In this document: piece after piece, positions 1 to 37,335 of the stretch
Position numbering within the stretch: position 1 is the stretch's first letter
Layout of the letters: every line of letters starts with the position of its first letter
Assembly: GCA_022704525.1 (NCBI GenBank)
Contig: JAKJGF010000016.1
Coordinates: forward strand, 1-37,335
Reading direction: 5' to 3'
Length of the DNA stretch: 37,335 bases
DNA from: Bacillota bacterium
GTDB taxonomy: Bacteria; Vulcanimicrobiota; SpSt-956; JAKJGF01
Program-made: the position numbers and the translations under genes
Notes under the pieces: model-generated
The model's input: only the letters and a program-made list of their open reading frames with translations
What the model was told of the DNA's origin: nothing
Database searches by the model: none

Positions 1-167
1 TGCAAAGTAATCCCAAACACCCATCACTACATTTTAAAAAAGTAGGTAAATACTGGTCCGTAAGAATAGGTATAAATTACAGGGCTATAGCTTTTGAAGA
101 AGAAAATGATTTTCGATGGGTATGGATCGGAACTCATGCTGAATATAATCAGATAGAAAAATACTAA
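1..167 (+). CDS. RelE/ParE-like toxin, C-terminal fragment
   Basis: An open frame enters from the left edge (codons begin at base 3) and stops at TAA 165-167, leaving about 54 residues. The tail reads HPSLHFKKVGKYWSVRIG, then NYRAIAF, WVWIGTHAEY and a short end. This is the usual final part of RelE/ParE-fold toxins of type II toxin-antitoxin systems, where a Lys/Arg-rich strand, a YRA strand and a W-I-G-x-H-x-x-Y strand end the fold. Such toxins act in the cytoplasm, as mRNA interferases or gyrase poisons. The start and any antitoxin lie outside the window, so activity and partner cannot be judged. Assignment rests on motif recognition only. Confidence 0.6.
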   Translation, partial: QSNPKHPSLHFKKVGKYWSVRIGINYRAIAFEEENDFRWVWIGTHAEYNQIEKY

Positions 168-208
168 CTACCAGAATTTCCACCATTGTCTTTTCTGGAT
201 CTTCTCCA

Positions 209-1669
209 CTACCCTTCTTTTAATTTATTTAAAGCCTCTCCGTATTTCACGGCTATATTCTCTGTTTCCGGTGGAAGATCTAATACGGATGCCACATCTG
301 TCGGAAGGCCGGAAGGATAACCATCTGCTAAAAATTCAAGAAAAGCCCTGCCGATTGCTACCTGGCTATTTGTATGTTTTCCTCCGTCCAGGCTTTTCAT
401 TGCGCTCAGGCCTATATCCAGATAAGTATTAATATTAAGAGGTTTGTCTTCATCATTTATAAGAGCCTCAAGAGTGCTCCTGTAGAGAGCCGATCTGGCA
501 ATATTTTTAGTTTCCTCGTCATCACACCTGATCCGGGTCTCTTTGATTACTTCACATGTTTGATTCTTCACATTTTCAGTAATAAAATTAATATATGTTT
601 TCCCGATCTCCGCAATCGTCTCCGATGGTAAATGAGGTTCGATTGTATTCAGGCTGTCCAGGATTGTAATTCCTGTTTTTGCCACTCCGTCTAACGTCAT
701 TGGCTCATATTCGGAACCGGCATTAATCTCTCCAAGGCTGTTAAATCCTGCTCTGTAAAGGGAAAGCATAGCTTCCTTGCTTTTTTCCTTCTTATCCTCT
801 TCTTTCATATCATTTTCCAGGCTCTCTATCTCATCAAGGATTATTTCGGCCACTTTATTGACGAGAGGATTATTATCATCAGCCATTTTTTCAAGAACAC
901 ATTTTGCCAGTGGGGCTATATCCTTTTCCTGGCCCGGTATGCTGTTAATAATGCCATTACCTATCCTGGCAAGAATACGGTTTGACGGTTCGGAACATCC
1001 CTTTGCCATTGCTTCCAGGGCAATCTTATATGCAGCATTCGAAGGATAGGTCAGATTGGGACTCAATTCTTCCTGAAGCAAATCGGCAATATCTCCCATT
1101 TTTTTATTTTCCCTGTCATGTTCTGCTATGCCTATCATAAATGGTTCTGCGGCAAGAGCCGGTGCCAGTGGATTTGCCCCTTTCTCAAGACTTTCCATAG
1201 CCTTCAGAGCGGTTTGTGCGGCAATAAGGGATAGGGCACCTCCAGCGCCGGAAGCAAGTGTTTCCAGGGTAGATCTGTATACTGCCTCCAGTGGTTCAAA
1301 TAATACGGCAAGCCTGTTCAAATTACCTGTTCCAATTTCCGGAATATTCTGAAGATTGTTAAAAATCTCTTTATCTGAAAGGGTGGCAAGGAAGCAATCA
1401 CTTTCTTCGGTAATCTTCATTGCAATTCCCGCAAGCCTTGCCTCCCGGGACCCTCTGTTCTGGCTTGCAATGGCCTCTATATAGGCCTCTCCCTCTTTTA
1501 TAGCATCAAGGATATTATCCTGTTCCGACATTGCCTTCAGGCCTTTTTGGGAAAATGTTACAGTGTCTTTCACCTCTTCCGAAGAGAAATTACGTTTTTC
1601 CTCCTTTTCAGACCCCATAAAGGGAACTTTTCCCTGAAACGTATTAATTACAGAGTTGTTTATATTCAT
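209..1669 (-). CDS. Unrecognised alpha-helical repeat protein (486 aa)
   Basis: I do not recognise this family. The protein has no signal peptide or membrane segment, and the first 35 residues are polar and probably disordered. The rest is Ala/Leu/Glu-rich and predicted helical, with loosely repeated blocks: YRSTLE occurs at residues 131-136 and again at 396-401, and a related YRAGFNSL starts at 305. Helical hairpins of about 40-50 residues separated by Pro/Gly/Asn turns suggest a HEAT/TPR-like solenoid, which is inference. Residues 35-40 (DTVTFS) resemble the DVVEVS at 32-37 of the 688-aa protein at 19433. It lies 30 bp downstream of the 157-aa gene on the same strand and is probably cotranscribed. 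The upstream gap holds a plausible ribosome site (AGGAGATATTG just before ATG). Confidence 0.75.
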   Translation of the reverse strand: MNINNSVINTFQGKVPFMGSEKEEKRNFSSEEVKDTVTFSQKGLKAMSEQDNILDAIKEGEAYIEAIASQNRGSREARLAGIAMKITEESDCFLATLSDKEIFNNLQNIPEIGTGNLNRLAVLFEPLEAVYRSTLETLASGAGGALSLIAAQTALKAMESLEKGANPLAPALAAEPFMIGIAEHDRENKKMGDIADLLQEELSPNLTYPSNAAYKIALEAMAKGCSEPSNRILARIGNGIINSIPGQEKDIAPLAKCVLEKMADDNNPLVNKVAEIILDEIESLENDMKEEDKKEKSKEAMLSLYRAGFNSLGEINAGSEYEPMTLDGVAKTGITILDSLNTIEPHLPSETIAEIGKTYINFITENVKNQTCEVIKETRIRCDDEETKNIARSALYRSTLEALINDEDKPLNINTYLDIGLSAMKSLDGGKHTNSQVAIGRAFLEFLADGYPSGLPTDVASVLDLPPETENIAVKYGEALNKLKEG

Positions 1670-1699
1670 TTCAATATCTCCTGTTTGGATTATATTTTT

Positions 1700-2173
1700 T
1701 TATCTTTCTTCTTCCTTATACATAATCTGGCCTGTTTCCACATCTCTGTAAACAGACTGATAGAGTTTCGTTCCTCTGTCATGCTTGAAAAAGATTTCCG
1801 TTTCCACCTTGCCGCCGTTATTCCTTATGTCTGTGTAACCATAATGCCTGGTAGTTTTATCTATTACAAAGGTTCCCTTATCACACCCTTCATTCCCGGA
1901 AACGCCGACATTCAGACTGAAGAGGTCTTTTTCTTCGGTATAACTATCGAATTCTATATTACCGAGGGCAAATTCCTTTCCTCCGCTCATCTGTCTGCTC
2001 AAAAGTTCGACACTGCCTCTTTTCCTGTCTGTATCATCTTTTGTATTATCGAATTTTACGAATTCATCTTTCAGGTTATAAACTTCTTCAATAACCTGCT
2101 CTGCTTTTTTCCTCTCCACCGGCCCGGAAGGTCTAAAGGTGGAACTGCCGACTTTAAACGGATTATAACTCAT
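1700..2173 (-). CDS. Unrecognised hypothetical protein (157 aa)
   Basis: This soluble, charged protein of unknown family is the first gene of a two-gene minus-strand unit with the helical-repeat gene. A strong ribosome binding site (AAGGAGA) precedes the ATG. The N-terminus is Pro/Ser-rich and polar, followed by a short helix (residues about 20-40). The rest alternates short beta-like segments, such as TFVIDKTTRHYGYTDIRN and TEIFFKHDR, and suggests a small beta-rich domain. There is no signal peptide, Cys motif or catalytic signature. The long leader contains a 21-bp sequence (2261-2281) that recurs upstream of the 688-aa gene, hinting at common control. Confidence 0.7.
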   Translation of the reverse strand: MSYNPFKVGSSTFRPSGPVERKKAEQVIEEVYNLKDEFVKFDNTKDDTDRKRGSVELLSRQMSGGKEFALGNIEFDSYTEEKDLFSLNVGVSGNEGCDKGTFVIDKTTRHYGYTDIRNNGGKVETEIFFKHDRGTKLYQSVYRDVETGQIMYKEEER

Positions 2174-2260
2174 CTTAATTTTCTCCTTAATTGTTAATTA
2201 TTGCTTTTATCTATTCTATATATTATTAGGCTATTTAGCTTATAATTTCAATAACGATAT

Positions 2261-2281
2261 GTTACAATTTTGTTAACTTTT
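2261..2281 (-). promoter_or_regulatory. Shared upstream motif, copy A (GTTAACAAAATT core)
   Basis: Read on the minus strand, this 21-bp stretch is AAAAGTTAACAAAATT-G-TAAC. It matches 20 of 21 bases of 19221-19241, which is upstream of the 688-aa repeat protein. It lies 87 bp before the ATG of the 157-aa gene. The outer GTTAA and TTAAC-like halves make an imperfect palindrome, as expected for a dimeric regulator or an upstream promoter element. The function is inferred. Confidence 0.45.
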
Positions 2282-2487
2282 CATAGCCCTCTTCTGACAG
2301 GATGCAGTTTTTCTACCTGTATTACGTAATAACGGAGATGTTTGAATGGCTTTTCATCCCTTCCCATCGCAAAGAATTAAACAGGCATTTCTCACTTTTT
2401 TGTCAATATTCTCTTCCCAGAGAGATACCTCAAGGGACATAATTTTATCCACCCTACTACTCGAGACCTCTCGATATTATAAGTGAA

Positions 2488-2826
2488 AGAGTGTTTCTCA
2501 AAAAATTATTCCGAAATTCCACATATAGATTTTACCAGGTTTGGATTATGAAAAAAGGTTTGCAAATTATTGATTATAATTTTCTGAAGTTCATCTTCAT
2601 TTGAAATTTCATTTCTTATTGTCAGTAATCTTTTTGCCTCTTTTTTATTTCCCTTTTCTTTACTTCAATTAACTAAATCTTCTGGACTTCCATATTTTTC
2701 CTCTGGTTTATTATATGGAGGGCCCTTTAAGAGATTTTTTTTCTTTTTCTTTCGTCTCATACTTAATTTATTTCTACACACATTTTATTATACCTATTTA
2801 CGGAATTTTTTTATTAGAAACACTCT
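2488..2826. mobile_element. MITE-like element with 26-bp inverted ends
   Basis: The left end (2488-2513, beginning AGAGTGTTTCT) and the inverted right end (2801-2826) match at about 22 of 26 positions, including an identical 11-base outer block and a shared ATTCCG-like inner block. The 339-bp unit encloses a broken small ORF whose last codons lie inside the left repeat. No full transposase is present and no clear target duplication is visible. A non-autonomous insertion or a deletion derivative of an IS fits best; the family is not recognised. It ends 65 bp before the tetR -35 box. Confidence 0.55.
2506..2760 (-). pseudogene. Small ORF interrupted by an in-frame TGA
   Basis: From ATG at 2760-2758 a frame of 84 sense-like codons runs to TAA at 2508-2506, broken only by TGA at 2667-2665 (codon 32). 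The first part starts MRRKKKKKNLLKGPPYNKPE and the second part reads like an amphipathic helix followed by TFFHNPNLVKSICGISE. A single TGG-to-TGA change would restore one frame. Other genes here end in TGA (for example the RIC gene), so recoding is unlikely. It lies wholly within the inverted-repeat element at 2488-2826 and may be a remnant of its coding part. I cannot name the family. Confidence 0.4.
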
Positions 2827-2890
2827 AATTTTTTATATAAAATACAAAGGCATTCCTCCCTTACTATAAAAAATATTTCTCAAAAACATC

Positions 2891-2918
2891 TTGACAGATG
2901 TATTTTTTTTGCTATAAT
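2891..2918 (+). promoter_or_regulatory. Sigma70-type promoter of the tetR cluster
   Basis: TTGACA (2891-2896) and TATAAT (2913-2918) are both perfect consensus boxes, separated by 16 bp, and lie 80 bp before the tetR ATG. The palindrome at 2919-2938 begins directly after the -10 box, so a bound repressor would block initiation. Confidence 0.8.
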
Positions 2919-2938
2919 GTTAGTAAATAATAACTAAC
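2919..2938. promoter_or_regulatory. Palindromic operator, GTTAGT-N8-ACTAAC
   Basis: A perfect inverted repeat of 6-bp arms with an 8-bp AT-only spacer covers the expected transcription start. A further GTTAGT half-site occurs at 2963-2968 with a degenerate partner. Size and position match TetR-family operators, so autoregulation by the adjacent TetR protein is the natural inference. Confidence 0.6.
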
Positions 2939-2997
2939 CTTATGGATAAATTATAGTAATTAGTTAGTATTAATTAATATTAAAAGAGGTTTTAATT

Positions 2998-3627
2998 ATG
3001 GATTTCACAAAGAGGCAGAAGGAGATTATAGATGTTTCCATAAGGCTTATCTCAAAAGGTGGTATACAGGAATTAACTATAAAGAACATCTCTAAAGCTA
3101 TAGATGTTTCAGAACCAGCCATATACCGGCATTTCGATAGTAAAATCGATATTTTACTTGCTATTCTTTCCTATTTTGAAGAGCTTACAGGAGATATCTC
3201 AGAGAAATCTTTTAATCAAGAAATTTCTTCTCTTTCCCGTATTGAAGATTTTTTTGAGAGACTTATGGATGAATTTACCGAAAATCCATCTATGGCAAAG
3301 GTGATTTTTTCTGAAGAGATATTTCAGAATGACAGCAGATTATCGGAAAAAGTAGTGGCCATTATGAAGGGCCATCACAGAAAAATACTGGAAGTCGTAA
3401 AAGAAGGCCGGGAGAATAATGAGATAAGAAAAGATATACCGGAAAAACATATTACCATGTTTATTATGGGAGCTTTCAGATTACTTATAACAAGATGGAG
3501 GCTTTCCGACTTTGGATTTGATTTAAAAGAAGAGGGTAAAGAACTCTGGAATTCTATGAAAATATTATTAAGTCTTTCTCAGAGTTCAGTTAATTATCAG
3601 AAAAGGATTGAAGACTATCTTCTTTAA
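2998..3627 (+). CDS. TetR/AcrR-family transcriptional regulator
   Basis: The 209-aa protein has the standard TetR size. Its N-terminal domain (residues about 5-52) has the typical helix-turn-helix run: RQKEIIDVSIRLISKGG, then LTIKNISKAIDVSEPAIYRHF with the conserved Y-R-H-F recognition-helix end. The C-terminal ligand-binding half is all-helical and gives no ligand clue. The start is supported by AGAGG eight bases upstream. It is first in a run of same-strand genes (cupin, 4Fe-4S protein, RIC, ferredoxin, methyltransferase) and sits behind a consensus promoter with an overlapping palindrome, so it probably represses its own transcript and perhaps the downstream genes. A link to nitrosative or iron-sulfur stress is inferred from those neighbours. 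Confidence 0.9.
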   Translation: MDFTKRQKEIIDVSIRLISKGGIQELTIKNISKAIDVSEPAIYRHFDSKIDILLAILSYFEELTGDISEKSFNQEISSLSRIEDFFERLMDEFTENPSMAKVIFSEEIFQNDSRLSEKVVAIMKGHHRKILEVVKEGRENNEIRKDIPEKHITMFIMGAFRLLITRWRLSDFGFDLKEEGKELWNSMKILLSLSQSSVNYQKRIEDYLL

Positions 3628-3666
3628 GATTGCTGATTTTAAAATATTTAAGAAAGGAGTAAGATT

Positions 3667-4005
3667 ATGAAAATAATTGATGTAAAAAATGCTCAGAAGA
3701 TGAAAAACCCTTTTAAAATTGATGCAGCACAGATTTATAATACAGATCATGCTGTAGCTGTTCATATGACTCTTAAGGCGGGAGAAAAATTAAAACCCCA
3801 TATAACCCCGGTAGATGTGTTTTTTTATGTCCTGGAAGGAGAGCCTTCAATTGAGATAGGAGAAGAGAAGGTAAAAGTACCTGCAGATCATCTTGTGGAT
3901 AGTCCTGCTAAAATTCCTCACTGTATATATAACGAAAGTGATAAAGTTGCAAGAATACTGGTTGTTAAGATACCAAAGCCTACTGAAGAGACAAAGTTTC
4001 TATGA
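3667..4005 (+). CDS. Small cupin-domain protein
   Basis: This is a single-domain cupin of 112 residues. The first motif region is around KAGEKLKPHITPVDVFFYVLEGEP (about 37-60) and the second around DHLVDSPAKIPHCIYNES (about 75-92). H45 and H86 could be metal ligands, but the full HxH-E-H set is not complete, so metal binding is uncertain. Such short cupins often bind small ligands or metals in the cytoplasm. AAAGGAG precedes the start. It lies 39 bp after tetR and 14 bp before the 4Fe-4S gene, so it should be cotranscribed. No specific reaction can be assigned. Confidence 0.8.
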   Translation: MKIIDVKNAQKMKNPFKIDAAQIYNTDHAVAVHMTLKAGEKLKPHITPVDVFFYVLEGEPSIEIGEEKVKVPADHLVDSPAKIPHCIYNESDKVARILVVKIPKPTEETKFL

Positions 4006-4019
4006 GGAGTTGATTTTTA

Positions 4020-4856
4020 ATGCTAAGAAAAATAATTAAAATTGATGAAGAAAAATGCACAGGTTGTGGTCTCTGTATCCCCAATTGTCCTGAAGGAGCG
4101 CTTCAGGTAATAGATGGGAAGGCTCGCCTTATAAGTGATCTCTTCTGTGACGGCCTGGGTGCATGCATTGGACACTGCCCCGAGGGTGCTATTACAATAG
4201 AAGAAAGAGAGGCAGAAAAATACGATGAATCCAGAGTTATGGAAAATGTTATAAAAGGTGGGAAGAATGTAATTAAAGCCCATCTGGAACACCTGAGAGA
4301 TCATAATGAAATGGGATATTTACAAGAGGCTGTAAATTTTTTAAAATCAAGAAATATTGATATTCCCCCTATAGAAGTGGAAGATGAAAAATCGAAAGCC
4401 CCTCATAGAGAATGTTCCGGTTCCAGAATGATAGAACTGGAGGATAAGAAAAAAATAGAGAATACCGTTCAGGATATTACTCTTACCTCTGAATTGAGAA
4501 ACTGGCCGATTGAGCTTACTCTTTTAAATCCTGAAGCTCCGTATCTTAAAGATGCAGATCTTTTAATAGCTGCCGACTGTGTAGCTTTTACTTATGCGAA
4601 TTTTCATAAAAAGTTTCTTTCCCGTAAGATTTTGACCATCTTCTGTCCGAAACTGGATAAAAATATAGAAGAATATATTGATAAGCTTTCTTTTATATTT
4701 AAACATCAGAATATTAAATCTATTACCCTGTTGCATATGGAAGTTCCCTGCTGTTTTGGAACTGAAAGAATTGTAAAAATGGCTATGGAGAAGGCCGATA
4801 AAGATATACCTCTGGAAAAATATGTAATTTCTTTAAAGGGGGATATTAAAAGTTAG
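4020..4856 (+). CDS. 4Fe-4S dicluster ferredoxin-like protein (278 aa)
   Basis: The N-terminal ferredoxin domain carries CTGCGLCIPNCPEGAL (about 13-28) and then CDGLGACIGHCPEGAI (about 43-58). The second motif has an altered spacing, with CDGLGAC in place of CxxCxxC, as in a family often annotated as 4Fe-4S ferredoxin or ATP-binding protein in anaerobes. Residues 60-150 are charged and helical. The C-terminal part (about 150-278) looks like an alpha/beta fold with LLIAADCVAFTYANFH and LLHMEVPCCFGTERIV, and the latter Cys pair may also bind metal. Electron transfer for the neighbouring RIC or redox-stress genes is plausible but unproven. It is close-packed with the cupin gene. Confidence 0.8.
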   Translation: MLRKIIKIDEEKCTGCGLCIPNCPEGALQVIDGKARLISDLFCDGLGACIGHCPEGAITIEEREAEKYDESRVMENVIKGGKNVIKAHLEHLRDHNEMGYLQEAVNFLKSRNIDIPPIEVEDEKSKAPHRECSGSRMIELEDKKKIENTVQDITLTSELRNWPIELTLLNPEAPYLKDADLLIAADCVAFTYANFHKKFLSRKILTIFCPKLDKNIEEYIDKLSFIFKHQNIKSITLLHMEVPCCFGTERIVKMAMEKADKDIPLEKYVISLKGDIKS

Positions 4857-4965
4857 AGAAAAAAGAAAGAAAGTAAAAAGTGAAAGGTAAGGGATTTATG
4901 GCGTAGGGGCGAACCTTGTGTTCGCCCGGCTTGAAATCCTTATGCATTACACATTGCGATTTAAG
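4857..4965 (+). repeat. Composite intergenic repeat (GTGAAAAG/CACGATTT type) with REP-like hairpin
   Basis: Directly after the stop comes a purine-rich arm with AAAAAGTGAAAGG. Then a hairpin: GGGCGAAC (4907-4914), loop CTTGT, GTTCGCCC (4920-4927). Then ATGCATTACACATTGCGATTT, ending at the ribosome site of the RIC gene. The last part matches 11663-11690 and 16590-16614. The palindrome resembles a REP-type unit, with a second, diverged one near 18901. Confidence 0.55.
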
Positions 4966-4976
4966 GAGGGATAAAA

Positions 4977-5726
4977 ATGATAGAAGTCTTTAATGAAGAT
5001 ACAACTATAAGAGAAATAATAGCCACTTATCCTCAGACACGGAGTGTCTTCGAAAAGTTCGGTATTGACTACTGCTGTGGAGGTTTAAAGGACCTCAGAA
5101 CCGTATCGGAAGAAAAGAAAATATCCCTGGAAACTCTGAGAGCTGAGTTAAAGGATGCATTTCAGATAACTTCTTCTGATAAACAAAAAGTGAAAGACTG
5201 GTCAAAGGAAAATCTTTCCGAACTGGCAGATTATATAGAGAACAATCATCATGGATTTATGAAGAAACAGATTCCCGAATTGAAAGACCTTATGGTGAAA
5301 GTTACCAGAGTCCATGGAGACAGACATGGTAAAATTTTTGCCTATTTAAATCTGGTTCTGGATTCTTTCTGGGTAGAAATCTGGGAACATATGTTAAAAG
5401 AAGAACATGTTCTTTTCCCTTATATTCGAAACCTTGAGACATACTCTCTGGAGAAAGGAGAAAAACCTCTTCCTCCCTATGGGACAGTTGCAAATATTAT
5501 AAGACATATGGAGCGTTATGAACATGCCAATGCCGGTCAGACTCTGCTTGATATAAGGGAATATACGGAAAATTATTTACTTCCTTCCGATGCATGTTAT
5601 TCTTTTAAGGCTCTTTATGATGGACTTCAGTCTCTTGAAAAGGATCTTCACGAACATATTCATCTGGAGAATAATATTCTTTTTCCGGGAACTATAGAAC
5701 TTGAGAAAAATTGTCAGATTATTTGA
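4977..5726 (+). CDS. ric: Iron-sulfur cluster repair di-iron protein RIC (YtfE/ScdA/DnrN family)
   Basis: RIC proteins repair iron-sulfur clusters damaged by nitric oxide or oxidants, using a di-iron centre in a hemerythrin-like bundle in the cytoplasm. The 249-aa length is normal for the family. Residues 1-60 are the ScdA_N domain with the hallmark DYCCGG (Cys33-Cys34). Residues about 75-245 are the hemerythrin domain, with ligands visible as NNHHGF, RVHGDRHG, HMLKEEHVLFPY, IIRHMERYEH and LHEHIHLENNILFP. A strong AAGGAGG precedes the ATG. It follows a 4Fe-4S protein, which supports the role. Its TGA overlaps the possible TTG start of a 51-codon ORF. Confidence 0.93.
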   Translation: MIEVFNEDTTIREIIATYPQTRSVFEKFGIDYCCGGLKDLRTVSEEKKISLETLRAELKDAFQITSSDKQKVKDWSKENLSELADYIENNHHGFMKKQIPELKDLMVKVTRVHGDRHGKIFAYLNLVLDSFWVEIWEHMLKEEHVLFPYIRNLETYSLEKGEKPLPPYGTVANIIRHMERYEHANAGQTLLDIREYTENYLLPSDACYSFKALYDGLQSLEKDLHEHIHLENNILFPGTIELEKNCQII

Positions 5727-5878
5727 GGGGAATATCTGTTCAACAATTTGATCTGACTGTAACAGATACAGGAAAACTGGCTATGGCACTGGTTGATGCA
5801 GGAACTGAGGATTTTGATGCCCTGGATAAACTGGTAGATTTGATTACTGAAAAACATAAAGAACATAATTTAAACTGA
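5723..5878 (+). CDS. Possible small protein (51 aa) between RIC and ferredoxin
   Basis: A frame from TTG at 5723 (overlapping the RIC stop in TTGA) runs to TGA 5876-5878 and encodes a short acidic helical protein containing DLTVTDTGKLAMALVDAGTE and ending in EKHKEHNLN. The composition is protein-like and it fills an otherwise unexplained 166-bp gap. No ATG is well placed; an internal ATG would leave 31 residues. It could instead be the tail of a decayed gene. The family is not recognised. Confidence 0.4.
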   Translation: MRGISVQQFDLTVTDTGKLAMALVDAGTEDFDALDKLVDLITEKHKEHNLN

Positions 5879-5892
5879 GGAGGTGTAAGTTA

Positions 5893-6078
5893 ATGATCGC
5901 AAAGATTGACTCTGATATTTGTATTGGTTGTGGCTTATGTGAAAGTATCTGTCCAGAAGTTTATCGTATGGAAGAAGATAAAGCTGTAGTATATGTGACA
6001 GTAGTTCCGGCAGATGCAGAGGAAGCCTGCAAAAAAGCTTCTGATGAATGTCCTGTTACTGCAATAACTATAGAATAA
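5893..6078 (+). CDS. Monocluster 4Fe-4S ferredoxin
   Basis: This 61-aa ferredoxin has the single-cluster pattern: CIGCGLCESICPEVYRM (from residue 10), a degenerate middle, and the distal CPVTAI near the end. The Cys spacing and the EVY after the first Cys group match clostridial or Thermotoga-type [4Fe-4S] ferredoxins, which carry single electrons in the cytoplasm. GAGGAGGTG lies upstream of the ATG. As neighbour of the RIC and 4Fe-4S genes it is a plausible electron donor for cluster repair, but this is inference. Confidence 0.92.
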   Translation: MIAKIDSDICIGCGLCESICPEVYRMEEDKAVVYVTVVPADAEEACKKASDECPVTAITIE

Positions 6079-6092
6079 ATGGGAAGAGAGCT

Positions 6093-6836
6093 ATGGAATT
6101 CTACGAAAGGCTTGAAGAGCATTATGATAAGATGATCCGTTTTAAAGAAAGACTGGATAAAGAAAGATTAATGCTTCAGAAATGGTTGGAGCGTTATAAA
6201 TTTCAATCTGTTGTAGATGTGGGATGCGGTACAGGCCTTCATGCCATATTGCTCTCTCAGATGGGAATTAATGTCACAGGTGTGGATATATCGGAAACTA
6301 TGTTGAAACAGGCCAGGCTTCATGCCGGGGAAATGGGTGTGGAAGTTACCTGGCTTTTATCTTCTATGGTAGAATTAAAAAAGAATTTAAATAGTTCATA
6401 TGATGCTGTATTCTGTCTTGGAAACTCCATTCCCCATCTTTTAGATAAAATTGCTTTTGAAGAAACCTTTCAGGGTTTTTATGATATACTCATTCCCGGA
6501 GGGTTACTGGTAATTCAATTACTTAATTATTATAAAGTCTATGCCACAGGAAACCGTATTGTGGGAATTCACAGGGAAAAAGATACCGAGTATATTCGTT
6601 TTTATGATCTCTACCCTTCCCTTAAATTTAATATTCTTATAGTAACATGGGATGGAGACTCTCCACACCATAGTCTTCAGAGTACAGAACTTTATCCTTA
6701 TAGAAAAGAAGAAATAGAAATTTCTTTACTGAAAGTCGGATTTACTGAAATTGAATATTACGGAGATATGCATTTTCACCCCTTTGATGAGAATACCTCT
6801 TCCAATCTTGTAGTTATTGCAAAGAAGGCCAGATAA
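6093..6836 (+). CDS. Class I SAM-dependent methyltransferase
   Basis: The 247-aa protein has a Rossmann-like methyltransferase fold. Motif I is VVDVGCGTGLHAILLSQMG (about 45-63), then an acidic strand end VTGVDISETMLKQAR, and AVFCLGNSIPHLL as the motif IV/post region. The C-terminal half has the strand pattern of small-molecule methyltransferases, but the substrate is unknown. I place the start at ATG 6093, preceded by GGAAGAGAG; a longer frame from 6048 would overlap the ferredoxin gene and add a non-homologous leader. It is the last gene of the same-strand redox run. Confidence 0.85.
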   Translation: MEFYERLEEHYDKMIRFKERLDKERLMLQKWLERYKFQSVVDVGCGTGLHAILLSQMGINVTGVDISETMLKQARLHAGEMGVEVTWLLSSMVELKKNLNSSYDAVFCLGNSIPHLLDKIAFEETFQGFYDILIPGGLLVIQLLNYYKVYATGNRIVGIHREKDTEYIRFYDLYPSLKFNILIVTWDGDSPHHSLQSTELYPYRKEEIEISLLKVGFTEIEYYGDMHFHPFDENTSSNLVVIAKKAR

Positions 6837-7152
6837 ATTAATGATTTGAGACGAAAAAACTTATACTGCCATATTAATATGAAAGAGTTACACTTTTGAT
6901 CTGGCCACGGGAGAACCTGAAAAATTAGATCTATGTGAAGGTAAATAGAAATCACGACATACAATTTTACTATTATATTTCCAGCTTTTTATTTTTCACA
7001 ACCGATTTCAGTTTTTTTATATATTTCTATTGGTGAAATATGTTATAATAATTATGGATTAAATAAAAGTTTTTGTCAAACTTTTGATTTATATATTTTT
7101 TAGTTATGTAGTCTTCTATGAAAGAGAGTATAGAAAGATATTTTAATGATGA
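6837..7152. other. Intergenic region with no clear gene
   Basis: This stretch of 316 bp is AT-rich. A 21-codon open stretch on the plus strand (about 6888-6950, containing SYTFDLATGEPEK) looks protein-like but has no start and is too short to call. TATAAT occurs at 7044-7049 without a well-placed -35 box; it may belong to the prepilin genes. I see no hairpin terminator or RNA gene. Confidence 0.4.
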
Positions 7153-7656
7153 ATGATGTTATTTAAAAGAAAAGGTTATAGTTTAATAGAAATTTTACTG
7201 GCTGTAATTTTATTAGGTTTAGTACTGGTTGTAATATGTAGCGTTTTTTTTAAAGCATTGCTGGCTATAAAAAGAGGCCAGACAAGTGGAACAGCTATGT
7301 ATATAGCCAATAAAAAAATTGATGAAGTCAGAAGTGTTGATCTTGGGAATGTAAAAGGAATTTATATAGATGAACTTTATGAACACATAGAAGGATTTGA
7401 CGGATTACCGACAGAATTCGACAATTATATTAGCTGGGATACAACTTCCGGGGGGATTTCAGAAAAAATTATAACTGGCAAAGAAGGAACCAGGGGGGAA
7501 TATGAATTTATAATAGAGATTAGAAATTACCAGGAAGAGTCTTTAACTGTTGATAATTTGAAGTCCGTCACGGTAGAAATAAAATGGTATGATAGTCTTC
7601 AGGGAAAGGAAAAAAAGTTAAAAGTAGATACTCTTTTAGCAAGGAAAGCATATTAA
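7153..7656 (+). CDS. Type IV prepilin-like protein (GspI/PilV-like)
   Basis: The 167-aa protein starts with a short basic leader and a canonical class III signal: KRKG then YSLIEILLAVILLGLVLVV, with Gly at -1 and Glu at +5 of the mature form. The hydrophobic helix at residues about 9-35 is both membrane anchor and pilus core. The remaining 130 residues are a polar C-terminal domain with beta segments. The length and the early 'MYIANKKIDEVRS' segment resemble minor pseudopilins of the GspI/PilV type. Prepilin peptidase would cleave after Gly8. It is followed 4 bp later by another prepilin gene and then a PilX-like gene, so the three form a minor-pilin set without assembly ATPase or platform genes here. 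Confidence 0.82.
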   Translation: MMLFKRKGYSLIEILLAVILLGLVLVVICSVFFKALLAIKRGQTSGTAMYIANKKIDEVRSVDLGNVKGIYIDELYEHIEGFDGLPTEFDNYISWDTTSGGISEKIITGKEGTRGEYEFIIEIRNYQEESLTVDNLKSVTVEIKWYDSLQGKEKKLKVDTLLARKAY

Positions 7657-7660
7657 CAAC

Positions 7661-8329
7661 ATGTTTAAAGGAATATTAGCTCACACATTAGTAGAAATAA
7701 CAGTAGCTATTGCAATCTTTTCTATGATAATGTTAGGCGTTTATTCGGCAATAGATACAGGTTTTAAAATATGGCGACTTGGAGAAGTGAAATCAGATGT
7801 TTACAGTAGGGGGAAGGTTTTGCTGAGTTATATAATAAGAGATTTTAGATATTCTAACTGGATAAGTGCAAAAATAGAAAATGACGGTGACTCAAATACA
7901 TTAAATGAATATATAGTTTTTGAAAGTCCTGTCAAAGATGATGGTTCTATTGATATTGAGACTAAAAATTGTAAACCTCTCTGGCAAAAATATATATATT
8001 ACTATATTTATCCATCAGTAAAAAATCGCCCCGAAGTTGATAAGAGAATACTCTATCGCAGAATGGTAGATAGAACTCCTAAAAATTCTACTCCTATGCC
8101 TCTGAGTGAAATTTCTTCAACTTATTTAACAGATGAGTCAGTGCCGGATACAAATCTCAGAGTAATTGGAAGAGAGATATACGAGATAGATTTTAAACAG
8201 GTAGGAACAGGTCTTATTATAACAATTAAATTCAAATCCAGAGTACATAAAGATAGCCCGGTTATGTTTAATAACAGAAATGTAACCGAAGTAGTTAAAC
8301 TGAAAGCGTCGGTAATACCGGAAAATTAA
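7661..8329 (+). CDS. Type IV prepilin-like protein (GspJ/PilW-like), Ala at -1
   Basis: The 222-aa protein begins MFKGILAHTLVEITVAIAIF, followed by a hydrophobic helix to about residue 30. Glu12 is the +5 residue if cleavage follows Ala7 (mature start HTLVE). The usual Gly at -1 is thus Ala, which prepilin peptidases can tolerate. The RGKVLLSYIIRDFRYSNWI segment just after the helix is typical of GspJ/PilW pseudopilins. The rest is a soluble beta-rich domain. It starts 4 bp after the previous prepilin stop and is translationally coupled. Either a type IV pilus or type II secretion pseudopilus role is possible. Confidence 0.78.
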   Translation: MFKGILAHTLVEITVAIAIFSMIMLGVYSAIDTGFKIWRLGEVKSDVYSRGKVLLSYIIRDFRYSNWISAKIENDGDSNTLNEYIVFESPVKDDGSIDIETKNCKPLWQKYIYYYIYPSVKNRPEVDKRILYRRMVDRTPKNSTPMPLSEISSTYLTDESVPDTNLRVIGREIYEIDFKQVGTGLIITIKFKSRVHKDSPVMFNNRNVTEVVKLKASVIPEN

Positions 8330-8359
8330 TTTAAATTCATAGGAAAATTCATTTTTATA

Positions 8360-8420
8360 AAGCTATCAGCAGTTATCTATCAGTAATTAGTTTAAGGGAT
8401 AAAAGCTGAAATTTGAAAAC
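8360..8420 (+). repeat. Degenerate copy of the CTATCAGC/GCTGAAAG intergenic repeat
   Basis: AAAGCTATCAGCAGTT, then CTATCAGTAATTAGTTTAA, then AAAAGCTGAAATTTGAAAAC. The order and spacing match the longer, cleaner copy at 15507-15583. It sits between the second prepilin gene and the PilX-like gene, so it would be in the transcript. Confidence 0.55.
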
Positions 8421-8444
8421 TAATTTAAAATTGAGGTGAGTCTT

Positions 8445-10835
8445 ATGAAAAAAACAAATAAAAAGGCAATAGTACTTATCAGTGTATTATTACTTATACT
8501 TTTACTTATGATTATGTCTGTATCAATGATAGCTTTAAGCAGTAACTTTTTATCTTTTGTGAGTGTAAGTGAAACCAGTAATAAAGCTTTAATTGCTGCT
8601 TATGCCGGTGTCGATTATGCTATATATAAACTGAGTAAAGATCCGAACTGGGGAGTTAAAGATTTAAAATTCGATCCCTCTTCAACTGCTCCCATACCTG
8701 ATCGTCTTCCTACATATAAGGCAGATATGTCAGCAGAAGCTGAGGTAAAATTTACTAATTCTCAATGTAACATAACCTTTGGTAATTCCTACGGCTTAAA
8801 GTATCAATCTGTGAATAATTTATTCGGAACTACTGCTTTAGGAGATGTTCCTCCTTATACTGCCAGAATTATATCCATAGGGAAATGCGGTAGTAGTAGA
8901 AAAGTAATAAAAGCTTATCTTACCCGTTCTGATTTTTATCCCTATACAATAAACTCTGAGTCTTCAGTTTTATTTGTAGAGGGAACATATAATATAAAAG
9001 GAGATAGTTTAACAGGAGAAGAAGGTAATGTTTATTCTGCCTGGGCAGGGGATTCTGATGATAAATTTAGTATACAGGTAGATAGCGGAGTAAAAAATAT
9101 ATCCTGTAATGGGGGAATATTACTGGGTAAAGGCCCCATAAATATTTTATCCGGTCAGTTGAATAACACCAAAACCAAGGAAAAATGTATCCCTGAATTG
9201 TATCTCAGTAAGATTGATGTGCCAGAAATATTAAGTAATGCCAGAAATAATCACTATGGAGCCTGCACTAATATTAATCCCGGAATGGTAACTATCAAGG
9301 AGCAACCTCCTCCCCCTCCAGATCCTCCTCCTATGCCCACTGCTTCTGAAACACTTTCACTTCTTACTCAGCTCAGAGATCGATTAATAGCTGATGCTGC
9401 CGATGAAACCTGTACAAATGGTGATCCTGTTACCAAAAATGGATCCATAAGTATTACAAAATACAGTACTCCCGAATATGGCCGTTTTATAATTGATGGA
9501 GGTGGTACAGGTTTTGAAACAGTAGCTTTTTTTGATCCGGCTCAGATTAAGGATCCGTTTAAAAGAGGAACTATTAAACTTAACCATGATATTTTTATCG
9601 GCAGTACCGGTATATCTGATGGAGATAGAAGGGAATATTTATATGATTCAACCTTTAGGGCGAAGGCAAATAATCCTGCCAGCAATAATATATTCAGAAT
9701 ATTTCGGGACGGTTCATCAGATCTTTTTAAAATGTATAAATATGCCTATGTTTATACATATGATATGAATCTTACATATTATCCTCCCAGGGATGAACCT
9801 ATATATTCAACCGATCCCAATACCGGTCAAATATATATATCAGGGTATAATCACATAAATGCCACGTCCAGTGATAGTCATACAGAAACCTGTGATGGAG
9901 GCACTAATAGTCCCTATACTCAGGAAATAAATTATATAAAACTTGATCTTAACGGTCATAATATATATTCCAGATCTCATTTAATTCTTGGGGTTGAGAT
10001 TATAGGGGCAGGAAGAATTATAGCAGATGGGAAAATAGCCTGTTTATTCGGAGTAAATAGCGAACAAATAAGCTGTATAAGCAGAGATGATCTTGATGTT
10101 GAACTTTCAAATAATTTTGTAGAGTCAAAAAATAAAGGTTTTTATTATGCAGGAGATGATTTGAATATAAGGCCTATGGCTTCAGATAGTCTCCTTGCAT
10201 CAGGAACGGCAGGGAACCCCAGTGCCAGGAGAGAGATTATGCATTATCCTCCCGGATACAGAGTTAATGACAATGATCAAATAATAATTGGTAATTATAA
10301 TATCACTACAAACGATTATTCAGGCAATGGTATTAAGGCTGAAACGAAATCACATCCAGGTTATATTACTGTAACTGGTTGGAATATTTCTGATGGAAGC
10401 AGTAATACCTTCGATGCTGCAATACAATTTCATTACAGTAAGAATCAACAGATAGAGATACCTGAAGAGGCAAAAATTTTAGTGCCAGAACAGATTGGAG
10501 CAAATCCCAAAATAGTAGATCCCAACGATATGGATATTACTGCTACTTCAGGAGTCTCTACTTTAATATTAAACGATTTTTCATCACTTATTCAGGGAGA
10601 ATTTAATCAAAGTGATATACGTTATTATAAAGCAACATTAATTTCAACCTCAGTATCTTTAAATACCTTTTCCAGTGATTATGGGTCCAACTATCAAAAT
10701 GTAAGTCCCCTGGATACCGGATCTCAGAGCGGAGAGATATATTTAATTCAGAATAGTAATTATATGAGTCATATTCTGAATATAGAGAGAACTAATTTTA
10801 AAGTTCGAAAGGTATCCTGTGTAGAAATGGAGTAA
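8445..10835 (+). CDS. Very large PilX/GspK-like pilus-associated protein (796 aa)
   Basis: The N-terminus has a basic leader and one hydrophobic helix (NKKAIVLISVLLLILLLMIM, about residues 5-40), followed by NKALIAAYAGVDYAIYKL. This matches PilX N-terminal-like proteins, where the A-x-x-A-G-x-[DE]-x-A pattern follows the anchor. There is no classical Gly/Glu prepilin site. Residues about 295-306 are a Pro-rich linker. The remaining 480 residues are rich in Gly, Asn, Ser, Asp and Tyr and look like an extracytoplasmic beta-structured domain. PilX proteins are usually below 250 aa, so this one is several-fold larger. I chose ATG 8445 over GTG 8436 because GAGGTGAG (8433-8440) is spaced correctly for the ATG. 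Confidence 0.75.
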   Translation: MKKTNKKAIVLISVLLLILLLMIMSVSMIALSSNFLSFVSVSETSNKALIAAYAGVDYAIYKLSKDPNWGVKDLKFDPSSTAPIPDRLPTYKADMSAEAEVKFTNSQCNITFGNSYGLKYQSVNNLFGTTALGDVPPYTARIISIGKCGSSRKVIKAYLTRSDFYPYTINSESSVLFVEGTYNIKGDSLTGEEGNVYSAWAGDSDDKFSIQVDSGVKNISCNGGILLGKGPINILSGQLNNTKTKEKCIPELYLSKIDVPEILSNARNNHYGACTNINPGMVTIKEQPPPPPDPPPMPTASETLSLLTQLRDRLIADAADETCTNGDPVTKNGSISITKYSTPEYGRFIIDGGGTGFETVAFFDPAQIKDPFKRGTIKLNHDIFIGSTGISDGDRREYLYDSTFRAKANNPASNNIFRIFRDGSSDLFKMYKYAYVYTYDMNLTYYPPRDEPIYSTDPNTGQIYISGYNHINATSSDSHTETCDGGTNSPYTQEINYIKLDLNGHNIYSRSHLILGVEIIGAGRIIADGKIACLFGVNSEQISCISRDDLDVELSNNFVESKNKGFYYAGDDLNIRPMASDSLLASGTAGNPSARREIMHYPPGYRVNDNDQIIIGNYNITTNDYSGNGIKAETKSHPGYITVTGWNISDGSSNTFDAAIQFHYSKNQQIEIPEEAKILVPEQIGANPKIVDPNDMDITATSGVSTLILNDFSSLIQGEFNQSDIRYYKATLISTSVSLNTFSSDYGSNYQNVSPLDTGSQSGEIYLIQNSNYMSHILNIERTNFKVRKVSCVEME

Positions 10836-10886
10836 AAGCTGAACTTGAATAGAGAAATTATATTTTTCGTACTTTTATTAATTTTA

Positions 10887-11024
10887 TTATTTACGATAAG
10901 CTATATAGAGATTATCATCATAAAAATGAAGCTTTATATACTCTGCAATACCGTCAGAAGATCCTTTCTCTCCTAAAGACTCCCAGTAATGGCCCTTATA
11001 TTTCTTAAGAGTAGCCCTCAGCTC
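10887..11024 (-). pseudogene. Probable gene remnant (45 codons, no start)
   Basis: On the minus strand an open frame from a preceding TGA (11025-11027) to TAA (10887-10889) encodes ATLKKYKGHYWESLGEKG, then SDGIAEYIKLHFYDDNLYIA and a short end. The composition is convincingly protein-like, but no start codon exists in frame. An ATG with GAG GTT GAG AGC lies one frame away at 11033-11035, so a frameshift may have killed the gene. The family is not recognised. The rest of the 314-bp gap contains only the marR promoter. Confidence 0.3.
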
Positions 11025-11049
11025 TCAACCTCCATTTCGTAATATTTTC

Positions 11050-11078
11050 TTGACAGAAAAGCTACTTCATGATATACT
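11050..11078 (+). promoter_or_regulatory. Sigma70-type promoter of the MarR-exporter cluster
   Basis: TTGACA (11050-11055), 17-bp spacer, TATACT (11073-11078). The 70 bp that follow are almost pure A/T with inverted TTTAATATTTT / AAAAATATTAAAA runs (about 11085-11135), a possible MarR operator between the promoter and the ATG at 11150. Confidence 0.72.
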
Positions 11079-11149
11079 TTAATTTATTTAATATTTTAAT
11101 ATTTTAACTATTTAATAATTAAAAATATTAAAAATTTGAAGGTTTTAAT

Positions 11150-11608
11150 ATGAAAAAAAACAACCCTAATATAGAAAAAGCCACTCAATACAGTGTTGAA
11201 ATATGTGATACCCTGTTTCCGATAATAATAGGCCGTGTTCATAAAGCACAGAACCTCAAATTATCTCATCTGAGAGCTTTAAAACTGATGGAAAGAAATC
11301 ATGGCCTTAAGATGAAAGAAATAGCGGAAACATTATCTATAGCTCCAAGTGGTGCTACCTATATTATTGATCAACTTATAAAAGATAATCTCGTAGAACG
11401 CTACAGAGTTTCTGAAGACAGAAGGGTTGTTTATATCAGAATAACCGAAGAAGGACAGAAACAAATAGATGAATTTAAAAAAGCCAAGAGAGATGTTTGG
11501 AAAAATATAATAGAAGATCTTGAGGAGAGAGAACTTATAGAATTTTCGGGAGCTATTCAGATAGTCTATAAAGTCGTATTGAAAATAAAAGAGGAACTTC
11601 TCGGATGA
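11150..11608 (+). CDS. MarR-family transcriptional regulator
   Basis: The 152-aa protein has the MarR layout: an N-terminal dimerisation helix, then a winged helix at about residues 45-115 with LKMKEIAETLSIAPSGATYI as helix-turn-helix and VERYRVSEDRRVVYIRITEEG as the wing with its D-R-R motif, then C-terminal dimerisation helices. MarR proteins typically repress efflux operons and release DNA on binding small aromatic ligands. The gene is directly upstream of, and in line with, an efflux adaptor, TolC-type channel and ABC-2 exporter, so it very likely controls them. GAAGG precedes the ATG. Confidence 0.9.
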   Translation: MKKNNPNIEKATQYSVEICDTLFPIIIGRVHKAQNLKLSHLRALKLMERNHGLKMKEIAETLSIAPSGATYIIDQLIKDNLVERYRVSEDRRVVYIRITEEGQKQIDEFKKAKRDVWKNIIEDLEERELIEFSGAIQIVYKVVLKIKEELLG

Positions 11609-11690
11609 AGTGAGAAGTGAAAAGAGATAAAGGGTGAAGAGTGAGTAATATAATATGACTTTACGCATCACACATTACGCACCACGATTT
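11609..11690 (+). repeat. GTGAAAAG/CACGATTT intergenic repeat, copy 2
   Basis: The sequence begins right after the MarR stop with GTGAGAAGTGAAAAGAG and GGGTGAAGAGTGAG. It continues with ACGCATCACACATTACGCAC and CACGATTT, ending against the AGGAGG of the next gene. It matches copies at 4857-4965 and 16526-16617. GTGA-rich and TCAC-rich arms could pair in the RNA. Confidence 0.6.
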
Positions 11691-11702
11691 CAGGAGGGAA
11701 AT

Positions 11703-13229
11703 ATGAGAAAAATTCTATTTATCATATTATTATCCGGTCTGTTTCTTCAGATGGGATGTAGAAATGGCTCAGGCCCTATAAAAGCTTCCGGCACAGTGGA
11801 AGCTACAGAGATAAATATGGCGGCAAAAGTGACAGGTAGAATTGAAAAATTTACAGAAGAAGGAGAGAAGGTAAAAAAAGATCAGGAGATTATATGGCTT
11901 GATAAAGAAGAACTGACCCATCAGTTAGAACAGGCAGAAGCTGCTCTTAAGGTCGCAAGGATTCAACTTGCCCAGGCCACTAAAGTGGCAGAACTTCAGA
12001 AATCTCAGACTGAAACTCAGATTAAGATTACAGAGGCCTCCCTGAAAGCTTCGGAAGCACAGGTGAATCAGTCTATTTCCGGAGCAGATCTGCAGTTTTC
12101 CCAGACAGGAAGTCAGATAGATCAGGCACAGCTCAGACTTAAAGAAAGCCTTGATCTTTATAATCAGGCCAAGGAAGCTCTCTCTGCTCAGATTACAGAC
12201 AGTGAAACAAAAATAAAGCAGGCCCAGTCAGTCTTAAATACTGCAAAGGAAAAGCTGGATATACTGCTGGAAGGTGCAAGACCACAGGAAAGATCACAGG
12301 CCCGGTCAGCCTATGAGCAGGCCCTTGCAAATTATGAAAATACTAAAAAAGATCTGGATAGAGCAGTAAAGCTGTTTAATGACGGAGTAATACCGGCACA
12401 GCAGCTTGATAAAGCAAAAACCCTTTATGTGTCTGCAGAAAGTGCTCTTAATATAGCAAAACAGAACCTGAGTCTTGTAGAAGAAGGCCCGAGATCTCAG
12501 GAAATAGAGATTGCAATACAGCAGGTTTCTCAGGCAGAAGAAGGTCTTAAAGCGGCAGAATCCACTAAATCTCTCGTGGAGATAAAGAAACATCAAATGG
12601 AAGTAGCGGAAAAACAGGTGGAAGAAGCAAGAGTTGCTCTGGACCTTGCCAGGGCAGGAGTATTACAGAATGAGATAAAACAGCAGCAGATAACAGTAGC
12701 AAAAACACAGATGGATCAGGCAAGGTCAAATTATGAACTTGCACAGGAAAACTGGAAGCTTGTAGAGGTGAAGAAAAAAGATGTTGAAGCCGCAAAAGCT
12801 CTTGTGGAACAGAGAGAAGCTGCAGAAAAACTTGCAAAAACTCAGTTTGATAACAGTATAGTTAGCTCTCCCATTGATGGGACAGTAAAATTAAAGGTGG
12901 CAGAAATAGGTGAACTTGTGCCTGCAGGAAGTACTATACTTAAACTGGCTGATCTCAATGATATATGGATCTCTGTTTATATCCCTGAGGATCAGTACGG
13001 AAGAATAGCCCTGAATGATAAAGCTATAGTAACAGTAGATAGCTGGAAGGGTGTGGAGTTTTCCGGTTATGTAAGTTATATAGCCTCTGAAGCACAGTTT
13101 ACGCCAAAAACCATTCAGACACAGAAAGATAGAGTAACTCTAACATATGAGGTTAAAGTAAGGGTGGATAATAAAGAACAGAAACTTATTCCCGGTATGC
13201 CTGCCGATGTGGAGATTTTATGCAAGTAA
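11703..13229 (+). CDS. HlyD/YbhG-type periplasmic adaptor, probable lipoprotein
   Basis: This is the membrane fusion subunit that would connect the ABC-2 exporter to the outer-membrane channel. I start at ATG 11703, which has AGGAGG five bases upstream; the longer frame from 11655 reads through the intergenic repeat. The mature protein probably begins at a lipid-modified Cys (FLQMGC, about residue 19). Residues about 24-65 are the first biotinyl-lipoyl half (SGTVEATEINMAAKVTGRIE). A very long Gln/Ala/Glu-rich coiled coil follows (about 65-395). The second lipoyl half is SSPIDGTVKLKVAEIGELV, and the beta-barrel domain follows. At 508 residues it is much longer than typical YbhG (about 330), owing to extra coiled coil. 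It overlaps the TolC-type gene by 10 bp. Confidence 0.9.
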   Translation: MRKILFIILLSGLFLQMGCRNGSGPIKASGTVEATEINMAAKVTGRIEKFTEEGEKVKKDQEIIWLDKEELTHQLEQAEAALKVARIQLAQATKVAELQKSQTETQIKITEASLKASEAQVNQSISGADLQFSQTGSQIDQAQLRLKESLDLYNQAKEALSAQITDSETKIKQAQSVLNTAKEKLDILLEGARPQERSQARSAYEQALANYENTKKDLDRAVKLFNDGVIPAQQLDKAKTLYVSAESALNIAKQNLSLVEEGPRSQEIEIAIQQVSQAEEGLKAAESTKSLVEIKKHQMEVAEKQVEEARVALDLARAGVLQNEIKQQQITVAKTQMDQARSNYELAQENWKLVEVKKKDVEAAKALVEQREAAEKLAKTQFDNSIVSSPIDGTVKLKVAEIGELVPAGSTILKLADLNDIWISVYIPEDQYGRIALNDKAIVTVDSWKGVEFSGYVSYIASEAQFTPKTIQTQKDRVTLTYEVKVRVDNKEQKLIPGMPADVEILCK

Positions 13230-14578
13230 ATTTGAAAGGCCTGTTTAAACATATGAAAAAATTGATTATCTTAATTTTTTGTTTGTTAGTCATAACTATC
13301 CCTGTCTTTTCAGCGGAAAAACCCCTTAAAATAAATCTGAATAAATGTATAGAAAATGCTCTCGAAACTGATATTTCATTAAAGGAGGCACAGAAGGAGG
13401 TAGCCATATCAGAAGGACAGCTTAAACAGGTAAGATCAGGACTCTATCCGTCACTTTCTCTGGGTGCTACTTTCAGCAGACAGAATGAGGTACCTGTAAT
13501 CAATTTCCCGGGAACCCGGGGAGGACTCCCCATTTATGACGAAAATCAGCATAATGTGACCTTCAGTCTTAAATATCTAATCTCTGACGGTCATGGAATA
13601 GCCAGTCTTAACTCTCAGGCCGAAGCAAGTCTGGAAGGCTACAAGATAAATGCTGAGAAAATAAAACAGGATGTTATTTATAAGTCTGCTTTTGCCTATC
13701 TAAATACACTGAAAGCAAAAAATCTTGCCCGTGTGGCAGAAGAATATGTAAATTTGAGCAAAGAACAGCTTTCCCTTGCTAAAAGTAGATTTGATGCCGG
13801 TACAGCTGCAAAGGCCGATGTCCTGAAGGCAGAAGCCTCTCTTGCCGAGTCAGAAATAAAACTGGTAGATGCAAAAAATGGACTGAATATTTCTCTTTCT
13901 ACCTTAAATAATGTAATGGGTTTATCTCTTGGAACTTCCCTGGAATTTGACGAAGAATTTGTCTATAAAGAATGGAATATAACCTTTGAAGAAAGTCTGG
14001 CTAAAGCCCTTCAGGAGCGACTGGAGATATATATAGTGGAAAAGACTAAGGAATCTCTTTATTATGGGAAAGAATTTGCAAAGAGCTCCTGGTATCCACA
14101 GATTTTCTTTAAATTAGACTATACTCCCTATGCCAATTCCCTTATTACAGATAATAATACACTTGTAGCCACCCTTGGAACCCAGTTCAGTATATTTGAC
14201 GGATTTAAGACTGCCGGTGCCGTAGATGAGGCAGAAGCAAAATATGAAAAGATGTCTCTTCAGGAAGATGATGTAAAGAAAAATATAAACCTGGATGTAA
14301 AGAGATCTTATCTTACATTCCAGAGTTTCTCCGAAAAAGTAATAAAAGTAGAAAAGAATCTGGAGGCAGCAAAGGAAAGTTACAGAGTATACCAGATAAG
14401 CTACAGAGAAGGTATAAGTCCCTTTATAGATGTAAATCAGGCACAGTTAACACTTATAAATGCAGAGGTAAATAAAGTTAATGCCATTTATGAATATTAT
14501 GTGGCAAGACTCGAACTTTTAAGGGCTATGGGGATCTTAGGGAAGTGGGGAGAAACACTGAATTGGAATACACAATAG
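13220..14578 (+). CDS. TolC-family outer-membrane efflux protein
   Basis: The 452-aa protein has a signal peptide (MKKLIILIFCLLVITIPVFS, cleaved near FSA-EK). It then has two OEP domains of long alpha-helices and short beta-strands: the first around LNKCIENALETDISLKEAQK to VMGLSLGT, the second from about residue 250 to 445. The pattern of 'EGQLKQVRSGLYPSLSLGA' after the first helix is characteristic of TolC relatives. It would form the trimeric outer-membrane exit duct. The ATG at 13220 has GGAG at a good distance and overlaps the adaptor gene; ATG 13253 directly starts the signal peptide and is the alternative. Confidence 0.92.
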   Translation: MQVNLKGLFKHMKKLIILIFCLLVITIPVFSAEKPLKINLNKCIENALETDISLKEAQKEVAISEGQLKQVRSGLYPSLSLGATFSRQNEVPVINFPGTRGGLPIYDENQHNVTFSLKYLISDGHGIASLNSQAEASLEGYKINAEKIKQDVIYKSAFAYLNTLKAKNLARVAEEYVNLSKEQLSLAKSRFDAGTAAKADVLKAEASLAESEIKLVDAKNGLNISLSTLNNVMGLSLGTSLEFDEEFVYKEWNITFEESLAKALQERLEIYIVEKTKESLYYGKEFAKSSWYPQIFFKLDYTPYANSLITDNNTLVATLGTQFSIFDGFKTAGAVDEAEAKYEKMSLQEDDVKKNINLDVKRSYLTFQSFSEKVIKVEKNLEAAKESYRVYQISYREGISPFIDVNQAQLTLINAEVNKVNAIYEYYVARLELLRAMGILGKWGETLNWNTQ

Positions 14579-15480
14579 AAACACATAATCTCACAAAGAA
14601 ATTTAATGAAGTTACTGCCATTAGTTCCCTTACCATCAGTGTAAAAAAAGGTGAGATCTTCGCTCTTGTAGGCCCTGACGGAGCAGGCAAAACTACTACT
14701 ATGAGGATTCTTACTGCCATCATGGACCCTACAGAAGGAAACGCTAAAGTGGCAGGCTTTGACATAAAAACAGAAGGAGAGAGATTAAGAGAACATATTG
14801 CCTATATGTCACAGCGGTTTGGACTCTATGAGGATCTTACCGTAGAGGAAAATATGCTCTTTTATGCAGACCTATATGATATATCGAAGAAAGAAAGAAC
14901 TGCCCTTATGGAAAAACTTCTTTCCTTCAGCCAGATGACGACTTTTAAAAAACGCCTGGCAGGTAATCTCTCGGGAGGGATGAAACAGAAACTGGGACTC
15001 GCCTGTGCCCTCATACATAAGCCGGAGGTACTTTTTTTAGATGAACCCACTAACGGAGTTGATCCCATATCCAGAAGGGAATTCTGGGGAATACTTTATG
15101 AATTATTACGGGAAAGAGTTACTATATTTATCTCTACCGCCTATTTAGATGAAGCGGAAAGGGCCAGCCGTGTGGGACTTATTCATAAAGGTAAAATTCT
15201 TTTATGTGATACACCTGAAGGGATTCAGAAACAATTCCCCTATATCTTAATGGCTTTGAAATCTTCTGATAACAGAAAAACAAGGGATTTACTGAATAAA
15301 GAATCTCTTGTTATAAGTTGCAAGGTCTTCGGAGAATATCTCCATGTTCTTCTGGAGAAAGATTTCTCTCAGTGGGATATCCTGTTGAATATTATAAGAC
15401 AGGGAGGCTTTGAGATTTATGAACATCGGATGATAAAACCATCTCTCGAGGATTGTTTTATAAATCTTATAGGAGAATAG
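14545..15480 (+). CDS. ABC exporter ATPase, first YbhF-like half, degenerate H-loop
   Basis: This nucleotide-binding subunit carries Walker A GPDGAGKT (residues 43-50), signature LSGGM (142-146) and Walker B VLFLDE (162-167). The switch (H-loop) reads STAYLDEAE, so the usual His is Ala199. The N-terminal ATPase domain of fused YbhF proteins likewise carries STAY, so this gene corresponds to that half, separated from its partner. A C-terminal domain (about 230-311) follows the ATPase core. It overlaps the TolC gene. The start is uncertain: GTG 14545 has a poorly spaced ribosome site, while TTG 14563 has GGGGAG at a fair distance and may be the true start (305 aa). Confidence 0.9.
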   Translation: MGRNTELEYTIETHNLTKKFNEVTAISSLTISVKKGEIFALVGPDGAGKTTTMRILTAIMDPTEGNAKVAGFDIKTEGERLREHIAYMSQRFGLYEDLTVEENMLFYADLYDISKKERTALMEKLLSFSQMTTFKKRLAGNLSGGMKQKLGLACALIHKPEVLFLDEPTNGVDPISRREFWGILYELLRERVTIFISTAYLDEAERASRVGLIHKGKILLCDTPEGIQKQFPYILMALKSSDNRKTRDLLNKESLVISCKVFGEYLHVLLEKDFSQWDILLNIIRQGGFEIYEHRMIKPSLEDCFINLIGE

Positions 15481-15506
15481 TTATTAATAACTAACAAAAT
15501 TTTGTA

Positions 15507-15583
15507 AAGCTATCAGCACAGTCAGCTATCAGCAATTAGTTTTAGGAAAAAAGCTGAAAGCTGATGGCTGAAAGCTGAAAGCT
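15507..15583 (+). repeat. CTATCAGC/GCTGAAAG hairpin-forming intergenic repeat
   Basis: The left arm has AGCTATCAGC twice (15508-15517 and 15524-15533). A short AT loop follows, and the right arm (15551-15583) has AGCTGAAAGCTGATGGCTGA and further GCTGAAAGCT. The arms are complementary (CTATCAGC against GCTGATGG), so an RNA hairpin can form between the two ATPase genes. The right arm nearly abuts the next start codon, which has no clear Shine-Dalgarno. A 12-bp palindrome ACAAAATTTTGT lies just before it at 15494-15505. Confidence 0.65.
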
Positions 15584-15589
15584 AAAAAA

Positions 15590-16525
15590 ATGAATGAATT
15601 TGCAGTAAAAGTCGAAAATCTTACAAAGAAATTTGATAAATTCACTGCAGTGGATAATGTAAATTTTACTGTTAGAAGGGGAGAGATCTTCGGATTCCTC
15701 GGCCCCAATGGAGCAGGGAAATCCACCACTATCCGTATGCTCTGCGGACTTATTACACCTACAGAAGGAAAGGGATGGGTAGGTGGTTATGATATTTCCA
15801 CAGAGAGTGAAAGTATAAAAAAAATAATAGGTTATATGTCTCAAAAATTCTCTCTCTATCAGGATCTTACCGTAGAAGAAAATATAAGGTTTTACAGTGG
15901 TGTTTATAATATAAAAAAATCAATAAAGAAAGAAAGAATGGAATGGATTCTTAAAATGGCAGGCCTTACAGAAAAAAGAAAAACTCTTACTTCTATTCTT
16001 TCGGGAGGGTGGAAACAGAGGCTTGCTCTTGGTTGTGCCATTATTCATGAACCACAGATACTTTTCCTTGATGAACCCACGTCAGGGGTTGATCCCATAG
16101 CAAGAAAAGATTTCTGGGAACTTATATACGATCTCTCAGGAAAAGGGGTAACAGTATTTGTTACAACCCATTATATGGATGAAGCAGAATACTGTGACAG
16201 AATGTCTTTAATGTACGGAGGAAAAATTATAGCCCTGGGTACTTCTATGGAACTTAAAGAAAAGTATTTTCCCTATGATATTTATACTCTGGATTGTATT
16301 AACCCTGCAGATATGTTGCCGGAATTAAGAAAAGTGCCATTTATTACTGATGCAGCTCTTTTTGGCCAGTTTATTCACATAGTGGTAAGGGAGAAAACTA
16401 TGACTCTGGAAATATTGAAGGAAACCATAAAGGAAAAATGTGAGATAGAGAATCTTGAAAAGATTACTCCCAGTCTTGAAGATGTATTTGTATGGCTTAT
16501 AGAGAAGGAGAAGAATGAGAAGTGA
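15590..16525 (+). CDS. ABC exporter ATPase, second YbhF-like half, intact motifs
   Basis: The 311-aa subunit has Walker A GPNGAGKS (38-45), signature LSGGW (137-141), Walker B ILFLDE (157-162) and a normal H-loop TTHYMDEAE (His194). It aligns throughout with the preceding ATPase, so the two genes arose by duplication and probably form a heterodimer with one standard and one degenerate active site, like the two halves of YbhF. The C-terminal 100 residues are the domain common to ABC-2/DrrA-like ATPases. The ATG directly follows a repeat element and lacks an obvious ribosome site, which may lower translation. Confidence 0.92.
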   Translation: MNEFAVKVENLTKKFDKFTAVDNVNFTVRRGEIFGFLGPNGAGKSTTIRMLCGLITPTEGKGWVGGYDISTESESIKKIIGYMSQKFSLYQDLTVEENIRFYSGVYNIKKSIKKERMEWILKMAGLTEKRKTLTSILSGGWKQRLALGCAIIHEPQILFLDEPTSGVDPIARKDFWELIYDLSGKGVTVFVTTHYMDEAEYCDRMSLMYGGKIIALGTSMELKEKYFPYDIYTLDCINPADMLPELRKVPFITDAALFGQFIHIVVREKTMTLEILKETIKEKCEIENLEKITPSLEDVFVWLIEKEKNEK

Positions 16526-16617
16526 AAAGTGAAAAGAAGTGAAAGGTGAAAAGTAATGGGTAATGAGTTAAATATCCATCACGTCTCACGTCTCACGTTT
16601 CACGTCTCACGATTTTT
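16526..16617 (+). repeat. GTGAAAAG/CACGATTT intergenic repeat, copy 3
   Basis: The left arm is AGTGAAAAGTGAAAAGAAGT and more GTGAAA units. The right arm has four tandem CACGTCTCA/CACGTTTCA units ending CACGATTT directly at the next ATG. It is the cleanest copy of the family, and the arms can pair imperfectly with G-U pairs. It lies within the exporter operon. Confidence 0.65.
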
Positions 16618-17748
16618 ATGAAACTGGTAAGACTAAAGGCAATTGCCAGAAAAGAAGTGATACAGATAATGAGAGACCCCGGGAGTCTTGCTATGGCCAT
16701 ACTCATGCCTGTGGTAATGATTGTTCTTTATAGCTACTGCCTTTCACTTAATGTAGAACATCTCTCTACTGTTATATGGGATCAGGACAGACAGGAACTT
16801 TCAAGAGAATATCTGGATTGTTTCAAACATACAAAATATTTCGATGTAAAATATTATGCCACAGACTATAAAGAAATAAGGTGTCTTATGGACAGTGCCA
16901 CCTGTTCTGTTGCCATAGTTATACCTCCTGATTTTACAAGAAATCTTAAAAGTTCGGGAGAAGGGGAAATACAGGTTATTATAGATGGAAGTGATACAAA
17001 TGTCGCAAATACCGCCAGGGGTTATGTAAGTGCCATTACACAGATTTATAATCTGCAACTTGCCGAAAGAGCGATGGCTTTAAAAGGGATTCGTGTAAAT
17101 AATGTAATAGATAACAGGGTAAGAGTTCTCTACAATGAAGAACTGGAAAGCAGAAATTTTATTATCCCGGGACTCATAGCCGTTGTAATAATGGTAATTG
17201 CTGCTTTACTTACTGCTCTCACTATAGCGAAAGAATGGGATAGAGGAAATATGGAGCAGTTAATAGCAACCCCCGTAACAGCAAGAGAGATTATAACAGG
17301 GAAACTCGTTCCTTATATAGCTATAGGTTTTATAGATGTAATGCTCGCTGTTGCTACAGGAACAATCATATTTAAGGTTCCCCTGAGAGGAAGTTTTCTG
17401 GAAATTATATTATTTTCCTTTATTTTTATCATCGGTGTTATGTCCTGGGGTATTATGCTTTCCGTTATTGCAAAAAATCAACTCCTTGCTTTTCAGATGG
17501 CAATTTTAACAACCTTTCTTCCTTCTTTCTGGCTTTCAGGTTTCATGTTTCCCATATACTGTATGCCTTCTACCATACAGTATATAACATATATGGTGCC
17601 TGCCAGATATTTTATAACTATAATGAAAGGTATCTTCTTAAAAGGTGTTGGTATAGATATTTTATGGTTTCCCGGATTATTACTTTTACTTTATACAATT
17701 GCAGTTTATAACAATGCCTGTATCAGGTTTAAAAAAAAGTTGAGCTGA
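16618..17748 (+). CDS. ABC-2 type permease (YbhS/YbhR-like), first
   Basis: The 376-aa integral membrane protein has the ABC2_membrane_3 layout. There is an N-terminal cytoplasmic segment (ARKEVIQIMRDPGSLAMAIL) and TM1 at about 22-45. A large extracytoplasmic domain spans about 46-180 (containing IDGSDTNVANTARGYVSAI). Five further TM helices run between about 185 and 370. It pairs with the next gene, 2 bp away, to form the heterodimeric transmembrane pore. The substrate is unknown; relatives export drugs and other amphiphiles. No ribosome site is visible because the ATG is fused to the repeat element upstream. Confidence 0.92.
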   Translation: MKLVRLKAIARKEVIQIMRDPGSLAMAILMPVVMIVLYSYCLSLNVEHLSTVIWDQDRQELSREYLDCFKHTKYFDVKYYATDYKEIRCLMDSATCSVAIVIPPDFTRNLKSSGEGEIQVIIDGSDTNVANTARGYVSAITQIYNLQLAERAMALKGIRVNNVIDNRVRVLYNEELESRNFIIPGLIAVVIMVIAALLTALTIAKEWDRGNMEQLIATPVTAREIITGKLVPYIAIGFIDVMLAVATGTIIFKVPLRGSFLEIILFSFIFIIGVMSWGIMLSVIAKNQLLAFQMAILTTFLPSFWLSGFMFPIYCMPSTIQYITYMVPARYFITIMKGIFLKGVGIDILWFPGLLLLLYTIAVYNNACIRFKKKLS

Positions 17749-17750
17749 AT

Positions 17751-18857
17751 ATGTTTGAACGAATAAAGCAGATATTAATTAAAGAATTTATTCATACTTT
17801 CAGAGAACCGAAATTAAGAGTTATGATATTTTTGACTCCTTTTCTTCAGCTTTTTGTCTTCGGTTATGCTGCTACGACAGATATAAAACATATACCCCTT
17901 GCAGTCCTTGATAGTAGCAGAACCGTGGAAAGCAGAAGACTTATAGAACAATTTACTCAATCCGGTTACTTTAACCTGACTTATTATTGTACAGAGGAAG
18001 AAGAACTCATAAGATTACTGGAAAAAAGCGACGTAAAAGCAACTCTTAACATACCACCGGATTTCGCACCTGACCTTCAAAGAACGGGAGGGGCAGCAAT
18101 ACAGATACTTATAGATGGAACAGAATCAACAACTTCTTACACTATTCTTAATTATTCCTCACGTATTGTGAATAATTATGCCCTCCAGCTTAAACCTCTT
18201 CCCCGGGGGATTCCTACTATAAAACTGGAAGACAGATTCTGGTACAACCCTCAGCTTGAAAGCAGTAATTTTTTTATCCCCGGTGTTATAGCCATGCTTT
18301 TGACGATAACGGTTATGAATTTTACAGCTCTCGCTATAGTCAAGGAAAGGGAAATGGGAACTATAGAACAGCTTATGGTTACACCTATAAGACCATGGGA
18401 ACTTATAATAGGTAAGACTGTTCCTTTCGGTATAATAGGATTAGGACAGGCGATATTTATAACCATAGCTGGTATACTCTGGTTTAAGGTTCCCCTGAAA
18501 GGCAGTATTCCCCTTCTATTCCTGGCTACTCTTATTTATATAATAAATGCTCTGGGTATAGGACTTTATATATCTACTGTATGTAAAACCCTCCAGCAGG
18601 CTGTAATGAGCGGTTTCTTTTATTTATTCCCCGCCATTTTGCTTTCAGGTTTTGTATTTCCTATAAAAAATATGCCTTATGTTTTTCAGTTACTTACATA
18701 TGTTAATCCTATGAGATATTTTATATTTATAATAAGAGGGATTTTCTTAAGGGGAAATGATATTTCTATTCTATATCCTCAGCTAATCCCCATGGTATTT
18801 CTGGGAGTGTTTACTTTTATTATGAGTGTTATTAAGTTTAAGAAGAGAATGGATTGA
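17751..18857 (+). CDS. ABC-2 type permease (YbhS/YbhR-like), second
   Basis: This is the paralogue of the previous gene (368 aa). It has the same order: cytoplasmic amphipathic start (LIKEFIHTFREPKLRVMIF), TM1 at about 25-43, an extracytoplasmic domain with ILIDGTESTTSYTILNY, and five TM helices from about residue 175 with a conserved VKEREMGTIEQLMVTPI coupling region. That coupling helix, contacting the ATPases, is closer to the canonical form than in the first permease (AKEWDRGNMEQLIATPV). It is the last gene of the exporter operon; the 575 bp downstream lack coding potential apart from a remnant. Confidence 0.92.
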   Translation: MFERIKQILIKEFIHTFREPKLRVMIFLTPFLQLFVFGYAATTDIKHIPLAVLDSSRTVESRRLIEQFTQSGYFNLTYYCTEEEELIRLLEKSDVKATLNIPPDFAPDLQRTGGAAIQILIDGTESTTSYTILNYSSRIVNNYALQLKPLPRGIPTIKLEDRFWYNPQLESSNFFIPGVIAMLLTITVMNFTALAIVKEREMGTIEQLMVTPIRPWELIIGKTVPFGIIGLGQAIFITIAGILWFKVPLKGSIPLLFLATLIYIINALGIGLYISTVCKTLQQAVMSGFFYLFPAILLSGFVFPIKNMPYVFQLLTYVNPMRYFIFIIRGIFLRGNDISILYPQLIPMVFLGVFTFIMSVIKFKKRMD

Positions 18858-18894
18858 GAAGATAATACGGGCCTGTTTTAAATAATGTAATAAC

Positions 18895-18950
18895 CTGCAG
18901 GGGCAATCCTCCCGTGGTTGCCCCGCAAAGAGCAGGCAGAAGTGACCTGC
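18895..18950. repeat. Two small REP-like hairpins
   Basis: GGGCAA (18901-18906) pairs with TTGCCC (18918-18923). GCAGG (18932-18936) pairs with CCTGC (18946-18950). Together they form a GC-rich island in AT-rich DNA, 38 bp after the exporter operon. The first resembles the palindrome at 4907-4927 and could act as a transcription end or RNA stabiliser. Confidence 0.45.
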
Positions 18951-18956
18951 CCTGTC

Positions 18957-19065
18957 TTAATTAGTGAAGTTCATTACTGTAGTCTTATCTCCATTTGCAT
19001 AATCCATAAAAGCCACATATGATATTCCATTGTATACATAGAGATATATGTATAGCTTGAATATT
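18957..19065 (-). pseudogene. C-terminal remnant of a beta-repeat protein
   Basis: A minus-strand frame ends at TAA 18957-18959 with the sequence YVYNGISYVAFMDYANGDKT followed by TVMNFTN. The Y-V-A-F-x-D-x-x-N-G-x-K-x-T-V-M pattern is that of beta-propeller-like repeats in which each blade reads YVAY.D..N..KATVMK. Only about one blade is left and there is no start, so it is a relic. Its upstream limit is approximate. Confidence 0.4.
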
Positions 19066-19088
19066 TTGGCCCTTCTAGAATATATTTT

Positions 19089-19120
19089 TTCTTGAATTAT
19101 GTCAAGAAGTTTATTATAAT
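19089..19120 (+). promoter_or_regulatory. Hairpin and possible promoter upstream of the 688-aa gene
   Basis: TTCTTGA (19089-19095) and TCAAGAA (19102-19108) form a 7-bp stem with a 6-base loop. TTGAAT (19093-19098) and TATAAT (19115-19120) are 16 bp apart and could serve as a promoter. The long distance (over 300 bp) to the ATG makes this tentative. Confidence 0.3.
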
Positions 19121-19220
19121 TTATCTATACCTGAGTAGTTACAAATTATAAAGTTGAACCATGCCAGGACAGGAGTATTTTTAGCGAACAAAGAAAATTG
19201 AGATAGAAAATTTTATTTCC

Positions 19221-19241
19221 AAAAGTTAACAAAATTTTAAC
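19221..19241 (+). promoter_or_regulatory. Shared upstream motif, copy B (GTTAACAAAATT core)
   Basis: This motif is identical at 20 of 21 positions to 2261-2281 (minus strand) and points towards the gene in both places. Here it is 191 bp before the ATG of the 688-aa protein. A TATAAT at 19277-19282 lies 35 bp downstream, so the motif may be an activator site or upstream element. Confidence 0.45.
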
Positions 19242-19432
19242 TTTTTATTGTTCACTCTTTAAAATATTTTTGTTATTATAATAAGTAGGAATATACGTAA
19301 TAGGCTTTTTTGTAACATAGGAAATTAATTCAAATAAATTGTAATAAAAATTTTATTCTGTGATATTCTAAAAAAAGGGAAAAGGGATTTTTCTTTAAAC
19401 TTTTGAGATAGCAATAAGGAGCGAGAAATATT

Positions 19433-21499
19433 ATGGATCCGCTTAAAAATATTAATTTAACAAGACAGAGTCAACCTGTTAAACCTGTAATTAAGCCTGA
19501 AACTTGCTCATACCTGGAGAGCACAGATGTAGTTGAAGTATCTACCGGAATAAGAAAAGAAGGTCTTGAAGATATAGAAAAAGGTCTTTCTATAGGGGAG
19601 GAGAGTAAAGAACAGATTGCCACTGGCAATCAATCTGTATCTGATGGTAAAGATCTTCAGGATCTCGGGAAAACCTATATGGCTCTTGGTGAGAAATATA
19701 GAGCAGAGTCGGGAAAAGCTAAAAGTGAAGGTATGGTAGACCTTCAGGCTGGATTATCTATGGATGAACTTGGAGAAAAAGTCGAACTTATCGGTATTTC
19801 AGGTATGGAAGAAGCTATCTCAAAAGAAGTAAAGGCCGAGAAGATTAAAGTCCGTGGAAAAGGAAAGCTTGAAAAAGGCATGTCCCAGGAACTGAAGGCA
19901 GAAAGTAAACAGGATAAATCACTTGGAATTATAACCCATGGGATTCAGAATGAGAATGTACAGGAAAAGAAAAAGATAGAAGGTATAGAAGAATTTAAAG
20001 CCGGTTTTGACCTTGAATTAGAGGCAGAAGCTCTGGAAGACAGTGGAGTTTTTTATCTGTCAGATGGTCTTGCCCTTCAGGGTAGAGGGGAGAAGATAAA
20101 ATCAAAAGGACGTTCTCTCTTTGAAGCAGGGCAGAAGGTTTCTCTTGATGGAGAAAATTTATTAATAGAGGCTTCTGAAGAATTTAAAGAGGCCGAATTA
20201 TTTAAAGCAGACTCTCTTGCTACTAAAAAAGAAGCTCTTAATCACAGAATTCGTGGAAAAGAAGAAATCAGGGAAGCCAGAAGAGATGAAAAAGAATCTG
20301 CTCAACTGAAAGGCAGACAGTTTAATTTAGTAAGTACTTTTAATGCTAAAATCCTGGATTCTATGAGAAAAGCTCAGGAAGCAGCCGAACTTTATGAACA
20401 GGCTATGAACTCGGGTATCTCTGGACAGATACCATATCAGAATGGACCATCTATGGATACTGCTAATAGTTTTATATCCAGCCTGACTCCTCCACAGATA
20501 TATCTTCCTCCATCTCCTGGTTTCAGCTTCCCTGTAATGATGCCATATGCTGATACAAGACCTCTTCCTGTACCGACACCAATAGGGTGTCATATGAATA
20601 ATATGGCTCAATCTATGTATTTAATGAAAATGGCAGAGTGTAAAAAACATCAGAGTATGTGTGCAGAATATCAGGCTATGGGCAGAATGGAAATTGCCCA
20701 GAAATCACGTCTTGAAGCCATACAACTTGCTCATGAAGCTTTAATTCATAAAGCTTCTGCAAGGAAAGAATTTTGTCTTTCCCACTGTCTTGATAAAAAA
20801 GCTGATAAACTTGGTAATCAGGCAGAGGGAAAAGAAGCCCATGCCAGAGAAACTGAAAAAGAAGGCACAGCTTTAAAGGAACATGGCATGCATCTTAAAG
20901 AAAAAGGACTTCATAAGATAAAAGTCGGAAGAGAACTGGAACAACAGGGCTTTGAACAGGAAAAAGATGGAATTTCTCTCTTTGATGGTGGTATGGAAGT
21001 AGAGAGTATAGCAAAAGAACTGGAAAAAGATGGACTTTCAACTGTAAAGAGTGCACGTAAAAAAGAGAAAAAGGAAAAGGTTCAGATTCAGCATGGTATG
21101 GAAGGTTTTGATAAAGGCCTGGCTATGGAGATAAAGGCCAGAGAAAAAGAAGAAGATGGAATTGCTTCAATAAAAACAGGTTTTGAAAAAGAAAATGCTA
21201 TAAAAGAAGATGAACAGATAGCTCTGAAACGCATAGAATTTGGTTTAAAGCTGGAAGCCAGAGGAAAAGAACTGGAAGAACAGGGTCTTGAGATGTTGCA
21301 AAAAGCAAAGGAATTAAAAGTTAAAGGTAAAAGTGCTACTGCAATAGGAAAGGATAAATTAAGCAGTGGTGAAGAGCTTGAAGCAAAAGGACTGAAACTT
21401 ATAAAAGAAGGTATAGAAAAACAGACTGTAGCAAGGTTAATCATTGAAAAAGGTCTGGATTATGTAGATCTGGCAGATGAGATTCTGGAGCTTAATTAA
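19433..21499 (+). CDS. 688-aa protein of 21-residue glycine-phased helical repeats
   Basis: I do not recognise this family. Two arrays of an exact 21-residue repeat (three heptads) flank a central non-repeat region. In the first array Gly or a small residue occurs at 100, 121, 142, 163, 184, 205, 226, 247 and 268, and seven residues later at 107, 128, 149, 170, 191, 212, 233, 254 and 275. The second array repeats this at 513-660 and 520-646. Repeats are Glu/Lys-rich with leucines, so long helices or coiled coils with a glycine ridge are likely. Residues 330-385 are Pro-rich and possibly extended. Residues 386-452 hold four Cys and several His (GCHMNN, AECKKHQSMC, EFCLSHCLDK), a possible metal site. 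No signal peptide is present. AAGGAG (19416-19421) supports the ATG. A filament or scaffold role is a guess. Confidence 0.8.
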   Translation: MDPLKNINLTRQSQPVKPVIKPETCSYLESTDVVEVSTGIRKEGLEDIEKGLSIGEESKEQIATGNQSVSDGKDLQDLGKTYMALGEKYRAESGKAKSEGMVDLQAGLSMDELGEKVELIGISGMEEAISKEVKAEKIKVRGKGKLEKGMSQELKAESKQDKSLGIITHGIQNENVQEKKKIEGIEEFKAGFDLELEAEALEDSGVFYLSDGLALQGRGEKIKSKGRSLFEAGQKVSLDGENLLIEASEEFKEAELFKADSLATKKEALNHRIRGKEEIREARRDEKESAQLKGRQFNLVSTFNAKILDSMRKAQEAAELYEQAMNSGISGQIPYQNGPSMDTANSFISSLTPPQIYLPPSPGFSFPVMMPYADTRPLPVPTPIGCHMNNMAQSMYLMKMAECKKHQSMCAEYQAMGRMEIAQKSRLEAIQLAHEALIHKASARKEFCLSHCLDKKADKLGNQAEGKEAHARETEKEGTALKEHGMHLKEKGLHKIKVGRELEQQGFEQEKDGISLFDGGMEVESIAKELEKDGLSTVKSARKKEKKEKVQIQHGMEGFDKGLAMEIKAREKEEDGIASIKTGFEKENAIKEDEQIALKRIEFGLKLEARGKELEEQGLEMLQKAKELKVKGKSATAIGKDKLSSGEELEAKGLKLIKEGIEKQTVARLIIEKGLDYVDLADEILELN

Positions 21500-21530
21500 T
21501 TTTTAAAATAATCTTTAAATTTCTTATACA

Positions 21531-21546
21531 GGGGTTTTAAAACCCC
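21531..21546 (+). terminator. Weak hairpin terminator after the 688-aa gene
   Basis: GGGGTTTTAAAACCCC is a perfect palindrome, forming a 6-bp stem with TTAA loop, followed by TTATTATTTTA. It is 31 bp after the stop, with a T-rich but interrupted tail. Confidence 0.55.
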
Positions 21547-21625
21547 TTATTATTTTATAAGAGAATCATTATATATAATATTTAAGACTTTTTATATTTT
21601 ATTCAGGGTAGATGGTTTATAAATT

Positions 21626-22705
21626 ATGTGGCGAGATATAAATTATTTAATTAATCTCATATATTCTTATGGTAATTTTATTACTCGTAAAGAACTGGTG
21701 AAATCAAAACCAAATCTTTTCTGGATAGAACCTACCAATTATTGTAACCTTAAATGCCCCATGTGCCCGGGAACTTATGCCGATACAGGTATTAAGAAAG
21801 GGTTTATGTCTTTTGATCTTTTTAAAGATATTGTAGATGAAATATCTCTTTTTGTGCTGGAGAGTTATCTTATGCTTGGAGGAGAATCACTTCTTCATAA
21901 AGATATAGTAAGTATGGTACAATACATGAAAATGAAGAAATTGAATGTTTTGATGGATACCAATGCAGTACTACTTACAGAAGAAGTGGGGAGAGAACTT
22001 CTAAAAAGTGGTCTTGATTTTATTTCCATATCCTTTGATGGATATGAACCTTCTGTTTATGAAAAGATCAGAGTAAATGCAAAATATGATGTTACCCTGG
22101 ACAATATACGTAATTTTTTAAATTTAAAGAAAATTCATAATTATAAGACCTTTGTCAGGATAAGAAGTATGGAAGATTCAGGAGAAAATCCCAATTTTAA
22201 CAAACAGAAAAGAGATTCCTTTCGTTCACTTTTCCTTAATCTTCCTGTAGATGATTTTATTATACTTCCTTTCGGAAACTGGAATCAGAATTTGCCGGAG
22301 AATGAAACTTTTCATATACCCAATCTCTCTAAAATTGACACAAATCACCCTTCTTATCATCCCTGCTCATATTTATGGACTTCTCTCTGTATCAGATGGG
22401 ATGGCACAGTAGTGGCTTGCTGTCTTGATTTATTAAATCAACTCGTCCTGGGTGACAGAAAAGAAAAAGATATTTTCAAAATCTGGAATGACAGTCCCAT
22501 TCTCGATCTTCGGCATAAACATATTACAGGTGAGTTACCATTTCCCTGTGTCACCTGTGAACATGTAATTTCAAAGAAAATCTTTGGCTTACCTGCCGGT
22601 GGGTTCTGTGGCGTCACATCACTGGCCAGAAAATTTCTGGGTATAAAAATTTATAAAGACATGCTGGGACAGTCAGGTTATTTAAGAAAGTTATTTTTTA
22701 AGTAG
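21626..22705 (+). CDS. Radical SAM/SPASM-domain protein
   Basis: The 359-aa enzyme has an N-terminal radical SAM core with the cluster motif YCNLKCPMCPG (CxxxCxxC at about residues 38-45), a GGESLLHKDI motif for SAM binding, and ISFDGYEPSVYEKIR. The C-terminal part carries extra cysteines (HPCSYLWTSLCIRWDGTVVA, CCLD, FPCVTC), the SPASM pattern for auxiliary 4Fe-4S clusters. Such proteins modify peptides or small molecules; this architecture with 'IRWDGTVVACC' also occurs near glycan loci. No peptide precursor is evident nearby. The stop codon TAG at 22703-22705 lies within the outermost bases of the inverted-repeat element, so the last residues may derive from its insertion. Confidence 0.85.
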   Translation: MWRDINYLINLIYSYGNFITRKELVKSKPNLFWIEPTNYCNLKCPMCPGTYADTGIKKGFMSFDLFKDIVDEISLFVLESYLMLGGESLLHKDIVSMVQYMKMKKLNVLMDTNAVLLTEEVGRELLKSGLDFISISFDGYEPSVYEKIRVNAKYDVTLDNIRNFLNLKKIHNYKTFVRIRSMEDSGENPNFNKQKRDSFRSLFLNLPVDDFIILPFGNWNQNLPENETFHIPNLSKIDTNHPSYHPCSYLWTSLCIRWDGTVVACCLDLLNQLVLGDRKEKDIFKIWNDSPILDLRHKHITGELPFPCVTCEHVISKKIFGLPAGGFCGVTSLARKFLGIKIYKDMLGQSGYLRKLFFK

Positions 22706-23148
22706 AGGCGAGGTTATACCAATTATTAATCAATTGTACTAATAAAACAGCTTTGAGGCTACTCCAAAAAAATATGAATACTTATACTTCTTTACCTGAT
22801 GCAATATCCTTCAAATTTCAACATGTAATTAACTTAAAACTTCCTTTAAATACACCATCTTTTTTTCCGTAGCCTCAAGACTGTTTACTACGTACCGCAA
22901 CAGGCAAGTTAGTATCCATCTCACAATTCTGTCCCTGTCCGGGCTCTTACGCAAAATCTATGATCCTGTTACAATGAAATCTGTTATTACAGAATATACA
23001 GTTTTGTATTTATTCAAGTTATAACTTTCTCCTTTGACGGCATATCTTTTGCTCCAGAGCCCGGACAGGGACAGGTGTATATGTTTTTGGATACTTTTTT
23101 ACCTGTTGCGGTACTACGTTTGATGGTAGATTGGTATTACCTCGCTAC
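22702..23148. mobile_element. 447-bp branched inverted-repeat element
   Basis: Outer arms GCGAGGTTATACCAAT (22708-22723) and its inverse at 23130-23145 match at 15 of 16 bases. They enclose two sub-structures. Branch A is TTGAGGCTAC (22753-22762) with GTAGCCTCAA (22869-22878), extended by A/T pairing. Branch B is a stacked stem: GTACCGCAACAGG (22892-22904) with 23102-23114, AGTATCCA (22911-22918) with 23088-23095, CTGTCCCTGTCCGGGCTCT (22929-22947) with 23056-23074 (19 of 19), and GCAAAATCTATG (22951-22962) with 23041-23052 (10 of 12). A TA flanks each end (22703-22704, 23146-23147). No ORF is visible. It is either a MITE-like element or a structured RNA. Confidence 0.7.
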
Positions 23149-23161
23149 TGTCACGTTCACT

Positions 23162-23176
23162 CTCTACCGGTTAGAG
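23162..23176. repeat. Small hairpin CTCTA-CCGGT-TAGAG
   Basis: A 5-bp perfect stem with 5-base loop, just outside the branched element and 52 bp from the ugd stop. It may end one of the convergent transcripts, but it lacks a clean T-run. Confidence 0.3.
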
Positions 23177-23228
23177 TTTCTGTTATAATTCCATGGAGTA
23201 TAATTTTTTTAAGTTTCTCATACAATAG

Positions 23229-24542
23229 CTACACACATATTATTTTATTTGCTCTTCCTATGGAATAATATTTAAAGCCCAGTTTTTCAAGACGATGAGA
23301 ATTAAATATATTTCTTCCGTCAAATATGGTAGTACAATCTGTTTCGTTTTTTATTTTTAAAAAATCCAGTTCCTTAAATACCTTCCATTCTGTAACAAAA
23401 ACAGCTGCTATTGAACCTGATATTGCATCATAGGCATCCTGTGCATAATAGAGATGAGGATAAATTTCTTTTACATTATCCATTGCAGCCGGGTCATAAA
23501 CTCTTAAGTTTGCACCTTCTTTTTTTAAAATTTCTAAAATTCTCAGGCTCGGTGCCTGTCTTATATCATCAGTATCAGGTTTAAAAGAAAGTCCTAAAAT
23601 AGCAATATCTTTATTTTTCACCCCATGGAGAGTATCTATGATTTTAGTAATAAAATATTCTCTCTGATATATATTTATATCTTCTACTGATTTCAGAATT
23701 GCGGGATTTACCCCTACTTTCTGTGCTATAGCCATAAAAGCGGAAACATCTTTTGGAAAACATGACCCACCGAAACCTATACCTGCATTTAAAAAATCCA
23801 TACCAATCCTTTTATCCATGCCGATTCCTATTTTAACTTTACTTATATCAGCTCCTGTTTTTTCGCAGATACTGGCTACAAAATTGATAAAGGAAATCTT
23901 TGTAGCAAGAAAAGCATTTGATGCGTGTTTAATTAATTCGGCACTGTTTATATCTGTGATTAATATGGGGGCATTCAGAGGAGTATAAATCTGTATTAAT
24001 AAATTTGCTGCCTTGTCGCTATTAACACCTATTACAATACGATCCGAATGAATAAAGTCATGAACTGCAGTTCCTTCCCTTAGAAATTCCGGATTAGAAG
24101 CAATATCGTAAGATATACTCTTATCTTCAAGATATTCATATATGAGTTTATCTAACCATTCTCCCGTCTGTACAGGAACAGTACTTTTTTCCACAACAAG
24201 TTTGTAGGAATCCATATGTTGTGCTATTTCTCTTACAACCTGTTTTACTGCTCCGAGGTTTGCACTGCCATCCGGTAAAGAAGGTGTTCCGACACATAAA
24301 AATATAACCTCGCTGTGTTTGACTCCATCTCCTATTTCACTGCTGAATTTGAGACGCCCTTCATTTACATTATATCTAATCAGTGGTTCCAGGGATGGTT
24401 CATAAAAAGGCACCTTACCTTCATTAAGTTTTTTGATTTTATTAATATTATTATCAACACATATAACATTATGACCTATTTCTGCGAGACATGTCCCTGT
24501 TACAAGTCCTACATAGCCGGAACCTATTATAGAAATGTTCAT
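23229..24542 (-). CDS. ugd: UDP-glucose 6-dehydrogenase
   Basis: This enzyme oxidises UDP-glucose to UDP-glucuronate with two NAD+ in the cytoplasm, supplying uronic acid for surface polysaccharide. The 437-aa length fits the family. The N-terminal Rossmann motif is GSGYVGLVTGTCLAEIGHNV (residues 7-26) with the NAD-contacting VCVD-like IICVDNN. The catalytic-Cys motif is GGSCFPKDV with Cys261. NPEFLREGTAV and GLSFKPDTDDIRQAPS are the other family signatures. AAGGGAG precedes the ATG. It is transcribed divergently from the cytidylyltransferase module, from a promoter in the 111-bp gap. Confidence 0.95.
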   Translation of the reverse strand: MNISIIGSGYVGLVTGTCLAEIGHNVICVDNNINKIKKLNEGKVPFYEPSLEPLIRYNVNEGRLKFSSEIGDGVKHSEVIFLCVGTPSLPDGSANLGAVKQVVREIAQHMDSYKLVVEKSTVPVQTGEWLDKLIYEYLEDKSISYDIASNPEFLREGTAVHDFIHSDRIVIGVNSDKAANLLIQIYTPLNAPILITDINSAELIKHASNAFLATKISFINFVASICEKTGADISKVKIGIGMDKRIGMDFLNAGIGFGGSCFPKDVSAFMAIAQKVGVNPAILKSVEDINIYQREYFITKIIDTLHGVKNKDIAILGLSFKPDTDDIRQAPSLRILEILKKEGANLRVYDPAAMDNVKEIYPHLYYAQDAYDAISGSIAAVFVTEWKVFKELDFLKIKNETDCTTIFDGRNIFNSHRLEKLGFKYYSIGRANKIICV

Positions 24543-24578
24543 ACTTATTCTCCCTTCATTAGTGTAAATAGTTTTTTT

Positions 24579-24607
24579 ATATTACAATAAATATTGTTTT
24601 TTTTCAA
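24579..24607 (-). promoter_or_regulatory. Promoter for ugd
   Basis: On the minus strand TTGAAA (24607-24602), 17 bp, TAATAT (24584-24579). It is well placed 37 bp before the ATG and overlaps the oppositely directed candidate at 24594-24622. Confidence 0.5.
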
Positions 24608-24622
24608 TCTTTTTGATAAGAT
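24594..24622 (+). promoter_or_regulatory. Candidate promoter for the phosphonate/CDP module
   Basis: TTGTTT (24594-24599), 17-bp spacer, TAAGAT (24617-24622), 31 bp before the ATG of the cytidylyltransferase. Both boxes are imperfect. A CTACA/TGTAG inverted pair with the ribosome site AGGGG in its loop lies just before the ATG. Confidence 0.35.
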
Positions 24623-24653
24623 TTAATAAAATCTACAGGGGAAAGTGTAGAAT

Positions 24654-25361
24654 ATGAGTAAAGTTTATGGGCTTATACTGGCTTCAGGAACTGGTGAGAG
24701 GGCAGGTTTCCCTGTTCCAAAACAGTTTATAAAAGTTGCAGGTAAGACAATCCTTGAATACAGTCTGGATGCTTTTGAGAGAAGTGATAAAGTAGATGAA
24801 ATAATTACAATAATTCATCCTGAATTTAAAGATTTAACAGAAAAAATTATAAAAAATAAATATAAAAAGGTTACAAAAGTCTTAAAGGGAGGCAGAATAA
24901 GACAGGAAAGTTCTTATAGAGGAATATACGCCATAGATGATGAACATTCTTTTGTTCTTATCCATGATGGTGTAAGGCCTTTTATCTCTCAGAAAATTAT
25001 AGATAATTGTATAGATGCCTTGAAATACTATGATGCAGTGGCAGTCGCCATACCGAGTGTAGATACCCTGATAGAAATTAATGATTCAAAGTTTATCTGT
25101 CATATACCTGACAGAAGGTCTATTATGAGAGTTCAGACTCCCCAGGCATTTAAATTAGGGATAATTAAAAAAGCTCATAATCTGGCTTTAATTGATAAAG
25201 AAGTTGAATTTACAGATGATTGCAGTCTTGTTTTAAAATATAAATGTGCTGAAGTTTATGTTGTTAATGGTGAAGAAAGAAATATAAAAATCACCTATCC
25301 TGAGGATCTATTGATGTTTGAAAAGTTTTTAGAAGAGAAAGGGATGGGGAGTAAGGAATGA
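24654..25361 (+). CDS. IspD/TarI-like cytidylyltransferase
   Basis: This enzyme transfers CMP from CTP to a phosphate- or phosphonate-bearing substrate. The 235-aa length matches IspD/TarI/PntC relatives. The nucleotide-binding loop is LILASGTGERAGFPVPKQF, with the conserved Lys23. Downstream are GGRIRQESSYRG, VLIHDGVRPF, AVAIPSVDTLIE and the QTPQAF motif followed by EFTDDCSLV. IspD itself makes CDP-methylerythritol. Here the neighbours are a phosphonopyruvate decarboxylase, an alcohol dehydrogenase and a TagF-type transferase, so a CMP-phosphonate (2-hydroxyethylphosphonate) or CDP-alditol product is more likely. No isoprenoid genes are near. First gene of a tightly packed four-gene unit. 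Confidence 0.85.
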   Translation: MSKVYGLILASGTGERAGFPVPKQFIKVAGKTILEYSLDAFERSDKVDEIITIIHPEFKDLTEKIIKNKYKKVTKVLKGGRIRQESSYRGIYAIDDEHSFVLIHDGVRPFISQKIIDNCIDALKYYDAVAVAIPSVDTLIEINDSKFICHIPDRRSIMRVQTPQAFKLGIIKKAHNLALIDKEVEFTDDCSLVLKYKCAEVYVVNGEERNIKITYPEDLLMFEKFLEEKGMGSKE

Positions 25362-25373
25362 AGGAGGCCAGAA

Positions 25374-26501
25374 ATGCTAAACAATAAAACCTTTTATAAT
25401 TTACTTATAGAGAATGGTATAACTTTCTTTACAGGCGTTCCCGATTCACTTCTGAAGGATTTTCTTGCTTATGTGACTGAACAGACAGATAAAGATAATC
25501 ATATAATCACTGCCAATGAGGGTAATGCCATAGCTCTTGCGGCAGGTTATCATCTGGCTACGGGGAAAATTGGTCTTGTTTATATGCAGAATTCGGGCAT
25601 GGGTAATGCTTTTAATCCTCTGACTTCTCTCGTGGATAAAGAAGTATACAGTATTCCTGTCCTTCTTTTAATAGGATGGCGGGGAGAACCGGGGAAAAAA
25701 GATGAACCACAGCATATAAAACAGGGAAGAATTACAGAAGACCTGCTGAAAGTTCTTGAAATTCCTTTCACTATTTTACCGGATGATCCAGATAGGGCCA
25801 GAGAGGTAATAGAAAGAGCAATGGTTTTTATGAGGAAAGAAAGTGTACCTTTTGCTATTCTAGTTCGTAAAGGTACTTTCCATACACATAAATTTAAAGA
25901 TGAAGGAGAAGAAATTTATCCTCTTAACCGTGAAGAAGCAATAAAAATTATTATAAATAACCTGTCTTTACAGGATATTGTCATATCCACAACAGGTATG
26001 GCTTCAAGAGAACTCTTTGAATACAGAGAAGAAAGGAAAGAAGATCATAAAAGGGATTTTTTAACTGTTGGTTCTATGGGACATGCTTCTCAAATTGCTC
26101 TTGGTATTTCCCTATGGAGAGACAGTAATGTTTACTGTCTGGATGGCGACGGGGCTTTTATTATGCATATGGGAGGATTAAGTGTTATAGGAAGTAGAGG
26201 TCTCAGAAATTTTAAACACATAGTAATTAATAATGGTTCTCATGATAGTGTGGGAGGACAACCTACAGAAGGATTTAATATTAATATAACCTCTGTGGCA
26301 GGTGCCTGTGGGTACAGAAGTGTTTTTATGGCATATACAGAAGAAGATATTATAGAAAAATTTAATTTACTAAAAAAGGCAGAAGGCCCCTCTCTTCTGG
26401 AAATTAGAGTAAAAAAAGGAGCAAGAAAAAATCTTGGTAGACCTACAATAAGCCCTGTGGAAAATAAAAGGTCTTTTATGAATTTTCTTATGCAAGAATA
26501 G
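25374..26501 (+). CDS. Phosphonopyruvate decarboxylase
   Basis: This thiamine-diphosphate enzyme converts phosphonopyruvate to phosphonoacetaldehyde and CO2, the step that drives phosphonate synthesis forward. The 375-aa length matches the family. It shows the N-terminal FFTGVPDSLLKDF, catalytic Glu49 in ANEGNAIALAAGYH, and the ThDP motif CLDGDGAFIMHMGGLSVIGS with GDG at 258-260 and NN at 286-287, then GSHDSVGGQPTEGF. The last block is characteristic of phosphonopyruvate rather than general pyruvate decarboxylases. The related sulfopyruvate decarboxylase is the main alternative. GGAGG lies 8 bp upstream. The TAG stop overlaps the GTG start of the next gene. No PEP mutase, its normal partner, is in the window. 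Confidence 0.9.
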   Translation: MLNNKTFYNLLIENGITFFTGVPDSLLKDFLAYVTEQTDKDNHIITANEGNAIALAAGYHLATGKIGLVYMQNSGMGNAFNPLTSLVDKEVYSIPVLLLIGWRGEPGKKDEPQHIKQGRITEDLLKVLEIPFTILPDDPDRAREVIERAMVFMRKESVPFAILVRKGTFHTHKFKDEGEEIYPLNREEAIKIIINNLSLQDIVISTTGMASRELFEYREERKEDHKRDFLTVGSMGHASQIALGISLWRDSNVYCLDGDGAFIMHMGGLSVIGSRGLRNFKHIVINNGSHDSVGGQPTEGFNINITSVAGACGYRSVFMAYTEEDIIEKFNLLKKAEGPSLLEIRVKKGARKNLGRPTISPVENKRSFMNFLMQE

Positions 26502-27634
26502 TGCAGACTATCTATTCAGGATATGGTACCTGTAAAGAACTTCATAATATACTTAAGAAATGCTTCCCTGAAAAGATATTTTTTGTTACAGGAAAAGATT
26601 CCTATTCTTCATCAGGTGCTAAAGACTTACTTGAACCTGTAATGAAGGAGTTTAAATACATCAGGTTTTTTGATTTCAGGCTAAACCCCCGGGTGGAAGA
26701 TATAAAAAAGGGAATGGAGATGTTTAAGAAAGAGAAATGTGATTTTGTCCTGGCTGTGGGCGGTGGAAGTGTTATGGATATGGGAAAGGCTGTCTCTTTA
26801 CTCGTAACCCGGAAGGGTAAAACGGAAGATTATATAAGGGGTGAACTTTTCGGAGAGGAGAGGAAGATACCTTCTCTTATGATACCTTCTACTGCCGGCA
26901 CAGGGAGTGAATCTACCCATTTTTCCGTTGTATATATAGGAAAAGAAAAATATTCTTTAAGTCATCCTTCTCTGTTACCTGATTACGCTATTCTGGATCC
27001 TTCCTTTACGGAAAATCTCTCTCCCTATATAACAGCATGTTCCGGTATGGATGCTTTATGTCAGGCTATCGAATCCTTCTGGTCTGTAAATTCCACAGAA
27101 GAATCCAGAAGGTACAGTAAAAAAGCAATAAGTCTGGTTTTTGAGAACATTGGTACCTGTGTAAATAAACCGGATAAAAAATCCAGAGAGAATATGCTTA
27201 TAGCAGCTAATCTGGCCGGGAAAGCCATAAATATCGCTCAGACTACAGCAGCTCATGCCGTGTCATATCCTATTACATCTTATTTTAATGTACCTCACGG
27301 CCATGCTGTCGCTTTAACTCTGCCTTATTTTATTGAATTCAATTATAATATTTCTGAAAAGAGTCTTCAGGATAGACGTGGTGTTGAGTTTTTAAACAAT
27401 ATTATGAAGGAATTGCTTCAAACCCTGGAGGCAAGTAGTCCAGAGGAAGGTAAGGAAAAAGTATTAAATATTATGAGAGAAATTAACCTGGAAACAGATT
27501 TAATAAAACTTGGTATTAATAGAGATAATATAGATATAATCATAAAAAACGGTTTTAACCCGCAGAGAGTTAAGAATAATCCAATAATTCTTACAGAGGA
27601 GGCTTTGCGTTTTTTACTGGAGAGTATTCTTTAG
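26501..27634 (+). CDS. Iron-type alcohol dehydrogenase, probable phosphonoacetaldehyde reductase
   Basis: This group III alcohol dehydrogenase (377 aa) would reduce phosphonoacetaldehyde to 2-hydroxyethylphosphonate. GGGSVMDMGKAV (87-98) binds NAD(P)H and MIPSTAGTGSESTHFSV is the second family signature. Metal ligands appear as Asp184, His252 and His266. The position usually filled by His four residues after the Asp (D-A-L-x-H) is Gln188, a variant that also occurs in this sub-branch, I believe. It starts with GTG, one base overlapping the decarboxylase stop, so the two are translationally coupled. The coupling, and the paired order decarboxylase-dehydrogenase, argue for consecutive reactions. 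Confidence 0.85.
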   Translation: MQTIYSGYGTCKELHNILKKCFPEKIFFVTGKDSYSSSGAKDLLEPVMKEFKYIRFFDFRLNPRVEDIKKGMEMFKKEKCDFVLAVGGGSVMDMGKAVSLLVTRKGKTEDYIRGELFGEERKIPSLMIPSTAGTGSESTHFSVVYIGKEKYSLSHPSLLPDYAILDPSFTENLSPYITACSGMDALCQAIESFWSVNSTEESRRYSKKAISLVFENIGTCVNKPDKKSRENMLIAANLAGKAINIAQTTAAHAVSYPITSYFNVPHGHAVALTLPYFIEFNYNISEKSLQDRRGVEFLNNIMKELLQTLEASSPEEGKEKVLNIMREINLETDLIKLGINRDNIDIIIKNGFNPQRVKNNPIILTEEALRFLLESIL

Positions 27635-27637
27635 AAA

Positions 27638-28879
27638 ATGGAAAAATTCAAAAAGTCTTTTTTTACTTATATAAAATATGGTCTTTATTTTATTATAGGG
27701 TGGCTTTTTATTGTCCCTCTTTCTTATCTTATACCGAAGAAAAAGAATTTATTTCTTTTTACAGGCACAAATGATGGTATATTTATAGATAATATTAAAT
27801 ATCTCTTTATTCATATATGCAGTTTAAAAGAGAAGGAAAGAGAATTTTATTTTTTTACTGAAAACAAAAGAACTTTTCAGGAATTAAAAGAGAAAAAGCT
27901 TCCTGTTATTTTTTATCCTTCCCTGACTGCTATTTTGATTCTTTTAAGAGCTTCTACCCTTATAGTGGATAATTACTGGTGGTACAGAAATATGAAATAT
28001 TATCTCTTATACAGAAGTTATAAGGTTCAAATGTGGCATGCCCTGGGTATTAAAGCAATAGGAACCGATATGCTAAAGGTTTTGAGTTGGCCGAAAAGAT
28101 TATTTAAAAAGTGTATTTACATCCTGGGAGGTCTCTATGTGAATTATGATTTATTACTTCACACATCGGAGTTTTATATAAAAAATTATTTTGAAGGAGC
28201 TATTGAATTTAAAAAAGCTCTTGTCTGCGGTTATCCCAGAAATGATTGTTTTTTTCAGGAAATAAATGATCTTATCTTACTGGAAACAGACATAAGAGCA
28301 ATAGAAAAAACAAAGGAAGCTAAAAAGAATGGATATAAAGTAATTTTATATGGCCCCACCTTCAGTGGAAGCGGAAGAGATCCCATAATGGACAGGGCTT
28401 TAAATATAGAAAGACTCCAGGAATTTGTAAAGAAATATAAAATTCTTTTTGTTTTCAAATTCCATCACAATCCCAGACATAAATATGAAATAAAAGAAAG
28501 TGAAAATATTATAGTATATAACAATTTCAAAGATATGTACCCCCTGTTGCCTCTGGTGGATCTTTTAATTTCAGATTATTCTTCCATACATATGGACTGT
28601 CTTTTAATAGATAAACCCTGTATATTTTTTCCCTATGATTATGAAGATTATATCAGGAGAAATGGTGAACTAAAGTTTTCTTATGACTGGATAGCTCCGG
28701 GGCCTAAATGCAATACCCAGGAAGAACTTGAAGAGGAAATAATAAAATATCTCATAGAAAAAAAAGATGATTATAAAGAGAAAAGAAAAGATTTATTAGA
28801 GGTAGTATTTAAATATAAAGATGGGAAATCCTCGGAGAGGATGTGGAATATAATAAAAGAAGAAAGAATGACACCATAA
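27638..28879 (+). CDS. TagF-like CDP-glycerol glycerophosphotransferase-family protein
   Basis: Members of this family (PF04464-type) transfer glycerol- or ribitol-phosphate from a CDP-alditol to a glycan or teichoic acid acceptor at the inner face of the membrane. The 413-aa protein has a hydrophobic N-terminal segment (about 14-30) and the family blocks MWHALGIKAIG, ILYGPTFSG, FVFKFHHNP, LISDYSSIHMDCLLIDKPCI and FFPYDYEDYIRR. The D-Y-S-S motif belongs to the CDP-binding C-terminal domain. In this operon the donor could be CMP-2-hydroxyethylphosphonate instead of CDP-glycerol, which would phosphonate-decorate a glycan. Start is 3 bp after the dehydrogenase stop. It converges on the next gene with a 13-bp gap. 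Confidence 0.87.
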   Translation: MEKFKKSFFTYIKYGLYFIIGWLFIVPLSYLIPKKKNLFLFTGTNDGIFIDNIKYLFIHICSLKEKEREFYFFTENKRTFQELKEKKLPVIFYPSLTAILILLRASTLIVDNYWWYRNMKYYLLYRSYKVQMWHALGIKAIGTDMLKVLSWPKRLFKKCIYILGGLYVNYDLLLHTSEFYIKNYFEGAIEFKKALVCGYPRNDCFFQEINDLILLETDIRAIEKTKEAKKNGYKVILYGPTFSGSGRDPIMDRALNIERLQEFVKKYKILFVFKFHHNPRHKYEIKESENIIVYNNFKDMYPLLPLVDLLISDYSSIHMDCLLIDKPCIFFPYDYEDYIRRNGELKFSYDWIAPGPKCNTQEELEEEIIKYLIEKKDDYKEKRKDLLEVVFKYKDGKSSERMWNIIKEERMTP

Positions 28880-28892
28880 AAATCCCTGAATA

Positions 28893-30005
28893 TCATTGAT
28901 CTATTTTATTAATATCCTGATTTTCTTTAAAGCCTGTATAAAGAGGAAAGCGCGGATAAAGTGCCGATTTTCTTGAAGCAATATATAATTTTACTCCATA
29001 AGGTCTTAAAATAAATCTCTCCAACATATCCATAAATACATCTACCGGCAAACAGAAGTGGAATTTTTTTGATATCTTAACATCATAAGTGGAATGATGT
29101 TTTTCCGGTTCACCCTTGTTCGGCAGAGGGCAGGAATTATAACTTTCCGGATTAACCTCCCAGAAATAATCCTTACTTTTAAGGTCAGCCCCTATAATAA
29201 TTATTTCTTTATATCCGGCTAACATAGCAAAAGTGATTAAACCATTTATAGTTGCACGATGTTTTATAATCCAGTTATAGTTAAATAATTTAAAATAGTC
29301 CATATAAAGGCAAAAAAGCAGGACTAATTTTATGAAAGAAACTGACGTTGCTCTGAAACCATGAGCTGCATAAAGGTATAGATTATCCCTGAATTTTTCA
29401 GGCAAATCCTTAAAATCTACCGTGTAATCATACCAGACCTTATAGTCACATATAAATGGTACTTTTGCATAAGCCTCTTCCCTGTACTTAAGCCATGTTA
29501 ACCATATGTTAAAGGAAGAGCTTCTTTCCTGTTCATTATGCCGATCCAGATAAGTCCCTCCAATAGCCTCGAAAAAATAATATGTTGGTATAAAATCGTG
29601 AATCAACCAGTGGTTAAAACCTATGCTATCGTATTTTCCTATATGTTCCCAATCCTGTGGTGTTAAATCATTCACAGTAGAGCCGCTTGCTAAAAGAAAT
29701 ATTCTGTCACTCTTTTTAATTTTCGTTATATCGAGATCTTTGAGATCACGTGCTTCTCCTTTATTCTTCATCAGTTTAATAATTTTTCTTATATCTTCAG
29801 TTCTATACAGATCTTTTGTAAAAGAAATTAAATCAAAGAAACGATCTTTGGAATTACTGGAAAATATTGATAATATAAGGAAAAGAGGGCTCCACATCCA
29901 TACACGAATATGTCTGAAGGCATAAAACCAGATACCTTTTAGCCCCTTTTTCTTATATATACGCTCTGCTATTTTTAGCTTATCTGCAAAGAAACTATAT
30001 GTCAT
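28893..30005 (-). CDS. GT42-like putative sialyl/nonulosonyl transferase
   Basis: The 370-aa protein (start ATG 30005, with GGGAG eight bases upstream; a GTG at 30020 is less likely) has an N-terminal helical part with a short hydrophobic segment (about 38-48). A nucleotide-binding-like core follows: IFLLASGSTVNDL at 102-114, IGFNHWLIHDFIPTYYFFEA, NGLITFAMLAGYKEIIIIGA at 254-273, then HHST with His303/His304 and a final VKLYIASRKSALYPRFPLY. Campylobacter CstII (GT42) has the same order: AGNGPSL, ANALGYK-like helix with strand, a catalytic His followed by Ser, and VNIYALCDDSILANHFPL. This is recognition from memory, not alignment. Lying beside a CMP-nonulosonate operon it is the natural transferase candidate. 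DUF115-type proteins are the alternative. Confidence 0.55.
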   Translation of the reverse strand: MTYSFFADKLKIAERIYKKKGLKGIWFYAFRHIRVWMWSPLFLILSIFSSNSKDRFFDLISFTKDLYRTEDIRKIIKLMKNKGEARDLKDLDITKIKKSDRIFLLASGSTVNDLTPQDWEHIGKYDSIGFNHWLIHDFIPTYYFFEAIGGTYLDRHNEQERSSSFNIWLTWLKYREEAYAKVPFICDYKVWYDYTVDFKDLPEKFRDNLYLYAAHGFRATSVSFIKLVLLFCLYMDYFKLFNYNWIIKHRATINGLITFAMLAGYKEIIIIGADLKSKDYFWEVNPESYNSCPLPNKGEPEKHHSTYDVKISKKFHFCLPVDVFMDMLERFILRPYGVKLYIASRKSALYPRFPLYTGFKENQDINKIDQ

Positions 30006-30033
30006 GATTTTTACTCCCACAGGAATTTTTTAT

Positions 30034-30855
30034 CTCCCATTCCGCACCCCTAAAGTTAGAAAAAACGGAATTAATTGTAGGATATAAAAAATAATTCTAT
30101 GGAGTAGGATAAAACTCCTTTTTAGTTGATGAATAGAAAAGGAAAATATATTAAGAGAAGTAACAAAGGAGGAATAATAATACGATATGGATATCCTGGA
30201 TAACATAGAGAGTTATGAAGTATATCAATTACCGATTTTCAAATCTTATGCAGACAAAATCGGTTTATTGGACATATAAATTCCTATGTAAAAAGCGAAA
30301 TGGATGTATCCGCTGGACTTATCGTATTGGGTATGATACTGGATATTTTGTCAGGTAGAAGTCCTTTTTATAAATTAGAATATTTTTTTCAGGACAAGGA
30401 TACAGAATTGTTGTCAGGTGAAAAAGTGGAGCTAAAAGTATTTAATGATGATAATGTAGGCCCTGTAATGGATCGTATATATGAATCTGGTACGATAAAA
30501 ATATTCAGCGAAATAGCGCTAAAAGCGATGAAAACATTTTCAATAGATAGTCGCTATGTGCATTTTGATACAACCAGTATAACAGTATATGGAGATTATG
30601 AGTTATGCGCCAATGAAGAAGATTTAGATATTTAATATCAAGAAAGAGACTATTGGTAAATTTTATCAAAGGAGGTTGGATTTTTTATAAATTAAATAGG
30701 AATATCAAAGTTTTTAAGATATTTTTGAATTAAACTTACTGATAAATTCGATTTTTAACTTTACTTTTCATCGAAAATAATAATATATTTTACTTATATT
30801 ACTAATTAAACAATAAGATTATCCGCTTGAATGAAAATAGGGTGCGGAATGGGAG
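30034..30855. mobile_element. IS1634-family remnant with perfect 16-bp inverted ends
   Basis: CTCCCATTCCGCACCC (30034-30049) is the exact inverse of 30840-30855. TTAT flanks both ends (30030-30033 and 30856-30859), a possible target duplication. The 822-bp unit contains only the N-terminal third of the transposase, so it is an internally deleted copy. It sits between the GT42-like gene and the NulO operon. Confidence 0.8.
30187..30635 (+). pseudogene. IS1634-type transposase fragment, frameshifted and truncated
   Basis: From ATG 30187 the frame reads NIESYEVYQLPIFKSYADKI and so on, up to a TAA at 30277-30279. Removing a duplicated AT (30274-30277) joins it to the second frame, which continues INSYVKSEMDVSAGLIVLGM through KVFNDDNVGPVMDRIYESG and DSRYVHFDTTSITVYGDYE to the stop at 30635. 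This is the DUF4277-type N-terminal domain of IS1634-family transposases, where HFDTTS marks the start of the DDE domain. Everything after that, including the remaining catalytic residues, is deleted. Not functional. Confidence 0.78.
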
Positions 30856-30929
30856 TTATAATTATACTGCTATCAAACATAAAAAAAGTATCGGCAGTCT
30901 ATCAATGCTGAAGAGCATAGTCATAAAAC

Positions 30930-31742
30930 TTATAAAGTCCACCCATCATCAACAACAATATTTTGTCCATTTACATATTCAGACATATCCGATAATAAGA
31001 ATAATAAAGTACCTTTTAAGTCTTCTGTATTAAGCATACCTTTTGAAAGACAATATTTTTGATAATTTTTTAAGAAAATTTCCGGTTGTCCGGAATAAAT
31101 ACCTCCAGGGCTGATACAGTTACATCGTATATTATACCCTTTAAAGTACTTTGCAATATATCTGGTAAGATGAATTATTCCGGCTTTAATAATTGCATAT
31201 TCGGCAGAGCTGGTCATTTGTTTACCATTAAATACAGCTCCTTCGTAAGTATCAAATTTCGGTGCCATAATACCTTGAATTGATGAAATATTTATAATAT
31301 TGCCGTACCCCTGCTTTTTATAAAATAAACAGAGTTCTCTTGTCCCCAGAAAACTTCCTCCTAACTGCATATTTACATTGGCGCAGAAATCTTCGAATTC
31401 AACTTCTTCAAAGGGTCTGCCCCAGTTTTCATTTCTGGGATAGGTACTATTAATAAAGGCATCAATTTTATTATATTTTTTCACCAGTATATTAATCATA
31501 TTTATTATTGAACTTTTTGAAGTAATATCCAGAGTAATAGCAGATAAACTATCTTTACCATACTTACTTTTACAATCATAGAGAAATTTATTACTTTGCT
31601 CTTCATTAATATCTGCGATTATTGCAATACCGGCATTTTCAATAACCATTTCTACAAAACTTCTGCCTATAAGGCCTGCTCCTCCTGCAATAACTATTAC
31701 CTTATCCTTTAATAATTCAGATTTTATATGTTTATCTCCCAT
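30930..31742 (-). CDS. ptmA: Short-chain dehydrogenase/reductase, PtmA-like
   Basis: The 270-aa SDR has the N-terminal nucleotide motif VIVIAGGAGLIGRSFVE (residues about 15-31), an INSTYP strand in place of NNAG, Ser in INISSIQGIMAPKFDTYEG and the catalytic pair in SAEYAIIKAG (Tyr-x3-Lys). The 'GIMAPKFDTYEG' stretch is typical of the PtmA branch found in flagellin-glycosylation and legionaminic-acid loci. In Campylobacter jejuni PtmA, PtmE and PtmF act in the GDP-sugar branch of legionaminic acid synthesis. It overlaps the cytidylyltransferase gene by 11 bp, and is last in the minus-strand operon. Confidence 0.8.
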   Translation of the reverse strand: MGDKHIKSELLKDKVIVIAGGAGLIGRSFVEMVIENAGIAIIADINEEQSNKFLYDCKSKYGKDSLSAITLDITSKSSIINMINILVKKYNKIDAFINSTYPRNENWGRPFEEVEFEDFCANVNMQLGGSFLGTRELCLFYKKQGYGNIINISSIQGIMAPKFDTYEGAVFNGKQMTSSAEYAIIKAGIIHLTRYIAKYFKGYNIRCNCISPGGIYSGQPEIFLKNYQKYCLSKGMLNTEDLKGTLLFLLSDMSEYVNGQNIVVDDGWTL

Positions 31743-32451
31743 TATTCTGTTCTCCCATAAGCTTTTTTAAAAAGAATTCTGCCATATAAAAATCAGTTTC
31801 TTCATCAATATCAATACTTCTTTCTCTTGGCATTATATAAATTTTAGTATCTTTATGAAATTGGGGATTATCTGAAAATAAACTGTCTTTAAACCATACA
31901 TTAAATCCATCATTCATGTCATAAACCTCCGGTGCATCCCTGCGATCGGTCAATTTTTCCATATCTTTAACCAATCTTATCTTTCCTTCCTTTTCTTCTA
32001 CCATATTATAATAGGGATTTCTATAGGAAGGGCTAACACTGAACACATTTGAGGAACCTTTATCTATCAGTAATTTTATACAATTATCCATATCTTTTTC
32101 ATTCTTCAAGGGGGTGGATACTCCCAGATCGACTATTACATCGAATTTTCCCAGATGCTCTGTAGCCCACATATAAGCGTGTTTTGTAGCATCTATTCTC
32201 GAAACTTTATCTTCTGCCAGTTCCGGAGGACGTTTGAAATGGATTTTGAAACCGTAATTATTTACTACATTTATTATATCATCACTATCTGTAGAAATTA
32301 TATAACTATCAATATAAGTTGATTTCTTAATAAGATCCAGTGAATAGCAGATTAATGGTTTACCTGATAGTTCCCTTATATTTTTATTCTTTACACCTCT
32401 AGAGCCGCCACGGGCGCAGATTGTTGCCAGTATATTATATCCTTTATACAT
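31732..32451 (-). CDS. ptmB: CMP-nonulosonate (acylneuraminate) cytidylyltransferase
   Basis: This enzyme activates a nonulosonic acid as its CMP ester, the donor for glycosylation. The 239-aa protein has the family N-terminal motif ATICARGGSRGVKNKNIREL (residues about 9-28), then GKPLICYSLDLIKKS, and further IISTDSDDI, RPPELAEDKVSR, and the ending ERSIDIDEETDFYMAEFFL, in which D-I-D-E/D binds metal. It matches PtmB/LegF/NeuA. The combination with PtmA/E/F-like genes favours legionaminic acid or a derivative over N-acetylneuraminate. Only 1 bp separates it from the oxidoreductase upstream. Confidence 0.9.
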   Translation of the reverse strand: MYKGYNILATICARGGSRGVKNKNIRELSGKPLICYSLDLIKKSTYIDSYIISTDSDDIINVVNNYGFKIHFKRPPELAEDKVSRIDATKHAYMWATEHLGKFDVIVDLGVSTPLKNEKDMDNCIKLLIDKGSSNVFSVSPSYRNPYYNMVEEKEGKIRLVKDMEKLTDRRDAPEVYDMNDGFNVWFKDSLFSDNPQFHKDTKIYIMPRERSIDIDEETDFYMAEFFLKKLMGEQNNGR

Positions 32452-32452
32452 T

Positions 32453-33361
32453 CTACTCCTCCATATTTAATAATTCCAGAGCTTTAATTCCATCATCCAG
32501 GGTTGCAATTTTATCCCTTTTCTCTAAATTCAAAAATTCTTTCATTTCATCTATATAACATTTCTCAAAATCAAATAGATTCGTATCATCTATTACATTA
32601 TCATTTATAATTAATTTCCTGTTTATAAAATCAGCATAAAGAATATTAACATTCTCTCCTATTATTTTAATGCTTCTCTCTTTTTTTCTGATATAATCTA
32701 ATTCCAGATCTACCAGAAAGGTTTTATATCTGTATATACCTTTAAAATAATCCGGTGAGTTAATTTCTAAACTACTAAGATTAGCTCTGTATGTGTAATC
32801 AATATTGACCGGTAATCCGTATAACCAGTTCATATAGTCAGTTTCATGGGACAGATCCAGGTCAACGCCTCCTCCCTGTTCCCTGATAGCGCTATAAGAC
32901 TTTCTATAATCTTTATAAGGCCTCCATTCAGGTAGATATTGGCCGGCAGTAATTTTTACTATCCTTATTTTATCAAAATATTTATCAATAGTATCTTTAA
33001 TTGCTTCAAAAACTCTTAAAAACCTCATGTTATAACCAACATATACATTAATTCTGGATATCTCAGCTATCTTTTTTATTTCCAGAGCTTTACCCAGTTT
33101 ATTTTCAACCGGTTTTTCAATTAACACATTTTTACAGCCTCTTTCTTTAAGTTTTACAAAATCTGACATATGGAAAGCTGTTGGTGTCGCAATTATACCA
33201 TAATCAATATCACTGCATTCCTCGATTCTTTTTATAAATTTTATATTTTTATTATCATCGGAATAATTAGTTAATACATAAGGGAAAAATCCTATAGCGA
33301 GTAAATTCTTTGCATGTCTTTTTCCTATTGAACCGTAACCTGATAGTAAAATTTCTTTCAT
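32453..33361 (-). CDS. ptmF: Gfo/Idh/MocA oxidoreductase, PtmF-like
   Basis: The 302-aa protein has an N-terminal Rossmann domain (ILLSGYGSIGKRHAKNLLAI, residues 4-23). The middle GIIATPTAFHMSDFVKLKERGCKNVLIEKPV contains the family E-K-P (about 72-81). The C-terminal alpha/beta domain includes GGGVDLDLSHETDYM, where D-H is the catalytic His region. It matches the PtmF branch of sugar-modifying oxidoreductases of nonulosonate loci. It is sandwiched between PtmE-like and PtmB-like genes on the same strand. The exact sugar substrate cannot be read from sequence. Confidence 0.8.
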   Translation of the reverse strand: MKEILLSGYGSIGKRHAKNLLAIGFFPYVLTNYSDDNKNIKFIKRIEECSDIDYGIIATPTAFHMSDFVKLKERGCKNVLIEKPVENKLGKALEIKKIAEISRINVYVGYNMRFLRVFEAIKDTIDKYFDKIRIVKITAGQYLPEWRPYKDYRKSYSAIREQGGGVDLDLSHETDYMNWLYGLPVNIDYTYRANLSSLEINSPDYFKGIYRYKTFLVDLELDYIRKKERSIKIIGENVNILYADFINRKLIINDNVIDDTNLFDFEKCYIDEMKEFLNLEKRDKIATLDDGIKALELLNMEE

Positions 33362-33376
33362 AAGTCACCTTTTATA

Positions 33377-34456
33377 TTAAATTCTTTTCAAAATAGATAA
33401 TTGTTCTATAGATTTTTTATATGCTTCCCATTCTCCAATATCGATATAGTCTTTCTGGTTAACCGGATAGATTAAAATTTTTTTGTTATTTTTTATCAGT
33501 AATTTTATTAAATCTGGCATATCAAAATAACTGTTTTCTGGTATAAATTTTATGCAGCCTTTGTTAAATACATATATACCTGTATTAATATTAAAGGTAT
33601 ATTCAGGTTTTTCTATAATTTCTGTAACCTCCCCGCCGTTTTTATGCATAATAACTCCATAGGGTATTTTATGATATTGAATCGAAGAGAGTATGGTTAA
33701 ATAAGATTTATTCTCTTTGTGAAAATCCACTACCTTCTGATAATTTACTTTTACTATGATATCACAGTTAGTCATAATAAATGTTTCAGAAATATCATTA
33801 TCAATAAGTTTCAAACTGCCTGCAGTACCAAGAAATTTTTTTTCCCAGATATATTTTATTATATAATCTTTTTCGATATCATTGAAATAGGCTTCTATCA
33901 TTTTTCCTTTATAATTAAGGGATAAATAATAGTTTAAAACACCATATTTCTTGAATTCGTCAATAATAATTTCAATTATAGTCTTATCACCTATGGGAAT
34001 AAGAGGTTTGGGGAGTACACTGGTAAATGGTTCAAGTCTTGTGCCTTTCCCACCGGCCATTATGACAACAGGTATATTAATTGGTTTAATGTTGAAGCTT
34101 TCATAAGCATTTTCAGCAAATAAATCATTCCATACTATAAAATCTATTATCTCTTTATTATGATTTACTATTGGTAAAATTTGTAATTTTTTCTGAATAA
34201 ATATTTTCTTTGCAAATTCGACAGAAAAATTTGATTCTTCAATAAAAATCGGATTTTTATTATAAATCTTTTTAATGTCATTTTCCAGATTTCCGGCTTT
34301 CAGTATATATCTCCTTATATCCCCATCAGAGAGAGCACCTATGAGATGATTTTCTTTATCTACTATTAAAAGGACTTTTTCTGCCGTCTTATCCAATTTT
34401 TTTAAAGATTCTTTTATAGTAATATCTTCCTTAACCAGTATATCTTTTTTTAGCAT
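33377..34456 (-). CDS. ptmE: CBS-domain sugar-1-phosphate nucleotidyltransferase, PtmE-like
   Basis: The 359-aa protein joins two domains. Residues about 1-120 are a CBS pair (DGDIRRYILKAGN and IVNHNKEIIDFIVWND), likely sensing a nucleotide. Residues about 130-350 are a nucleotidyltransferase with VVIMAGGKGTRLEPFTSVLP and KPLIPIGDKTIIE. PtmE of Campylobacter jejuni has the same CBS-transferase fusion and makes the GDP-sugar precursor of legionaminic acid. Similar fusions occur in mannose-1-phosphate guanylyltransferases, which is the alternative. Its place between NeuC-like and PtmF-like genes supports the PtmE reading. Confidence 0.85.
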   Translation of the reverse strand: MLKKDILVKEDITIKESLKKLDKTAEKVLLIVDKENHLIGALSDGDIRRYILKAGNLENDIKKIYNKNPIFIEESNFSVEFAKKIFIQKKLQILPIVNHNKEIIDFIVWNDLFAENAYESFNIKPINIPVVIMAGGKGTRLEPFTSVLPKPLIPIGDKTIIEIIIDEFKKYGVLNYYLSLNYKGKMIEAYFNDIEKDYIIKYIWEKKFLGTAGSLKLIDNDISETFIMTNCDIIVKVNYQKVVDFHKENKSYLTILSSIQYHKIPYGVIMHKNGGEVTEIIEKPEYTFNINTGIYVFNKGCIKFIPENSYFDMPDLIKLLIKNNKKILIYPVNQKDYIDIGEWEAYKKSIEQLSILKRI

Positions 34457-34472
34457 AAGAAATAACCTTTCA

Positions 34473-35633
34473 TTAAAATGTTATATCATAAAAGATTTTT
34501 TTTAAATCAGTTATAGTAAAGGTTTTTATGATTTTTAAAATCTTCTTTGCTGCTGTACCATTACCATGAGGATTTACTATTTTTTTTAATTTTTCTTTAA
34601 AATCCTCTGAATAAAGTTTGTTTAAGGCATTTTTTATTGATTCTTTTGTGGCATCACAGTCAATTACGCTCCTGGCTTTTATTCTTCCTTTCTGTCTGTC
34701 TCCTATATTTATAGTACCAATGTTAAAACTCGGCGCTTCAATAAGGCCGCTTGAGGAGTTTCCAATTACTGCATCTACATATTTCATAGTGGATAGATAG
34801 TGCATCTGTCCCATAGAAGTAAAGCATGTAGATTTATCCGCATTCTTAGATATATATTCGTCGATCATTTTATTAATTATTCTTCCATCTGGATCAGCGT
34901 TTGCTTTTGTGAAGACTATATTTGTCTCCTTTAATTCATCTATTATATCCAATAAGTTCTGAAACTGGTTTCCTGATGTATTCTGTTCAAGTGTAACAGG
35001 GTGGAAGGTAACAAGTAGATTATATTTATTAAAAGAAAAGTTTAATTCTTTTTCTAAAAATTTTTTTGATAGTAATTTTAAATTTTTTATATTATCTATC
35101 CCCAGAGCCCCTACAGTAAAGACTCTATCAGGTGATTCTCCCAGTTGAATAATTCTCTTCCTGTATTCTTCTGCAGAAGTAAAATGTAAATATGACATTT
35201 TTGTAATACTGTGTCTTAATGCATCATCAATAGCCCCTTCTGTAAGTTCTCCCCCATACAGGTGAGCAATCGGTATCCTGGCAATAAAAGTAGCTATAGA
35301 GGCAGCAAAAGTTTCAACCCTATCCCCTAAAAGTATAACTAAATCTGGGCTCAATCTCTGTAATGCATCTGTAAAACCTATTATGCCGAGTCCTATTGAT
35401 TTTGAAATACCGACTTCCGTATCACTTGATAATAACATTTCTACTTTTTCATTTATTATAAATCCGTCTTTTTCTATTTCTTTATAAGTTAGTCCGAATT
35501 CCGGCGACAGATGCATACCTGTAACAATTAACTGTAATTCCACAAAAGTGTCTTTTTTAAGTTCGGACAATAGAGGAAAAAATAAACCGTATTCAGCTCT
35601 TGTTCCCGTAATTATGCATATCTTCTTTTTCAT
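34473..35633 (-). CDS. neuC: Hydrolysing NDP-HexNAc 2-epimerase (NeuC/LegG family)
   Basis: The enzyme epimerises C2 of an NDP-N-acetyl sugar and releases the free ManNAc-type sugar for condensation with PEP. The 386-aa length is normal. Signatures are CIITGTRAEYGLFFPLLSEL at the N-terminus, VILLGDRVETFAASIATF, IPIAHLYGGELTEGAIDDAL, FHPVTLEQN and VIGNSSSGLIEAPSF, all standard for NeuC/LegG. Given the PtmE-type gene next door, a GDP-linked substrate (LegG-like) is likelier than UDP-GlcNAc. It lies 11 bp downstream of the B12-radical SAM gene in the same operon. Confidence 0.92.
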   Translation of the reverse strand: MKKKICIITGTRAEYGLFFPLLSELKKDTFVELQLIVTGMHLSPEFGLTYKEIEKDGFIINEKVEMLLSSDTEVGISKSIGLGIIGFTDALQRLSPDLVILLGDRVETFAASIATFIARIPIAHLYGGELTEGAIDDALRHSITKMSYLHFTSAEEYRKRIIQLGESPDRVFTVGALGIDNIKNLKLLSKKFLEKELNFSFNKYNLLVTFHPVTLEQNTSGNQFQNLLDIIDELKETNIVFTKANADPDGRIINKMIDEYISKNADKSTCFTSMGQMHYLSTMKYVDAVIGNSSSGLIEAPSFNIGTINIGDRQKGRIKARSVIDCDATKESIKNALNKLYSEDFKEKLKKIVNPHGNGTAAKKILKIIKTFTITDLKKIFYDITF

Positions 35634-35644
35634 ATTTTTTAGTT

Positions 35645-37033
35645 TTAAAGTTGTCGAAAACCACGAAAACTTGTATCTTTTTCCAGATAAAGTTTTTCAG
35701 CCTGTTTAAGTGTTATAGATAACTTTTTCTGGAAATAATTTGTAATCAATCTATTATTTGCTTCTAACAGACAGGAATGAAATTGTTCTTCTGACATTTC
35801 TGTAAAGTTAACAGACAGTAAATCAGAATTTGTGTGTTTATTTTCATAAAAATCCTCGCAATCTTTAAGAAGTCCTTTTTTAATACCATAATAGTAAAGC
35901 TCTGAACCTGGATAAGGTGTTACAGGTCGAATAGTTCGCATCTGGGCACCATCATCATATTTCAGTAGAAACTCTACTCCCTTATTTAATGTATCTTTAT
36001 TATCACCAATATTTCCGAATATAATATTAAATCCCGGGCTTATACCTGCATTTAATGTAGCTTCAATTCCTCTGATAATTTGTTTCGTAGTTAACCCTTT
36101 TTTCATATTTTTTAGTACCCTGTCATCCAGAGATTCAATACCGTAATTAATAAATACACATCCTGCCTGTTTCATTAAATTTAAGACATCTCTTCTTGCG
36201 TAATTTAATCTTCCGTTACAATCCCATTTGATATTTAATTTATTTTTAATAAAGTCATTACAGATACTTACTATTCTTTCTTCTGAGGACATTAAAAGTT
36301 CATCTCCGAAAGCAATATAGGTAATTCCGTATGTTGCTTTTAAAAGCTTGATTTCTTCAATTACATTTTCATTACTTCTCGTTCTTAAACCTTCATCAAT
36401 GCGATAACAGAAAGTACATTTGAAAGGACAACCTCTGCCTGATAAGATAGGCAATACAAAATCGTTATTACTGACATGGGGCATTCTTAAAAGTCTGTAA
36501 TAATCTATAGGGAATAGCTCGTAAGCCGGAAAGGGGATAGCATCAATGTCTTTTATTAAAGGGCGTTTTTCATTAATAAATACTTTATCACCTTCGCGGA
36601 ATGCTATTCCTTTTATGGTAGATAGTGAGCTTTTATTTTCTATAGATTTCAGTAATTCTATGACTGTTATTTCTCCTTCCCCTATAACAATTACATCGGC
36701 CAGTGTTTTTTTTAGGAAAAATTCTGGCTCAGGAGCAGGTCCATGTCCTCCGATTATATAAAATGGCCTGTCTTTAGATCTATTTATTGCATCAGAAATT
36801 TTAAGTAATTTTCTATATTGATAATATCCTGCTATTATACTTACACCGATAACATCAAATTTATTTTTATTTAGATATTCTGTCAGATCTTCATCGGGAT
36901 AATGAAATTTATCCTGATTATATATTACCACTTCATATCCTTCTTTTAAAAGTACAGCAGCAATATATGCCAGTCCCTGAGGAAACCAGTGTATATAAGA
37001 ATCATTATCATATACAATCAGTAAAATACGCAA
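35645..37033 (-). CDS. B12-binding radical SAM enzyme in the nonulosonate operon
   Basis: The 462-aa protein has an N-terminal cobalamin-binding Rossmann-like domain (residues about 1-135; GLAYIAAVLLKEGYEVVIYN, FDVIGVSIIAG, YIIGGHGPAPEP, VIVIGEGE) and a radical SAM core with GRGCPFKCTFCYR (CxxxCxxC, at about 195-202), then YIAFGDELLM, GIESLDDRVLKNMKKG and GFNIIFGNIG. Class B radical SAM enzymes of this build methylate unreactive carbons or do rearrangements. It sits between the NeuB- and NeuC-like genes, 11 bp from the latter. It probably modifies the nonulosonic acid, its precursor or the glycan, but no substrate can be assigned. Confidence 0.85.
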   Translation of the reverse strand: MRILLIVYDNDSYIHWFPQGLAYIAAVLLKEGYEVVIYNQDKFHYPDEDLTEYLNKNKFDVIGVSIIAGYYQYRKLLKISDAINRSKDRPFYIIGGHGPAPEPEFFLKKTLADVIVIGEGEITVIELLKSIENKSSLSTIKGIAFREGDKVFINEKRPLIKDIDAIPFPAYELFPIDYYRLLRMPHVSNNDFVLPILSGRGCPFKCTFCYRIDEGLRTRSNENVIEEIKLLKATYGITYIAFGDELLMSSEERIVSICNDFIKNKLNIKWDCNGRLNYARRDVLNLMKQAGCVFINYGIESLDDRVLKNMKKGLTTKQIIRGIEATLNAGISPGFNIIFGNIGDNKDTLNKGVEFLLKYDDGAQMRTIRPVTPYPGSELYYYGIKKGLLKDCEDFYENKHTNSDLLSVNFTEMSEEQFHSCLLEANNRLITNYFQKKLSITLKQAEKLYLEKDTSFRGFRQL

Positions 37034-37050
37034 TTTTTATCCTCCTTAAA

Positions 37051-37335
37051 TTATACTTCTATCAATTCATCTATGGTAAAATGCTTTCCAGCAATCTTTC
37101 CTATTATTTCATCCCATCTCATAGGACTTATACCATACCCGGGTCTTTTTACAGTTATGTTTTCTTCTGTAAAGATTTCTCCTTTTTTTATATCTCTTGC
37201 TGCTATAATACTTTTTCTTGCTATATTCATATTTTTTATTTCAGATTTTGAAGGTTTCTTTATACCATCACCCATGGCAATTTCTATATTTCTTATGGCT
37301 CGTACCATTTCCTTTAATTCAGATGGTTCCATACT
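37051..37335 (-). CDS. neuB: Nonulosonate synthase (NeuB/LegI family), C-terminal part
   Basis: Ninety-odd C-terminal residues are in the window; the frame is open at the right edge, so the N-terminal PEP-condensing TIM barrel is outside. The visible part ends the barrel (MVRAIRNIEIAMGDGIKKPS) and includes the antifreeze-like SAF domain: NMNIARKSIIAARDIKKGEI, FTEENITVKRPGYGISP and IIGKIAGKHFTIDELI. The R-P-G-x-G-I-x-P block is a hallmark of NeuB/LegI/PseI enzymes, which join a HexNAc-type sugar with PEP to make the C9 acid. It is the first gene seen in the minus-strand operon, 17 bp from the radical SAM gene. Confidence 0.92.
   Translation of the reverse strand, partial: SMEPSELKEMVRAIRNIEIAMGDGIKKPSKSEIKNMNIARKSIIAARDIKKGEIFTEENITVKRPGYGISPMRWDEIIGKIAGKHFTIDELIEV

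Follow-up and report, generated by a model that had tools for sequence, protein, structure and literature searches.

The 447-nt palindrome at positions 22702-23148 of the window (the whole stretch of 37,335 nucleotides that was analysed) is a composite of a host hairpin, a repeat of about 200 bases (family B) in the loop of this hairpin, and a 221-base repeat (family A) within B, and it is nearly certain that these repeats are two different MITEs that were inserted serially between two convergent genes and moved in trans. The first-pass annotation had described one branched palindromic element; every arm was found at the position it gave, but the single element gives way to three palindromes, nested in each other. 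What had been called an unusual three-way design is an accident of serial insertion, the branches being separate repeat families that occur apart elsewhere in the genome.

The closing 16-bp stem (22708-22723 and 23130-23145; GCGAGGTTATACCAAT and ATTGGTATTACCTCGC, one mismatch) is formed partly by the end of B and partly by the host hairpin. The side hairpin (approximately 22750-22880) is the interior of B, and the long stacked stem (22893-23113) is A, which ends in perfect 12-bp arms (TACCGCAACAGG and CCTGTTGCGGTA) and contains the perfect 19-bp inner arm CTGTCCCTGTCCGGGCTCT (22929-22947 and 23056-23074). All of these annotated components were thus located in the sequence, and no ORF of at least 80 amino acids was present inside 22702-23148, as the annotation had noted.

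The genome from which the window derives (5.04 Mb, 407 contigs) was searched using the 447 bp as query. The search returned dozens of matches, nearly all of them limited to query positions 185-415 or thereabouts, i.e., the inner stem. The boundaries of A on the plus strand (22893-23113) were set by aligning the ends of the retrieved copies. At least 47 copies had both flanks readable in this genome, mostly with 95-98% identity to the window copy, and the A copies differed from their own consensus by about 4% per base. With partial copies included, many of which lie at the end of a contig, the distinct flanks numbered 62 on the left and 63 on the right and were unrelated to each other; many copies with variable flanks was the outcome that the annotation had proposed as support for a mobile element. 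The genome contains 57 + 56 exact occurrences of the 11-mer ACCGCAACAGG and none of the reversed control. None of the 42 testable A sites lay inside an open frame of at least 100 amino acids, and no other interiors bounded by exact A ends were found in the genome. Being short (221 bp) and non-coding, with terminal inverted repeats and dispersed copies in unrelated surroundings, A has the properties of a MITE.

Several variants of A were observed. In three copies (L068, L073, and L089) the interior (positions 37-182; 97-99% identity) has the opposite orientation with respect to the ends, as though the loop had been flipped by recombination between the 19-bp arms. A 74-bp mini A (L066, positions 399-472; G000:C203) consisted of both ends only, the interior being deleted. 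A 1.9-kb stretch between A-type ends (98% and 85% identical; L078, positions 227-2139; G000:C293) contained, besides a methyltransferase fragment, a 443-aa ORF without a Pfam or NCBIfam match; since its flanks differ (CTTAC and CCAGG), this stretch may represent a relic instead of an element that carries cargo. In addition, an intergenic repeat in which AGCTATCAGCAATCAGC-like units surround a TTTTTTC spacer was seen at L021, L048, L056, L061, and L065 and on the minus strand of the window, and three A copies were located within such units.

Copies of B were found by searching the same genome with the outer part of the palindrome joined across A. In the window B lies on the plus strand as a left part that includes the side hairpin (22717-22892, starting with TACCAATT) and a right part delimited by the alignment of B copies (23119-23136, ending with GATTGGTA); copies on contigs C201, C261, C158, C296, and others were approximately 82-93% identical. 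The ends of B read TACCAAT and ATTGGTA. At least 14 other copies had readable ends and measured 181-218 bp (mostly 194-218 bp), the window copy measuring 194 bp. B was flanked by TAA, TTA, or TCA. Of the 14 other copies, 12 had the same TNA triplet at either end; in the window it is TTA (22714-22716 and 23137-23139). Its inverted ends, multiple copies, and target duplication identify B as a MITE as well. A single-copy, non-conserved region, named in the annotation as the finding that would contradict it, does not apply here because both parts are multicopy.

The order of the two insertions is given by the B copies that are free of A (such as L012, L015, L016, and L017), which read TTTACTACGTTTGATGG or close to it and contain ACTACGT once, whereas in the window ACTACGT stands on each side of A (ACTACGT-A-ACTACGT). 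The A-free copies thus represent a paralogous empty site, and A was inserted into an existing B, duplicating CTACG. The two copies of this 5-bp duplication lie at 22888-22892 and 23114-23118, their register following from the flanks of the A copies in the genome. A further A copy interrupted a B-type repeat at L117. When B and one TTA are removed from the window, the remaining host DNA reads GTAGAGGCGAGG-TTA-CCTCGCTAC, in which AAGTAGAGGCGAGG-TTA-CCTCGCTACTGTC (GCGAGG-TTA-CCTCGC) forms a hairpin of -10.4 kcal/mol. Its left arm GCGAGG (22708-22713) immediately follows the stop codon (22703-22705) of the upstream radical SAM/SPASM gene, and its right arm CCTCGC lies at 23140-23145. The neighboring UDP-glucose dehydrogenase was at best 51-53% identical to Omnitrophota sequences, a match that does not assign the organism to a phylum. 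Most probably, B (194 bp) first entered the TTA loop of this small hairpin, duplicating TTA, and A (221 bp) later entered B at CTACG, duplicating these 5 bp and splitting B into 176 and 18 bp.

The annotation had also considered a structured RNA, i.e., a single branched RNA or cis-regulatory element with its fold under selection. The 447 nt have a predicted folding energy of -159.1 kcal/mol compared to -83.5 ± 4.6 kcal/mol for 100 dinucleotide shuffles; with z = -16.4 the fold is far beyond chance, and this stability and the intergenic position just past a stop codon are what such an RNA would lead one to expect. Inverted-repeat elements fold stably without selection on an RNA, however, and the inverted ends, not a role as an RNA, appear to account for the stability. 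The two branches occurred apart and in different genomic contexts, no Rfam family matched, and among 2806 predicted-pair cells in 46 A copies only 20 were compensatory compared to 54 broken. Many of the listed two-sided changes came from just two A copies, presumably copies with an inverted interior. Searches of 148 other genomes of the phylum found neither A nor B, which also argues against a conserved RNA, and the strong form of this explanation is refuted by the empty site in B; we give it hardly any credence. The plasmids and phages searched were likewise free of A and B, and the exact A end pattern was absent from GTDB and IMG/VR contigs, among which the records of this genome itself may be missing. 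As far as searched, the two families are limited to this genome.

The flanks of A were 5-bp direct repeats of the CTNAG type, of which CTACG is the pair in the window. The flanking 5-mers were identical in 20 of 47 pairs compared to 7.8 expected when partners were shuffled, agreement was seen in 34 pairs for the middle base (19.6 expected) and in 41 pairs for the fifth (36.1 expected, p = 0.002), and at positions 2 and 4 left-right agreement was no higher than after shuffling. A 3-bp TNA duplication, as in NuwaII, was disfavoured for A, as the left and right flanks shared non-consensus fifth bases (3 joint, p = 0.001). Tandem A copies (L080, L116, and L057) had one CTTAG in common at each junction, a pattern that would arise when a copy is inserted into the CTTAG next to an existing copy. 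Together with the empty site in B, the 5-mer identity establishes a target-site duplication for A, although it is often imperfect. Short, palindromic, intergenic, and present in many copies, A could also be viewed as a REP/BIME-like extragenic palindrome that a RAYT or an IS200-type enzyme has spread. Exact ends with flanking direct repeats are not known from REP elements or IS200/IS605 elements; A, by contrast, has both over its 221 bp, and the target duplication is apparent from the empty site, making an origin of this kind very improbable.

Left and right flanks differed in 27 of the 47 pairs, a number too high to be accounted for by copy age: the mismatched copies were not older than the matched ones (3.1% and 5.5% divergence from the consensus, respectively). 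The differences were directional, with G next to the element (inward strand) and A on the far side (14 versus 2; binomial p = 0.004, for a pattern picked after inspection of the data); the flanks of the window copy were free of this A-to-G difference. The flank G was not an inherited lineage mark, since copies sharing it were not closer relatives (p = 0.47, 0.25, and 0.47). Nor were hairpins the target of A, since the flanks of 43 sites, when joined, did not exceed CTWAG control sites or flanks that had been mispaired in their degree of palindromy (p = 0.21 and 0.41).

We can think of two origins for this asymmetry, a donor flank that is tolerated via G-T pairing or the overlap of a recombinase. 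According to the former, A would bring a few bases of its donor flank to each new site, the donor overhang pairing with the target gap if G-T wobbles suffice, so that one flank would retain the donor G and the other the target A. We consider this unlikely, but if true, it would mean that a small transposable element uses a joining step that has gone unrecognised. According to the latter, a tyrosine recombinase would move A; the 12-bp arms and the 5-bp CTNAG overlap that they enclose would act as core site, and the mismatched flanks would be unrepaired heteroduplexes. The coupling sequences of Tn916 are the model for mismatches of this origin. The arms-plus-5-bp geometry at tandem junctions (GGTA-CTTAG-TACCGC in L080 and L116) and flanks that are related yet often non-identical are consistent with such an enzyme. 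A 257-aa tyrosine recombinase gene on contig C217 (L150, positions 946-1719) ended approximately 160 bp from an A copy, and the assembly encoded only one other PF00589 protein, which was XerC/D-like. However, the target DNA had no arm-like sequence beyond the 5 bp, a double-stranded circle predicts equal mismatch directions instead of 14 versus 2, and the gene on C217 did not lie between A ends, its proximity to one among dozens of copies being weak evidence. A tyrosine recombinase therefore seems quite unlikely.

Since neither A nor B carries a gene, each must have relied on a transposase acting in trans and recognising its inverted ends. Both are non-autonomous MITEs, and movement in trans, already proposed in the annotation, is right for each of the two parts, as these are gene-free repeats with inverted ends and direct-repeat flanks. 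We infer cut-and-paste transposition by DDE-type transposases for both families, and from the TNA duplication, together with general knowledge of IS5 and the published targets of IS5-type elements (PMC4482050), the source of B was probably IS5-type. In the whole assembly DDE_Tnp_1 was present at four places, DDE_Tnp_1_2 in two decayed fragments (C92 and C238), and Phage_integrase in two genes. In this draft assembly, which is 91% complete, none of the DDE_Tnp_1, DDE_Tnp_1_2, or tyrosine recombinase genes was seen to be bracketed by A or B ends. A parent of A was sought among the DDE_Tnp_1, IS1182, and IS701 genes and the tyrosine recombinases, and no matching ends were seen. Near the C92 fragment one correctly oriented GATTGGTA was present, perhaps by chance. 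Many of the 407 contigs end within A copies, and given these breaks and the incompleteness of the assembly a parent element that is itself repeated may be missing from it.

Both families resemble prokaryotic MITEs such as the 235-bp Chunjie of Geobacter uraniireducens (reviewed in PMC10969869) in being shorter than 500 bp, AT-rich, intergenic, and without a gene, in their inverted ends, direct-repeat flanks, and stable stem-loop, and in occurring in tens of copies with truncated relics alongside. The ends and interiors of A and B matched no record found. The insertion of small intergenic repeats into each other has a counterpart in the BOX/RUP/SPRITE clusters of Streptococcus pneumoniae (cited in PMC10969869), a different organism likened here by description, and MITEs of such a size and copy number are also known; the finding is ordinary in kind and new in sequence. 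The striking fold is a by-product of serial insertion and cautions against reading nested palindromes as designed RNAs, and the two families have expanded in an uncultured bacterium whose assembly is fragmented by their copies. IS5-type elements and their PIF/Harbinger relatives use TNA or C|TNA|G targets (PMC4482050) and share the duplicated TNA with B; A and B carry no transposase, and the likeness lies in the form of the target. NuwaII (PMC4482050) shares the CTNAG target form with A, whose duplications are unusual in often being imperfect and are better supported as 5 bp than as 3 bp.
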